Assembly (NCBI RefSeq): GCF_014349105.1
Contig: NZ_JACSJI010000002.1
Location: forward strand, 186,001 to 250,000
Source: Caulobacter sp. 17J80-11
GTDB lineage: Bacteria; Pseudomonadota; Alphaproteobacteria; Caulobacterales; Caulobacteraceae
Reading direction: 5' to 3'
Length of the DNA: 64,000 bases
Shown: positions 1 to 64,000 of the stretch, piece after piece
Numbering within the stretch: the stretch's first letter is position 1
Layout: the number at the start of each line of letters is the position of its first letter
Made by a program: the position numbers and the translations under genes
Notes under the pieces: generated by a model
Database searches by the model: none
Seen by the model: the letters and a program-made list of their open reading frames with translations, nothing else
What the model was told of the DNA's origin: nothing

Positions 1-421
1 CGCCGCCGCCCAGCATGGATTCAGGCACCAGGACCCGGTCCTTCTCGTGCTGGATGGCCTCGATCGGCACGCCGGCGGCGATGCGGCCCAGCACCGGCAG
101 TTCGCGCACGTCGTTGGCGACCGGCGCGGCCTCGACCGGCCTGGCCCCTTCGACCACCTGCGGCCGGAACGGCGCGCGCCCCTTGGCGGGGGCTGCGGTG
201 GTGGCCTGCTCGGGAAGCTTGACCACTTCCAGCGCCCGGGCCCGGTGGGGCAGGCGGCGCAGGAAACCGCGCTCTTCCAGAGCGGTGATCAGTCGGTGGA
301 TGCCCGACTTCGACGCGAGGTCGAGGGCTTCCTTCATCTCGTCGAAGGACGGAGACACGCCCGTCTCCTTGAGACGTTCGTGGATGAACATCAACAGCTC
401 GTGCTGTTTGCGCGTGAGCAT
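1..421 (-). CDS. lexA: LexA SOS repressor (5' part, runs off the window)
   Basis: Transcriptional repressor of the DNA-damage response that self-cleaves when stimulated by RecA. About 140 N-terminal residues are visible, beginning [20 protein letters not shown], the winged-helix DNA-binding domain, with the recognition region [19 protein letters not shown] at about residues 28-46. An Ala/Pro-rich linker (about 70-105) follows. The sequence [11 protein letters not shown] at 112-122 carries the Ala116-Gly117 autocleavage bond. The catalytic Ser and Lys lie outside the window, so completeness cannot be judged. The reading frame is open to the window edge. A SOS operator sits 36 bases upstream, so the gene is probably autoregulated. 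In many alphaproteobacteria lexA follows trpC-moaC-moeA; here an OmpA-type gene on the other strand lies between it and trpC. Confidence 0.95.
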
Positions 422-456
422 CGCCCGCCTCGGAACAAGTCGTGAACCTTCTCGAT

Positions 457-471
457 GTTCTGTAAGTGTTC
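457..471 (-). promoter_or_regulatory. LexA (SOS) box, alphaproteobacterial direct repeat
   Basis: The sequence GTTCTGTAAGTGTTC is an exact GTTC-N7-GTTC, the operator known for LexA in alphaproteobacteria. It lies 36 bases upstream of the lexA start codon, as expected for autoregulation. A further inverted half (GAAC at 444-447) lies between the box and the gene. Confidence 0.85.
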
Positions 472-660
472 CTAGTTAATGTCAAGTGAACGCGAAGCTT
501 GACGATGGACGGCTCGAAACGCGTCGCCTCGGGCAACCACCCGGGGTCAAATTACAGTGTTCTACGGATTGTCGGGACGGCGCCATCGGCACTCTCTGGA
601 GCATTCGGCCTGGCGCGGCCTGCAGGTCGCGCGAGCCCCAGTGCGATTGCGGAGACGACC

Positions 661-1833
661 ATGAATCTCTGGAACGAACTCAAGGCGTCGATCACGGGCG
701 ACACCGTGGATCAGGTCGCCGCCGCCACCGGCGAGAGTGTCGAAGCGACGCGGCGGGGGCTGATCGGCGCGGCCCTGCCGGCGGTGCTGACCGGCGCGGT
801 CGAGAAGTTCTCGGGAGAGGCCGGGGCCGTGCGTCTGCTGGACGAGGCCCGCGCGGTCGATCCGGACGGGACCCTGCTGGACGATTTCGGCACGGCCGTG
901 CGCCCGGGGCCCGGCGCGGACACCGCGCGGCGCGTCGGCCAGGGCTTCCTGAGCAACCTGTTCGGGCCGCGCACCGACGCGGTCGCCGACGTGGTCGCCA
1001 ACCATGCCGGAATCCGCAAGTCCTCCGCCTCGGCGCTGCTGGCGATCGCCGCGCCGCTGTTCCTGGGCTTTATCAGCAAGCGGGCCCGCACCGGCGGGCT
1101 GGACGCGCGCACGCTGGCGGGCTCGCTGCGCGACGCCCGCAACCAGCTGCCCAGCATCGCGCCGGCCGGCCTGCTGAGCACGCTGGGCTTCGCCGCGCCC
1201 GGCGTCCGCGCCGAAGAGCCGATGGCGATCGCGGCCGCGGGCCGGCCGAAGTGGCTGCCCTGGGTCGTCGCCGCCTTGGTCGTGCTGGCCTTGCTGGCCC
1301 TGTTCCGCACATGCCGCAAGCATGAGGAGGTCCCGCCCGCGCCGCCGGCCCCGGCCGTCGCGCCGGCTGCGCCGGCCGTCGCCACCGAGGTCGTGGCCCT
1401 GCCGGACGGGACCCAACTGACCCTGCGGCCCGAGTCGCTGACCTATCAGCTGGCCGCCTACCTGAAGGATCCGGCCGCGCCGCCGCCGCCGCGCCGATTC
1501 ACCTTCGAACAGCTGAACTTCGACACCGCCAGCAACGCGCTCGACGCCCCCTCGCTGGCGACCATCGCCGAGCTGGCCGCGATCCTGAAGGCCTATCCGA
1601 ATGCGGTCGTGGTGGTCGAAGGCCATACCGACAACGTCGGCGAGCCGGCGGCCAACATGGAGCTGTCGAAGCGGCGCGCCGAGGCGGTCCGCGACGCGCT
1701 CTACGCCAAGGGCGTCGCCAAGGAACGCGCCAGCGGCGTCGGCTATGGCGAGACCAAGCCGATCGCCAGCAACGACACCGAGGAGGGCCGCGCCCAGAAC
1801 CGGCGGACCGACCTGGTGGTGACCAAGAAGTAG
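661..1833 (+). CDS. DUF937-OmpA fusion, cell-envelope peptidoglycan-binding protein
   Basis: A 390-residue protein. The N-terminal part (about 1-180) is Ala/Gly-rich and resembles DUF937 (starts MNLWNELKASITGDTVDQVA). A single transmembrane helix at about 199-216 (WLPWVVAALVVLALLALF) and an Ala/Pro linker (225-245) lead to a C-terminal OmpA-like domain (about 280-390) with FDTAS, GHTDNVG at 321-327 and a GYGETKPIASNDTEEGR stretch near 362, the signature of meso-DAP/peptidoglycan binding. There is no signal peptide, so the DUF937 part should be cytoplasmic and the OmpA part periplasmic. The start at 661 is chosen because GGAG precedes it by eight bases and the family begins there; an in-frame ATG at 499 would add an unlikely basic leader. 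It faces away from lexA and converges with trpC four bases on. The exact role is unknown. Confidence 0.85.
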   Translation: MNLWNELKASITGDTVDQVAAATGESVEATRRGLIGAALPAVLTGAVEKFSGEAGAVRLLDEARAVDPDGTLLDDFGTAVRPGPGADTARRVGQGFLSNLFGPRTDAVADVVANHAGIRKSSASALLAIAAPLFLGFISKRARTGGLDARTLAGSLRDARNQLPSIAPAGLLSTLGFAAPGVRAEEPMAIAAAGRPKWLPWVVAALVVLALLALFRTCRKHEEVPPAPPAPAVAPAAPAVATEVVALPDGTQLTLRPESLTYQLAAYLKDPAAPPPPRRFTFEQLNFDTASNALDAPSLATIAELAAILKAYPNAVVVVEGHTDNVGEPAANMELSKRRAEAVRDALYAKGVAKERASGVGYGETKPIASNDTEEGRAQNRRTDLVVTKK

Positions 1834-1837
1834 GTGC

Positions 1838-2625
1838 TCAGCTCTGCGTCAGGTCGCGCGTGGCCGCGGTCACGTCTGCCTGACGCATCAGGCTCTCGCC
1901 GACCAGCATGGCGCGGGCGCCGCACGCCGACAGGCGGGCGGCGTCTGCGTGCGTGAACACGCCGCTTTCGGTGACCAGCAGGGCGCCGGCCGGGGCCAGC
2001 GGGGCCAGCCGCTCGGTGACGGCCAGGTCGACGTGGAAGCTGCGCAGATCGCGGTTGTTCACGCCGACCAGGCGCGATCCCAGCGCGCCCGCGCGCGCCA
2101 TTTCCGCCTCGTCGTGGACCTCGACCAGGGCGTCCATGCCCAGGCGCGCGGCTTCGGCCATCAGTTCGGCCGCGAGCGCGTCGTCGATCATGGCCAGGAT
2201 CACCAGAATGGCGTCCGCGCCCAGGGCGCGGCTCTCGGCCACCTGCCAGGGATCGACCAGGAACTCCTTGCGCAGGCAGGGCAGGGCGACGGCGTCGCGG
2301 GCGGCGGCCAGATATTCGTCCGCACCCTGGAAGCTGGGGGCGTCGGTCAGCACCGACAGGCAGGCCGCGCCGCCGGCTTCGTAGGCCCGCGCCAGCGTCG
2401 GCGGGTCGAAGTCGGCGCGGATCAGCCCCTTGGACGGGCTGGCCTTCTTGATCTCGGCGATCAGGGCCAGGCGGCCGGGGCGGAAGGCGGTTTCGAGCGC
2501 GCGCTGGAAGCCGCGCGGGGCGCTGGCCGCCGCCGCCGCGCGCTCGACCGCGTCCTGCGAACGGGCGGCTTTGCGCTCGGCGACTTCCTGGCGCTTGTAG
2601 GCGGCGATGCGGGCGAGGACGTCGC

Positions 2626-2629
<4 letters not shown>
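1838..2629 (-). CDS. trpC: Indole-3-glycerol phosphate synthase
   Basis: Catalyses ring closure of CdRP to indole-3-glycerol phosphate in tryptophan synthesis; a cytoplasmic TIM barrel of 263 residues, the usual length. Motifs seen include [12 protein letters not shown] (catalytic Lys), [44 protein letters not shown] and LVTESGVFT. The start is the ATG at 2629, whose bases overlap the trpD stop codon (ATGA), so the two are translationally coupled. It is the last gene of a trpG-trpD-trpC unit. moaC and moeA, which often follow trpC in alphaproteobacteria, are not present. Confidence 0.97.
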
Positions 2630-3639
<1,010 letters not shown>

Positions 3640-3642
3640 GGC

Positions 3643-4236
3643 TCAGACCGTCGTCCGGCGCACGCCGGCCAGATCGAGGAAGTTGGCGAGCAGCCGGTGG
3701 CCGTGCTCGGTAGCGATGGATTCCGGGTGGAACTGCACGCCGTGCAGCGGCCGGGTGCGGTGCTGCAGGCCCATGATCTCGCCGTCGGCGGTCCAGGCGG
3801 TCACTTCCAGCTCGGCGGGCAGGGTGTCCCGCGACACCGCCAGGCTGTGATAGCGCGTAGCCTTGAACGGGCTGGGCAGGCCGGCGAACAGGCCCTTGTC
3901 GACGTGCTCGATCGGGCTGGTCTTGCCGTGCATCAGGGTCTTGGCCCGCACCACGTCGCCGCCGAAGGCCTGGCCCATGGCCTGATGGCCCAGGCATACG
4001 CCCAGGATCGGCAGGGTGTCCGGCGCGGCGCGCAGCAGCGGCAGGCAGATTCCCGCCTGGTCGGGCGCGCACGGACCCGGCGACAGCAGAACGGCCTCCG
4101 GCGCCATGGCCAGGGCGTCCTGCACGGTCAGGGCGTCGTTGCGACGCACGAGCGTCTCCGCCCCCAACTCGGCCAGGTAATGGACGAGGTTGTAGGTGAA
4201 GCTGTCGTAGTTATCGATCACCAGGATCATCGGCAT
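3643..4236 (-). CDS. trpG: Anthranilate synthase component II (glutamine amidotransferase)
   Basis: Supplies ammonia from glutamine to TrpE. 197 residues; class-I amidotransferase with the SPGP oxyanion region at 52-55, nucleophile Cys81 in [15 protein letters not shown], and His170/Glu172 in VQFHPES. First gene of the trpGDC unit. Starts ATG at 4236 (a second ATG two codons later is also possible). It is separated from trpE by about 295 bases holding a small ORF on the opposite strand, so trpE and trpG probably have their own promoters despite lying on the same strand. An alternative pabA role is conceivable but trp context argues for trpG. Confidence 0.95.
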
Positions 4237-4324
4237 TCTCTGTACGGCCCGGAGCCTTCGCCGCCAAGTCGCTGGCCCCGTTCAGATTTCATTAACCGAG
4301 GCCGGACGTGATGGCCGTGTCCTC

Positions 4325-4534
4325 ATGGTCGCGCCCCAGATGTCCGAGTCGTCCGCCCTTGAAGCCGCCCGTGCGAAGCTGGCGCGGCCGGTCCGCGTGC
4401 GCTGGAGCCTGAAGGCCGCCCTGGCCGCCTCGACCCTGGCGGCCGCCTCGGCCCTGCTGCTCGCCGCGGCGGTGATCCTCGGACCCGGGGTCCACGTCGT
4501 CCGCTCGGACGACGCGACCGTGTTCGCCCGCTAA
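4325..4534 (+). CDS. Small putative membrane protein between trpG and trpE
   Basis: 69 residues: an N-terminal amphipathic basic stretch (SALEAARAKLARPVRVRW) and one hydrophobic segment at about 29-52, rich in Ala and Leu. It lies on the strand opposite to the trp genes, divergent from trpG (88-base gap) and overlapping the trpE stop codon tail-to-tail by a few bases. No ribosome binding site stands out; an alternative ATG is at 4340. Not recognised. It may be real because the length and hydrophobic profile fit a small inner-membrane protein and otherwise the gap would be empty, but it could be a chance ORF in GC-rich DNA. Confidence 0.45.
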   Translation: MVAPQMSESSALEAARAKLARPVRVRWSLKAALAASTLAAASALLLAAAVILGPGVHVVRSDDATVFAR

Positions 4535-6024
4535 CCGAAACGCCAACACTCTTCGGCCGCGCGCTTGAGGGCGCGCGACTTGTGCAGGGTCTCTTCGTAC
4601 TCGGCCGTGGGATTGCTGTCGGCGACCACGCCGGCGCCGGCCTGGACGTACATTCGGCCGTCCTTGAACAGGGCGGTGCGCAGCACGATGCAGGCGTCGA
4701 CCGCGCCGCCGGCCGAGATGTAGCCGGCCCCGCCGCCGTAGGTGACGCCGCGCTTGAGGCCTTCGAGTTCGTCGATGATCTCCATCGCCCGCACCTTGGG
4801 CGCGCCCGACAGGGTGCCGGCGGGCAGGGCGGCCAGCAGGGCGTCGACCGGATCGATCTGCGGGGCTGCATCGCCCTCGACGTTGGAGACGATGTGCATG
4901 ACGTGGCTGTAGCGCTCGATCGCGAAGCTCTCGGTCACGCGCACCGTGCCGGGCTTGGAGACCCGGCCCACGTCGTTGCGCCCCAGGTCCAGCAGCATCA
5001 GGTGCTCGGCCCGCTCCTTGGGATCGGCCAGCAGTTCCTGCTCCAGCGCCAGGTCCTGTTCGGGCGTGGCCCCGCGCGGGCGGGTGCCGGCGATCGGGCG
5101 GATGGTGACCTTGCCGTCGCGCAGGCGCACCAGGATCTCGGGGCTCGAGCCCGACAGCTGGAAGCCGCCGAAGTCCAGGTGGAACAGGAAGGGCGACGGG
5201 TTCATGCGCCGCAGCGAGCGGTAGAAGGCGAACGGGTCGTGTTCGAAGCTGGCCTCGAACCGCTGGCTCAGCACCACCTGGAAGATGTCGCCGGCGGCGA
5301 TGTAGTCCTTCGATTTCAGGACCTTGGCCTCGAACTCCTGCGGCGTCATCGAGGAGCCGAAGGCCGGCTCTTCGGTCGGCTGCGTGCGCGGGCCGGAAGG
5401 CGCGAGCGGACGGCGCAGGTCGTCCTCCACCGCGCCCAGGCGGGCGCGCGCGGCGGCGTAGGCTTCCTCGGCGGACAGCTCGGAGCTGCGGACCGGGGTC
5501 GCCAGCACGATCTCCTGGGCGATGGCGTCGAACACCGCCACCACCGAGGGGCGGGCCAGCACCGCGTCGGGCAGGTCCAGCGGATCGGGCCCGGCTTCGC
5601 CCAGCGGTTCGCTCAGCCGCACCATGTCGTAGCCGAACACCCCGAACAGGCCGGCCGCCATCGGCGGCAGGCCGGCGGGCAGGTCGATCCGCGAGGCGTC
5701 GACCAGGGCGCGCAGAGATTGGAGGGCGGGGGCCGCCTCGGGCGTGAAGCGCCCGGCGTCGACATCGCCGCCGCGGGCGGTCTCGGCCCGGTCGCCGAAG
5801 CAGCGCCACACCAGGTCGGGTTTGAGCGCGATGATCGAATAGCGGCCGCGCCAGGCGCCGCCTTCGACGGACTCGAACAGGAAGGCGTAGGGGCGGGCGT
5901 GACCGAGCTTCAGATAAGCGGAGACCGGCGTCTCCAGGTCGTCCACCACGCGGCGGTGGACGACCTGGGGCTCGCCGTTCCGATAAGCCCGCTCGAACGC
6001 GTCGAACGCGGGTTCGAGGGTCAT
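4531..6024 (-). CDS. trpE: Anthranilate synthase component I
   Basis: Chorismate-using large subunit of anthranilate synthase; 497 residues. The N-terminal region has ETPVSAYLKLG, in the position of the tryptophan feedback-binding LLES-like motif. The C-terminal chorismate-binding domain shows FQVVLSQRFEASF, IRPIAGTRPRGATPEQD, LDLGRNDVGRV and GTLSGAPKVRAMEIIDELE. The ATG at 6024 overlaps the stop of ppiD (ATGA), so it is co-translated with it. No leader peptide with tandem Trp codons was seen upstream because ppiD occupies that space. Confidence 0.97.
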   Translation of the reverse strand: MTLEPAFDAFERAYRNGEPQVVHRRVVDDLETPVSAYLKLGHARPYAFLFESVEGGAWRGRYSIIALKPDLVWRCFGDRAETARGGDVDAGRFTPEAAPALQSLRALVDASRIDLPAGLPPMAAGLFGVFGYDMVRLSEPLGEAGPDPLDLPDAVLARPSVVAVFDAIAQEIVLATPVRSSELSAEEAYAAARARLGAVEDDLRRPLAPSGPRTQPTEEPAFGSSMTPQEFEAKVLKSKDYIAAGDIFQVVLSQRFEASFEHDPFAFYRSLRRMNPSPFLFHLDFGGFQLSGSSPEILVRLRDGKVTIRPIAGTRPRGATPEQDLALEQELLADPKERAEHLMLLDLGRNDVGRVSKPGTVRVTESFAIERYSHVMHIVSNVEGDAAPQIDPVDALLAALPAGTLSGAPKVRAMEIIDELEGLKRGVTYGGGAGYISAGGAVDACIVLRTALFKDGRMYVQAGAGVVADSNPTAEYEETLHKSRALKRAAEECWRFG

Positions 6025-7928
6025 TTCTTCGACTTGTCGGCCGGGGTCGCGGGTTCAGGCTCGACGCCCAGGGCGGCGGCGGCGCGATCCGGCCAGGTCT
6101 TGGTTTTCATCGCCTTGCGCGCGGCCGCGCGGGCTTCGCCGCCGACCTCGTCGAGGATCTGCATGGTGACCTGCGGACGACGGTCTTCGGCCACGCGAGC
6201 GGCCATCGGGCCGGCGGGGGCGTGGACCGCGTCGACCTTGCCGACCACGAAGGCCAGGCGCTCGCCGCGGGCGGTGAAGGTTTCACCGGTCTTCTGGGTG
6301 AACAGCTTGCCGGTCAGGTCGCGGCCGACGCCTTCGGCGCCGTCGCGGCCGACGTTGTCGACGGTGCGGACGTTGGCGCCGATCGACTTGGCGGCGGCTT
6401 CCAGGGGTTCACCCTTGCGGACCTTCTCGGCCAGCTGGTCAGCCTTTTCCTGCATGCGACGCACGGTTTCGCGCATGGTCCAGGCGTTGGTCAGTTGCGG
6501 ACGCACTTCGTCCAGCTTCGGCAGAGCCGAGGGGATCACCTTGTCGACTTTCACGGCGTAGTACTCGCCGTTGCCGGCTTCCTCGACGTCGCTCTCGCCG
6601 CCTTGCGACAGGCCCCAGGCGGTTTCCAGCAGGGCCGGCGGCGCGGCGAGGCGCTGGCCGTTCGGCAGCTGGCCTTCTTTGGTCAGCGGGGGCAGGGAGA
6701 CGACGCGCGCGCCGGAGACCTTGGCCGCTTCGGCCAGGCTGGCGCCGCCCTCGCGGGCCTGCTCGTACTTCTGCACCTGGTCGTACACGGCGCCGGTCGC
6801 GGCTTCCTTGCGCAGCTCGGCTTCGAGCTGCGGACGAGCCTGTTCGAAGGTCACCGCCTGACCCGGCGAAACGTCCAGCAGCTTGACGACGGCCAGGCCC
6901 AGTTCGCCGCGCACCGGCTGCGACACCTGGCCCGGCTGCAGGGAGAAGGCCGCGTCGGCCACCATGCGGTCGGCCACGGCCGACTTCGGCTTGTTCTGGT
7001 AGGGGACGATCTGGGCGCCGTTGGCCTTGGCGACGGCGGCGGGGTCCTGGCCGGCCTGCAGGGCGGCGGCGATCTTCTGGGCGGCGGCCGGGTCCTTGGC
7101 GGTGAGCTGCACGAAGCTGCGGCGCTCGGCCTGGGACAGGGAGTCCTTGCGGAACTCGAAGCGCTTGCGCAGCTCCGCCTCGTCGATCTTCACCGAGCCT
7201 TCGGCGGCGTTCGCGGTGAACAGGGCCACCGTCACCTGGCGGAATTCGGGGCGGGTCAGCTGCGCCGCGTTTTCCTTCATGAACTGCAGGAGTTGGGCGT
7301 CGGTCGGCGGCGCCACGCGCTCGATCGCGTTCGGCCCGACTTCGAAATAGCTGACGTCGCGCGTCTCCAGGCCGAAGCCGGCCTGCAGGGCCCCGTAAAT
7401 GCGCGGGGCGCGCAGGCCCGCCACCATGCCGGTGGCGAAGTGGTTCTGGGCGATCTCGTCGCGCAGGCCCTGCTCGAAGGTGCCTTCGGTCAGGCCTTCG
7501 CGGGCCAGGGCCTGGGTGTACTGCTTCTTGCTGAACTTGCCGCTGATCGGGTCGAAGAAGGCCGGGATCTCGCGAATCTGCGCGACCAGCAGGTCCTTGC
7601 CGGGCACGATGCGGACCTTCTGCAGGAACGCCGACAGCGACTCCTGCGAGGCCACTTCGTCCAGGAAGCGCAGGTGGGCGCGCGCCTTCACGATTTCGTC
7701 CATCGTGATGCGGCGGCCGGACTGCTGCTCGATCTGACCCTTGTAGTTCTCGAACATGCGCTTGAATTCGGCCGGCGACACCTGGCGCGATCCGGCCTGG
7801 ATCACGGAGTTCGAGATCTGCCCGCGGAAGATGTCGTTGATGCCCCAGACGCCGAAGGCGACGATGAGCAGGCCGATCAGGCCGGCGGCAACGGGCGACT
7901 TCGCGAATTTGCGGAACGCGGTGAGCAT
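6021..7928 (-). CDS. ppiD: PpiD-like membrane-anchored peptidyl-prolyl isomerase/chaperone
   Basis: Periplasmic folding helper held in the inner membrane; 635 residues. One N-terminal membrane anchor at about 13-31 (VAAGLIGLLIVAFGVWGIND) follows a short basic cytoplasmic tail MLTAFRKFAKSP. A SurA_N-like helical region (about 35-250) and a parvulin-type region (about 265-370, with LQPGQVSQPVRGELGLAVVKL) follow, then a long C-terminal region ending in a Lys-rich tail. The start at 7928 is preferred over an in-frame ATG 29 codons upstream because the anchor then has normal topology. ppiD-trpE adjacency is usual in this group. It diverges from tpiA. Confidence 0.93.
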   Translation of the reverse strand: MLTAFRKFAKSPVAAGLIGLLIVAFGVWGINDIFRGQISNSVIQAGSRQVSPAEFKRMFENYKGQIEQQSGRRITMDEIVKARAHLRFLDEVASQESLSAFLQKVRIVPGKDLLVAQIREIPAFFDPISGKFSKKQYTQALAREGLTEGTFEQGLRDEIAQNHFATGMVAGLRAPRIYGALQAGFGLETRDVSYFEVGPNAIERVAPPTDAQLLQFMKENAAQLTRPEFRQVTVALFTANAAEGSVKIDEAELRKRFEFRKDSLSQAERRSFVQLTAKDPAAAQKIAAALQAGQDPAAVAKANGAQIVPYQNKPKSAVADRMVADAAFSLQPGQVSQPVRGELGLAVVKLLDVSPGQAVTFEQARPQLEAELRKEAATGAVYDQVQKYEQAREGGASLAEAAKVSGARVVSLPPLTKEGQLPNGQRLAAPPALLETAWGLSQGGESDVEEAGNGEYYAVKVDKVIPSALPKLDEVRPQLTNAWTMRETVRRMQEKADQLAEKVRKGEPLEAAAKSIGANVRTVDNVGRDGAEGVGRDLTGKLFTQKTGETFTARGERLAFVVGKVDAVHAPAGPMAARVAEDRRPQVTMQILDEVGGEARAAARKAMKTKTWPDRAAAALGVEPEPATPADKSKK

Positions 7929-8063
7929 GAGACGGACCTTTTTCCCGGGACCCTTGCGCGCACGAACCGAGGGCGCCCCTGAAGCCGTATAGTGGAGCCG
8001 TGCGAGGTCCCGCAAGCGAGGCGCGCTTGGCGAGCCCGCTCGGCTCGCCTAAAGAGCGCCGCC

Positions 8064-8816
8064 ATGACCAATTCGCCCCGTCCCCTGATCGCCGGAAACT
8101 GGAAAATGAACGGCCTCGGCGCCTCGCTCGCGGAAGCGACGGCGCTGGCCCAAGCCCTCGCGGCCGAACCGGCCGCCGCGCGCGTGGCCCTGTGCCCGCC
8201 CGCCACCCTGATCGAGCGCATGAGCCGCCAGCTGGCCGGTTCGGCGGTCGAGATCGGCGGGCAGGACTGCCGGGCGGAGGCGTCCGGCGCCTTCACCGGC
8301 GACGTCTCGGCCGAAATGCTGGCCGACGCCGGCGCCCGGCTGGTGATTCTGGGACACTCGGAGCGCCGCGCCGGCTACGGCGAGACCGACGCCCTGGTCT
8401 CGGCCAAGGTCGAGGCCGCCCTGCGCGCCGGGCTGGAGCCGATCGTCTGCGTCGGCGAGACCCTGGCGGAACGCGAAGCCGGCCAGGCCGTCGCGGTGGT
8501 GGCCGCCCAGGTCGCCGGCTCCCTGCCCACCGCCGTGGCGGGCAAGCCCTTCTCGGTCGCCTACGAGCCGGTCTGGTGCATCGGCTCGGGCTGCATCCCC
8601 ACCATCGAGCAGATCGAAGAGGTGCACGTCGCCGTCCGCGCCGCCCTGGTGGCTCGTCTGGGCGAGGCGGGGAAGGGCGCCGCGATCCTCTATGGCGGCT
8701 CGGTGAAGCCGGCGAACGCGGCCGACATCATGAAGGTCCGCGAAGTGGGCGGCGCCCTGGTCGGCGGCGCCTCGCTGAAGGCGGCGGATTTCCTCCCGAT
8801 CGTCCGCGCCGTCTAA
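8064..8816 (+). CDS. tpiA: Triose-phosphate isomerase
   Basis: Interconverts dihydroxyacetone phosphate and glyceraldehyde 3-phosphate. 250 residues. Substrate-binding GNWKMN with Lys14, electrophile His98 in [13 protein letters not shown], catalytic base Glu168 in AYEPVW, and the phosphate loop [13 protein letters not shown] are all present. The flexible loop 6 reads [11 protein letters not shown] rather than the common VWAIGTGxTPT, with two cysteines. Start ATG 8064; an in-frame upstream ATG at 7992 would lie in the ppiD promoter region. tpiA-secG-pyrG is a common alphaproteobacterial order. Confidence 0.97.
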
Positions 8817-8905
8817 GAGCGTTTTGTCCCTATGGCGCCCGTTCCGGCTTGGTGCTAGACGGGCCGCTTGATCCGCGCCTCCGGGCGCCCAAATCCCTGT
8901 GCGCC

Positions 8906-9352
8906 ATGCTCGTTGTCCTTCTGGTCATTCAGATCCTCATCGCGGTCGCCCTGATCGCCGCGGTCCTCGTGCAGAAGTCCGAGGGCGGTGCGCTCGGCAT
9001 GGGCGGCGGCGGGGGCGGTCTGATGACCGCGCGCGGCGCCAGCAACCTGCTGACCCGCACCACCGCGATCCTGGCCACGCTGTTCTTCGTGAACTGCATC
9101 GCCCTGACGGTCGTGGGCAACTTCGCCCGCGGCGGCTCGTCGGTGGTCGATTCCGCCGCGGTCGGTTCGATCGATCTGAACCGCCTGAAGACCGCGCCGG
9201 CTCCGGCCGCCGCGCAACAACCGGCCGCCCCGAACGGCCAGGCCGCGCCGTCTCTGAACGAACTGGCCGCTCCGCTGCCGGAAGTGCGTCAGCCCGGCGC
9301 CGCTCCGGCTCCGGCCGAGGCTCCGGCTTCGACCCCGCCCGCTAAGCAATGA
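8906..9352 (+). CDS. secG: SecG, preprotein translocase subunit
   Basis: Small auxiliary subunit of the SecYEG translocon in the inner membrane. 148 residues with two transmembrane helices (about 2-22 and 52-72) separated by the Gly-rich loop ALGMGGGGGGLMTARG and the LLTRTTAILA motif. The Pro/Ala-rich C-terminal tail (from about 95) is long, as is usual in alphaproteobacteria. Located between tpiA and pyrG, 89 bases after tpiA. Confidence 0.95.
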   Translation: MLVVLLVIQILIAVALIAAVLVQKSEGGALGMGGGGGGLMTARGASNLLTRTTAILATLFFVNCIALTVVGNFARGGSSVVDSAAVGSIDLNRLKTAPAPAAAQQPAAPNGQAAPSLNELAAPLPEVRQPGAAPAPAEAPASTPPAKQ

Positions 9353-9357
9353 TCTGA

Positions 9358-11093
<1,736 letters not shown>

Positions 11094-11094
<1 letters not shown>

Positions 11095-11612
11095 TGGCCC
11101 TGGAGATCGTCACGGACCGGTTGAGGTTGCGCAGGGCGCGGCCGACCGATCTGGACGATCTCTTCGCCGTCCTCTCCCATCCCGCCGCCATGCGCTTCTG
11201 GTCGACGCCGCCGCACGCGGACCGCGACCAGACCCGCGCCTGGCTGCACGGCATGGTCACCGCCCCGCCGGACGCCAGCGACGACTTCGTCATCGAGCTG
11301 AAGGGCAGGGTGGTCGGCAAGGCCGGCTGCTACCGCCTGCCCGACGTGGGCTACATCCTGCACCCGGACGTCTGGGGCCTGGGCTACGCCACCGAGGCGC
11401 TGTCCGCCTTCATTCCGCACGTCTTCGCCGCCCACGCGCTCGACCGGCTGACCGCCGACGTCGACCCGCGCAACGGCGCGTCCCTGCGGCTCCTGGAAAA
11501 GCTGGGCTTCGTCGAGACCGGGCGCGCGGCGCGCACCTGGCTGGTCGGCGAAGAATGGTGCGACAGCGTCTATCTGGCGCTGCACCGGCCGGACATCGCT
11601 TGCCCAGCTTGA
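11094..11612 (+). CDS. GNAT-family N-acetyltransferase (RimJ-like)
   Basis: 172 residues, GNAT_3 type: LEIVTDRLRLRRARPTDLDD at the N-terminus, VGYILHPDVWGLGYATEAL carrying the acetyl-CoA binding loop, and VDPRNGASLRLLEKLGFVETG at the C-terminus. These are the hallmarks of RimJ/RimL-like N-terminal or small-molecule acetyltransferases. The substrate cannot be read from sequence. The ATG overlaps the pyrG stop (TGATG), suggesting coupling; the ORF upstream of that is only shadow. Confidence 0.88.
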
Positions 11613-11658
11613 CCGTTGTGATTTAGGACGCTCCCGAAGCGTAACGGGAGTATCTCAA

Positions 11659-12078
11659 ATGGCCCTGTCTCTGATCTGGCCGGCGGCGGCCCTCGTCGGC
11701 CTGACCTGCGTGGTGTGGTTCGTCCTCTACGCGCGCCGGATCCCCTACATGCAGCGCAACCGGATCGCCCCGGACCGCGTGGCCAGCCGCGCGCAGGTGG
11801 TCGAGCTGCTGGGGCCCGTGCAGGCGCCGGCCAACAACTTCAACAACCTGCTCGAACTGCCGGTGCTGTTCTATTTCCTGGCCGTGGTCGCCACCCTCAC
11901 GGGGCGCACCGGCGAGGTCATGACCGCCGCCGCCTGGGCCTTCGTGGCGCTGCGGGTCGTGCACAGCGTGATCCAGTGCACCTACAACAAGGTCATGCAC
12001 CGCTTCCTGGTCTACTCGGCCGGGGCGCTGGTGCTGTGGGGCATGTGGGCGGGCTGGGCGATCAGCATGTTCCGCTGA
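11659..12078 (+). CDS. MAPEG-family membrane protein
   Basis: 139 residues with about four transmembrane helices. The conserved MAPEG features include the RIPYMQRNRIAPD loop, the NNFNNLLELPVLFYFL helix and the RVVHSVIQCTYNKVMHRF segment. MAPEG proteins are glutathione-dependent or eicosanoid-type membrane enzymes in eukaryotes; bacterial members are mostly uncharacterised. It is 46 bases downstream of the GNAT gene and followed by a strong hairpin. Confidence 0.85.
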   Translation: MALSLIWPAAALVGLTCVVWFVLYARRIPYMQRNRIAPDRVASRAQVVELLGPVQAPANNFNNLLELPVLFYFLAVVATLTGRTGEVMTAAAWAFVALRVVHSVIQCTYNKVMHRFLVYSAGALVLWGMWAGWAISMFR

Positions 12079-12084
12079 TAGCGG

Positions 12085-12124
12085 TCAGCCCCTGCGACTC
12101 AGAGGGGCGAGTCGCAGGGGCTGA
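12085..12124 (+). terminator. 16-bp perfect hairpin after the MAPEG gene
   Basis: TCAGCCCCTGCGACTC (12085-12100) and GAGTCGCAGGGGCTGA (12109-12124) are perfect complements with an 8-base loop, seven bases after the stop codon. No T run follows, so termination may need Rho or the hairpin may be a stabiliser. Confidence 0.45.
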
Positions 12125-12395
12125 ACGCCCGGCACGGTCCTTCGAGGGCGCGTGCTCTTGCTGGGAAGAGCAGCTTCGGGCCAGGCCGCCGTTTGCGCGC
12201 GCGGCTTGCGCCGGAAGGGGTGTTTGGCGCGACGAAGCGCGATACGGCGCGCAGGCGGCCCCGGCGCTTGCAGTTCCACGGCGGTTCATGCATAAGCCCG
12301 CGTTCACGGCGGCGCCCTTCGGGACGCCGCCAAAAGTTTTGCGTTCGCGGGCGCATCCGCCCCGGGGACGCGCCGAAGCCTGAAGAGAGTCGGAC
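12125..12395. other. 271-base non-coding stretch before rpmF
   Basis: No convincing gene on either strand: the open frames here continue into rpmF or the MAPEG hairpin in wrong frames. It contains a hairpin at 12308-12331 (GGCGGCG/CGCCGCC with an inner CC-TTCG-GG) followed by AAAAGTTTT, and probably the rpmF promoter and leader. Nothing else stands out. Confidence 0.5.
12308..12340 (+). promoter_or_regulatory. UUCG-capped hairpin in the rpmF leader
   Basis: GGCGGCG at 12308-12314 pairs with CGCCGCC at 12325-12331; inside, CC and GG flank a TTCG loop. AAAAGTTTT follows. It sits 56 bases upstream of the rpmF start and could be a leader structure or a weak terminator. Confidence 0.3.
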
Positions 12396-12578
12396 ATGGC
12401 CGTTCCTAAGCGGAAAACCTCGCCCTCGCGGCGCAACATGCGTCGGTCGCACCACGCCCTCGGCGCCAACTCCTACGTCGAAGACAAGGACACCGGCGAG
12501 CTGAAGCGTCCGCACCACATCGATCTGAAGACCGGCATGTACCGCGGTCGCCAGGTCCTGACGCCGAAGGAAGACTAA
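12396..12578 (+). CDS. rpmF: 50S ribosomal protein L32
   Basis: 60 residues, the family's normal length in alphaproteobacteria. [20 protein letters not shown] is the standard L32 N-terminus, followed by a family-type C-terminus [14 protein letters not shown]. It lacks the four zinc cysteines, as in the C-minus form. Unlike the common yceD(DUF177)-rpmF-plsX order, it stands alone here, far from DUF177-plsX at 60.2 kb. Followed by a good intrinsic terminator. Confidence 0.96.
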
Positions 12579-12621
12579 GGCTTCGCGGGCCGGGAGGCCC
12601 GCTCGAGGTCGCTAGGTGATC

Positions 12622-12652
12622 AGCCCGCCGCGCACCCGCGCGGCGGGCTTTT
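12622..12652 (+). terminator. Rho-independent terminator after rpmF
   Basis: Arms AGCCCGCCGCGC (12622-12633) and GCGCGGCGGGCT (12638-12649) form a 12-bp GC-rich stem with a 4-base loop and run into TTTT at 12649-12652. Confidence 0.85.
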
Positions 12653-12720
12653 CGCGTCCGGAACACGCCTTCGGACCCGCGGTTGAAACGCGCCCCCTGC
12701 GGGCGCGTGGAGAGACCGTC

Positions 12721-13119
12721 ATGGACCAAGCCGACGTCGCCCTGGTGAAGAAGGCTTACGAGGCCTACGGCCGCGGAGACACCGAAGCCATCATCGCCTC
12801 GGTCGCCCCGGACGCGCACTGGGAGTTCGTGGGCCGTCGCGAGGAGCACAAACCTTTCGGCCCCCGCCGCGGCCCGGAGGGCGCGCGCGAGTTCTTCAAG
12901 GCGCTGACCGAGACCGAGGACTATTCCGAGTTCACGCCCAAGGAGTTCCACCTGTCGACCAGCGGCGACAAGCTGTTCGTGCTGGGCCACGCCGAAGGCA
13001 AGGTGAAGCCGAGCGGCCAGCCGTTCGCCGGCGATTGGATCCACGTCTTCGAGGTGAAGGACGGCAAGATTTCCAGCTGGCGCGGCTTCATGGACACCAG
13101 CCAGTTCGTCCGCCACTGA
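12721..13119 (+). CDS. SnoaL/NTF2-like protein
   Basis: 132 residues with the NTF2-like alpha+beta pattern: N-terminal helix ALVKKAYEAYGRGDTEAIIA, then VAPDAHWEFVG, GPEGAREFFKAL and the C-terminal DWIHVFEVKDGKISSWRGF strand pair. Such proteins include ketosteroid isomerases and small hydrolases, but most bacterial members of this type have no known substrate. The ATG at 12721 starts the family's usual first helix; upstream in-frame sequence belongs to the rpmF terminator. Single gene between rpmF and eno. Confidence 0.82.
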   Translation: MDQADVALVKKAYEAYGRGDTEAIIASVAPDAHWEFVGRREEHKPFGPRRGPEGAREFFKALTETEDYSEFTPKEFHLSTSGDKLFVLGHAEGKVKPSGQPFAGDWIHVFEVKDGKISSWRGFMDTSQFVRH

Positions 13120-13186
13120 CGGCGTAGCAAGCGTGGCCGCTAAGCCGCTCCCGGCGCCCCTCGACCCGGCGCCGGTTGCGGCCTGA

Positions 13187-14512
<1,326 letters not shown>

Positions 14513-14520
14513 GGCTCGCG

Positions 14521-14544
14521 GGGAGGGCGGTTCGCCGCTCTCCC
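14521..14544 (+). terminator. Hairpin terminator after eno
   Basis: GGGAGGGCGG (14521-14530), TTCG loop, CCGCTCTCCC (14535-14544): ten pairs including one G-T. It lies eight bases after the eno stop. The T run is poor (CTTTCT further on). Confidence 0.55.
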
Positions 14545-14635
14545 TGCCGACCTTTCTCGGCCGCAGCGGCCTTGAGAATCAGCGCCCTGGCCGCGTATCA
14601 CTGCGGCTTCAGCCCAGCCGTTCGGACATCGTCTC

Positions 14636-14684
14636 AACGATAACGAATCGTTAGGCATTTTAGATTCAACCTGCCCGAATCGTT
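14636..14684 (+). promoter_or_regulatory. Inverted repeat and direct repeat upstream of ftsB
   Basis: AACGAT (14636-14641) and ATCGTT (14647-14652) form an inverted repeat; GAATCGTT occurs at 14645-14652 and again at 14677-14684. The area is unusually AT-rich for this DNA (TAGGCATTTTAGATTCA), so it probably holds the ftsB promoter and perhaps a regulator site. Confidence 0.35.
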
Positions 14685-14713
14685 CTCGCCTTACCGCTCA
14701 GAAGGGGCGTCAG

Positions 14714-15028
14714 GTGCTCGCTCGCGTACGCCCATATCTGCCGACGGCGTTCTTCGCCTTCATGATCGTCTACTTCGCGTTCCACGCGTTGACGGGCGAC
14801 AAGGGGCTGCTGACCGAGAAGTCCCGCGAGACCACCCTGGCCGCCCGCCAGGCCGAGCTGAGCCGCCTGCAGGCCGAGCGTCGCGACCTCGAGGCGCGCG
14901 TGCGCCTGCTGCGCGACGACCACCTGTCGCGAGACCTGCTGGAGGAGCGCGCGCGCGCGCTTCTGGGCTTCGCGGATCCGCGTGACTACGTAATCCGCGT
15001 TCACAAACGGCAACAGGCGCGGTCCTGA
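14714..15028 (+). CDS. ftsB: FtsB/DivIC-family cell division protein
   Basis: 104 residues: a short cytoplasmic N-terminus, one transmembrane helix at about 9-26 (LPTAFFAFMIVYFAFHAL) and a long coiled coil (about 36-75, ETTLAARQAELSRLQAERRD) ending in the family motif LLEERARALLGFADPRDYVI. The septal divisome subunit works with FtsL and FtsQ. Located between eno and pdhA, the usual alphaproteobacterial place. Confidence 0.9.
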   Translation: MLARVRPYLPTAFFAFMIVYFAFHALTGDKGLLTEKSRETTLAARQAELSRLQAERRDLEARVRLLRDDHLSRDLLEERARALLGFADPRDYVIRVHKRQQARS

Positions 15029-15096
15029 CTTCGCATCCCCTTAGGGTGCGTGCTAAAGCCGCGCCCCAACCCGCGTTCCTTTAGGGAGGAGACCGG

Positions 15097-16104
15097 ATGG
15101 CGCGTGCGCCCAAGGCTGCGGAGCAATCCGCGGGCCGTCCGAATATCGACCGTGACGAACTGCTGAAGTTCTATCGCGAAATGCTGCTTATCCGCCGCTT
15201 CGAAGAGCGGGCCGGCCAGCTCTATGGCATGGGCCTGATCGGCGGCTTCTGCCACCTGTACATCGGCCAGGAGGCCGTGGCGGTCGGCATGCAGGAAGTC
15301 GCCAAGAAAGGCGACCAGATCATCACCGGCTACCGCGACCACGGCCACATGCTGGCCGCGGGCATGGATCCCAAGGAAGTCATGGCCGAACTGACCGGCC
15401 GGGCCGGCGGCTCGTCCAAGGGCAAGGGCGGCTCCATGCACATGTTCTCGATCGAGGCCGGCTTCTTCGGCGGCCACGGGATCGTGGGCGGCCAGGTGGC
15501 GCTGGGCACCGGTCTGGCCTTCGCCGACTGGTACCGCGCCAACGGCAACGTCAGCTTCACCTACTTCGGCGACGGCGCGGCCAACCAGGGCCAGGTCTAC
15601 GAGAGCTTCAACATGGCCCAGCTGTGGAAGCTGCCGGTCGTGTACGTGATCGAGAACAACCACTACGCCATGGGCACCTCGATCGAGCGCGCCTCGGCCA
15701 CCACTGAGCTCTACATGCGCGGCGCCTCGTTCGGCATTCCGGGCGAGCAGGTCGACGGCATGGACGTCTACGCCGTGAAGGACGCCGGCGCCCGCGCTGC
15801 GGAGCACGCGCGTTCGGGCCAGGGCCCGTTCATCCTCGAGATGAAGACCTACCGCTATCGCGGCCACTCCATGTCGGATCCGGCCAAGTACCGGACCAAG
15901 GAAGAGGTCGACGAGGTCAAGAAGACCAAGGACCCGATCGACCTGGTCAAGACGCTGATCGCTCAGGCCGGGATCGACGACGCCCAGGTCAAGAAGATCG
16001 ACGACGAGGTCAAGGCGATCGTGCTCGAGGCTGTCGAGTTCGCTCAGACCAGCCCGGAGCCGGATCCGTCCGAGCTCTACACCGAAGTGTACGTGGAGGC
16101 TTAA
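15097..16104 (+). CDS. pdhA: Pyruvate dehydrogenase E1 component, alpha subunit
   Basis: Thiamine-diphosphate-dependent decarboxylation of pyruvate, in a heterotetramer with PdhB. 335 residues. GFCHLYIGQEAVAVGM at about 50-65, GDG at 158-160 starting the TPP-Mg motif that ends in IENNHYAMGT, and YRGHSMSDPAKYR in the loop that is phosphorylated in mitochondrial homologues. Preceded by GGAGGAG. Three bases separate it from pdhB, so both are on one message. Confidence 0.97.
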   Translation: MARAPKAAEQSAGRPNIDRDELLKFYREMLLIRRFEERAGQLYGMGLIGGFCHLYIGQEAVAVGMQEVAKKGDQIITGYRDHGHMLAAGMDPKEVMAELTGRAGGSSKGKGGSMHMFSIEAGFFGGHGIVGGQVALGTGLAFADWYRANGNVSFTYFGDGAANQGQVYESFNMAQLWKLPVVYVIENNHYAMGTSIERASATTELYMRGASFGIPGEQVDGMDVYAVKDAGARAAEHARSGQGPFILEMKTYRYRGHSMSDPAKYRTKEEVDEVKKTKDPIDLVKTLIAQAGIDDAQVKKIDDEVKAIVLEAVEFAQTSPEPDPSELYTEVYVEA

Positions 16105-16107
16105 GGG

Positions 16108-17478
16108 ATGACCGACATCCTCATGCCGGCCCTCTCCCCCACGATGGAGGAAGGCGCCCTGGCGAAGTGGCATGTGAAGCCGGGCGACACCATCAGCGCC
16201 GGCCAGGTCATCGCCGAGATCGAGACCGACAAGGCGACCATGGAAGTGGAAGCCGTCGACGAGGGCGAAGTGGCCGAGATCCTGGTGCCGGAAGGCACGC
16301 AGGGCGTGAAGGTCAACACGCCGATCGCCCGCCTGAAGGGCGGCGAGGGCGCTGCGCCCAAGGCGCCGGCGGCTCAGCCGGCCCAGGCCTCGGGCGAGCC
16401 TGAAAAGCAGGCCCCTGAGGCGGCTCCGTCCGCGGCGGCGGTTCCGGCGAAGCCAGCCGTCGAGCTGAAGGATCCGGAGATCCCGGCCGGCGCCAAGCTG
16501 GTCAAGACCACCGTCCGCGACGCCCTGCGCGACGCTATGGCGGAAGAGATGCGCCGCGACGGCGACGTGTTCCTGATGGGCGAGGAGGTCGCGCAGTACC
16601 AGGGGGCCTACAAAGTCTCCCGCGAGCTGCTGCAGGAGTTCGGCGACAAGCGCGTGATCGACACCCCGATCACCGAATACGGCTTCGCCGGCGTCGGCGT
16701 GGGCGCGGCCATGGCCGGCCTGAAGCCGATCGTCGAGTTCATGACGTTCAACTTCGCCATGCAGGCGATCGACCACATCATCAACTCGGCGGCCAAGACA
16801 CTGTACATGTCGGGCGGCCAGATCCGCTCGTCGATCGTGTTCCGCGGCCCGAACGGCGCGGCCGCCCGCGTGGGCGCCCAACACAGCCAGGACTACTCCT
16901 CCTGGTACGCCCACGTGCCGGGCCTGAAGGTGGTGGCGCCCTATGACGCCGCCGACGCCAAGGGCCTGCTGAAGGCCGCCATCCGCGATCCGAACCCGGT
17001 CGTCTTCCTCGAACACGAGATGATGTACGGCATCGAGTTCGACGTGCCGGAGGTCGAGGACTGGATCGTGCCGATCGGCAAGGCCAAGGTCCGCCGCGAA
17101 GGCACGGACGTCACCATCACCGCCCACTCGCGGATGGTCGGCCTGGCCCTGAAGGCCGCCGAGGCGCTGGCCGCCGAAGGCATCTCGGCCGAGGTGATCG
17201 ACCTGCGCACCCTGCGTCCGCTGGACACCGACACCATCGTCGCCAGCGTGAAGAAGACCAACCGCCTGGTCACCGTCGAGGAAGGCTGGGGCCCGCACGG
17301 CGTCGGCGCCGAGGTGGCCATGCGCGTGGTCGAGCAGGCGTTCGACTATCTCGACGCCCAGCCCGTGCGCGTGCACGGCGAGGACGTCCCGATGCCCTAC
17401 GCCGCCAACCTCGAGGCCCTCACCCTGCCGACGGTCGACAAGGTCGTCGCGGCGGTGAAGGCCGTCACCTACCGGTAA
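16108..17478 (+). CDS. pdhB: Pyruvate dehydrogenase E1 component, beta subunit, with N-terminal lipoyl domain
   Basis: 456 residues. Residues 1-80 are a lipoyl domain ([16 protein letters not shown] with the lipoylated Lys), joined by an Ala/Pro/Glu linker (about 80-125) to the E1-beta domain ([53 protein letters not shown]). A lipoyl-bearing E1-beta is a known feature of alphaproteobacterial PDH. The lipoyl domain is nearly identical, even at DNA level in places, to that of the neighbouring pdhC. Confidence 0.97.
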
Positions 17479-17490
17479 GGAGCGCAGGCC

Positions 17491-18771
17491 ATGACGGACA
17501 TCCTGATGCCCGCCCTGTCTCCGACCATGGAGGAGGGCGCGCTCGCCAAGTGGCACGTGAAGCCGGGCGACACCATCGAGGCCGGCCAGGTCATCGCCGA
17601 GATCGAGACCGACAAGGCGACCATGGAGGTCGAGGCGGTCGACGAGGGCGTGGTCGAGGAGATCCTGGTGCCGGAAGGCACGCAGGGCGTGAAGGTGAAC
17701 ACCCCGATCGCGCGGCTGAAAGGCGAGGGGGCTCCGGCCGCCAAGCCGGCCCCCCAAGGCGCCTCGGCGGCTCCGGCCGCCACGCCGAAGGCCGAAGCTC
17801 CGAAGGCCGAAGCCCCGAAGCCGGCCGCCGCGCCGGCCCCGGCGGCTCCGGCCGCCAAGGCCGACGGCCAGCGGGTGTTCGCTTCGCCGCTGGCGCGTCG
17901 ACTGGCCCAGCAGGCCGGTCTGGATCTGAAGGCGGTGCAGGGCTCCGGCCCGCGCGGGCGCATCGTCAAGCGCGACGTCGAGGCCGCCGGCTCCGGCAAG
18001 GCCCCGGCCGCCGCCAAGGGCGCGCCCGCCGCGGCCGAGCCGCGTCAGGTGCTGTCGCTGGAGCAGATGGGCATCAAGCCGGGCTCCTACGACCTGATCC
18101 CGCTGGACGGCATGCGTCGCACGGTGGCCAAGCGGCTGACCGAGAGCTTCCGCGACGTGCCGCACTTCCCGCTGACGATCGACGTCGAGATCGATCGCCT
18201 GCTGGAGGCCCGCGGGCGCATCAACGCCATGCTGGAGAAGCAGGGCGTGAAGGTCTCGGTGAACGACATCGTCATCAAGGCCGCGGCGCATGCGCTGAAG
18301 GCGGTGCCGGAAGCCAACGCCAGCTACACGCCCGACGGCATCGCCATGCACCACAACGCCGACATCTCGATGGCGGTGGCGATCGAGGGCGGCCTGATCA
18401 CGCCGATCATCTTCAAGGCCGAAACCAAGTCCCTGTCGCAGATCGCGAAGGAGACGAAGGATCTGGCCGAGCGGGCCCGCTCGCGGAAGCTGAAGCCGGA
18501 AGAGTTCCAGGGCGGCACCTTCTCGGTGTCCAACCTGGGCATGTTCGGCATCAAGCACTTCGCCTCGATCATCAACGAGCCGCAGGGCTGCATCATGTCG
18601 GTCGGCGCCGGCGAGCAGCGTCCGGTCGTGAAGAACGGCCAGCTGGCCGTGGCCACGGTGATGAGCGTGACCCTGACCTGCGACCACCGCGTGGTCGACG
18701 GCGCGGTCGGCGCGCGCTTCCTGCAGGTCTTCAAGGCCCTGCTGGACGATCCGGTGACCATGCTGGCGTGA
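17491..18771 (+). CDS. pdhC: Dihydrolipoamide acetyltransferase (PDH E2)
   Basis: Transfers acetyl from lipoamide to CoA and forms the core of the complex. 426 residues: one lipoyl domain (1-80, [13 protein letters not shown]), Ala/Pro/Lys-Glu repeat linker ([20 protein letters not shown]), peripheral-subunit-binding domain (about 128-165, [17 protein letters not shown] and [11 protein letters not shown]) and the acyltransferase domain ending near [19 protein letters not shown], with the catalytic His. 12 bases after pdhB. Confidence 0.98.
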
Positions 18772-18791
18772 ACCGAGCCCCGTTCCCACCT

Positions 18792-18930
18792 TCGTCACCC
18801 TCGGGCTCGTCCCGAGGGCCCAGGGCGAAGGTGGGCCGGACGCTCTGTGATGTGAGTGCACGGGTGCGGCCGCGCGTCTGAGGGCGTACGGCGGGCCCCT
18901 GGGCCCTCGGGACGAGCCCGAGGGCGACGA
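18792..18930. repeat. REP-like inverted pair between pdhC and lpdA
   Basis: A 34-base arm at 18792-18825 is repeated as its reverse complement at 18897-18930 with a single mismatch. Each arm is itself a hairpin, CCCTCGGG-CTCGT-CCCGAGGG. The 71 bases between hold nothing coding. Such doubled palindromes are typical of dispersed intergenic repeat families, and may shape the pdhC 3' end. Confidence 0.8.
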
Positions 18931-18948
18931 CTTTTGGAGTTGTGGCGG

Positions 18949-20355
<1,407 letters not shown>

Positions 20356-20372
20356 CCCGGCGGCGGGGCCGC

Positions 20373-20451
20373 CCTCGTCCTTCGACAAGCTCAGGATGAG
20401 GGCTACGGGCCTGCTGTGAAATCCTCACCCTGAGCCTGTCGAAGGACGAGG
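20373..20451. repeat. REP-like inverted pair after lpdA
   Basis: A 29-base arm (20373-20401, containing GTCCTTCGACAAGCTCAGGA) and its reverse complement (20423-20451, containing CTGAGCCTGTCGAAGGAC) differ at two positions. This matches a short dispersed palindrome I recognise from intergenic regions of several alphaproteobacteria. It may end the pdh message. Confidence 0.8.
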
Positions 20452-20532
20452 ATTTCACCGCACCATTGTCGAACCGGAACCCCTTCCGCGCCCCTGCCGT
20501 TGCGTCTCGTTCGTGAGGTGCAGGAGGCGCGG

Positions 20533-21132
20533 ATGGCCAAGGTGCTGGTGCTCTACTACTCGAGCTGGGGACACGTGGAGCAGATGGCGCGCGCGGCCGA
20601 GCGCGGCGCGCGCGAGGCCGGCGCCGAGGTGACCGTCAAGCGCGTGCCCGAGCTGGTCCCGCCCGAAGTGGCGCGGAAGGCCGGCTACAAGCTCGACCAG
20701 GAAGCTCCGATCGCCGATCCGCTGGAACTGGCCGACTACGACGCGGTGATCTTCGGGGCGCCGACCCGCTACGGCGTCATGTGCGCGCAGATGCGCAACT
20801 TCATCGACCAGACCGGGCCGCTGTGGGCCAAGGGCGCGACCATCGGCAAGGTCGGCAGCGCCTTCACCTCCACCGCCACCCAGCACGGCGGGCAGGAGAC
20901 CACGCTGATGTCCTGCTACGTCACCCTGCTGCACTTGGGGTTCGTCATCGTCGGCCTGCCGTACAGCTGGGTGGGGCAGAGCCGTCACGACGAGATGACC
21001 GGCGGCACCCCCTACGGCGCGACCACCATCTCCAAGTCCGACGGCTCGCGTCAGCCCAGCGAGAACGAACTGGAGGGCGCCCGCTTCCAGGGCCGCCACG
21101 TGGCGGAAATCGCGGCGAAAATGTTCGGCTGA
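20533..21132 (+). CDS. wrbA: WrbA-type NAD(P)H:quinone oxidoreductase
   Basis: FMN-dependent two-electron quinone reductase, type IV. 199 residues, normal length. [16 protein letters not shown] binds FMN phosphate; [36 protein letters not shown] and [20 protein letters not shown] are characteristic. ATG 20533 is preceded by GCAGGAGG. Begins an accessory block between lpdA and lipA. Confidence 0.95.
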
Positions 21133-21161
21133 CCTTCGGCGCCTGTAACGGCTACAGTTCG

Positions 21162-21177
21162 CCCCTACATAGGGGGG
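21162..21177 (+). promoter_or_regulatory. Hairpin covering the ribosome binding site of the dioxygenase gene
   Basis: CCCCT (21162-21166) and AGGGG (21171-21175) can pair around a 4-base loop; the right arm is the Shine-Dalgarno-like AGGGGGG immediately before the ATG at 21178. A second small hairpin, CTGTA/TACAG, lies just upstream. Confidence 0.3.
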
Positions 21178-21957
21178 ATGAGCACTCCCTCGACCCCTAT
21201 GCCGGCTGTCTTCTTCGGCCACGGCAGCCCCATGAACGCGCTGGGCGGGCCGCACGCCGACGGCTGGCGCCAGCTCGGCGCCGACCTGCCGAAGCCCAAG
21301 GCCGTGCTGATGGTCTCGGCCCACTGGGAGACCGAGGGGACGGCCGTCACCGCCGACGAAAACCCTCGTACAATCCACGACTTCTACGGCTTCCCTCAGG
21401 CGCTGTTCGACGTGCGCTATCCCGCGCCCGGTTCGGCGGAACTGGTCGGCCGGGTGGGCGAGCTGGTCGGGCCGGGCCTGCGCTGGGCCACCGACTGGGG
21501 GCTGGACCACGGAGCCTGGTCGGTGCTGGTCCACGCTTTCCCGAAGGCCGACATTCCGGTCGTGCAGCTGTCGCTGGACCGGCGGCTGGACGCGGCCGGC
21601 CACTACGCGCTGGCGCGCAAGCTGCGGCCGCTGCGCGACGAGGGCGTGCTGATCGCCGGCAGCGGCGACTTCGTGCACAACCTGCGGACCTGGCGGCGCG
21701 AGCCGGGCGCGGCGGCCTACGACTGGGCCACGCGCTTCAACGACGCGGTCAAGGCGGCGCTCGAAAGCGGCGACCACGACACCCTGGTGAACTGGATCCG
21801 CCTGGGCGAGGACGCCCAGGCGTCGGTGCCGACGCCCGAGCACTTCCTGCCGCTGCTCTACGTCGCCGCCCAGCAGGATCCGGGCGAGCCCGTGAGCTTC
21901 TTCAACGACGTGATCGAGGGCGGCTCGATCAGCATGACCGGCGTGAAGGTCGGCTGA
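21178..21957 (+). CDS. Extradiol ring-cleavage dioxygenase, 4,5-DOPA dioxygenase (YgiD) family
   Basis: 259 residues of the LigB/DODA class III family. Metal-binding histidines are in VFFGHGSPMNAL (His about 15) and VSAHWE (about 49); WGLDHGAWSVL carries the catalytic His; GSGDFVHNLRTW is the C-terminal motif. Family members open aromatic catechols such as L-DOPA; the natural substrate in bacteria is often unknown. 45 bases after wrbA, whose quinone/catechol chemistry is a plausible partner. Confidence 0.88.
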   Translation: MSTPSTPMPAVFFGHGSPMNALGGPHADGWRQLGADLPKPKAVLMVSAHWETEGTAVTADENPRTIHDFYGFPQALFDVRYPAPGSAELVGRVGELVGPGLRWATDWGLDHGAWSVLVHAFPKADIPVVQLSLDRRLDAAGHYALARKLRPLRDEGVLIAGSGDFVHNLRTWRREPGAAAYDWATRFNDAVKAALESGDHDTLVNWIRLGEDAQASVPTPEHFLPLLYVAAQQDPGEPVSFFNDVIEGGSISMTGVKVG

Positions 21958-22000
21958 CCCCTACGGACGAACCCGGGCGGCGCTGACGCGTTGCCGCCGG

Positions 22001-23128
22001 ATGGGTCGTCCGTCCTTCCCGCCGTCCGCGCCCGTGCGCCTGCTCGATGTCGCGGCCGCCGCCGCCCTGACCCTGGTCGCCGACCGGCTCTGGCTGCGCT
22101 GGCGCGAGGGCGGCCGGCGCGCCCCGGCCCGATCCACGGGGCCGGGCGTGGACGCGCCCGGGCGCAGGGCCCGAAAGCCGACCGCCATCCCCCCCGGCGG
22201 CTGGAAGGACGTCCTGTGGCGGACCTTCCAGGAAATCCGCGAGGACGAGATCATCGCCGTCGCCGGCGGCGCGGCCTACGCCGCCGTCCTCGGCGTCTTC
22301 CCGGCCATGGCCGCTTTCGTGGCGCTGTACGGCCTGTTCTTCGACGTCGCGGACGTGCGCGCCCAGCTTGGCGTGCTGGCCGGCGTCATTCCGGCCGACG
22401 TCCTGGCCCTGATCGGCGAGCAGATGGTGCGCATCGCCACCCGAGGCCACGGCAGCCTGGGACTGGCCTTCGCGGGCGGTCTGCTGCTGTCGCTGTGGAG
22501 CGCCAGCGCCGGGGTGAGGGCGATGATCCGCGGCCTCAACATCGCCTATGACGAGACCGAAACCCGCGGCTTCGTGCGGGTCACCCTGCTGAGCCTGGGC
22601 TTCACGCTCGCGGCGGTGATCTTCCTCATCGTCGCGTCCGCGGCGGTGGTGGTCCTGCCGCTGGTCCTGTCCGTCCTGGGACTGCAGAACGCGCCGCTGG
22701 CCATGCTGCGCTGGCCGGTGCTGCTGGCCGTCGTCCTGCTCGGCCTGGCGGTGCTCTACCGCTACGGACCCGACCGGGCCCACGCGCGCTGGCGCTGGGT
22801 GACCCCGGGCAGCCTGGCGGCGACGGCGCTGTGGGTGCTGGGTTCGATGGCCCTGTCCTGGTATCTCGCCCACGTGGTCGACTACCGCACGACCTACGGC
22901 CCGCTGGGGGCCATGTTCGGCCTGCTGACCTGGCTGTGGCTGTCGGTGCTGTTCGTGCTGGCCGGGGCCGAGCTGAACGCCGAGGTCGAACGGCAGACCG
23001 CGGTCGACTCCACCACCGGCCCGCCCCAGCCTCTGGGCGCGCGTGGCGCGGTGGCGGCCGACACCCTGGGCCGACGTGCGCCCTCGCGCCTCAAAGCCTG
23101 GCTGAGGAAGCCGCCCGACGCACCCTAG
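22001..23128 (+). CDS. YihY/UPF0761 family inner-membrane protein
   Basis: 375 residues. A basic N-terminal extension (about 1-65) precedes the YihY core: WRTFQEIREDEIIAVAGGAA, then about six transmembrane helices with LLSLWSASAGVRAMIRGLN and the conserved YGPLGAMFGLLTWLWLSVL near the C-terminus, ending in a polar tail. The family was once misnamed ribonuclease BN; its role is unknown. Its 3' end overlaps the doxX stop tail-to-tail by four bases. Confidence 0.88.
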   Translation: MGRPSFPPSAPVRLLDVAAAAALTLVADRLWLRWREGGRRAPARSTGPGVDAPGRRARKPTAIPPGGWKDVLWRTFQEIREDEIIAVAGGAAYAAVLGVFPAMAAFVALYGLFFDVADVRAQLGVLAGVIPADVLALIGEQMVRIATRGHGSLGLAFAGGLLLSLWSASAGVRAMIRGLNIAYDETETRGFVRVTLLSLGFTLAAVIFLIVASAAVVVLPLVLSVLGLQNAPLAMLRWPVLLAVVLLGLAVLYRYGPDRAHARWRWVTPGSLAATALWVLGSMALSWYLAHVVDYRTTYGPLGAMFGLLTWLWLSVLFVLAGAELNAEVERQTAVDSTTGPPQPLGARGAVAADTLGRRAPSRLKAWLRKPPDAP

Positions 23129-23523
23129 CGGCGTCGACGCGTCATCCGGTGGTCGAGGGCCCACGCGCCCGGGCCAGCGACGACGATGTACAGGAAGACG
23201 AAGCAGAACAGGATGGCCGCGTCGCCGCCGTTGTTGGCGGGGAAGGGGCCCTGCTGTGCGTGGACCATCCAGTAGGCCACCGCCATCTCGCCCGACAGCA
23301 GGAAGGCCACCGGCCGGGTGAACAGGCCCAGCAGCAGTAACAGGCCGCCGAAAAACTCCAGCAGACCCGCCCAGCCGGGCAGAACCGCCAGGTTGAAGCC
23401 CACGAAGTGCTCCCCGGGGGGGAAGTTGAACAGCTTCTGCGCGCCGTGCTCGACAAAGAGAAGGGCGGCGACGATCCGCAGGACGGCCAGGGCGCGCGGC
23501 GCCCACACCTCGAGGTCACGCAT
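23125..23523 (-). CDS. DoxX-family membrane protein
   Basis: 132 residues with four transmembrane helices. The DoxX pattern is clear: ALAVLRIVAALLFVEHGAQKLF, LPGWAGLLEFFGGLLLLLGLFTRPVAFLL (read in two segments), and a C-terminal helix FCFVFLYIVVAGPG. DoxX proteins are linked to quinone or redox stress functions but usually lack assigned activity. 31 bases from the acyl-ligase gene upstream on the same strand. Confidence 0.88.
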   Translation of the reverse strand: MRDLEVWAPRALAVLRIVAALLFVEHGAQKLFNFPPGEHFVGFNLAVLPGWAGLLEFFGGLLLLLGLFTRPVAFLLSGEMAVAYWMVHAQQGPFPANNGGDAAILFCFVFLYIVVAGPGAWALDHRMTRRRR

Positions 23524-23554
23524 GTTCCACTCCCGCGCTCAGGCGGGGCGTGCG

Positions 23555-25114
23555 TTACGCCGCCTCCGCCTCCAGCTCGACCATCTGCTGGATGGCCACG
23601 TAGTCGGTCTTGCCGGTGCCCAGCACCGGCACCTCAGACACCTTCAGGATCTTCTTCGGCACCGCCAGCTCGGGCGCGCCGTGGCGGCGGGCCCAGGCGG
23701 TCAGCGAGGCGACCTCGGCGTCGGTCCGGTCGGTGACCAGCACCAGCCGCTCGCCCTTCTTCTTGTCGGGGATGGAAACGACCGCGTGGCGACCGTCCGG
23801 CCAGACCGCCTCGGCGATGCCCTCGACCGCGGTCAGGGAGACCATCTCGCCGCCGATCTTGGCGAAGCGCTTCACCCGGCCCAGGATGCGCACGACGCCC
23901 TCCCGGTCGATCTCGACCACGTCGCCGGTGTCGTACCAGCCGTCGGCCGGCTCATCGATGCCCTTGGAGCCGTCGCAGTGCAGGTAGCCGGCCATGACGT
24001 TGGCGCCGCGCACGTGCAGCACGCCGCCGTGCGGAATGCCCTCGACCGGCTCGACCCGGGTCTCGATGCCCGGCAGCAGCTTGCCGACGGTGCCGCGGCG
24101 GTTGTCGTTCGGCTGGTTGACCGCGATCACCGGCGAGGCCTCGGTCGCGCCGTAGCCTTCCAGCACCGGCAGGCCGTTGAAGTCGCGGGCGAAGAGCTCG
24201 TGGGTTTCGTCGCGCACCTTCTCGGCCCCGCAGACGACGAACTGCAGGCTGGCGAAGTCCTCCGGCGTACCGGCGCGCGCGTACTGGTTCACGAAGGTGT
24301 CGGTGGCCAGCAGGATCGAGGCCTTGGCCTCGCGCATCAGCTGCGGGATCTGCTTGGTGTGCAGCGGCGAGGGATACTCGAACGCCTTCATGCCGGTCAG
24401 CAGCGGCAGCAGCACGCCGCCGGTCAGGCCCAGGCAGTGGAAGGTCGGCAGCGGGTTGAACATCACCCAGTGCGGGTCGAGGTCGATGTGCGCCTCGATC
24501 TGGCGCACGTTCGAGACCAGGTTGGCCTGCGACAGCACCACGCCCTTGGGCATGCCGAAGCTGCCCGAGGTGAACAGGATGACGCCCGGATCTTTGGCGG
24601 AGGTCGGCGTGCGGAACAGCTTGGGGAAGAAGCCGGCGGCCAGGCCGAACAGCTTGTCCTTCAGCTTGATCGAGCTGCGGATGTCGTCCAGCCAGACGAT
24701 CTCGGCCACCGACTTCAGGTCGGCGATGAGGTCGTCCAGCTTGGCGGTCTCGACGAAACGCTTGGCGGTCAGAACGCGCGTCACGCCGGCGGCGGCCAGC
24801 GCGGCCTTCAGGTTGCGCGACCCGGCCGTGAAGTTGAGCATGACCGGCACGCGCCCGAAGGCGTGCAGGCCGAAATAGGTGACCACCACGCCCATGCTGG
24901 ACGGCAGCAGCACGCCCACGTGCTCCTGCGGGGCGGTCATGTCGGCGATCTTGCGGCCCAGCACGAAGGCGGCGCGGATCAGGCCGGTATAGGTCAGAGG
25001 TTTGCGGTCCTGGTCTTCCAGGATTTCCTTGTGTCCGCCGAACCGGGCGCGTGCGTCGAGCAACGCGTCGAAAACCGGTCGTTCCCCTTCCCGCGCATCA
25101 AAAGCACGCGGCAT
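23555..25114 (-). CDS. Acyl-ACP/acyl-CoA synthetase (Aas-like AMP-forming ligase)
   Basis: 519 residues. ANL-superfamily motifs: P-loop ILFTSGSFGMPKGVVLS at 179-195 (Phe replaces the usual Glu/Thr after GS), VLEGYGATEASPVIAVN, the hinge WYDTGDVVEIDREGVVRILGR and the C-terminal catalytic Lys in VPVLGTGKTDY. Overall it resembles the ligase half of Aas (2-acyl-GPE acyltransferase/acyl-ACP synthetase) without the acyltransferase half. It likely activates fatty acids for membrane phospholipid repair or recycling; an acyl-CoA ligase role is the alternative. GAGG precedes the ATG at 25114. Confidence 0.85.
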   Translation of the reverse strand: MPRAFDAREGERPVFDALLDARARFGGHKEILEDQDRKPLTYTGLIRAAFVLGRKIADMTAPQEHVGVLLPSSMGVVVTYFGLHAFGRVPVMLNFTAGSRNLKAALAAAGVTRVLTAKRFVETAKLDDLIADLKSVAEIVWLDDIRSSIKLKDKLFGLAAGFFPKLFRTPTSAKDPGVILFTSGSFGMPKGVVLSQANLVSNVRQIEAHIDLDPHWVMFNPLPTFHCLGLTGGVLLPLLTGMKAFEYPSPLHTKQIPQLMREAKASILLATDTFVNQYARAGTPEDFASLQFVVCGAEKVRDETHELFARDFNGLPVLEGYGATEASPVIAVNQPNDNRRGTVGKLLPGIETRVEPVEGIPHGGVLHVRGANVMAGYLHCDGSKGIDEPADGWYDTGDVVEIDREGVVRILGRVKRFAKIGGEMVSLTAVEGIAEAVWPDGRHAVVSIPDKKKGERLVLVTDRTDAEVASLTAWARRHGAPELAVPKKILKVSEVPVLGTGKTDYVAIQQMVELEAEAA

Positions 25115-25198
25115 GGAGCGCTGCCTCCTCGAAGACTCTCGTTCTTCTACTCTTATGAACGCGAAGCTAACCGTGCCCGTTGCCGTTGAAAAGGTCTG

Positions 25199-26173
25199 TC
25201 ACATCGCGTGATGAGACGCGGCGATACGTTCTTCGACAAAGCTTGTCACTTGTTTGAGCCAAACCGTTCTTGCGGAATCGGGGCCCAGGTGCGCTGCAGC
25301 CGGGCCGGCGGGCAGGGGCGCCGAGCGGCAGGCGGGGGCTTTGCGGCACAGCTCGACAGCGGCGGAATTCCCTTGCGGAGACAAGGTCAGGACGGGGAGG
25401 GCGACGCGCGCGGCGCCGGCCTCGACGTCCTCAACCGCCGTCTCCCGCGCGGCGATCCAGCCGCGCGAGGGCGAGCCCATGCGCAGGTCCGGATTGGCCA
25501 GTTGCCAGGCGTCGGGCAGGGCCGATCGCGCGCTCAGGTCGCGATCCGGCCGGGTCCAGCCCTTGCCGCCGGGGACCCTGAGGCCGCCGGTTCCGAATCG
25601 CGCGGCGTTCCGGTCGGCGGGCCTGGAGGTCACGTCGGGCGACCAGACGACCAGGCCGTCGACCCGTCCCAGGCCGTCCTCGGCCGCCAGCAGGGCGGGC
25701 AGGGCGCCCGAGCCGTAGGCGGCGACGACCACGTTGTCCGCGCCCGCCGGGCGGATCACGTCGGCGATCAGCGCCTTCAGCGCGGCGGCGTCCTTGTCGA
25801 AACCCTTCGAGCGGCCGACGTCGCGTCCCGGCCCGAACCGGCCCGAGCCGCCCTGGCCGGCGGCCTCCAGCACCCAGACGGTGTAGCCGCGCCGGGTCAG
25901 GTCGCGGACGGTTTCGAAATAGACCTCGGCGCTCTCGCCATAGCCCGGCAGGATCACGAGGTGGGCGCGGCGCACGCCGGCCGAAGCGGTCACGCCGTAG
26001 CGGACCGGGGGCGCGCCCTCGACCTGGATCGCACCCCAGGCCCAGCCGTCTGGCGGCCAAGCGCGTGGGCCGACCTGGGGCGGCGTGCGGGTCTCAAAGA
26101 ACGGCTCGCGCCCGTCGCGGCCGCAGCCTGCGAGCGTGAGCGCGATCGTCGAGAGGGCGAGAAGCCGGCGCAT
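25199..26173 (-). CDS. Putative alpha/beta-hydrolase lipoprotein
   Basis: 324 residues. MRRLLALSTIALTLAGCG is a type II signal peptide with lipobox LAGC, so the protein is probably anchored in the outer or inner membrane facing the periplasm. The body has alpha/beta-hydrolase features: HLVILPGYGES, GYTVWVLEAAGQGGSGR and a nucleophile-elbow-like AAYGSGALPALL, which departs from the strict GxSxG. Resembles lysophospholipase-like hydrolases; substrate unknown. Divergent from lipA. Confidence 0.72.
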   Translation of the reverse strand: MRRLLALSTIALTLAGCGRDGREPFFETRTPPQVGPRAWPPDGWAWGAIQVEGAPPVRYGVTASAGVRRAHLVILPGYGESAEVYFETVRDLTRRGYTVWVLEAAGQGGSGRFGPGRDVGRSKGFDKDAAALKALIADVIRPAGADNVVVAAYGSGALPALLAAEDGLGRVDGLVVWSPDVTSRPADRNAARFGTGGLRVPGGKGWTRPDRDLSARSALPDAWQLANPDLRMGSPSRGWIAARETAVEDVEAGAARVALPVLTLSPQGNSAAVELCRKAPACRSAPLPAGPAAAHLGPDSARTVWLKQVTSFVEERIAASHHAM

Positions 26174-26287
26174 CGGGCTTAGGTTAACGCGAACCGCGGC
26201 GCGTCGTCACGGCATAGCTATGCTTGCGCTCCCATGACGAAAGGACGACATAGGCGGCTCCGGTAAGAAGCGTCGGGCGAAGCTCTC

Positions 26288-27244
26288 ATGGTCACGGTTA
26301 TCGACACGGTCGCGCGCGAACTGCGCCACCCCGAGAAGCAGAACCGCCCCGACAGCCCCGTCCTGCGCAAGCCCGACTGGCTGCGCGTGCGCGCGCCCGG
26401 CTCCGGCCAGTACAACGAGACGCGCAACATCGTGCGCGAAAAGGGCCTGCACACCGTGTGCGAGGAGGCCGCCTGCCCGAACATCGGGGAGTGCTGGAGC
26501 CAGAAGCACGCCACCCTGATGATCATGGGCGACACCTGCACCCGCGCGTGCGCCTTCTGCAACGTCAAGACCGGCCTGCCGCAGGCCCTCGACCAGGAAG
26601 AGCCGGTCAAGGTCGGCCGGGCCGTGGCCGAGATGGGCCTGAACCACGTCGTGATCACCTCGGTGGACCGCGACGACCTGGCCGACGGCGGCGCGGCGCA
26701 CTTCGCGGAGGTGGTGCGGCAGATCCGCCTGCAGGCCCCGAACACGACGATCGAGATCCTCACCCCGGACTTCCTGCGCAAGGACGGTGCGGCCGAGGTG
26801 GTGATCGACGCCAAGCCGGACGTGTTCAACCACAACCTCGAGACCGTCCCGCGGCTGTATCTGAAGATCCGTCCGGGCGCGCGCTACTACCACTCGCTGC
26901 GCCTGCTCGAACGCGTGAAGGAGCGTGATCCCTCCCAGTTCACCAAGTCCGGCATCATGGTCGGGCTCGGCGAGACCAAGGAGGAGGTGATGCAGGTGAT
27001 GGACGACATGCGTTCCGCCGGCGTCGACTTCATCACCATCGGCCAGTACCTGCAGCCGACCCGCAAGCACGCCGCCATCGATCGGTTCGTGACCCCTGAG
27101 GAGTTCAAGGCGTACGAGGCGATCGCCCGCGCCAAGGGGTTCCTGATGGTGTCGTCCAGCCCGCTCACCCGCTCGTCGCACCACGCCGGCGAAGACTTCG
27201 CCAAGCTGCGGGCCGCGCGCGACGCCAAGCTCGCGGGCCGCTGA
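26288..27244 (+). CDS. lipA: Lipoyl synthase
   Basis: Radical-SAM enzyme that inserts two sulfurs into octanoyl-lysine, making the lipoyl groups used by PdhB/PdhC. 318 residues. Auxiliary cluster ligands in [13 protein letters not shown], radical-SAM CxxxCxxC in [15 protein letters not shown], and the C-terminal [17 protein letters not shown]. Its stop overlaps the coq10 start (TGATG). Confidence 0.98.
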
Positions 27245-27786
27245 TGGCCCAGCACCACGTCGAGCGCGTACTGCCGTACACGCCGATGCAGCTCTACACG
27301 CTGGTCGGCGACGTGCGGCGCTATCCCGAGTTCGTGCCGTGGATCACCTCGATGCGGGTGTGGAACGAGCACGTCGAACGGGAGGGCGTCAGCACCCTCG
27401 ACGCGGAGGCCACGGTCGGCTTCTCGTTCCTGCGCGAGAAGTTCGCCACCCGCGTGCGCCGCGACAGCTCCGGCGAGGTGGAAAAGGTCGAGGTGTCGCT
27501 GCTGGCCGGCCCGTTCCGGCGGCTGTCCAACCGCTGGACCTTCGCGCCGCACCCGGTCGGCACCCTGCTGAAGTTCGATATCGACTTCGAGTTTCGCTCG
27601 AAGATGCTGGATATGATGCTGCAGGCCAATTTCGACCGGGCGGTCGCCAAGCTGATCGCCTGCTTCGAGAGCCGGGCGATGGCCCTCTATCCGCCGCTCA
27701 CGGCCGCTCGACCGGCGGCCGCTCCGGCTTCCGAGACGTCTGCATTTCCCGCAAGCGCGCCAGCAGCAGGCTCAGCGCCAGCTTGA
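27244..27786 (+). CDS. COQ10/RatA-type ubiquinone-binding START-domain protein
   Basis: 180 residues. The core (1-150) is a polyketide-cyclase/START fold: HHVERVLPYTPMQLYTLVGD, YPEFVPWITSMRV, FEFRSKMLDMMLQANFDRAV. COQ10 proteins bind ubiquinone and help its use in the respiratory chain. The last 30 residues are a low-complexity Ala/Pro/Ser tail encoded in the region that overlaps the end of cinA on the other strand by 89 bases. lipA-coq10-cinA is a common order in this class. Confidence 0.9.
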   Translation: MAQHHVERVLPYTPMQLYTLVGDVRRYPEFVPWITSMRVWNEHVEREGVSTLDAEATVGFSFLREKFATRVRRDSSGEVEKVEVSLLAGPFRRLSNRWTFAPHPVGTLLKFDIDFEFRSKMLDMMLQANFDRAVAKLIACFESRAMALYPPLTAARPAAAPASETSAFPASAPAAGSAPA

Positions 27787-28237
27787 CGGCGGCCTGACGC
27801 ACGCGCTCGCGCCCGAGCGCACCGAACACTTCCATGCGATGGCGCGTCGAACCGCCGCGAAGGCTGGTGGCGAAGTGCACCAGTCCGACCGGCTTGAGCG
27901 GCGTGCCGCCCGTCGGGCCGGCTATGCCCGTGATCGACACCGTCAGGTCCGCGCGCGAGTTCGCCAGCGCGCCCTTGGCCATGGCGCGCGCCACCGGCTC
28001 CGAGACCGCGCCGACGTCGCCGATCAGCTGCGCCTCGACGCCCAGCAGCTCGGTCTTGGCCTCGTTGGAATAGGTGACGAAGCCGCGCTCCACCACGTCG
28101 GCCGAGCCTGAGATGGCGGTCAGCGCCCCGGCCACCAGGCCGCCGGTGCAGCTCTCGGCGGTGGCGATCTTCACGCCGGCCGTCTTGGCGGCTTCGAGCA
28201 CCTCGTTGGCCAGCGCTACAATATCGTCGGGAAACAT
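27698..28237 (-). CDS. CinA C-terminal domain protein (NMN amidohydrolase, PncC-like)
   Basis: 179 residues. TAESCTGGLVAGALTAISGS at the N-terminus, VVERGFVTYSNEAKTELLGV, AMAKGALANSRADLTVSITG and GPTGGTPLKPVGLVHFA match the nicotinamide-mononucleotide deamidase domain found alone (PncC) or fused in CinA. It recycles NMN into the NAD pool. The last 89 bases run over the 3' end of coq10 in antisense; the extra C-terminal residues (REMQTSRKPERPPVERP) are likely dispensable. Start ATG 28237. Confidence 0.92.
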   Translation of the reverse strand: MFPDDIVALANEVLEAAKTAGVKIATAESCTGGLVAGALTAISGSADVVERGFVTYSNEAKTELLGVEAQLIGDVGAVSEPVARAMAKGALANSRADLTVSITGIAGPTGGTPLKPVGLVHFATSLRGGSTRHRMEVFGALGRERVRQAAVKLALSLLLARLREMQTSRKPERPPVERP

Positions 28238-28318
28238 GGAAATGTCCGGAGTCGGCGGCGTCGGCAGGTAACGCCTTGGCGGCGCGCTTCGTTCTGAACC
28301 CACGTCGCAGGCTCTGCA

Positions 28319-30619
28319 ATGACCGACGTCGCCCTGGACCGCCCCGCCGCGCGCACGGCCCCGGTGCTGTTCGCCCTGGCCGTGTTCACCAGCGCCAGCC
28401 TGGTGTTCGTGGTCCAGCCCATGGTCGCCAAGCTGATCCTGCCCAAGCTCGGCGGGTCGGCCGCTGTCTGGAACACCTCCATGGTGTTCTTCCAGGCGGC
28501 GCTGCTGGCCGGCTACGCCTACGCCCACGCCCTGCAGCGGGTGCGCTCGCTGCGCGCCCAGGTGGGCGTGCACCTGGCGGCCCTGGCGCTGGCGGCGCTG
28601 TTCCTGCCGTTGCGGGTCAGCGGCGTGCTGGGCGATCCGCCGCCCGACGCGCCGATCGTGTGGCTGCTGGGCGTGCTGGCCCTGTCGGTGGGGGCGCCCT
28701 TCGCGGTGCTGTCGGCCACCGCGCCCCTGCTGCAGGCCTGGTACGCGCGCGTCCGGGCCGGCGAGCCTGACGCGGCCAACCCCTACGTCCTCTACGCCGC
28801 CAGCAATCTTGGCAGCTTCCTGGCCCTGCTGGCCTATCCGGTGGTGCTGGAACCGCTGCTGCGCCTGCAGAGCCAGACCGCGGTCTGGAGCGGCGGTTAT
28901 CTGGTGTTCGTGGTGATCATGCTGGGACTGGCGACCCTGGCGTGGCGCAGCCGCGACTCAGGCGTGTCGGACGAGCCGCTGGCCCGCTCCGAGCCGATCG
29001 CCTGGAAACGGCGGCTGGTGTGGCTGCTGCTGGCGGCCGCGCCGTCCAGCCTGATGCTGGGGGTGACCAGCTACCTGTCCACCGACGTGGCCTCGGCGCC
29101 CTTCCTATGGGTCGTGCCGCTGGCCCTGTACCTTTTGACCTTCGTCATAGCCTTCCAGGCCAAGCCGCTGATTTCGCCGAGGATCGCGCTGCTGGCCCAC
29201 GCCGTGCTCTTGCCGCTGTGCGTGAGCTGGCTGCCGTTCAACACCAGCCTGCCGACGCCCATGCTGTTCGGCCTGCATCTGGCGACCTTCTTCATCACCG
29301 CCCTGGTCTGCCATCAGGCCCTGGCCGGGCGGCGCCCGCCGGCCGACCGGCTGACCGAGTTCTATCTGTGGCTGTCGCTGGGCGGCGTGGTCGGCGGCGC
29401 CTTCACCGCCCTGGTCGCGCCGGTGCTGTTCGACGTCGTGCGCGAGTACCCGCTGGTGCTGGTCCTGGCCGCCCTGGCCCGGCCGCGGGTGGCCGGCCCG
29501 CTGAGCCGCCGCGACTGGGTCCTGGCGGTGGTGACGGTTGCCGCCTGCGCCGTCGGGCCGGCCATGCTGGCGCTGCTCAAGGCCCACCCCGAACTCCAGC
29601 GGTTCTACGTCTGGAAGGCGGCGGTGATGCTCGGCCACGTGCTGCTCGCGGTCGCCGTCGTGTGCGTCCTGCTGGTCCGCGGCCGGCCGGTGCTGTTCAC
29701 GGCCCTGCTGGCGGTCATGACGATTTCGGCCCACGGCCTGGCGGGCCAGTACGACTGGATCGAGAGCAAGCGCAGCTTCTTCGGCGTGTTGCGCATCGCG
29801 CGCTACGACGACGCCCGCTACGGCCCGGTGCACGTGCTGATGCACGGCTCGACCATGCACGGGGCGGAGATCGTCGATCCGCGGAACCGCTGCGTGCCCA
29901 TGCTCTACTACGCCACCACCACGCCGATCGGTCAGGCGATGCTGAAGGTGCAGAACCATAAGCCGGCCGCTGTCGTCGGCGTGGTGGGCCTGGGGACCGG
30001 CACGCTGGCGGCTTACAAGCGCGCCGCCGACAGCCTGACCTATTACGAAATCGATCCGCTGGTGGAGCGCTTCGCGCGCGATCCGAACCGCTTCGGCTTC
30101 ATCAGCCGCTGCGCCGAGGGGCCGGTCGGCGTGGTGCTGGGCGACGCGCGCCTGAGCCTGGCGCACGAGCCGGACGGCAAGTTCGACCTCCTGGTGATCG
30201 ACGCCTTCTCGTCGGACTCGGTGCCCGTGCACCTGCTGACCGAGGAGGCCCTGCGGGGCTACCTGCGGGTGCTGAAGCCGGACGGGGCGGTGCTGCTGCA
30301 CCTGTCCAACCGCAACCTGGAGATCACCACGCCGGCGATCGCCGCGGCCCGGGAAATCGGCGCGCCGGCCATGCTGTCGGCCTTCAAGGCGAGGGACAAG
30401 CGCTCGCCGATGATCGAGGCCTCGACCGAGGCCCTGATCGTGGCGCGCTCGGACGAGGGCCTGCGCGCGTTCCAGGGCGACAGCCGCTGGTGGGTTCCGC
30501 CGGCGACCGAGACCCGGGCGTGGACCGACGACTACACCAACCTGGTCGGCGCCATGTGGCGCGACATGAAGGCCGACGCCGAGGACGCTAGGAAGCGGGC
30601 AGCTCTAGAGTCGCGATAG
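28319..30619 (+). CDS. Large polytopic spermidine-synthase-like (fused membrane) protein
   Basis: 766 residues. The first about 470 residues form some 12 transmembrane helices (start VLFALAVFTSASLVFVVQPM, MVAKLILPKLGGSAAVWNTS), followed by a Rossmann SAM-methyltransferase/spermidine-synthase-like domain (about 500-750): VGVVGLGTGTLAAYKRA, YYEIDPLVERFARD, FDLLVIDAFSSDSVPVHLLT. This is the 'fused MFS/spermidine synthase' family; no proven reaction. Its last 32 bases overlap ispDF on the other strand. Confidence 0.85.
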   Translation: MTDVALDRPAARTAPVLFALAVFTSASLVFVVQPMVAKLILPKLGGSAAVWNTSMVFFQAALLAGYAYAHALQRVRSLRAQVGVHLAALALAALFLPLRVSGVLGDPPPDAPIVWLLGVLALSVGAPFAVLSATAPLLQAWYARVRAGEPDAANPYVLYAASNLGSFLALLAYPVVLEPLLRLQSQTAVWSGGYLVFVVIMLGLATLAWRSRDSGVSDEPLARSEPIAWKRRLVWLLLAAAPSSLMLGVTSYLSTDVASAPFLWVVPLALYLLTFVIAFQAKPLISPRIALLAHAVLLPLCVSWLPFNTSLPTPMLFGLHLATFFITALVCHQALAGRRPPADRLTEFYLWLSLGGVVGGAFTALVAPVLFDVVREYPLVLVLAALARPRVAGPLSRRDWVLAVVTVAACAVGPAMLALLKAHPELQRFYVWKAAVMLGHVLLAVAVVCVLLVRGRPVLFTALLAVMTISAHGLAGQYDWIESKRSFFGVLRIARYDDARYGPVHVLMHGSTMHGAEIVDPRNRCVPMLYYATTTPIGQAMLKVQNHKPAAVVGVVGLGTGTLAAYKRAADSLTYYEIDPLVERFARDPNRFGFISRCAEGPVGVVLGDARLSLAHEPDGKFDLLVIDAFSSDSVPVHLLTEEALRGYLRVLKPDGAVLLHLSNRNLEITTPAIAAAREIGAPAMLSAFKARDKRSPMIEASTEALIVARSDEGLRAFQGDSRWWVPPATETRAWTDDYTNLVGAMWRDMKADAEDARKRAALESR

Positions 30620-31730
30620 CCTGGGCGGCCAGGCCCTCCTGGCGACCGGTGAAGCCCATGCCCTCGGTGGTGGTGGCCTTCACGCTGACAGCGTCCAGCG
30701 GCACGGCCAGGATCTCGGCCAGGCGGGCGCGCATGGCCTCGCGGTGCGGCTTCACCTTGGGCCGCTCGCAGATCAGGGTGACGTCGACGTTCAGGAGACG
30801 ACCGCCGCGGGCGGTGACCAGGCCGACCGCGTGCTTCAGGAACAGGTCCGAGGGCGCGCCCTTCCACTGCGGGTCGGTGGGCGGGAAGTGGTCGCCGATG
30901 TCGCCGGCCCCGATCGCGCCCAGCACGGCATCGGTGATGGCGTGCAGGCCGGCGTCGGCGTCGGAGTGGCCGACCAGGGTCTGGTCGTGGGCGATCTTCA
31001 CCCCGCACAGCCACACGCTCTCGCCGGGCCCCCAGCGGTGGGCGTCGAAGCCCTGGCCCACGCGAACCTGACGGGCCGCGCCCGCGAGCGCTTCGGCCAT
31101 GGCGAAATCCTCCGGATAGGTCAGCTTCATCAGGCGCGGGTCGCCAGGGACCAGGCGCACAGTCCCCCCCGAGCGCTCCACCACGGCCGCGTCGTCGGTC
31201 GGCTCGGCGTCGCCGGGCCACATATCGTAGGCGGCGACCAGCCGTCCGTGGCGGAAGGCCTGCGGGGTCTGGGCCCGCCACAGGCCGTCGCGCGACACGG
31301 TCTCGATCACAGCGTTGTCGGCCCCGCGCTTCAGGGTGTCGGCGACCGGCAGGGCGGGGACCGCGCCGTCGGCCTCGGCCAGCGCCGCCAGCAGGGCCTC
31401 GACGTGGGCGCGCGTCACGAACGGCCGGGCCGCGTCGTGGACCAGCACCGCTTCGGCCGGGGCGGGCAGGGCGGCGAGGCCCGCCTGTACGGATAGAGCC
31501 CGGGTCGCGCCTCCGGCGGTGGTGATCCAGCCCGAAAGGCCCGCCAGCGCCTCGGCCGCGCGCGCTTCCTCGCCGGCCGGGGTGACCACCACGACCGCCT
31601 GCGCGCCCGCCGCCCGCAGCGCCTCGACCGACCAGCGCACCACCGGCTTGCCGGCCAGCTCGCGCCACTGCTTGGGACCGCCCGCGCGCGAGCCGGAGCC
31701 CGCCGCCACCACCACCGCGTTGAAGTTCAT
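30588..31730 (-). CDS. ispDF: Bifunctional IspD/IspF isoprenoid biosynthesis enzyme
   Basis: Two MEP-pathway steps in one 380-residue protein: the cytidylyltransferase IspD (about 1-222; VVAAGSGSRAGGPKQWRELA, VLVHDAARPFV, WRAQTPQAFRHG) and the cyclodiphosphate synthase IspF (about 224-380; VGQGFDAHRWGPG, GHSDADAGLHAITDAVLG, GDIGDHFPPTDPQWKG, EGMGFTGRQEGL). The fusion is usual in alphaproteobacteria. Divergent from dusB. Confidence 0.97.
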   Translation of the reverse strand: MNFNAVVVAAGSGSRAGGPKQWRELAGKPVVRWSVEALRAAGAQAVVVVTPAGEEARAAEALAGLSGWITTAGGATRALSVQAGLAALPAPAEAVLVHDAARPFVTRAHVEALLAALAEADGAVPALPVADTLKRGADNAVIETVSRDGLWRAQTPQAFRHGRLVAAYDMWPGDAEPTDDAAVVERSGGTVRLVPGDPRLMKLTYPEDFAMAEALAGAARQVRVGQGFDAHRWGPGESVWLCGVKIAHDQTLVGHSDADAGLHAITDAVLGAIGAGDIGDHFPPTDPQWKGAPSDLFLKHAVGLVTARGGRLLNVDVTLICERPKVKPHREAMRARLAEILAVPLDAVSVKATTTEGMGFTGRQEGLAAQAIATLELPAS

Positions 31731-31804
31731 GGCCGGGTGAATAGGGCAACCGGCCGCGCGTGGCGAGGCTGGACGCGCGCGGCGCGCTCGGCGACAAGGC
31801 GCCG

Positions 31805-32815
31805 ATGACGCGGACCTTTCGCATCGGAGACGTGGAGATCGCCGGCCGGGTGCTGATCGCGCCCATGACCGGGATCAGCGACCTGCCGTTCCGGCGGGTG
31901 GCCTCGCGCCTGGGCGCGGCCTACGTCGCCACCGAAATGGTCGCGTGCGCCGAGCTGGCCCGCGGCCGCCCCGACGTGGTCCGCCGCGCCGCCGTGGGCG
32001 AGGGCCTGCCGTTGACCGTGATCCAGCTGGTCGGCCGCGAGGAGCAGTTCCTGGCCTCCGGCGCGCGCATGGCCGAAGCCGCCGGCGCCGATCTGATCGA
32101 CCTGAACATGGGCTGCCCGGCCAAGGAGGTCACGGGCGGCCTGTCCGGCTCGGCCCTGATGCGCGATCTGGATCACGCCGAGCGGCTGATCCGCGCGGCC
32201 GTGGGCGCCACCTCGCGCCCGGTCACCCTGAAGATGCGCCTGGGCTGGGACGACGCGTCCAGGAACGCCCCGGAGCTGGCGGCCCGCGCCGAAGCCTGCG
32301 GCGTCGCCGCCGTCACCGTGCACGGCCGCACCCGCCAGCAGTTCTACAAGGGCGTCGCCGACTGGGACGACGTCGCGCGCGTGAAGCAGGCCGTCGCCAT
32401 TCCGGTGATCGTCAACGGCGACGTGGTCGACGCCGCCTCCGCCCGCGAGGCCCTGGCGCGCTCGGGCGCCGACGCGGTGATGATCGGCCGGGGAATCTAT
32501 GGCCGCCCCTGGCTGGCGGCGGAGATCGAGCGGGCCCTGGCCGACGGGACGGAGATCGTCGAGCCGGGCGCGCAGGCGCGCCTGGCCATCGTGGTGGAGC
32601 ACTTCCGCGAGAGCCTGGCCTTCTACGGCGCCGGCCTCGGCCTGAAGATGTTCCGCAAGCACCTGGGCTGGTACGTCGAGCAGGCCCCCTGGCCGGCCAC
32701 CCCCGAAGCGCGACGCGAGGCCAAGGGGCGACTTTGTCGCATCGACGATCCGGCCGAGGTCGAACGCGCGCTGGCCCTTCTGTGGCTGGGGGACGGCGTG
32801 CGCGCGGCCGCCTGA
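31805..32815 (+). CDS. dusB: tRNA-dihydrouridine synthase (NifR3/DusB)
   Basis: FMN-dependent reduction of uridine in the tRNA D-loop. 336 residues. IAPMTGISDLPFRRVASRLG, DLNMGCPAKEVTGGLSGSAL with the catalytic Cys, AAVTVHGRTRQQFYKGVADW and GADAVMIGRGIYGRPWL. The start is placed at ATG 31805; a GTG at 31760 in frame would add 15 residues. In most alphaproteobacteria this gene (nifR3) is followed by ntrB-ntrC; here ntrY follows after 63 bases. Confidence 0.95.
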   Translation: MTRTFRIGDVEIAGRVLIAPMTGISDLPFRRVASRLGAAYVATEMVACAELARGRPDVVRRAAVGEGLPLTVIQLVGREEQFLASGARMAEAAGADLIDLNMGCPAKEVTGGLSGSALMRDLDHAERLIRAAVGATSRPVTLKMRLGWDDASRNAPELAARAEACGVAAVTVHGRTRQQFYKGVADWDDVARVKQAVAIPVIVNGDVVDAASAREALARSGADAVMIGRGIYGRPWLAAEIERALADGTEIVEPGAQARLAIVVEHFRESLAFYGAGLGLKMFRKHLGWYVEQAPWPATPEARREAKGRLCRIDDPAEVERALALLWLGDGVRAAA

Positions 32816-32878
32816 TCTGGCGCAACGCGGCAACATAGCTGTTGAATCTACGCCACAGTCTGTGCCTATCATGCGGCC

Positions 32879-35101
32879 ATGCTGAATGCGTCTGCGCGCC
32901 GTCGTGCGCCAGCAGATCGCCCGCCCTTGCGGCGAAGGCTGACGCAGGTCTGGTCCTCGCCGGGACGGGCCCGAGCGGCGTTCGGCGTGGCCTACGCCTT
33001 GGCCGTGGTGATCACCGCCCTGGCCATCTGGTTGGTGGCCTCGGCGCCGGGCAGCGGCCCGATCGGGCCCGCCAGCCGGGTGCTGCTGCTGGTGCTCGGT
33101 TTCAACCTGCTGGTCATTCTGGGCCTGGCCGCGGTGGTCGGCTGGCGCGTGCTGCGTCTGGCGCGCGGACGCGCGTCCGACCCGGGCGCGAGGCTGCACC
33201 TGCGCTTCGTCACCCTGTTCGCGGCCGCGGCCGTCATTCCCGCCATCGTGGTCGCCCTGTTCTTCGGCGTGCTGGTCACCCGTGGGGTGGAGAGCTGGTT
33301 CAGCCAGAACGTCCGCACCGCCGTGGAGAACGGCGCCAGCATCGCGCGCACCTACCTGGTCGACGTCAGCCACGAGGTCAGCGACGACCTGCAGGCCATG
33401 TCGGGCGAAATGCAGCAGCTGCAGCCGATCTACGGCGACCGCCTGAGCTTCAGCCGGGCCCTGACGGGCCTGGCGGAATACCGCGGCTATTCCGTCTACC
33501 TGCTCGACCGCACCGGCCGGATCCTGGCGCGGGGCGAGACCGCCGACGCGTCGCCGTTCCTGGCCCCGCCGCCCTCGGCGTTCGACCGCGCCGACAGCGG
33601 CGAGACCCCGGCCGAGGTGACCGAGAAGCCGGACGCCGTGCGCGCCCTGTTCCCGCTGGAAGGCTATCAGGGCGCCTACGTCTACGTGGTGCGGCCCCTG
33701 AGCGACGGCGTGGTGGAGCGCCTGCGCAACTCCGAGCAGTCGGTGGTCGGCTACCGTGAGCGCGAAGCCAACCAGGAGCGCATCCAGGTCGCCTTCGTGC
33801 TGGCCTACGGCGAGACGGCCCTGCTGGTGCTGGTCGGCGCCGTGTGGCTGGGCATCACCGCCGCCGGCGCGATCGCCGCCCCGGTCGCGCGCCTGGTGCA
33901 GGCGGCCGACCGGGTGGCCGGCGGCGACCTGACCGCGCGCGTGGAGACCGACCGCGACCCGGAGGAGATCGCGGTCTTGACCCGCGCCTTCAACCGGATG
34001 ACCAGCGACCTTCAGACCCAGCAAGGGGCGCTGAAGGCCGCCAGCGCCGAGGCGCAGGGCCGCCGCCGCTTCATCGAAACCGTGCTGTCGGGCGTCAGCG
34101 CCGGCGTCATCGGCCTGGACCCGAACGGCCGGGTGTCGGCGGTCAACCGCCAGGCGCTGGGCCTGCTGGCGCTCAAGGAAGCCGACACCCTGGGCCGGCC
34201 GCTGGCCAAGGTCGCGCCGGAGCTGGCCGAGGTGGCTTCGCACGCCGGCGAGGCCGACCGCGACGTCGACGTCACCCGCGGCTCGGAGACCCGACGCCTG
34301 CGCGTGCGCGCCACGGGCGGCGAGGGCGGGGTGGTCCTGACCTTCGACGACATCACCCGCCTGATCACCGCCCAGCGCAACGCCGCCTGGCGCGACGTGG
34401 CGCGGCGCATCGCCCACGAGATCAAGAACCCGCTCACCCCGATCCAGCTCTCGGCCGAGCGGCTGCGGCGCAAGTACCGCGGCCAGCTGACCGACGACCT
34501 GGAGACCTTCGACCGGTGCACGGACACCATCATCCGCCAGGTCGGCGACATCGGCCGGATGGTGGACGAGTTCTCGTCCTTCGCCCGCATGCCGACCCCG
34601 AAGTTCGCTGACGAGGACGCGGCCGAACTGCTGCGCCAGGCGGTGTTCGCCCAGCGGGTGGCCCAGGCCGACATCCGGCTGGAGCTGGCCGAGCCGGTGC
34701 CGGAGGTGCGGCTGGTGTGCGACGGGCGCATGGTCGGCCAGGCCCTGACCAACGTGCTGAAGAACGCCGGCGAAGCCGTCCAGGCGCGCCGCGCCGCGGA
34801 TCCCGACGCGATCGGCGGCATGATCGCCCGCCTGGTGGTCGACGAGGACCAGGTGGCGTTCGTGGTGGAAGACGACGGCATCGGCCTGCCCGACAAGGAT
34901 CGGGACCGGCTGACCGAACCCTATGTGACGACGCGGGAGAAGGGCACGGGCCTCGGCCTCGCGATCGTGAAGCGTATTTGCGAGGACCACGGCGGCGAGC
35001 TTCGGCTGGCCGACGCGGTCGAACTGTCCGGCGCGCGGGTCTCGCTGAATTTCCCGCGCGCGCGCAAGGGGGCGGCCCAGCCGCCCGCGGCTGTGGCTTG
35101 A
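32879..35101 (+). CDS. ntrY: Nitrogen/redox-responsive sensor kinase NtrY
   Basis: Membrane histidine kinase partner of NtrX. 740 residues: transmembrane helices near 35-56, 66-90 and 108-130, a periplasmic region (about 130-300), another helix near 305-328, HAMP (LVQAADRVAGGDLTARVE), PAS (VIGLDPNGRVSAVNRQALGL), HisKA with the phospho-His in RRIAHEIKNPLTPIQLSAER, and HATPase (NVLKNAGEAV, DDGIGLPDKDRDRLTEPY, GTGLGLAIVKR). Eight bases separate it from ntrX. Confidence 0.95.
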   Translation: MLNASARRRAPADRPPLRRRLTQVWSSPGRARAAFGVAYALAVVITALAIWLVASAPGSGPIGPASRVLLLVLGFNLLVILGLAAVVGWRVLRLARGRASDPGARLHLRFVTLFAAAAVIPAIVVALFFGVLVTRGVESWFSQNVRTAVENGASIARTYLVDVSHEVSDDLQAMSGEMQQLQPIYGDRLSFSRALTGLAEYRGYSVYLLDRTGRILARGETADASPFLAPPPSAFDRADSGETPAEVTEKPDAVRALFPLEGYQGAYVYVVRPLSDGVVERLRNSEQSVVGYREREANQERIQVAFVLAYGETALLVLVGAVWLGITAAGAIAAPVARLVQAADRVAGGDLTARVETDRDPEEIAVLTRAFNRMTSDLQTQQGALKAASAEAQGRRRFIETVLSGVSAGVIGLDPNGRVSAVNRQALGLLALKEADTLGRPLAKVAPELAEVASHAGEADRDVDVTRGSETRRLRVRATGGEGGVVLTFDDITRLITAQRNAAWRDVARRIAHEIKNPLTPIQLSAERLRRKYRGQLTDDLETFDRCTDTIIRQVGDIGRMVDEFSSFARMPTPKFADEDAAELLRQAVFAQRVAQADIRLELAEPVPEVRLVCDGRMVGQALTNVLKNAGEAVQARRAADPDAIGGMIARLVVDEDQVAFVVEDDGIGLPDKDRDRLTEPYVTTREKGTGLGLAIVKRICEDHGGELRLADAVELSGARVSLNFPRARKGAAQPPAAVA

Positions 35102-35108
35102 GGGCGAC

Positions 35109-36515
35109 ATGAAGGCTGGTGGCGGGGCGGACATTCTGGTGGTCGACGACGAGGCGGACATCCGCGAACTCGTCGCCGGCATCCTGCAGGACGAGGGCTA
35201 TGCGGTGCGCACCGCGGCGGACTCGGATCAGGCCCTTGCGGCGATCCGGGCGCGCAAGCCCTCGCTGCTGGTGCTCGACATCTGGATGCAGGGCGGGGGC
35301 CTGGACGGCCTGGAGCTGCTGGATCTGGTCAAGGAGCTCGATCCCGACCTGCCGGTGGTGATGATTTCCGGTCACGGCAACATCGAGACGGCGGTCAGCG
35401 CGATCAAGCGCGGGGCCTACGACTTCCTCGAAAAGCCGTTCAAATCCGACCGCTTGCTGCTGATTGTGGAACGCGCGCTGGAAGCCACCAACCTGCGTCG
35501 CGAAAACCGCCGCCTGCGGGTCAGGGCCTTCGTGCCGGACGGCCTGATCGGTCGCTCGGTCGCCGCCCAGCAGCTGCGCGCCACCGTCTCCAAGGTCGCC
35601 CCGGCCAACAGCCGCGTGCTGATCTCCGGCCCGCCGGGGTCCGGCAAGGAGCTGGTCGCGCGCCTGATCCACGACAACAGCCCCCGGGCGCGCAACGAGT
35701 TCGTCGCGATCAGCGCCGCCGGCATGACCCCGGAGCGCCTGGACGTCGAGCTGTTCGGCGAGGAGGGCGAGGGCGGCCGCCCGCGCAAGATCGGCGTGTT
35801 CGAACGCGCCCACGGCGGCACCCTCTATCTCGACGAGGTGGCCGACATGCCGCGCGAGAGCCAGAGCCGCATCTTGCGGGTGCTGGTCGAGCAGCGCTTC
35901 CGCCGGGTCGGCGGCGACAACGACGTGCAGGTCGACGTGCGGGTGATCTCGTCCAGCTCGCGCGACCTGCGCGAGGAGATCGCCGCCGGCCGCTTCCGCG
36001 AGGACCTGTTCCACCGCCTGAACGTGGTGCCCATCCGCGTGCCCGGCCTGGCCGAGCGGCGCGAGGACATCGCCGAACTGGTCGACTACTTCATCGAAGG
36101 CATCAGCGAGGCTCAGGGCCTGCCCAAGCGCAAGCTGGGCGAGGACGCGGTGGCGACCCTGCAGGTGCACGCCTGGCCGGGCAACGTGCGCCAGCTGCGC
36201 AACAACGTCGAACGGCTGCTGATCCTGGCCGCCGGCGATCCGGGCGAGACCATCACCGCTGAAATGCTGCCCTCCGAGGTGGCCCAGGCGGGCGCGGCCG
36301 GCTCGGTCGGGCCGGAGCGCATCATCGCCCTGCCGCTGCGCGACGCCCGCGAGGTGTTCGAGCGCGAGTACCTGGCCGCCCAGATCCTGCGTTTCGGCGG
36401 AAATATCTCGCGCACGGCCGCCTTCATCGGCATGGAGCGCTCGGCCCTGCACCGGAAGCTGAAGTCCCTGGGCGTCGCGCCCGCCCGCAGCGGCGAAGAA
36501 TTCGAGGAGGAGTGA
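35109..36515 (+). CDS. ntrX: NtrX response regulator (AAA+ type, GAFTGA loop missing)
   Basis: 468 residues: receiver domain (1-120) with DDE at 13-15, phospho-acceptor Asp57 in LVLDIWMQGG and Lys in YDFLEKPF; AAA+ domain with Walker A GPPGSGKELVARL and Walker B GGTLYLDEVADMP; C-terminal Fis-type HTH (ISRTAAFIGMERSALHRKL). Where sigma-54 activators have GAFTGA it reads ELFGEEGEGGRPRKIGVFE, so it is unlikely to remodel sigma-54 holoenzyme. Stop overlaps the next start (TGATG). Confidence 0.95.
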   Translation: MKAGGGADILVVDDEADIRELVAGILQDEGYAVRTAADSDQALAAIRARKPSLLVLDIWMQGGGLDGLELLDLVKELDPDLPVVMISGHGNIETAVSAIKRGAYDFLEKPFKSDRLLLIVERALEATNLRRENRRLRVRAFVPDGLIGRSVAAQQLRATVSKVAPANSRVLISGPPGSGKELVARLIHDNSPRARNEFVAISAAGMTPERLDVELFGEEGEGGRPRKIGVFERAHGGTLYLDEVADMPRESQSRILRVLVEQRFRRVGGDNDVQVDVRVISSSSRDLREEIAAGRFREDLFHRLNVVPIRVPGLAERREDIAELVDYFIEGISEAQGLPKRKLGEDAVATLQVHAWPGNVRQLRNNVERLLILAAGDPGETITAEMLPSEVAQAGAAGSVGPERIIALPLRDAREVFEREYLAAQILRFGGNISRTAAFIGMERSALHRKLKSLGVAPARSGEEFEEE

Positions 36516-37378
36516 TGTCGCGCGTCGCCTATGTGAACGGCCGGTTCGTCCCGCACGGTCAGGCCGTCGTCCACGTGGAGGATCGCGGCTTCCAGTTCGC
36601 CGACGGGGTGTACGAGGTCTGGGCCGTGTTCGACGGCAAGCTGGCCGACTATCAGGGGCACATGGACCGGCTGGACCGCAGCCTCGACGAGCTGCGCATC
36701 GGGCGGCCGATGACTCGCGCCGCGCTGACCTCGGTGCTGCGCGAGACCATCCGGCGCAACCGGGTGCGCGAGGGCATCGTCTATCTGCAGGTCACTCGCG
36801 GCACGGCCCGCCGCGATCACGCCTTCCCGAGCCCCGAGGTCGCGCCCAGCGTCGTCGTGACCGCCCGCTCGATGGACCCTGCCGTGGCCGAGGCCAAGGC
36901 GGCCAAGGGCGTGGCCGTGGTCACCACGCCGGAGAACCGCTGGGGCCGTTGCGACATCAAGACCGTGGGCCTGCTGCCCAACGCGCTGGCCAAGCAGAAG
37001 GCGCGCGAAGCCGGCGCGGCCGAGGCCTGGTTTGTCGACGAGCTGGGCTTCGTCACCGAGGGCTCTTCGACCAACGCGTGGATCGTCGACGCCGAGGGCG
37101 TGCTGCGCACCCGCGACACCCAGGCCAACATCCTGCGCGGCATAACCCGCCACGGCCTGCTGGCGCTGGCCCGCGAGGCCGGCCTGCAGGTGGCGGAAGG
37201 CCCGTTCACGGTGGATCAGGCCAAGGCGGCGAAGGAGGCGTTCTTCTCGGCCGCCTCGGCCTTCGTCATGCCGGTGGTGTCGATCGACGGCGCGAAGATC
37301 GGCGACGGCCGGCCCGGCCCGATCGCCACCCGCCTGCGTCAGCTCTACCTGGAAAACGCCCGGAACACGGCGGCCTGA
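36515..37378 (+). CDS. dat: D-alanine aminotransferase-like class IV transaminase
   Basis: PLP enzyme of fold type IV, 287 residues. HVEDRGFQFADGVYEVWAVF, the catalytic Lys149 in CDIKTVGLLPNALAKQKA, and FVTEGSSTNAWIVD are characteristic. The DAAT family makes D-glutamate/D-alanine; a branched-chain or aminodeoxychorismate-lyase-like specificity cannot be excluded from sequence. ATG 36515 overlaps the ntrX stop. ntrX-dat-hfq-hflX is a conserved order. Confidence 0.88.
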   Translation: MSRVAYVNGRFVPHGQAVVHVEDRGFQFADGVYEVWAVFDGKLADYQGHMDRLDRSLDELRIGRPMTRAALTSVLRETIRRNRVREGIVYLQVTRGTARRDHAFPSPEVAPSVVVTARSMDPAVAEAKAAKGVAVVTTPENRWGRCDIKTVGLLPNALAKQKAREAGAAEAWFVDELGFVTEGSSTNAWIVDAEGVLRTRDTQANILRGITRHGLLALAREAGLQVAEGPFTVDQAKAAKEAFFSAASAFVMPVVSIDGAKIGDGRPGPIATRLRQLYLENARNTAA

Positions 37379-37399
37379 GCGCCCGTTCAGATCACGCCG

Positions 37400-37469
37400 G
37401 TTGCGGGCGGGGCTCCGCAACGCTTAATTGCACTCATCTGCCCGTGTGTGTGGAAGCGCGGGGCTTCCA
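37400..37469 (+). promoter_or_regulatory. Two hairpins in the hfq upstream region
   Basis: GTTGCGG (37400-37406)/CCGCAAC (37415-37421) and TGGAAGC (37451-37457)/GCTTCCA (37463-37469). The second ends three bases before the strong AAGGAGGGG ribosome binding site of hfq. Possible leader structure; Hfq autoregulates in other bacteria, so a feedback site is conceivable. Confidence 0.35.
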
Positions 37470-37488
37470 ATAAGGAGGGGCGACCACC

Positions 37489-37740
37489 ATGTCCCAAGAC
37501 AAGAAACAGAATCTGCAAGACACCTTTCTCAACAGCGTTCGTAAATCGAAGACGCCGCTGACCATCTTCCTGGTCAACGGCGTGAAGCTGCAAGGCGTGG
37601 TCACCTGGTTCGACAATTTCTGCGTGTTGCTGCGCCGGGACGGACAATCCCAGCTTGTCTATAAGCACGCGATTTCGACCATCATGCCCTCCCAGCCGGT
37701 GCAGTTGTACGAACCGGAAACCGACAGCAGCGAAGATTGA
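37489..37740 (+). CDS. hfq: RNA chaperone Hfq
   Basis: 83 residues, the compact alphaproteobacterial form. Sm1 motif in [29 protein letters not shown], Sm2 in [17 protein letters not shown]. Forms a ring hexamer that pairs small RNAs with messages. Strong ribosome binding site AAGGAGGGG nine bases upstream. Its stop overlaps the TTG start of hflX. Confidence 0.98.
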
Positions 37741-39074
37741 CCGAAAAGTTCGTGGACCGGCGGCCTGTGATCCAGGCCGCGGTCGTCATCCATCCTGAGT
37801 TCCCCGGCGAGACTCGCCTCCGCGATCCCGAAGCTCGGCTCCTGGAAGCCGTCGGCCTGGCCGAAGCGCTCGACCTCGAGGTCCGGGCGGCCGAGATCGC
37901 GCGCGTGCGTCGCGTCACCCCCGCCACCCTGTTCGGCTCCGGCCGGGTCGACGAAATCGGCGTTCTGGTCGAGAGCGTCGAGGCCGACCTGGTGGTCATC
38001 GACGACGCCCTGTCGCCGGTGCAGCAGCGCAACCTGGAGAAGGCCTGGAAGGCCAAGGTCGTCGACCGCACCGGCCTGATCCTGGAGATCTTCGCCCGGC
38101 GCGCCCGCACGCGCGAAGGCAAGCTGCAGGTCGAGCTGGCGCGGCTCGAGTACGAGCGCTCGCGCCTGGTGCGCACCTGGACCCACCTGGAGCGCCAGCG
38201 CGGCGGCCTGGGCAAGACCGGCGGCCCCGGCGAAACCCAGATCGAGCTCGACCGGCGCATCATCGCCGACAAGATCGTGCGGCTGAAAGCGGAGCTGGAG
38301 GAGGTGCGGCGCACCCGCACCCTGCACCGCGCCGCGCGCAAGCGGGTGCCGTTCCCGACCGTGGCGCTGGTCGGCTACACCAACGCCGGCAAGTCGACCC
38401 TGTTCAACCGCCTGACCGGGGCCGACGCCCTGGCCAAGGACATGCTGTTCGCCACCCTGGACCCGACGCTGCGCACCGTGCGCCTGCCCAAGGGCCGCCC
38501 GGCGATCATCTCCGACACGGTCGGCTTCATCTCCGACCTGCCGCATGAGCTGGTCGAGTCGTTCCGCGCCACCCTGGAAGAGGTCGGCGAGGCGGACGTG
38601 ATCCTGCACGTGCGCGACGTGGCCGACCCGGACGGCGAGTCCCACGCCCGCGACGTCGAGACGGTGCTGTCGCAGATCCCGGTCGTGGAGGGGCGCCGGC
38701 AGGTGCTGCTGGAGGTTTGGAACAAGATCGACCTGCTGCCGCCCGAGGAGCGCGCCCCCGTCGAGGCCCGCGCGCTGCGCCGTGGCGACGCCGGCGGCCC
38801 GCCCGCCGTGGCGGTCTCGGCTGTCAGCGGCGAGGGGATCGAGGCGCTGCGGGCCATGATCGCCGACCTGGTCGACGACGCGCCGGAGGTCGAGACCCAG
38901 CTGCCGCCCGGCGACGGCGAGGCCCTGGCCTGGCTCTACCAGAACGGCCGGGTCACCGACCGCGAGGACGCCGAAGACGGCTCCATGCGCGTCGTGGTGC
39001 GGCTGGACGCCCAGGCCCTGGGCCGGTTCGAGCGGCTGTTCCCCGAAGCGCGGCTGCAGCACGCGGCGCAGTAG
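37737..39074 (+). CDS. hflX: GTPase HflX
   Basis: Ribosome-associated GTPase that splits stalled ribosomes. 445 residues. N-terminal HflX domain ([34 protein letters not shown]), coiled region with [19 protein letters not shown], then the G domain: G1 [17 protein letters not shown]3 [18 protein letters not shown]4 NKID. The start TTG at 37737 overlaps the hfq stop; a GTG at 37752 is an alternative. Confidence 0.95.
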
Positions 39075-39086
39075 GCGGAGTCGTTT

Positions 39087-39130
39087 GAGTTCGACGCGAG
39101 TCGTGCGCGAAATCCCCGTTCGGTGAACTC
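39087..39130. repeat. Short element resembling one at 47548-47602
   Basis: The intergenic segment has GCGAGTCGTGCGCGAAATCC (from 39096) followed by CCGTTCGGTGAACTC. Between mmsB and hemA, GCGAGAGTCGTTCGCGAA and CGCGAAATCCCGTTCGGTAA occur. Here the element is also bounded by GAGTTC (39087-39092) and GAACTC (39125-39130). Likely a dispersed intergenic repeat. Confidence 0.35.
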
Positions 39131-39142
39131 GGGAGTGAGGCG

Positions 39143-39700
39143 ATGGCGCGCGTTGAAACGGGCGGCGGAGGCGGTGGCGAGCGGGCCGTGCAGGAGCGGG
39201 AGCCTTCGATTTGGCCGCTTTGGCGAGAGCTCAAGGGCATGTTCTCGACCGCGAGCCTCGTGCCGTCCGCCCTCGTGACCCCGGGCTCCTGGGGGTACGC
39301 GGGGATCGACTTCGTCTCGGGGCTCCGCCGGAACGCGTCGACCCACAAGACCTTCGCCCTGCTGGAGGACGTTTCGGACGCCGACTTCGAGGCGCTGACC
39401 GCGCTGGCGGCCCTGAACGCGCGTCGCCAGGACCAGATGTTCCGCGTCGTCGCCCTCGGCTACGTCACCATTCCGATCACCCTGGTCGCGACCTGGGCAG
39501 AGATCGCCCCGGAGGGCGTGGCCGAACTCCTCCGCCAGAACACGCAGTTGGCGTGGTGGACGGTGTTCATCTTCACCTTTGGCGTCCTGGGCTACTTCGC
39601 CAGCTGGTGGCGTTCGCGCCAGATCGTGTCCGTGCTCGACCTGGTGAGGATCGAACGCCGGCTGTCGCCGTACACCGCCCTCGAACTGCGCGGCGACTGA
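39143..39700 (+). CDS. Uncharacterised protein with two membrane helices
   Basis: 185 residues, not recognised. Gly-rich N-terminus (MARVETGGGGGGERAVQERE), a helical region with FALLEDVSDADFEALTALAA, then two hydrophobic segments at about 101-120 (VVALGYVTIPITLVATWAE) and 137-155 (TVFIFTFGVLGYFASWW), and a basic C-terminus. GAGTGAGG lies just before the ATG. Codon use and GC match the neighbours. It stands alone between hflX and a convergent hydrolase gene. Confidence 0.65.
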   Translation: MARVETGGGGGGERAVQEREPSIWPLWRELKGMFSTASLVPSALVTPGSWGYAGIDFVSGLRRNASTHKTFALLEDVSDADFEALTALAALNARRQDQMFRVVALGYVTIPITLVATWAEIAPEGVAELLRQNTQLAWWTVFIFTFGVLGYFASWWRSRQIVSVLDLVRIERRLSPYTALELRGD

Positions 39701-39722
39701 GGAGCGACCCGGCCCTCGGGTA

Positions 39723-39773
39723 GGGAGGTGAACCGCGTCGCCACCCTGGCTGGCGACGCGGCCCGTCCCTCCC
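39723..39773. terminator. Two-part hairpin between convergent genes
   Basis: Inner arms CCGCGTCGCCA (39733-39743) and TGGCGACGCGG (39751-39761) are perfect; outer GGGAGG (39723-39728) pairs with CCTCCC (39768-39773). It lies between the ends of the 2-TM gene and the serine hydrolase, so may serve both. No clear T run. Confidence 0.5.
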
Positions 39774-39810
39774 ATGAAGGGGAGGAAGGCATCACGTCCT
39801 GTCTGTCTCG

Positions 39811-40926
39811 CTAGGGTTTGTCCACCACCGCCGGCAGGACGTGCTCGGTGACCAGCCGGTCGGTGATGCCGTGCGGGTTGCGCTCGTTGTAGTTGGCGGT
39901 GGTGATCACCACGGCCATGTCGAGCTCGGGGAAGGCCAGCACCTTGTTGCCGCCGGTGCCGTGCATGCCGAAGGTGCGCCAGTCGCGCCCGCCGGCGGCG
40001 AAGCTCTTCAGCCACCACAGGTAGCCGTACTCGACGCCGTCGTCGACGCGGGCCTTGGGCGTGATCGAGGCCTGCACCCAGTCGGCCGAGATCACCCGCT
40101 TGCCGTTCCAGACGCCGCCCTTCAGGTAGAGCTCGGGCATCTTCAGCAGGTCGCGGCTGCGCAGGCCGAGACCGCCCCCGCCCTGGGCCAGGCCGGTCGG
40201 CGCGAACTGCCATTCGGCGCCCTGGAACTGCAGCGGATCGAACAGGGCGGCCTTGGCGAAGTCCGGCAGCGGCCGGCGCACGGCCCGCTCGACCACGGCG
40301 CCTGCGGTGGTCACGCCGGCGGTGCAGTAGCTGAAGCTGCGGCCGTAGGGGGAATCGGCCGGCTTGGGGACCCAGGCCGGGAAGCCGCGGATCGGCAGGT
40401 CCAGGTAGAACTTCACCCAGTCCTCGATCAGGTACATGCGCTCCTCGTTGCCGCGCGAGAACTGGTTCTGGTCGTCGCACTCCAGCAGCGAGCTCATGGT
40501 CAGCAGGTCCTCGACCGTGATCGCGGCCTTCCGCGGGTCGGGGTTCTCGATCGGCCGCTTGTCCTTGAACCAGGAGAAGACGGGCGCCTTGGCCGAGGGC
40601 AGGGCCTTGCGGTCGACGGCGATCCCGGCCAGCGCGCCGGTGATGGTCTTGGTCACCGAGCGGGTGTTGCGCAGCGCGTCGCGGCCGCCGTCATCGAAGT
40701 ACTGCTCGTAGACGATGCGCCCGTGGCGCTCGATCACCACGCTGGTCACCTGCTTGTAGCCGCCGGCCTTGATGGCGGCGGTCATGCGGTCCAGAGCCTC
40801 GACCGACAGGCCTTCCTGGGCGGCCGGGGCCTCGCGCCAGCCGTCGCCGGTCGTGGACGCTCCGGCCTGGGCCGCGCCGGCCAGCATCCACACGCCGACA
40901 GCCAGGGTGATCGCACGCTTCAACAT
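39811..40926 (-). CDS. Beta-lactamase-like serine hydrolase, exported
   Basis: 371 residues of the class C beta-lactamase/esterase family. Signal peptide MLKRAITLAVGVWMLAGAAQA. Catalytic SxxK is SVTK in NTRSVTKTITGALAGIAVD; the second-motif Tyr is likely in FSYCTAGV; the third motif is HGTGG (MHGTGGNKVLAFPE). Such proteins are usually esterases or peptidases, seldom true lactamases; the pattern is not enough to predict resistance. It precedes an AraC gene divergently arranged on the same strand 52 bases apart. Confidence 0.85.
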   Translation of the reverse strand: MLKRAITLAVGVWMLAGAAQAGASTTGDGWREAPAAQEGLSVEALDRMTAAIKAGGYKQVTSVVIERHGRIVYEQYFDDGGRDALRNTRSVTKTITGALAGIAVDRKALPSAKAPVFSWFKDKRPIENPDPRKAAITVEDLLTMSSLLECDDQNQFSRGNEERMYLIEDWVKFYLDLPIRGFPAWVPKPADSPYGRSFSYCTAGVTTAGAVVERAVRRPLPDFAKAALFDPLQFQGAEWQFAPTGLAQGGGGLGLRSRDLLKMPELYLKGGVWNGKRVISADWVQASITPKARVDDGVEYGYLWWLKSFAAGGRDWRTFGMHGTGGNKVLAFPELDMAVVITTANYNERNPHGITDRLVTEHVLPAVVDKP

Positions 40927-40978
40927 TGCTCGCCTCGAAGGTCCCGGGAAAACACGCTCCTGCGGCAGAGCTAGCCGA

Positions 40979-41824
40979 TCAGCGGCGGGCGGGTCTTGTA
41001 AGCATCGAACCTGACGGGTTCAGCACGCGGCGATACTCGCCCGGCGTGGCCCCGAACACCGCCTGGAAAGCGTGGGTCAGGTGGCTCTGGTCGCAGAAGC
41101 CGGTCTCCGCCGCGATCTGGCCGAGCGGCGTGCGGGTGCGGGCCAGCAGGTCGGCCGCCCGCTCGACCCGGCGGCGGCGTGCGTATTCGGCCGGCGTGCA
41201 GGCCAGGTGGCGGCGGAAGGCGCGGGCCAGATAGACCGGGTGCACGCCCACCTCGGCGGCCACCGCGGCGACGCCGCCGGCGGGCGGGGCCTCGGTCAGC
41301 AGATCGCGGGCGCGGGCGAGCCAGGAGGGCGCCGAAGCCGACGCGCGCTCGTCGGTGGCGGCGCCGACCAGTTCCAGGCAGAGGCTCTCTAGGGGTTCGG
41401 GGCTGGGCTCGTGGCGAACCGCGCGCAGCAGCCGCCACACCCCGGCGTAGGCGTCGGGGCGGCGCAGCCGCACGGCCGAGCGCGGGGCCCGGTCGGCCCA
41501 GTCCAGCGCGGCCAGCGTTTCCGCCGGCATCGACACGGCCAGGAAGCGGCCGAGGCCCGGGCCGAAGCAGTCGCGGTGCGCGGTTCCGGGCGGGTTGTAG
41601 ATCACCAGCGGCGAGGCCGGCGCGTCGTCGGCCCCGTCGGCGGTGGACAGGTAGCGACCGCGGGTCACGAAGATGAAGTGCGCGTCGCTGTGCACGTGAT
41701 GCTCGATCTCGTGCTCGGGGACGGTCGCCTCCCGGTCGGTGACGCGGAAGGCGCCGGCCGTCCGCTCGAGGTCGGCGGCGCCGTAGAACACCCCGTGGGC
41801 GAGCGTGGCGACGCCGCCGGACAT
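40979..41824 (-). CDS. AraC-family transcriptional regulator with cupin-like sensor domain
   Basis: 281 residues. N-terminal cupin-like sensor (about 1-150: EIEHHVHSDAHFIFVTRGRY, LVIYNPPGTAHRDCF), C-terminal double HTH (about 180-275: VAAEVGVHPVYLARAFRRH, LGQIAAETGFCDQSHLTHAF, GATPGEYRRVL). Immediately follows hemB (two-base gap), so the two share a message; the effector and target are not known. The downstream serine hydrolase is a candidate target. Confidence 0.9.
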   Translation of the reverse strand: MSGGVATLAHGVFYGAADLERTAGAFRVTDREATVPEHEIEHHVHSDAHFIFVTRGRYLSTADGADDAPASPLVIYNPPGTAHRDCFGPGLGRFLAVSMPAETLAALDWADRAPRSAVRLRRPDAYAGVWRLLRAVRHEPSPEPLESLCLELVGAATDERASASAPSWLARARDLLTEAPPAGGVAAVAAEVGVHPVYLARAFRRHLACTPAEYARRRRVERAADLLARTRTPLGQIAAETGFCDQSHLTHAFQAVFGATPGEYRRVLNPSGSMLTRPARR

Positions 41825-41826
41825 GC

Positions 41827-42828
41827 TCAGGCGCCGAGCAGCTTCGACGCGGTGGGCGCGAAATAGGTGACGATGCCGGCGCAGCCGGCGCGCTTGAAGG
41901 CGGTCAGGCTCTCCAGCACGGCGCGGTCGTGGTCCAGCCAGCCGTTCTTCACCGCCGCCTGGATCATCGCGTACTCGCCCGACACCTGGTAGGCGAAGGT
42001 CGGCACCCGGAAGGTCTCGACCACGCGCCGGACGATGTCGAGGTAGGGCATGCCCGGCTTCACCATCACCATGTCGGCGCCCTCGGCCAGGTCCATGGCG
42101 ACCTCGCGCAGGGCTTCCTCGGTGTTGCCCGGGTCCATCTGGTAGGTCTTCTTGTCCCCGCTCAGCGCCCTGGCCGAGCCGACGGCGTCGCGGTACGGGC
42201 CATAGAAGGCGGAGGCGTACTTGGCGGCGTAGGACAGGATCAGCGTGTCCTTGTAGCCCTCGGCCTCCAGCACCTTGCGGATGCAGGCGACGCGGCCGTC
42301 CATCATGTCGGACGGGGCGACGATGTCGGCCCCGGCGCGGGCCTGGGCCACGGCCTGTTCGGCCAGCCGCTCGATGGTCGAGTCGTTGTCGATGCGGCCG
42401 TCGATCAGCAGGCCGTCATGGCCGTGGTCGGTGTAGCAGTCCAGCGCCACGTCGCACATGACGCCGATCTCCGGCGCCGCGTCCTTGATCGCCTTGACCA
42501 CGGTCGGCACCAGGCCGGCCGGATCCTGCGCCTCGGTGCCGAACTCGTCCTTCCGGGCCCCGTCGATGTTCGGGAAGATCGCGACGGCCGGAATGCCCAG
42601 GTCGCGGGCCTGCAGCGCCGCTTTGACCGCCTCCACCACGTTCAGCCGGTCGACGCCCGGCATGGACGGCACCGGAATACGCGGCTCCTCGCCGTCGTGG
42701 ACGATGAGCGCCCAGATGAAGTCCGACGGCGACAGCTCGGTCTCGCGGGTCAGGCGACGGATCCAGTCGGCCTGGCGCAGGCGGCGGGGACGGAGCGCGG
42801 GGTAGGGGGCGAGCGGAAAGCTGGTCAT
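41827..42828 (-). CDS. hemB: Porphobilinogen synthase (5-aminolevulinate dehydratase)
   Basis: Condenses two 5-aminolevulinates into porphobilinogen in haem and corrin synthesis. 333 residues. The metal motif reads DVALDCYTDHGHDG, the Asp-rich Mg-type rather than the Cys zinc type. Schiff-base lysines lie in SYAAKYASAFYGPYRDA and MVMVKPGMPYLDIV. N-terminal FPLAPYPALRPRRLRQ. hemA is 5 kb away in the same window. Confidence 0.97.
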   Translation of the reverse strand: MTSFPLAPYPALRPRRLRQADWIRRLTRETELSPSDFIWALIVHDGEEPRIPVPSMPGVDRLNVVEAVKAALQARDLGIPAVAIFPNIDGARKDEFGTEAQDPAGLVPTVVKAIKDAAPEIGVMCDVALDCYTDHGHDGLLIDGRIDNDSTIERLAEQAVAQARAGADIVAPSDMMDGRVACIRKVLEAEGYKDTLILSYAAKYASAFYGPYRDAVGSARALSGDKKTYQMDPGNTEEALREVAMDLAEGADMVMVKPGMPYLDIVRRVVETFRVPTFAYQVSGEYAMIQAAVKNGWLDHDRAVLESLTAFKRAGCAGIVTYFAPTASKLLGA

Positions 42829-42879
42829 GGCGGGGCTTCTAGCACCGTAGCGCGGGCGGGAAACCCGGTTTGGCGCGGC

Positions 42880-43371
42880 TCAGGCGCCGGACCGCCCGAT
42901 CGCCTGGCCGTTGGCCAGCCGCACCACGCCGAAGATCGACGCCGCCATCATCCACAGGCTGCCGATCGCGGTGATCACCAGGCCCACCACCATGCCGATG
43001 ATGCTGGCGGCGTGGAACTGGAAGTCGCTCCCCTCGACGGCGGCCACGTTCCAGGCGTCCCAGCCCTCGCCGTGATGGGTCGTCGCCTGGAACACGTCGT
43101 TGATGAAGGCGCCCAGGCCGAACAGGAAGGCGATCGCGCCGACCGCCGCGATGGCCACCGAGATCCAGAACACCTTGATCTGGAAGTCGTAGTGGGTGCG
43201 CGTCACCGCCTGGGCCTGAGCGCGGCGCACATAGGCCACGATCACCCCGACCAGGCCCGTGAAGCCGAACACGAACGGCGCGACGAACATCAGGGCGTAG
43301 ACGAGGAACGCGAGGTTGCGGTCGTCGCTCGACGCGGGCGGGGCGTGTCCGGTAGAGACCGTGTCCGACAT
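42880..43371 (-). CDS. DUF4870-like integral membrane protein
   Basis: 163 residues with three to four membrane helices: [26 protein letters not shown] (two short helices), [21 protein letters not shown] and [19 protein letters not shown], ending in [12 protein letters not shown], a motif seen in DUF4870 proteins. Role unknown. The start is placed at ATG 43371 ([17 protein letters not shown]); a longer frame starts nine codons upstream. Confidence 0.8.
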
Positions 43372-43466
43372 CTCGGGCGCTCCTGGTTCGCATAACAAAT
43401 GCGACTAAAGCGCCTGCATCTCAACACCTTCGGCTTCGAGAGCCGAGCTTACGGGTACGACGACCG

Positions 43467-44606
43467 ATGGATTTCAGCCTGACCGAAGACCAGCGCGCCA
43501 TCCAGGACGCGGCGCGCGCCTTCGCCGAAGCCGAGCTGGCTCCCCACTCCGCCGAGTGGGACGAGACCAAGCATTTCCCCGTCGACGTGATGCGCAAGGC
43601 GGCCGAACTGGGCTTCGCCGGCATCTACGTGCAGGAGGAGCACGGCGGCTCCGGTCTGTCGCGCCAGGACGCGGCGATCATTTTTGAAGAGCTGGCCCGC
43701 GGCGACGTCTCCACGGCGGCCTTCATCTCGATCCACAACATGGCCAGCTGGATGATCGACCGGTTCGGCTCGGACGCGCTGCGCGCCAAGTACGTGCCGC
43801 GGCTGACCACCATGGAGCTGATCGCCAGCTACTGCCTGACCGAACCGGGCTCGGGCTCCGACGCGGCGGGCATGCGCACGACCGCGCGGCTCGAGGGCGA
43901 CCACTACGTGCTGAACGGCTCCAAGGCCTTCATCTCCGGCGCCGGCACCAGCGACGTCTACGTCGTCATGTGCCGCACGGGCGGGGAGGGGCCGAAGGGC
44001 GTCTCGGCCATCGTGGTCGACAAGGACACGCCCGGCCTGTCGTTCGGCGGCCAGGAGAAGAAGATGGGCTGGAACAGCCAGCCCACCGCCCAGGTGAACT
44101 TCGACGAGTGCCGCGTGCCGGTCGAGAACCGCATCGGCATGGAAGGCGACGGCTTCCGCATCGCGATGATGGGCCTGGACGGCGGCCGGTTGAACATCGC
44201 CGCCTGCTCGCTGGGCGGGGCGCAGCTCGCCCTCGAAACGGCCAAGGCGTACATGGAGACCCGCAAGCAGTTCGGCAAAGCGCTGAAGGACTTCCAGGCG
44301 CTGCAGTTCAAGATCGCCGACATGGCCACCAGCCTGGAGGCGGCGCGCCTGATGGTCCACCGCGGAGCCTGGGCGCTGGACAACCGTCACCCGCAGGCGA
44401 CCCAGTTCTGCGCCATGGCCAAGCGCTTCGCGACCGACGCCGGCTTCCAGGTGGCCGACGACGCCCTGCAGCTGCACGGCGGCTACGGCTACCTGCGCGA
44501 CTATCCGCTGGAGCGCATCGTGCGCGACCTGCGCGTGCACCGCATCCTGGAAGGCACCAACGAGATCATGCGCGTGATCACCGCGCGGGAGATGTTCCGC
44601 CAATGA
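43467..44606 (+). CDS. Acyl-CoA dehydrogenase, probably isobutyryl-CoA dehydrogenase
   Basis: 379 residues, FAD enzyme. [17 protein letters not shown] binds FAD/substrate, [38 protein letters not shown], and the catalytic Glu in [12 protein letters not shown]. The next gene is a 3-hydroxyisobutyryl-CoA hydrolase overlapping by ATGA, and mmsB lies further on, so the natural substrate is most likely isobutyryl-CoA of valine catabolism (ACAD8-like). A short-chain acyl-CoA alternative is possible. Confidence 0.9.
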
Positions 44607-45676
44607 CCGACGTCCTGATCGACGAAGCCCCGGTCCTGACCCGCGTCGAGGGCCGGGTCGGGCGCATCACGCTGAACCGGCCCAAGGCGATCCACGCCCT
44701 GACCGACGAGATGTGCCGCCTCATGACCGAGGCGCTGCTGGCCTGGAAGGACGACGCCTTCATCGAGGCGGTGATCCTCGACCACGCCGGCGAGCGCGGC
44801 TTCTGCGCCGGCGGCGACATCCGCATGATCGCCGAGAGCGGCAAGACCGACGCGGCGGAGGCCAGGGCGTTCTTCAAGACCGAGTACCGGCTGAACCACC
44901 TGCTCTACGTCTATCCGAAGCCGGTGGTCGCCTTCGTCGACGGCATCGTCATGGGCGGCGGCGTCGGCATTTCGGATCCCGCGAAGTACCGGGTGGCCAC
45001 CGAGCGGACGACCTACGCCATGCCGGAGACCGGCATCGGCCTGTTCCCCGACGTGGGCGGCGGCTGGTTCCTGCCGCGCATGCCGGGCCAGACCGGGATC
45101 TGGCTGGCCCTGACCGGCGCGCGCCTGAAGGCGGCCGAGTGCCTGAGCCTGGGCATCGCCACCCACTTCGTGGAGAGCGCGAAGCTTGACGCGGTGAAGG
45201 CCGCGATCGTGGCCGAGCCGGGCCGCATCGCCGACATCCTGGCCGACGCCGGCGGCGACGCCGGCCCGTCGAAGCTGGCCCCGCACCGGGCCGACATCGA
45301 CCGGCTGTTCGCCCACGACACCATGGAGGCGATCTTCGCCGCCCTGGAGGCGGACGGTTCGGAATGGGCGGCCAAGGAGCTGGCCACGCTGAAGACCAAG
45401 TCGCCCCAGTCGATGAAGGTGTCGCTGCGCCAGATGCGGGTCGGCGCGACCCTGGGCTCGTTCGCCGAGAACATGGCCATGGAGTACCGCCTGGGCGGCC
45501 GGGTGGTGCGCAGCCACGACTTCCAGGAAGGCGTGCGCGCGGTGATCGTCGACAAGGACAACGCGCCCAAGTGGTCGCCGGCCGAGCTGGCCGGCGTCAC
45601 GGAAGCCGCGGTCGACGCCTTCTTTGCTCCACTGCCGGCGGACGAGGAATGGACGCCGCTGCCGGGCCTGGGCTGA
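44603..45676 (+). CDS. 3-Hydroxyisobutyryl-CoA hydrolase (enoyl-CoA hydratase family)
   Basis: 357 residues, the long HIBCH form of the crotonase fold. [33 protein letters not shown] (oxyanion hole), [39 protein letters not shown], and the HIBCH-type C-terminal [18 protein letters not shown]. Hydrolyses 3-hydroxyisobutyryl-CoA to free 3-hydroxyisobutyrate, the substrate of mmsB. The ATG overlaps the preceding stop. Confidence 0.93.
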
Positions 45677-45795
45677 TCGGAAGCTGATGAGCCGGGTTCG
45701 TCGCAGGACGCCTGTGGCGTAACCCGGTTCTACTGCTAAGCTCCGCCCCCGAACGGCTCCCGAACGCGCGAGCCGATTTCGGGGGAAACGCATCC

Positions 45796-46563
45796 ATGCG
45801 CTCGCTGATCGCCGTCGGTCTGTCCGCCTTCCTGCTCGCCTCCTGCGCCTCCATGCCCATGTCGGGGCGGGGGCCGGACACCGCGGCCAACGCCGCGGCC
45901 GTCGCCGACACGGCCCGTCCCGAGGCCGACCGGGCCCGCGACGCCGACCGCAAGCCGGCCGCCATGCTGGACTTCGCCGGCGTGAAGCCGGGCATGGTGG
46001 TGGTCGATTTCTGGCCGGGCGGCGGCTACTTCACCCGCATCCTGAGCCGCGCCGTCGGGCCGGAGGGGCGCGTCTATTCGCTGGCGCCGGAAGAGACCAA
46101 GCAGTTCGGCCAGCGCGCCCTGGACGGCGTAGACAAGCTGAACGCCGACCCGGCCACGCCGAACGTGAAGGCCAGCTTCGTTCCGGCCGCCCGGTTCGCG
46201 GCGCCGGAGGCCGTGGACCTGGTGTTCACCGCCCAGAACTATCACGACCTGCACGAGAAATTCATGGGCCCGGCCGACGTGCCGGCCTTCAACAAGGCGG
46301 TGTTCGCGGCCCTGAAGCCCGGCGGCGTCTTCCTGGTCATCGACCACGACGCGGCGCCCGGCGCCGGCCCTGAGTCGCTGGAGCTGCACCGGATCGATCC
46401 GGAGATCGTGAAGCGCGAGGTGACCGCCGCCGGCTTCGTGTTCGAGGGCGAGCTGGACGTGCTGAAGAACCCGGCCGACCCGCGCACCGCCAACGTGTTC
46501 GACAAGTCGATCCGCGGGCACACCTCCCAGTTCGTCTACAAGTTCCGCAAACCTAAGCACTGA
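45796..46563 (+). CDS. Lipoprotein with a class I SAM-methyltransferase fold
   Basis: 255 residues. MRSLIAVGLSAFLLASCASM is a type II signal peptide with lipobox LASC. The remainder is a methyltransferase-like Rossmann fold: KPGMVVVDFWPGGGYFTRIL (motif I, with FWPGGGY in place of the typical GxGxG), VDLVFTAQNYHDLHEKFM, LKPGGVFLVIDHDAAPG. Exported proteins of this type exist in proteobacteria, but SAM is not expected outside the cytoplasm, so the true activity is unclear. It lies between HIBCH and mmsB. Confidence 0.82.
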   Translation: MRSLIAVGLSAFLLASCASMPMSGRGPDTAANAAAVADTARPEADRARDADRKPAAMLDFAGVKPGMVVVDFWPGGGYFTRILSRAVGPEGRVYSLAPEETKQFGQRALDGVDKLNADPATPNVKASFVPAARFAAPEAVDLVFTAQNYHDLHEKFMGPADVPAFNKAVFAALKPGGVFLVIDHDAAPGAGPESLELHRIDPEIVKREVTAAGFVFEGELDVLKNPADPRTANVFDKSIRGHTSQFVYKFRKPKH

Positions 46564-46637
46564 ACGCGCGAAGCGGTGGCGGTCCGCGCCGGAACGGCCT
46601 ATTCGTCCGCGCAAATCACGTGGACGGAGAACTGACG

Positions 46638-47531
46638 ATGCGGATCGCCTTCATCGGATTGGGCGCCATGGGCGGCGGCATGGCCGCCAATCAGGCCAAG
46701 GCGGGTCGCCAGGTCGCCGCCTTCGACCTGTCCAAGGAGGCGCTGGACCGCGCCGTCTCGCACGGCTGCACGGCGGCTGGTTCGGTGGCCGAAGCGGTGC
46801 AGGGCGCCGACGTGGTCATCACCATGCTGCCGGCCGGCCCGCACGTGCTGAAGGTGTTCAGCGAGGAAGTGCTGCCGAACGCGCCGAAGACGGCGCTGCT
46901 GATCGATTCGTCGACCATCGACGTGGACACCGCCCGCAAGGTGGCCGGCCTGGCCAAGGCCGCCGGCTTCGTGTTCGCCGACGCGCCGGTGTCGGGCGGC
47001 ACCGCCGCGGCCGACGCCGGCACCCTGGCCTTCATGGTCGGCTGCGAGGAGGGCGAGTTCGCCCGCATCGACGAGGTGATCCAGCCGATGGCCCGGGCGG
47101 TGATCCGCACCGGCGACCACGGCGCAGGGCAGGCGGCCAAGATCTGCAACAACATGCTGCTGGCCATCTCGATGATCGGCACCTGCGAGGCCTTCGCGCT
47201 GGCCGAGCGGCTGGGCCTGGACGCGCAGAAGTTCTTCGACGTGGCGTCCAAGTCGTCGGGCCAGTGCTGGTCGATGACCAGCTACGCCCCTGTGCCGGGC
47301 CTGGTCGAGGCCGCGCCGTCGAACCGCGGCTACGCTGGCGGCTTCGCCACCGCCTTGATGCTGAAGGATCTGAAGCTGGCCCAGGACGCCGCCGCCAAGG
47401 CCGGCGCCACCACGCCGATGGGCGCCCAGGCCGAGGCGCTCTACGCCATGTTCGACCGCCTGGGCTATGGCGGGAAGGACTTCTCGGCGGTGATCCAGCT
47501 GCTGCGCGGCAAGCTCGACGAGCTCAGCTGA
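46638..47531 (+). CDS. mmsB: 3-Hydroxyisobutyrate dehydrogenase
   Basis: NAD-dependent oxidation of 3-hydroxyisobutyrate to methylmalonate semialdehyde in valine breakdown. 297 residues. Rossmann GLGAMGGGMAANQAKAG, substrate motif ADAPVSGGTAAADAGTL, catalytic Lys in GAGQAAKICNNMLLAISM. Start ATG 46638 (MRIAFIG); a GTG at 46620 would add six residues. Confidence 0.95.
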   Translation: MRIAFIGLGAMGGGMAANQAKAGRQVAAFDLSKEALDRAVSHGCTAAGSVAEAVQGADVVITMLPAGPHVLKVFSEEVLPNAPKTALLIDSSTIDVDTARKVAGLAKAAGFVFADAPVSGGTAAADAGTLAFMVGCEEGEFARIDEVIQPMARAVIRTGDHGAGQAAKICNNMLLAISMIGTCEAFALAERLGLDAQKFFDVASKSSGQCWSMTSYAPVPGLVEAAPSNRGYAGGFATALMLKDLKLAQDAAAKAGATTPMGAQAEALYAMFDRLGYGGKDFSAVIQLLRGKLDELS

Positions 47532-47547
47532 GAGCGGGTCGCAAGGC

Positions 47548-47602
47548 GAGCGAGAGTCGTTCGCGAAGCCCCTGCGGCGTTTCGCGAAATCCCGTTCGGT
47601 AA
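47548..47602. repeat. Short element resembling 39087-39130
   Basis: GCGAGAGTCGTTCGCGAA (from 47548) and CGCGAAATCCCGTTCGGTAA (from 47583). The palindrome TTCGCGAA occurs twice here. Lies after mmsB and before hemA. Confidence 0.35.
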
Positions 47603-47610
47603 GTAGTTGT

Positions 47611-47643
47611 CCTAGGTGGACGCCAGCCGTCCCCTAGGTGGAC
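47611..47643 (+). promoter_or_regulatory. Direct repeats CCTAGGTGGAC upstream of hemA
   Basis: CCTAGGTGGAC occurs at 47611-47621 and 47633-47643, 22 bases apart (two turns of helix). Each holds the palindrome CCTAGG. They lie about 90 bases before the hemA start and look like a tandem operator for a regulator I cannot name. Confidence 0.5.
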
Positions 47644-47688
47644 ACTGCGGTCGTGCTCGTGCGAGAAGCCGGCCCAGTTTGGACTCGG

Positions 47689-47716
47689 GGGAGCTGTCCC
47701 GTCGCGGACAGTTCCC
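47689..47716 (+). promoter_or_regulatory. 11-bp hairpin just before the hemA ribosome binding site
   Basis: GGGAGCTGTCC (47689-47699) pairs with GGACAGTTCCC (47706-47716), one G-T pair, 6-base loop. The ribosome binding site GAGGA starts five bases later. Could be an mRNA structure or an inverted-repeat operator. Confidence 0.5.
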
Positions 47717-47733
47717 GGGTTGAGGATGTCGCG

Positions 47734-48957
47734 ATGGACTACAAGGCCGCTTTCCGGGCCGCCGTCGAAAAGGTTCGGTCTGAGGGGCGCTACCGCGTGT
47801 TCGCCGACCTCAAGCGCAAGCGGGGCCAGTTCCCGCGGGCGACGTGGACTCGCGCCGACGGCACCTCCCGCGACGTGACGGTCTGGTGCTCCAACGACTA
47901 CCTCGGCATGGGCCAGCACCCGGCGGTGCTGGAGGCCATGCACTCCGCCCTGGAAGAGTCCGGCGCCGGCTCCGGCGGCACCCGCAACATCTCCGGCACC
48001 ACCCGCTACCACGTCGAGCTCGAGGCCGAGCTGGCCGACCTGCACGGCAAGGAAGCGGCCCTGCTGTTCACCTCGGGCTACGTGGCCAACGAGGCGGCTC
48101 TGTCGACCCTAGCCAAGATCCTGCCGGGCCTGATCATCTTCTCCGACGCGCTGAACCACGCCTCCATGATCGCCGGCATCCGGCACGGCGGCTGTGAGAA
48201 GCACGTCTTCCGCCACAACGACCTCGAGCACCTCGAAGAGCTGCTGGCCGCCGCGCCGGTGAACTCGCCGAAGATCGTGGCCTTCGAGTCGGTCTATTCT
48301 ATGGACGGCGACATCGCCGACCTGGCGGGCACCATCGCGCTGGCCAAGAAGTACGGCGCCCTGACCTATCTGGACGAAGTCCACGCGGTGGGCATGTACG
48401 GCGCCCGCGGCGCCGGCGTGGCCGAGCGCGACGGCGTGATGGACCAGATCGACATCGTCGAGGGCACGCTGGGCAAGGCCTTCGGCCTGGTCGGCGGCTA
48501 CATCGCCGGCGACGCCGACCTGGTCGACGCCATTCGCCTGTGGGCCTCGGGCTTCATCTTCACCACCTCTCTGCCCCCGGTGGTGGCCGCGGGGGCGACC
48601 GCCTCGATCCGCTGGCTGAAGAACAACCCGCAGATCCGCGACGCCCACCAGGAGCGCGCCACCACCCTGAAGCGGCTGTTCGCCGAGGCCGGCCTGCCGG
48701 TCATGCCCTCGGTCAGCCACATCGTGCCGGTGTTCGTGGGTGATCCCGTGCACTGTAAGATGGTTTCGGACTTCCTGCTGGAAGAGCACGGCGTCTACGT
48801 GCAGCCGATCAACTATCCGACCGTGCCCAAGGGCACCGAGCGCCTGCGCTTCACGCCGTCGCCCGGACACGACGACGGCATGATGGCCGAGCTGGTGGGC
48901 GCCATGGACGCGCTGTGGACCCGCTGCAATGTCAAACGGACGCGCATCGCCGCCTGA
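47734..48957 (+). CDS. hemA: 5-Aminolevulinate synthase
   Basis: Condenses glycine and succinyl-CoA to 5-aminolevulinate with loss of CO2 (Shemin route), the first step to haem. 407 residues, the family's length. [62 protein letters not shown], and the PLP-binding Lys248 in EGTLGKAFG, the same number as in well-studied rhodobacterial enzymes. Start ATG 47734 follows GAGGA. Confidence 0.98.
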
Positions 48958-49120
48958 GGGCGCGATCCTGGTCGAGTTCGTCCGTCAGGGCGCCTGGCTG
49001 AAGTGCTCGGCCGTGTGCTCCAGGACCGGGACGGAAGCGGCCGCGGTCGGCCCGGCCAGCGATCCTTCCGCGCTGGAGCGGCTCGCGGTCGCGAAGCTGA
49101 AGCGCCTGCTGGCGAAATGA
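48929..49120 (+). CDS. Small DUF6898-like protein
   Basis: 63 residues overlapping the last 29 bases of hem[21 protein letters not shown] and [29 protein letters not shown] give a beta-hairpin plus C-terminal helix; the pattern 'ixvEFxrqGaxvKvsAxdxxTGtEvxivGp' is what I recall for DUF6898, a small conserved family in alphaproteobacteria. Function unknown. It is followed at once by a terminator, which supports its being translated. Confidence 0.72.
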
Positions 49121-49146
49121 AAAGGGCCCCGGTCGGGGCCCTTTTT
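49121..49146. terminator. Bidirectional intrinsic terminator
   Basis: AAAGGGCCCC (49121-49130) and GGGGCCCTTT (49135-49144) around a 4-base loop, running on to TTTTT; the A run on the left gives a T run on the other strand. Serves hemA-DUF6898 (plus) and the MucR gene (minus). Confidence 0.88.
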
Positions 49147-49167
49147 GCGTTTCCGCAGGAGGCGGGC

Positions 49168-49605
49168 TCAGCCGACCCGCCGGCGCACGCCCTTGCCCAG
49201 GCCGATCTGCTTGGCGAAGTCGGACCGGCGCGCGGCGTAGGCCGGGGCGACCATGGGGTAGTCGGGCGGCAGGTTCCATTTCCGCCGGTAGTCTTCCGGG
49301 GTCATGTCGTATTTGGAGCGCAGGTAGCGCTTCAGCATCTTCAGTTTCTTGCCGTCCTCCAGGCAGACGATGTGGTCGTTCTGGACGGACTTGGAGACCG
49401 GAACCGCGGGCTTCTGCTTCTCCAGCGGGCGCGGGGCCTCGATCGGTTCGCCCAGCCGCGTCAGCGTCTGGTGCACCGAATGGATCAGTTCCGGAATGGC
49501 CTGCGGCTGAAGCGGGTTCTGCGTGACGTACGCAGAAACGACCTCCGCGCTCAGGCGCAGCAAGTCCTGGCGGCGTTCAGCCTCGATCTCGCTATGCAAA
49601 TTCAT
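49168..49605 (-). CDS. MucR/Ros-family transcriptional regulator with degenerate zinc finger
   Basis: 145 residues. N-terminal helical oligomerisation part (LLRLSAEVVSAYVTQNPLQP) and the family's DNA-binding domain: VCLEDGKKLKMLKRYLRSKY, MTPEDYRRKWNLPPDYPMVA, SDFAKQIGLGKG. The Ros zinc ligands Cys-x2-Cys and His-x-His are Cys-x2-Asp and Tyr/Tyr here; only the first Cys remains. Some family members are known to fold without zinc. Likely a global H-NS-like silencer or cell-cycle regulator. Confidence 0.9.
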   Translation of the reverse strand: MNLHSEIEAERRQDLLRLSAEVVSAYVTQNPLQPQAIPELIHSVHQTLTRLGEPIEAPRPLEKQKPAVPVSKSVQNDHIVCLEDGKKLKMLKRYLRSKYDMTPEDYRRKWNLPPDYPMVAPAYAARRSDFAKQIGLGKGVRRRVG

Positions 49606-49726
49606 ACGCTGACCAGCCCCTCAAGTTGCGGGACGCCCCATGCGTCTGGACCTCGCGTGACTTCGCAAGTCCCATCCCCGCCCACCGTTACGTTCAACGC
49701 TCCGGTTCCGCTGGAGTTCCAATCGA

Positions 49727-49776
49727 CGGCCCTGTTTCGGTTGATCCCTTGCGCAGGCGGGGCGTAAACAGGGCCG
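49727..49776 (+). promoter_or_regulatory. 11-bp inverted repeat upstream of glyA
   Basis: CGGCCCTGTTT (49727-49737) and AAACAGGGCCG (49766-49776) are perfect complements with a 28-base loop, 31 bases before the glyA start, in the 202-base interval shared with the divergent mucR gene. Possible operator or leader structure. It does not look like a glycine riboswitch. Confidence 0.5.
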
Positions 49777-49807
49777 CTTCCCATTCGCCGCTGACGGATT
49801 CTCGATC

Positions 49808-51106
49808 GTGACCGCACCCGCCGCCGCGTCCGCCTTCACCCACCAGGACTTCTTCGCCTCCCCGCTGGAGAAGGCCGATCCCGAAATCTTCGCGGGCATC
49901 GAAGGCGAGCTGAAGCGTCAGCGCGAGCAGATCGAGCTGATCGCTTCCGAAAACATCGTCTCGCGCGCCGTGCTGGCCGCGCAGGGCTCGGTGCTGACCA
50001 ACAAATACGCCGAGGGCTATCCCGGCCGGCGCTACTACGGCGGCTGCGAGTACGTCGACGTCACCGAGAACCTGGCCCGCGAGCGGGCCAAGCAGCTGTT
50101 CGGCTGCACCTTCGCCAACGTCCAGCCGCACTCCGGCGCCCAGGCCAACCAGGCCGTGTTCATGGCCCTGCTGCAGCCGGGCGACACGTTCCTGGGCATG
50201 GACCTGGCCGCCGGCGGCCACCTGACCCACGGCAGCCCGGCCAACCAGTCGGGCAAATGGTTCCGCCCGGTGACCTACACGGTTCGCCAGGACACCCACC
50301 TGATCGACTACGACCACGTGGCCGAGATGGCCGAGCGCGAAAAGCCGAAGCTGATCCTGGCCGGGGCCTCGGCCTACAGCCGCAAGATCGACTTCAAGCG
50401 CTTCCGCGAGATCGCCGACAGCGTCGGCGCCTACCTGATGGTCGACATGGCCCACTATGCGGGCCTGGTGGCCGGCGGCGTCTATCCGGACCCGCTGCCG
50501 CACGCCCACGTGGTGACCACCACCACCCACAAGACCCTGCGCGGCCCGCGCGGCGGCATGATCCTCTCCAACGACGAGGAGCTGGGCAAGAAGATCAACT
50601 CGGCGGTGTTCCCGGGCCTGCAGGGCGGGCCGCTGGAGCACGTCATCGCGGCCAAGGCCGTGGCCTTCGGCGAGGCGCTGAAGCCGGAGTTCAAGCTCTA
50701 CGCCAAGCAGATCGTCGCCAACGCCCAGGCCCTGGCCGCCGTGCTGGTCGAGCGCGGCCTGGCGATCGTCTCGGGCGGCACCGACAGCCACCTGATGCTG
50801 GTCGACCTGCGTCCGAAAAACGCCACCGGCAAGGCGACCGAGCACGCCCTGGAGCGGGCCCTGATCACCTGCAACAAGAACGGCGTGCCGTTCGACGACA
50901 AGCCGTTCACCGTCACCTCGGGCGTGCGCCTGGGCACCCCGGCCGGCACCACCCGGGGCTTCGGCGTGGCGGAGTTCCAGCAGATCGGCCACCTGATCGC
51001 CGACGTGGTCGACGGTCTGGCTCCCGACGGGACCCCGGACGCGGCCGTCGAGGCGCGCGTGCGGCAGGCGGTGCTGGACCTGACGGGCCGGTTCCCCATC
51101 TACTGA
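49808..51106 (+). CDS. glyA: Serine hydroxymethyltransferase
   Basis: PLP enzyme that converts serine to glycine and feeds one-carbon units; 432 residues. [54 protein letters not shown] and the PLP lysine in [17 protein letters not shown]. Starts with GTG at 49808, with only a weak ribosome binding site. glyA-nrdR-rib is a common alphaproteobacterial order. Confidence 0.98.
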
Positions 51107-51133
51107 GAAAACCGGCTTAAGGGGGCCGAGCCG

Positions 51134-51610
51134 TTGCGCTGTCCATTCTGCGGTCACGCTGAAACCCAGGTGAAGGATTCCCGCCCGTCGGACGACGGCG
51201 CGGCGATCCGGCGTCGTCGCTCGTGCCCGTCCTGCGGCGGGCGCTTCACCACCTTCGAGCGCGTGCAGCTGCGCGAGCTGATGGTGCTGAAGCGCTCGGG
51301 CCGCCGCACGCCCTTCGACCGCGAGAAGCTGGAGCGCTCGCTGGCCATCGCCCTGCGCAAGCGCCCGGTCGAGCCCGACCGGGTCGAGCGCATGATCTCC
51401 GGCATCGTGCGTCAGCTGGAGAGCCTGGGCGAGACCGAGGTGAAGTCCGACGTGATCGGCGAGCTGGTCATGAAGGCGCTGAAGGGCGTCGACGAAGTGG
51501 CCTACGTCCGTTACGCCTCGGTCTATCGCGACTTCCGCGAGACCCAGGACTTCGCCAGCTTCCTGGCGGAGGAGGGGCTGTCGGAGGGCGGCGAGGGCGA
51601 GCACGAATGA
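51134..51610 (+). CDS. nrdR: Transcriptional repressor NrdR
   Basis: ATP/dATP-responsive repressor of ribonucleotide reductase genes. 158 residues: zinc ribbon [17 protein letters not shown] and [16 protein letters not shown], then the ATP-cone ([20 protein letters not shown]). Starts with TTG, fixed by the invariant MRCPFC. ATGA overlap with the next gene. Confidence 0.97.
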
Positions 51611-52326
51611 CCCGTCCGCGGGTCACGCTGAAGCTCGCCACCTCCCTCGACGGCCGCATCGCCACCGCCAGCGGCGAGAGCAAGTGGATCACCGGCGAGC
51701 TCGCCCGCGAGCAGGTGCACCGCCTGCGCGCCATGCATCAGATGATCCTGGTGGGCGTGGACACGGCGATCGCCGACGATCCCGAGCTGACCGTGCGCCT
51801 GCCGGGCTTTGTCGGCGGCCAGCCGACCCGCGTGGTGCTGGACAGCCGCCAGCGCCTCCCGACGACGGCCAAGCTGGTCGCGACGGCGGAGCGGATCGAC
51901 ACCGTGGTCGTCACGGTGAGCGAGCCGGCCGACCGTCTGGTCGAGGCCGGCGTCACCGTGCTGCGGGTGGCTGAGAAGGACGGCCGGCCCGACTTGGCCG
52001 CGGCGCTGGACGCGCTGGCGATGCACCAGCGCGAGCGGCTGCGCGCGCGCGTAGTCCAGGTCCGCGACGAGGCCGCGTTCGACAAGCTGCTGAGCCTGAC
52101 CGGCGGGGTGCTGATCGAGGGCGGCGGGCAGGTCGCCGCCAGCTTCATCGAGGCCGGCCTGGTCGACGCCGTCGAGTGGTTTCGCGCGCCCATCGTGCTG
52201 GGCGACGAGGGCCGGCCGGCGATCGGCGGCTTCGTCCTGAAGGAACTTTCCGGCGCGCCGCGCTTCCGCAGGGTTGCGGTCGAGGCCCTCGGCGACGACC
52301 TGTGGGAGCGCTACGAGAGGGTCTGA
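51607..52326 (+). CDS. ribD: 5-amino-6-(5-phosphoribosylamino)uracil reductase (RibD C-terminal domain only)
   Basis: 239 residues made only of the reductase half of Rib[91 protein letters not shown]. The N-terminal zinc deaminase domain (HAE and PCxxxGxTPPC) usual for RibD is missing; the space upstream is nrdR, overlapped by ATGA. So the deaminase must be encoded elsewhere. NADPH-dependent second half of riboflavin step 3. Confidence 0.9.
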
Positions 52327-52916
52327 TGTTCACGGGTATCGTCACTGACGTCGGCCGCGTTCGCGCGGTCGCGGACACCGGCGGCAAGCGCCGCTTCGAG
52401 ATCGAAACCGCCTACGACACGTCAGGGGTCGATCTCGGCGCCTCGATCAGCCACGCCGGCTGCTGCCTGACCGTGGTGGACAAGGGCCCCGGCTGGTTCG
52501 CCGTGGAGCTGTCCAACGAGACCCTGGCCAAGACCACCCTGGGCGACTGGACGGTCGGCGACCCGGTCAACCTGGAGCGCGCGCTGAAGGTCGGCGACGA
52601 GCTGGGCGGACATGTTGTCGCAGGCCACGTGGACGCCCCGGGCGAGGTCGTGGCGGTGGAAGCCGACGGCGACTCTTGGCGGGTCAAGGTGCGCGCGCCC
52701 GATCCGCTGCACCGATTCATCGCCCCGAAGGGCTCCGTCACCCTCGACGGGGTGTCCCTCACCGTCAACGAAGTCGAGGGCGACCTCTTCGGCGTGAACC
52801 TGATCCCGCATACATGGGCGGTGACGACGCTGAACCGGCTGAAGCCCGGCGCGCGAGTGAATCTGGAAATCGACGTGCTGGCGCGCTACGCCGCGCGCTG
52901 GCGAGAAACCGCATGA
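52326..52916 (+). CDS. ribE: Riboflavin synthase, alpha chain
   Basis: Dismutates two lumazines to riboflavin. 196 residues with the internal duplication: [15 protein letters not shown] and ISHAGCCLTVVDKGPGWFAV in the first barrel; GEVVAVEADGDSWRVKVRAP and LDGVSLTVNEVEGDLFGVNL in the second, ending IPHTWAVTTLN. Stop/start overlaps on both sides (TGATG with ribD, ATGA with ribBX). Confidence 0.97.
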   Translation: MFTGIVTDVGRVRAVADTGGKRRFEIETAYDTSGVDLGASISHAGCCLTVVDKGPGWFAVELSNETLAKTTLGDWTVGDPVNLERALKVGDELGGHVVAGHVDAPGEVVAVEADGDSWRVKVRAPDPLHRFIAPKGSVTLDGVSLTVNEVEGDLFGVNLIPHTWAVTTLNRLKPGARVNLEIDVLARYAARWRETA

Positions 52917-54049
52917 CCCTGAAGACCGCCGCGAACCTGAACGACAGCCCGATCTCCCCGATCGAGGACATCATCGAGGACGCCCGCAACGGCCGTCCCT
53001 ACATCCTCGTGGACGCGGAAGACCGCGAGAACGAGGGCGACGTCATCATCCCGGCCCAGATGGCCACGCCCGAGCTGGTCAACTTCATGGCCAAGCACGC
53101 GCGCGGGCTGATCTGTCTGTCGATCACCCAGGAGCGCGCCCGCCAGCTGCGCCTGCCGCCGATGGCGGCGGAGAACCGCACCGGCATGGGCACCGCCTTC
53201 ACCGTCTCGATCGAGGCGCGCGAAGGGGTCACGACCGGCATTTCGGCCCATGACCGGGCCCGCACCATCGCGGTTGCGGTGGATCCGACCAAGAACGCCG
53301 ACGACATCGTCAGCCCCGGCCACGTCTTCCCGCTGGTCGCCCGCGAGGGCGGCGTGCTGGTCCGCGCCGGCCACACCGAAGCTGCCGTCGACATCTCGCG
53401 CCTGGCCGGCCTGTATCCGGCCGGGGTGATCTGCGAGATCATGAACGACGACGGCACCATGGCCCGCCTGCCGGACCTGGTCGCCTTCGCCCAGACCCAC
53501 GGCATGAAGATCGGCACCATCGCCGACCTGATCGCCTACCGCCGCCGCACCGAGCGCTACGTCGAGCGCGCCCTGGAGACGCCGTTCGAGAGCGTCCACG
53601 GCGGGCCGTTCCGCCTGATGGTCTACCGCAACACCATCGACCGGACCGAGCACGTGGTGCTGGTCAAGGGAAAGGTGGAGAGCGACAAGCCGACCCTGGT
53701 GCGCATGCACCAGGTGGACTTCGCCACCGACCTGCTGGGCCACGTCGAGGCGCGCCAGTGCTACGTGCCGCTGGCCATGAAGGCCGTGACCGAGCATCCG
53801 GGCGCCGGCGTCATCGTCTTCCTGCGCGACCCCAATCCGGCCGGGCTGTCGGAGCGTTTCAGCGGGGTGGACAAGCACGCCGAAGCGGCGCATGGGCTGC
53901 GCGACTACGGGGTCGGGGCGCAAATTCTGCTCGACCTCGGGGTGCGAGAGATGATCGCGCTCAGTTCCACCCAACCCAAGCCCGCGGCCCTCGACGGCTA
54001 CGGCCTGAAGATCGTCGGCTGGAAAAGCTTCGACGAACTGGAGTCCTAA
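52913..54049 (+). CDS. ribBA: RibBA-type protein: active DHBP synthase with degenerate GTP cyclohydrolase II half (RibBX)
   Basis: 378 residues. The N-terminal half (about 1-205) is a normal 3,4-dihydroxy-2-butanone-4-phosphate synthase: [64 protein letters not shown]. The C-terminal half looks like GTP cyclohydrolase II but has lost its zinc cysteines: SEC is QVD in [15 protein letters not shown] is ARQCY, and EGRGIGL is DPNPAGL. It therefore matches the RibBX variant reported from proteobacteria, so a separate ribA is expected elsewhere. Confidence 0.93.
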
Positions 54050-54050
54050 G

Positions 54051-54488
54051 GTGAGCGACAAGGTCCGCGTCCTGATCGTCGAGGGACGGTTCTATTCCGA
54101 TCTGCAGGACGAGCTGCTGGCCGGCGCGCGCGCGACGCTGGACTCGTTCGAGGCGGAGCACGAGACGATCACCGTGCCGGGCGCCTTCGAGATCCCGGCC
54201 GCCATCGCCATGGCCGCCCGCGCCGGCGGCTACGACGGCTACGTCGCCCTGGGCGTGGTGATCCGCGGCGAGACCACCCACTACGACTATGTCTGCGGCG
54301 AGTCCGCCCGCGGCCTGATGAACCTGACCCTCGAGGGCAACGCCATCGGCTACGGCATCCTGACCGTCGAGGACGAGGACCAGGCCTGGGCCCGAGCCCG
54401 GGTGAACGAAGGCGACAAGGGCGGCGCGGCCGCCCGCGCCTGTCTCGACATGATCGCGCTGAAGCGCGTCTTCAAAGGCGACCGCTGA
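54051..54488 (+). CDS. ribH: 6,7-Dimethyl-8-ribityllumazine synthase
   Basis: 145 residues. Substrate-binding [30 protein letters not shown] with the catalytic His, and [17 protein letters not shown]. Starts with GTG one base after the ribBX stop. Stop overlaps nusB. Penultimate step of riboflavin synthesis. Confidence 0.97.
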
Positions 54489-55021
54489 TGACCGACGCCA
54501 CGCCGCGCCCGAACAGCCTGAAAGAGGTGATCGACCACCTCAACGCCGCCGGGGACGCGAAGGACTCCAAGCTGTCGTCCAAGGAGCGCCGCGCGCGCAC
54601 CGTGGCGCGGCTGGCCGCGGTCCAGGCCCTCTACCAGATGGAGATGACCGGAACCGGCGTGGAGGTCGTGATCCGCGAGTTTTCCGATCACCGCTTCCAG
54701 GGCGACCTGGAGGGCGAGACCCTGGCCGACGCCGACGAAGCCTTCTTCGCCGACCTGGTTCGGGGCGTGGTTTCGGGGCAGGCCAAGATCGACGCGGCGG
54801 TGACCAAGCGGCTGGCCTCCAACTGGCGTCTGGAGCGGATCGACGCCACCCTGCGCGCCGTGCTGCGGGCCGGCGTCTGGGAGCTGGCCGAACGTCCGGA
54901 CGTGCCGACCGAGGTGGCCATCGACGAGTACGTCGAGATCGCCAAGGCGTTCTTCGACGAGGCCGAGGCCAAGTTCGTCAACGCGGCGCTGGACGGCGTC
55001 TCCCGCGATGTCCGCGCCTGA
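54488..55021 (+). CDS. nusB: Transcription antitermination factor NusB
   Basis: 177 residues, all-helical: [20 protein letters not shown], a middle insert [39 protein letters not shown] and [20 protein letters not shown]. Takes part in rRNA antitermination with NusE. An N-terminal extension of about 35 residues is typical for this class. Overlaps thiL by 14 bases. Confidence 0.96.
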
Positions 55022-55976
55022 CCGGCCGGACGAGTTCGACACCATCGCGCGGCTGTTCCGGCCGCTGACCGAGGGCGCGCCCGAGGCCCGCGAGCTGGCC
55101 GACGACGCGGCCGTGCTGGGCATGCGTCCCGGCTGGGATCTGGTGATCACCAAGGACGCCCTGGTCGAGGGCGTCCACTTCCTGCCTGACGATCCGCTGG
55201 AGCTGGTGGCGCGCAAGGCGCTGCGGGTGAACCTGTCGGACCTGGCCGCCAAGGGCGCGGAGCCGTTCGGCTATTTCCTGGCCATCGCCTGGTCGGCCCG
55301 CTGCGGCTGGGCCGAGCGCGAGGCCTTCGCGCGGGGCCTGCGCGAGGACCAGGACGCCTTCGGCGTGCGTCTGCTGGGCGGCGACACGGTCTCCACGCCC
55401 GGGCCGCTCACCGTGTCCGTCACCGCTCTGGGCTGGGTCCCGATGGGGCGCAGCCCGTCCCGCGCCGGCGCCGAGCCCGGCGACCTGGTGGTCGTCACCG
55501 GCACCATCGGCGACGGCTGGCTGGGCCTGCGGGCGCGCCGGGGCGAGCTGTCCGAACTGACCGGCGGCCAGCGCGAAGAGCTGGTCGACCGCTACCGCCT
55601 GCCGCGGCCCCGCACAGGCCTGGCCGAGCAGGTGCGCGCCGCCCACGCTTCGATCGACATCTCCGACGGCCTGGTCGCTGACCTCGGTCACGTGGCCGAG
55701 GCCAGCGGGGTGGGGGTGGAAATCGACCTCGAGCGCCTGCCGCTGTCCCAGCCGGCCCGCTTCTGGCTGGACCACCAGGCTGACCGCGCAGCCGCCCTGA
55801 TCGCGCTCGCCACCGGCGGCGACGACTACGAGATCGCCGCCGCCGTGCGTCCCGAGCACGCCCTCGGCCTCAAGGGGGCGGTGCTGATCGGCCGGGTGGT
55901 CGAAGGGGAGGGCGTGCGCGTCCTCCACGACGGGCGCCCCGTCGAGATCGAGCGCAGCGGCTGGCGGCACGGCTGA
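55008..55976 (+). CDS. thiL: Thiamine-monophosphate kinase
   Basis: 322 residues. [75 protein letters not shown], and [23 protein letters not shown]-dependent phosphorylation of thiamine phosphate to thiamine pyrophosphate. The ATG at 55008 lies inside nusB. Last gene of the nrdR-rib-nusB-thiL run. Confidence 0.95.
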
Positions 55977-56017
55977 CCTCAACCATCCGCTAACCGTATC
56001 GCCGCTATGGCGATCCC

Positions 56018-56449
56018 ATGCGCCGTCGCGACCTCTTCGCCGCCACCCTGGCCGCCGCCTCGTCGGTCGCGGCCGCCGCCGCCGCGTCTGAGACGACGGA
56101 GAAGGCGCCGGAAGGCCAATACGTCGACCTGTCGCCGACGGCCCTGCCGGTGATCGAGGCGGGACGCCTGCGTAATTACGTGTTCGTCGGCGTCCGGGTG
56201 GTCCTCACTCCGCGCGCCGATCCGGTGCGCCTGAAGGCCAAGGAGCCGTACTTTCGCGACGCCCTGGTGCGCGCGGCGCACCGCACGCCCTTCACCGTGG
56301 CCGACGATCTGACCCGTCTCGACGAGGCCAAATTGAAGGCCTCGCTGATGCGCGACGCGGCCGCCATAGCCGGTCCCGGCCAGATCCAGGCCGTCGAGAT
56401 TCTGAACCAGACTCCGCGCCGGCGCACAGGCTTCGACCGGCGCCGGTAA
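56018..56449 (+). CDS. Exported protein of unknown function, Tat-like signal
   Basis: 143 residues. MRRRDLFAATLAAASSVAAAAA is an N-terminal signal with an RR-x-LF pattern close to Tat. The mature part, with YVDLSPTALPVIEAGRLRNYVFVGVRVVLT, resembles the membrane-adjacent strand pair of FliL-type proteins ('inhibitor'/SPFH-like), but too weakly to name it. Ends in a basic tail. 41 bases after thiL, 197 before hppA. Confidence 0.7.
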   Translation: MRRRDLFAATLAAASSVAAAAAASETTEKAPEGQYVDLSPTALPVIEAGRLRNYVFVGVRVVLTPRADPVRLKAKEPYFRDALVRAAHRTPFTVADDLTRLDEAKLKASLMRDAAAIAGPGQIQAVEILNQTPRRRTGFDRRR

Positions 56450-56529
56450 AGCTCAAGAATTCAACTGAATAGACCATCGTTCGCCGACGGTTGCGCAGGC
56501 TTTGCCGTTCGGGCACTTTCCCGCGACCA

Positions 56530-56560
56530 TGTCGGGAAGCGTCTCTACTGATTCCCGACA
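56530..56560 (+). promoter_or_regulatory. Perfect inverted repeat upstream of hppA
   Basis: TGTCGGGAA (56530-56538) and TTCCCGACA (56552-56560) with a 13-base gap, 86 bases before the hppA start. Candidate operator or leader hairpin in the 197-base intergenic region. Confidence 0.5.
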
Positions 56561-56646
56561 GGCTTGGGAGGAGATCTATCGAAGGCGGAGGGGGGATTTC
56601 TCCGGTCTTCGGCAGGTCCGCGCGCAAAAAGAGGGGCGCTTGAATT

Positions 56647-58779
<2,133 letters not shown>

Positions 58780-58803
58780 CCAAAGCCGCAAGGCTGAACT
58801 GCA

Positions 58804-58837
58804 AGCGCCCCGGAGAGCGATCTCCGGGGCGCTTTTT
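58804..58837 (+). terminator. Rho-independent terminator of hppA
   Basis: AGCGCCCCGGAGA (58804-58816), GCGA loop, TCTCCGGGGCGCT (58821-58833): 13 pairs, followed by TTTTTCTTT. Confidence 0.92.
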
Positions 58838-58852
58838 CTTTCCCCCGTAAGG

Positions 58853-58987
58853 CATCCCGGCCGGAGCGGAGCGCAGCGCAGCGGAGAGCCGGGACCCAGC
58901 AAGCTCGGCGCTTTTGCAGCGCGGGCTTCGCAGCGTTGAGGTCGCGCTTGCTGGGTCCCGGATAAGCGCTGCGCGCTTTCCGGGATG
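58853..58987. repeat. Nested palindromic element between hppA and bamE
   Basis: Outer arms CATCCCGG (58853-58860) and CCGGGATG (58980-58987); inner arms of 16 bases, CCGGGACCCAGCAAGC (58889-58904) and GCTTGCTGGGTCCCGG (58946-58961), perfect. No ORF of note. REP/BIME-like in structure; the two flanking terminators are inverted copies of each other, making the whole 58804-59039 a large quasi-palindrome. Confidence 0.85.
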
Positions 58988-59004
58988 ATGGGGAGGGGAA
59001 ACAA

Positions 59005-59039
59005 GAAAAAACGCCCCGGAGATCGCTCTCCGGGGCGTT
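59005..59039 (-). terminator. Rho-independent terminator of bamE
   Basis: AACGCCCCGGAGA (59010-59022), TCGC loop, TCTCCGGGGCGTT (59027-59039): 13 pairs. AAAAA to the left (59006-59010) gives the T run on the minus strand. Reverse complement of the hppA terminator almost base for base. Confidence 0.92.
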
Positions 59040-59065
59040 CTGCGTTCCTGAGCCGGCGAGAGCCG

Positions 59066-59542
59066 TCAGTCCGGGCGGCGGCCGCCGGGCTGGTTCTCTT
59101 CGGTGTTCGGCATGACCGTGCGGCCGACGTTGCCGAGCAGCTGCTCCAGCACGGTCAGCTCGCGGCCGCGGGTCGGGGTCTCGCGATCGTTGAAGGCGAC
59201 CTTGCGGCCGTCGGCCATGTCCAGCGCCTTCACCGCGGTGACCTGCTCGCTGGCCGGGTCGAAGCTGACGACGGTGACGTCGCGGCTGTTCACCTGCGGG
59301 CGGTGGTAGGTCGTCGTCGAGGTGATCTGCGACACGTAGTACCAGGTGTTCGGTTCGAAGGTGGAAATCGCCGAGGGCGAGCCCAGCTTGGCCAGCACGG
59401 TGGACTTGGTGTCCTCGCCGACCTTCACTTCCTTCGGGTTGGCGTCGACCGCCTGGTAGCCCTGGCGCGCAACCGTCGGCGCGCAGGCGGAAAGGCCGGC
59501 GACGGCGACAGCGGCGATCAAAGCAGTGCGGAAGTTCGACAT
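59066..59542 (-). CDS. bamE: Outer-membrane assembly lipoprotein BamE (SmpA/OmlA)
   Basis: 158 residues. Type II signal MSNFRTALIAAVAVAGLSAC with lipobox LSAC; BamE fold with VKVGEDTKSTVLAKLGSPSA, TFEPNTWYYVSQ and KALDMADGRKVAFNDRETPT. The C-terminal extension (ELTVLEQLLGNVGR and a polar tail) is usual in alphaproteobacteria. Accessory subunit of the BAM complex. Divergent from the CBP3 gene. Confidence 0.93.
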   Translation of the reverse strand: MSNFRTALIAAVAVAGLSACAPTVARQGYQAVDANPKEVKVGEDTKSTVLAKLGSPSAISTFEPNTWYYVSQITSTTTYHRPQVNSRDVTVVSFDPASEQVTAVKALDMADGRKVAFNDRETPTRGRELTVLEQLLGNVGRTVMPNTEENQPGGRRPD

Positions 59543-59630
59543 GGCGCCCCTCGCGACGAGTGTTCAGCCCTTTGACCTATCGCTCCTCGATCATTAGTTC
59601 AACGGCAGGCGACAAAGGGGCGCCTGCGAC

Positions 59631-60167
59631 ATGCTTCACCGGCTGCTCAAGCCACGGGCCGCAAAGGCGGCCGGAACAAAGCTTTACGCCGCCGCGGTGG
59701 CCCAGGCGCGACAGCCTGAATTCTATCTGGACCTCGGCGTCGAGGACCGGGTCGACGCGCGCTTCGAGCTGTACACCCTGCACGTGGTCCTGCTGGTCGA
59801 ACGCCTGAAGGATCAAGGCGAACAGGCCGCCGAGACCTCGGAGGCCCTGTTCGAAACCTACGTGTCGGCGTTGGACGACTCGCTGCGCGAAATGGGCGTG
59901 GGCGATCTGTCGCTGGCCAAGAAGATCCGCAAGCTCGGTGAAGCGCTGATGGGTCGCACCAAGGCCTACGTCGAAGCGCTCGATCCCGAGCCCGATTCCG
60001 ACGCCTTGACCGGCATCGTGGCGCGTAACGTGTTCTCCGACGAGGCGGCGCTGGAACGCGCCGCCCCGGTGGTCGACTACATCGTCCGCGCCCACGACGC
60101 GCTCGCCGCGCAACCCCTGAAGCAAATCCTGGAAGGGCGGCCCGCGTGGCCGCAGGTCCGCCAATGA
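59631..60167 (+). CDS. Ubiquinol-cytochrome c chaperone (CBP3/UQCC1 family)
   Basis: 178 residues, mostly helical: AVAQARQPEFYLDLGVEDRV, DARFELYTLHVVLLVERLKD, ETYVSALDDSLREMGVGDLS, KIRKLGEALMGRTKAYVEAL. In mitochondria CBP3 assists cytochrome b assembly; bacterial relatives are inferred to do likewise for the bc1 complex. Overlaps the DUF177 start by ATGA. Confidence 0.93.
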   Translation: MLHRLLKPRAAKAAGTKLYAAAVAQARQPEFYLDLGVEDRVDARFELYTLHVVLLVERLKDQGEQAAETSEALFETYVSALDDSLREMGVGDLSLAKKIRKLGEALMGRTKAYVEALDPEPDSDALTGIVARNVFSDEAALERAAPVVDYIVRAHDALAAQPLKQILEGRPAWPQVRQ

Positions 60168-60700
60168 CCCCGCGTGACGACACCTCCACCCCCTGGTCCG
60201 TGCCCGTGCGCGTGGAAGCCGTCGGCGCGGGCCTGACGCGCCGCCTGGTCGCGGAAGAATCCGTACGGGAACGCGTGGCCAAGGCGCTGGACCTGGCCGG
60301 GCTGGACAGCCTGGAGGCCGAGGTCGAGGTGCGCCCGGTGCTGGACACCCACTACGAGATCCGCGGCCGGTTCAAGGCGGCGGTGGTCTACACCTGCGGC
60401 GTGACGCTCGAGACCTTCCCGTCGGAGGTGGACGGCGACTTCGACATGCGCGCCACCACCGACCCGGCCGCCGTCTCCTACGAGGACAGCGGCGAGATCA
60501 CCCTGGAGACGCTGGATCCGCCGGACCTGATCGAGCACGGCGTGCTGGACCTCGGCGCCTATGTGGTCGAGCAGCTGGCGCTGGAGCTGGACCCGTTTCC
60601 GCGCAAGCCCGGCGTGGAGTTCGAGAACCCCGCCCAGGAAGCCGAACCGTCGCCCTTCGCCAAGCTGGCCCAGCTGAAGCTGAACGAACCGGAACGCTGA
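60164..60700 (+). CDS. YceD/DUF177 family protein
   Basis: 178 residues. TPWSVPVRVEAVGAGLTRRL at the N-terminus, ALDLAGLDSLEAEVEV, VYTCGVTLETFPSEVDGDFD, LIEHGVLDLGAYVVEQLALE with LDPFPRKPG, the DUF177 pattern. Relatives are linked to 23S rRNA accumulation and often sit next to rpmF and plsX; here rpmF is not between them. Start ATG 60164 overlaps the previous stop; a GTG at 60146 is possible. Confidence 0.9.
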   Translation: MTPRDDTSTPWSVPVRVEAVGAGLTRRLVAEESVRERVAKALDLAGLDSLEAEVEVRPVLDTHYEIRGRFKAAVVYTCGVTLETFPSEVDGDFDMRATTDPAAVSYEDSGEITLETLDPPDLIEHGVLDLGAYVVEQLALELDPFPRKPGVEFENPAQEAEPSPFAKLAQLKLNEPER

Positions 60701-60816
60701 CGCGACGTCAGCGTGCTTGCATCGGCCCCCGGCGGCGCTATCGTCCGCCCGCCTTTTGAAGACGCGTTCGCCCAGTATCCGGGGGCGGCGGCGCGTCAGG
60801 GAGCGCAGTCGACCGC

Positions 60817-61875
60817 TTGTCCGAACCGACCATCATCTCCATCGACGCCATGGGCGGCGACCACGGCCCGGCCGTGGTCGTGCCGGGCGTCGCGCGCGCC
60901 CTCGAACGCATGCAGGGCCGGACCGTGCGGATCCTGCTGCACGGCGACCAGGCCCGCATCCAGGCCGAACTGGACCGCACGCCATTGGCCGCCGCGGTCA
61001 GCGAGATCCGGCACACCGACCAGGTCATCGCCATGGACGAGAAGCCGGCCCAGGCGCTTCGCCGGGGCAAGGGCTCCAGCCTGTGGAACGCCATCGAGGC
61101 GGTGAAGAAGGGCGAGGCCCACGCGGCCGTGTCCGCCGGCAACACCGGCGCGCTGATGGCGGTCTCCAAGCTGCAGCTGCGCATGGCCGCTCCGGGGCTG
61201 GACCGTCCGGCCATCGTGGCCAGCTGGCCGACCCTGAAGGGGGTCACCGCCGTGCTGGACGTGGGCGCCAACGTCGCCAGCGACGCCGCCCAGCTGGTCG
61301 AATTCGCCATCATGGGCGAGGCCTTCCACAAGGCCGTGCACGGCTCCAAGCGCCCGACCGTGGGCCTGCTGAACGTCGGTTCCGAGGACGTGAAGGGCCA
61401 TGAGGAGGTGCGCGAGGCGCATCGCCTGCTGCGCGAGAACGGCTTTGACTTCGAGTACTACGGTTTCGTCGAGGGCGACGACATCGGCAAGGGCACGGTC
61501 GACGTCGTGGTCACGGACGGCTTCACCGGCAACATCGCCCTGAAGACCGCCGAAGGCACCGCGCGCTTCATCTCCAGCCTGCTGAAGGAGGCGCTGTCCT
61601 CCGACCTGCAGGCAAAGCTGGGCGCGCTCATCGCCATGCCGGCGCTGAAGCGCATGCGCTCGCGCATCGACTCCAACGAATACAACGGCGGGCCGCTGCT
61701 GGGGCTGAACGGCATCGTCGTGAAGAGCCATGGCGGCGCCGACGCGCGCGGCTTCGGCAACGCCATCCGGGTGGCCACGGACCTCGCCGAGAGCGACTAC
61801 GCCGCGGAAATCGCCCGTAATCTGAAGCGCCTGGACGCGGTCATTCATGACGGCCGCACCGAAGCGGAGGCCTGA
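60817..61875 (+). CDS. plsX: Phosphate acyltransferase PlsX
   Basis: Makes acyl-phosphate from acyl-ACP for phospholipid synthesis. 352 residues. IISIDAMGGDHGPAVVVPG, HAAVSAGNTGALMAVSKLQL, VGLLNVGSEDVKGHEEVREA, VVVTDGFTGNIALKTAEGTA, SHGGADARGFGNAIRVA. Starts with TTG at 60817. Its stop directly precedes the fabH GTG. Confidence 0.97.
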   Translation: MSEPTIISIDAMGGDHGPAVVVPGVARALERMQGRTVRILLHGDQARIQAELDRTPLAAAVSEIRHTDQVIAMDEKPAQALRRGKGSSLWNAIEAVKKGEAHAAVSAGNTGALMAVSKLQLRMAAPGLDRPAIVASWPTLKGVTAVLDVGANVASDAAQLVEFAIMGEAFHKAVHGSKRPTVGLLNVGSEDVKGHEEVREAHRLLRENGFDFEYYGFVEGDDIGKGTVDVVVTDGFTGNIALKTAEGTARFISSLLKEALSSDLQAKLGALIAMPALKRMRSRIDSNEYNGGPLLGLNGIVVKSHGGADARGFGNAIRVATDLAESDYAAEIARNLKRLDAVIHDGRTEAEA

Positions 61876-62856
61876 GTGACGCGTACCGTTCGCAGCGCGG
61901 TGACCGGGGTGGGCGGCTATCTGCCCGACAACGTGGTCACCAACGAAGATCTGGCCAAGATCGTCGACACGACCGACGCCTGGATCGTCGAGCGCACCGG
62001 CATCCGCCGCCGCCATAAGGCCGGCCCGGACCAGCTGACCTCCGATCTCGCGGTCGAGGCGGCCAGGAAGGCGCTGGCCGCCGCCGGCCGCACGCCGGCC
62101 GACGTCGACCTGATCGTGGTGGCCACCACCACGCCGGACCTGACCTTCCCGGCCACCGCCGCCATCGTGCAGCGCAAGCTGGGCGTGCCGGTCTGCCCGG
62201 CCTTCGACGTGCAGGCGGTGTGCTCGGGCTTTGTCTATGCGCTGAGCGTCGCCGACGGCTTCGTGGCGCGCGGGCACGCCCGCTGCGCCCTGGTGATCGG
62301 GGCCGAGGAGATGACCCGCCTGCTCGATTACACCGACCGCGGCACCTGCGTGCTGTTCGGCGACGGCGCCGGCGCGGTGGTGGTCGAGCCGGTGGAAGGC
62401 GAGGGGACCACGGCCGACCGCGGCCTGCTGGGCTTCGCGCTGCGCTGCGACGGCGGCAAGACGGACCTGCTCTACGTCGACGGCGGCCCGGCCTCGACCG
62501 GCCACGTCGGCCACCTGCGCATGGTCGGCAACCAGGTGTTCCGCCACGCGGTGGTGAACATCTCCGAGGCCATCGAGGCCGCGTCGCGCGCCGCCGGCGT
62601 CGAGATCAAGGACATCGACTGGTTCATCCCTCACCAGGCCAACCAGCGCATCCTGCAGGGCGTGGCCGACCGGCTGGGCATCGACGAGACCAAGGTGGTG
62701 TCCACCGTGGCCGACCACGCCAACACCTCGGCCGCTTCCATTCCGCTGGCCTGGGCCGCGGCGGTCGAGGACGGCCGGGTGAAACCGGGTGACCTCCTGG
62801 TGCTGGAAGCCATGGGCGGCGGCCTGACCTGGGGCGCCTGCACCCTGCGCCTCTGA
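61876..62856 (+). CDS. fabH: 3-Oxoacyl-ACP synthase III
   Basis: Starts fatty-acid chains from acyl-CoA and malonyl-ACP. 326 residues. Catalytic Cys116 in [15 protein letters not shown], His about 253 in [11 protein letters not shown] and Asn about 283 in [29 protein letters not shown] as in the family. Starts with GTG at 61876, right after plsX. Precedes ihfA by 80 bases. Confidence 0.97.
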
Positions 62857-62936
62857 GAACGCTGGTCGAAGCCTTTGACTTCGCCCCGGTTTCGGGCCAT
62901 TCAATGGAGATAGGTCCTGGCTCGGGGGAGCTCGTC

Positions 62937-63251
62937 ATGAAGGGCGAAACGCTGACGCGCGCTGATCTGTGCGAAGCGGTCCACGAAGAGGTGGGGCTGT
63001 CGCGGCACGAGTGCTCGCAACTGGTCGAGCGCACGCTGGACCTAGTCGCCGAGGCGCTGGAGCGCGGCGAGACGGTCAAGCTGTCCGGTTTCGGCGTCTT
63101 CCAGGTCCGCGACAAGCGCGCCCGCATGGGCCGCAACCCCAAGACCGGTGAGCCGGCCGCGATCGATCCGCGCCGCGTGATCAGCTTCCGCGCCTCGCAG
63201 ATCATGAAGTCTCGCGTTGACGGGTCGAACGGCGCCGGTCACGCGGGGTGA
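62937..63251 (+). CDS. ihfA: Integration host factor alpha subunit
   Basis: 104 residues. [60 protein letters not shown] with the beta-ribbon arm, and [14 protein letters not shown]-bending partner of IHF beta. GGGGGAG precedes ATG 62937. Confidence 0.97.
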
Positions 63252-63258
63252 CGCCGCG

Positions 63259-63702
63259 GTGACGAAAGGGCCTGACGCCTTCCGCACCATCTCCGAGGCC
63301 GCTGACGAGGTCGGCGTGCCCCAGCACGTTCTCCGCTTCTGGGAGACCAAGTTCTCCTTCATCCGGCCGCTGAAGCGCGCCGGCGGCCGGCGCTTCTACC
63401 GGCCCCAGGACGTCGCCCTGCTGCAGGGGGTGCGAACCCTGCTGTACGACAAGGGCTACAAGATCGAGGGCGTGCAGAAGCTCTACCGCGAGCAGGGGAT
63501 CAAGAACCTGGCCGCGGCCGCCCAGCCCGGCTTCGTGCCGTCGGTGGCCGGAACCCGCCTGCCGCGCGCCGCCGAAGCCGACGCGCAGCCGCTCGCCGAC
63601 CTCGCCGACGCGGACACTGCGACCCGTCTGCGCGCCGTGCTGACCGAGCTGGAAGAGGCGAAAGCCTGGCTGGACGCGATGATCGCGCGCGACGACGCCT
63701 AA
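63259..63702 (+). CDS. MerR-family transcriptional regulator
   Basis: 147 residues. The HTH region [20 protein letters not shown] is followed by [20 protein letters not shown] and [38 protein letters not shown], and a C-terminal helix [17 protein letters not shown]. This is the alphaproteobacterial MerR type that regularly follows ihfA; its effector is not known. Start GTG 63259 is preferred; an ATG at 63217 overlaps ihfA. Confidence 0.9.
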
Positions 63703-63746
63703 AGCCGTTGCGGCCCCTGCGGGGCGCCTCTATAAGGGCCGCTCTT

Positions 63747-63823
<77 letters not shown>

Positions 63824-63829
63824 TCGCCT

Positions 63830-64000
63830 CTAACGGCGGGGTCGGTCACCACGTTCGGCCCACCACAGAAGCGGCATGATCGGCACGCCCCAGGCCGTTC
63901 CCACCACCACGAAATAGATCAGCTGGACCCAGCGCACGTCCGGCAGCCGGTCGGCGAGGGTCGCCGCGGCCCAGATGTAGAAGCCCAGAAACGCCAGCAC
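63830..64000 (-). CDS. DUF2842-like membrane protein (3' part, runs off the window)
   Basis: Only the last 56 residues are visible. They read LAFLGFYIWAAATLADRLPD, WVQLIYFVVVGTAWGVPIMP and LLWWAERGDRPRR: two membrane helices with the pattern I recall for DUF2842, a small two-helix family in alphaproteobacteria. The frame is open to the window edge, so the start is not seen. Function unknown. Adjacent and convergent to the tRNA. Confidence 0.75.
   Translation of the reverse strand: MLAFLGFYIWAAATLADRLPDVRWVQLIYFVVVGTAWGVPIMPLLWWAERGDRPRR

Follow-up and report, generated by a model that had tools for sequence, protein, structure and literature searches.

The window, by which we mean the whole 64-kb stretch of DNA that was analyzed, contains the 5-aminolevulinate synthase gene hemA. 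The original prediction had described the DNA in front of this gene as a control region of many parts, and this is borne out by box, -35/-10-like and tandem-box elements that lie there together with two direct repeats and a hairpin. The following features were assigned:

47560 to 47567, plus strand: box A, TTCGCGAA, the first tandem box, at -79 from the -35
47581 to 47588, plus strand: box B, TTCGCGAA, the second tandem box, exactly 21 bp past box A
47600 to 47615, plus strand: predicted FixJ box TAAGTAGTTGTCCTAG, from a matrix trained on fixK/fixL sites; overlaps the first repeat
47611 to 47621, plus strand: first repeat CCTAGGTGGAC, covering the right half of the predicted FixJ box and a TGGAC that may be a former -35-like element
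47622 to 47643, plus strand: apparent insertion of 22 bp, or two turns of the helix, whose last part is the second repeat; accompanied by shifted boxes
47633 to 47643, plus strand: second repeat CCTAGGTGGAC, whose TGGAC is the start of the predicted -35
47639 to 47644, plus strand: predicted -35 TGGACA, a conserved TRGACW at a fixed gap
47663 to 47668, plus strand: predicted -10-like GAGAAG within TGCGAGAAG, at the position of the relatives' conserved A-rich core, with an 18-bp spacer
47689 to 47716, plus strand: hairpin in the 5' leader, 11 pairs including one G-U, 6-nt loop
47734 to 48957, plus strand: hemA, 5-aminolevulinate synthase (TIGR01821, E 5.5e-202)

Both sequence elements on which the prediction had been built were recovered. 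An exact search located the two perfect 11-base copies of CCTAGGTGGAC (47611-47621 and 47633-47643), which lie 22 bp apart from start to start. The hairpin said to precede the ribosome binding site consists of the arms GGGAGCTGTCC (47689-47699) and GGACAGTTCCC (47706-47716) around a loop at 47700-47705, and its 3' end is followed by GAGGA (47722-47726) and the hemA ATG at 47734. For the segment from 47600 to 47760, folding gave a z of -1.89 with equal or better folding in 6 of 200 shuffles. A genome search for the paired motif had also been proposed; in the 3.8-Mb genome, no exact copy of CCTAGGTGGAC was found beyond the two upstream of hemA. Nearby exact 11-mer repeats as such are not rare in this GC-rich window, where 17 pairs lie 11-60 bp apart; a set of 40 shuffles, of two types, gave 0-9. 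In 16 of these 17 pairs the spacing can be divided by three, as expected within codons, the hemA pair (22) being the sole exception.

For comparison, hemA upstream regions were collected from 61 of 80 named loci (L009-L069) and from 80 stretches of same-family genomes, yielding 142 together with the window; the other 19 named loci (L070-L088) are more distant and were left out. Dropping 20 that were identical over the last 150 bases reduced the set to 122 upstream regions. HemA matches at E 1e-150 were present in 200 of 219 family genomes, and some genomes (G225, G151, G180 (genus g3) and others) have two or three matches at this level or better. The closest relative is Caulobacter sp. 17J65-9 (L009), whose HemA is 98% identical to that of the window and which matches it at 125 of the last 130 bases 5' of the gene; G001, another genome of the genus, is identical to the window over the 300 bases 5' of hemA. 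Within the 122 regions, the exact repeat pair is confined to the window and L009, i.e. to this genus. Imperfect pairs with 1-3 mismatches in each copy and a distance of 14 bp were found in 15 other upstream regions, all Caulobacter-like.

A core promoter could be predicted from the comparison. In 87 of the 122 upstream regions, a TRGACW lies at -130 to -40 relative to the start codon; it is followed by YGY-NAWAW at a 17-bp gap in 55 cases and at an 18-bp gap in 10, while none were found at any other gap from 11 to 22. This is a sigma-70-type geometry of 17-18 bp, and therefore TGGACA at 47639 is predicted to be the -35 and GAGAAG a -10-like element. The window core itself falls outside the 65 pattern matches because it has a G (GAGA) where the pattern wants A/T, and it is poorer than most of the relatives' cores; the sister lineage L149 has an identical GTGCGAGAAG core at a 17-bp spacer. 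A textbook sigma-70 consensus scan did not find the promoter, and the -35/-10 assignment given here is a prediction based on conservation.

TRGACA might instead be the -10 of a class II FixK-activated promoter, with the GC-rich dyad behind it forming a hairpin at the mRNA 5' end. This was considered since a FixK box stands at class II distance in one lineage: in Phenylobacterium-like sequences (L037, L057-L060, L064 and, differing at one position, L062), the distance from the end of TTGACGCAGATCAA to TAGACW is 22 bp, which we take to be class II geometry. Some species (L040, L050 and L049) have a strong dyad around the A-rich core, which is striking by eye as an RNA hairpin. However, its stems barely exceed those of shuffled sequences in length, with a mean of 3.90 versus 3.24 pairs over 48 rows, the window row being anchored one base off. 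Most relatives have TGGACA, which is without the key A at position 2 of a -10, and the fixed 17-18 bp gap to the -10-like core suits a -35. Further, no FixK box (TTGA-N6-TCAA) is present upstream of hemA in the window, there being no TTGA between 47532 and 47638, and FixK was not found in the genome. We consider this reading quite unlikely and retain TGGACA as the predicted -35.

The published FixJ site of S. meliloti is TAAGTAATTTCCCTTA, and SELEX consensi for FixJ are GTAGTTTCCC and GTAMGTAG (PMC4999443). The presence of TAAGTAATTTCCCTTA upstream of fixK on S. meliloti pSymA was confirmed. Boxes of this type were found 5' of fixK in eight of nine Caulobacteraceae loci with fixK beside fixLJ, the exception being L130, and also upstream of fixL in the window's own genome. 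A weight matrix was built from nine distinct fixK/fixL-promoter sites, none of them from hemA; these sites were picked for likeness to the published one, making the matrix blind to hemA and not to that site. Across the 64-kb window, the matrix gives a single match of at least 9 bits, at 47600-47615. This box, TAAGTAGTTGTCCTAG, scores 10.6 bits and has 11 of 16 letters in common with TAAGTAATTTCCCTTA, and together with the preceding base it contains GTAAGTAG (47599-47606), which matches the SELEX consensus GTAMGTAG. When the window's upstream region was shuffled 100 times (mononucleotide shuffling), 10.6 bits were attained in 3 cases (p ca. 0.03); taken alone, the candidate box of the window is thus modest. 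The L009 box at the same place scores 14.6 bits.

Among the 122 upstream regions, the matrix gave 44 matches of at least 8 bits, 33 in register with the promoter and 11 elsewhere, leaving 89 regions without an in-register box. In 29 of the 33 the box lies on the plus strand at -18/-17 from the -35, in two it lies there on the minus strand, and in the window and L009 it lies at -39. Judged from the sequences, seven of the out-of-register matches, at -114 to -118 in relatives, are codons of the upstream dehydrogenase gene; the other four (-70, +42, -44 and +133) were set aside as out of register. In-register boxes were found in 22 of 57 upstream regions from FixJ-encoding genomes and in 0 of 25 from genomes lacking FixJ, with 40 regions having no FixJ status; the call was made from a match at E 1e-50 (for this genus by a separate FixJ search), and the genomes are related, so that these counts are inflated and do not represent independent events. 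None of the genus g6 hemA upstream regions has an in-register box.

These results bear on the simplest explanation, namely a plain constitutive promoter with neutral repeats and a chance likeness to FixJ sites. Chance does produce close 11-mer repeats, and the window box by itself reaches only p ca. 0.03. In-register boxes nevertheless recur across several genera and are absent from all 25 upstream regions of FixJ-lacking genomes, the window has a single match to the matrix at 9 bits or more, and the displacements of the boxes are close to whole helical turns, all of which makes a constitutive promoter unlikely. We see FixJ as the most likely main regulator of the hemA control region. In favour of this, hemA of C. 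crescentus is reported to be upregulated by FixLJ (PMC7078487). Against it, in the comparative study PMC4999443, as far as the available text goes, conserved FixJ sites in Caulobacterales are given only at fixK, and the FixK regulon described for this order names hemN, not hemA. We recognized no report of a FixJ site at hemA in the accessible parts of the open literature, a scope that most subscription papers lie outside of.

A further conserved element is formed by the tandem boxes. Pairs of TTSRCGMA at spacing 21 with at least 14 of 16 letters matching were found in 35 of 122 hemA upstream regions compared with 2 of 2440 shuffles, a contrast that is partly post hoc since the pattern was drawn from the same sequences and some species are closely related. 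The spacing peaks sharply at 21, with 20 as the runner-up (8 upstream regions). In 27 of the 35 the pair starts at -57/-58 from the -35, and the remaining starts are at -46/-47 (4), -79 (2, the window and L009), -89 (1, L018) and -22 (1, with a weak anchor). Leaving the -22 case apart, the displacements amount to some -11, +22 and +32 bp and hence lie near whole helical turns, as would be expected of an activator confined to one face of the DNA; by a rough estimate, three such shifts would arise by chance about 2 times in 100. Direct repeats of 21 bp are, we presume, reminiscent of AraC-type regulators. SpdR was tried as the tandem-box factor and rejected, its CTGCGAC-N5-GTCGCGG motif (PMC4830024) being dissimilar to the TTCRCGAA boxes. 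A scan of the family for the tandem pair yielded matches in 57 of 119 genomes, with control matches in some as well, chiefly in genus g14. The matches that could be tied to hemA are those in G000, G001 and G020 (by coordinates) and G071 (by sequence); these are the annotated ones, and no regulon emerged from the scan. G000 and G001 each have the pair at the hemA promoter, which is matched on both strands as the boxes are palindromic, and at one other place. In the Phenylobacterium-like sequences named above, the second tandem box is itself the Fnr/FixK-type TTGACGCAGATCAA (TTGACGTAGATCAA in L062), and their upstream regions contain no FixJ matrix match of at least 8 bits (L037 being represented by its duplicate L192).

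The repeats can be understood from the position of these boxes. In L149 the order is TTCACGAA, C, TAAGGGGTTTCCCTA, CG and TGGACA. The window shows a corresponding order followed by 22 further bases that end in the second CCTAGGTGGAC. The FixJ box is found at -39 in the window and L009, whereas it abuts the -35 (-17/-18) in relatives that have it, and the tandem boxes are found at -79 instead of the usual -57/-58. As both sets of boxes are shifted by ca. 22 bp, the repeat pair can be read as marking what looks like an insertion of 22 bp, from which the present -35 came. Tandem duplication is a plausible but unproven origin of this insertion, the two 22-base units showing hardly any agreement outside the 11 identical bases.

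The original prediction had treated the tandem CCTAGGTGGAC copies as an operator matching none that could be named, in which case they would be half-sites of a dedicated hemA regulator. Their perfect retention in the window and L009 despite a few differing bases between and beside them, their spacing of two helical turns (22 bp) and the imperfect 14-bp pairs in 15 Caulobacter-like upstream regions speak for such a regulator. The exact pair is, however, confined to 2 of 122 upstream regions, in genomes too alike for conservation to count much, and the imperfect pair of the relatives is spaced differently and falls on the FixJ box (its left half) and the -35. In the window, the second TGGACA corresponds to the relatives' -35 and the first copy lies at the edge of the FixJ box. 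We therefore reject an operator of paired repeats as the main explanation, holding it very unlikely, and lack of conservation, which had been named in advance as evidence against the repeats, largely undoes the paired-repeat idea even as the region around them proves conserved. The motif does have a namesake, the FixJ site, given what the imperfect pair of the relatives coincides with, and our verdict is that the repeat pair reflects an altered spacing, at genus level, within a promoter of FixJ type. L018 offers an independent counterpart of the 22-bp displacement, with two extra 16-bp copies (GTTTCCGAGGTATGGG) adjoining the FixJ box and the tandem boxes lying 32 bp (three turns) further out.

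Control could also be exerted mainly by the leader hairpin, either as an RNA switch or as a stem gating hemA translation, which would be compatible with a FixJ promoter. The window's own stem is strong, and stems can be drawn between promoter and start codon in many relatives. In genus g6 the leader stems covary, with an alifold energy of -21.3 compared with -14.6 for shuffled columns and 0 of 100 shuffles as low, computed from 23 of 25 sequences after two had been dropped once the alignment was seen. The same analysis of genus g22 with the window, using 26 of 35 sequences (nine dropped after the alignment was seen), gave no clear signal, 10 of 100 shuffles being as low. The stability of single leaders is ordinary, with a mean z of -0.2 over the 91 of 122 upstream regions that have GAC at the anchor and -1.45 for the window. 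Moreover, Rfam gave no match in the region at the gathering threshold or at E up to 1, and the window's Shine-Dalgarno sequence lies outside the stem. The hairpin may affect translation or stability; we do not think that it is the main switch, a role we regard as improbable.

We then return to FixJ as the preferred regulator and to the composition of its circuit in this genus. The two genomes of the genus, G000 and G001, both encode FixL and FixJ. In G000 the FixJ gene is at C24:78260-78865 with fixL adjoining, and each protein is ca. 51% identical to its S. meliloti counterpart. FixK was not found in G000 or G001 at E 1e-5, while the same search was positive in seven of seven other genomes. 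A scan for Crp-family HTH proteins, through which Fnr was covered as well, returned one remote protein in G000, sharing 24-27% identity with FixK, and listed none corresponding to it for G001; a FixK/Fnr orthologue was thus not found in the genus by these searches. FixK, which normally serves as the intermediary in the FixL-FixJ oxygen circuit, seems to have been lost here.

A candidate second target is ccoN, upstream of which the FixJ-like box TCCGTACTTTCCCTTA (12.3 bits) is present at C19:19923-19938 in G000 and likewise, at equal distance, in G001. No FixK box (TTGM-N6-TCAA) was found upstream of ccoN in either genome. Nine other ccoN loci showed no FixJ match of at least 9 bits, a FixK-type box in five cases and neither in four; 2 of 13 genomes had no ccoN, and the low-scoring ccoN-like L269-L271 were left out of this comparison. 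A degenerate consensus over the hemA, ccoN and fixL sites is matched at four places in G000 and six in G001, three of them in each genome being these sites, with one control match in each. As the consensus was drawn to include those three sites, only the scarcity of further matches is informative. Given that no FixK is detectable and that ccoN has a FixJ-like box and no FixK box, FixJ probably acts directly on both hemA and ccoN.

Taken together, we assign a rough probability of 0.6 to the reading that the region is the hemA promoter and that phosphorylated FixJ probably activates it when oxygen is low. On losing its oxygen, the haem-based sensor FixL would phosphorylate FixJ, which would then bind TAAGTAGTTGTCCTAG (47600-47615), some two helical turns upstream of where the box lies in the relatives that have it and on the same DNA face. 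Bound FixJ would aid RNA polymerase at the predicted -35 TGGACA (47639) and -10 GAGAAG (47663), which would also set the transcription start. The working -35 would come from the second repeat, and the first would represent the right FixJ half-site and an earlier -35-like hexamer. A second activator would probably act on the tandem TTCGCGAA boxes (47560 and 47581). With FixK apparently lost in the genus, FixJ would act directly on hemA and, via a like box, on ccoN (cbb3 oxidase). Of the signals originally suggested (oxygen, iron or haem), oxygen is the likely one, acting via FixL-FixJ; in the main text of the available papers on iron and IscR (PMC3751524, PMC11475020), hemA does not appear. We would put below even odds, and offer tentatively, the fuller scenario in which the FixK layer was dropped, FixJ became direct for hemA and the high-affinity oxidase, and a second, tandem-TTCRCGAA activator is present, the distance of its sites to the promoter evolving only by whole turns.

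The proposed arrangement resembles the FixJ-activated fixK promoters of S. meliloti and Caulobacterales in having a box of the TARG-N8-CCTTA type that precedes the presumed start by a few helical turns, in the presence of FixL/FixJ in the genome and in the like box 5' of fixL. It differs from them in that the target is hemA, not a regulator, in a genus without detected FixK, and in that the box overlaps the first 11-bp repeat two turns beyond the Caulobacter hemA position. FnrL/FixK-controlled hemA promoters (Rhodobacter sphaeroides, rhizobia) likewise place ALA synthase under oxygen control via an upstream activator site. A hemA row with TTGATccttATCAA is given in PMC2908626, and hemA is among the FnrN/FixK targets in other orders in PMC4999443. 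The window differs from these promoters in lacking a FixK/Fnr box, and its genome in having no detected FixK. Under the fuller, tentative scenario, a haem-based oxygen sensor would drive the synthesis of its own cofactor in one step. The main reading offers a mechanism, with a name and open to testing, by which oxygen may govern the first haem-synthesis step in Caulobacter relatives; it proposes a direct FixJ target beyond fixK and points to what may be a naturally shortened oxygen-sensing cascade. The analysis further brings to light the tandem TTCRCGAA boxes as an additional conserved hemA element, and the displaced boxes offer a small natural experiment on the helical phasing of activator sites.

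On the other side of hemA, ca. 170 bases past its stop codon, a GC-rich hairpin followed by a T run (49124-49146) has by eye the look of an intrinsic terminator. A gene for a ROS/MucR-family regulator (49168-49605, minus strand; PF05443, E 2e-48) lies just 3' of hemA on the opposite strand.
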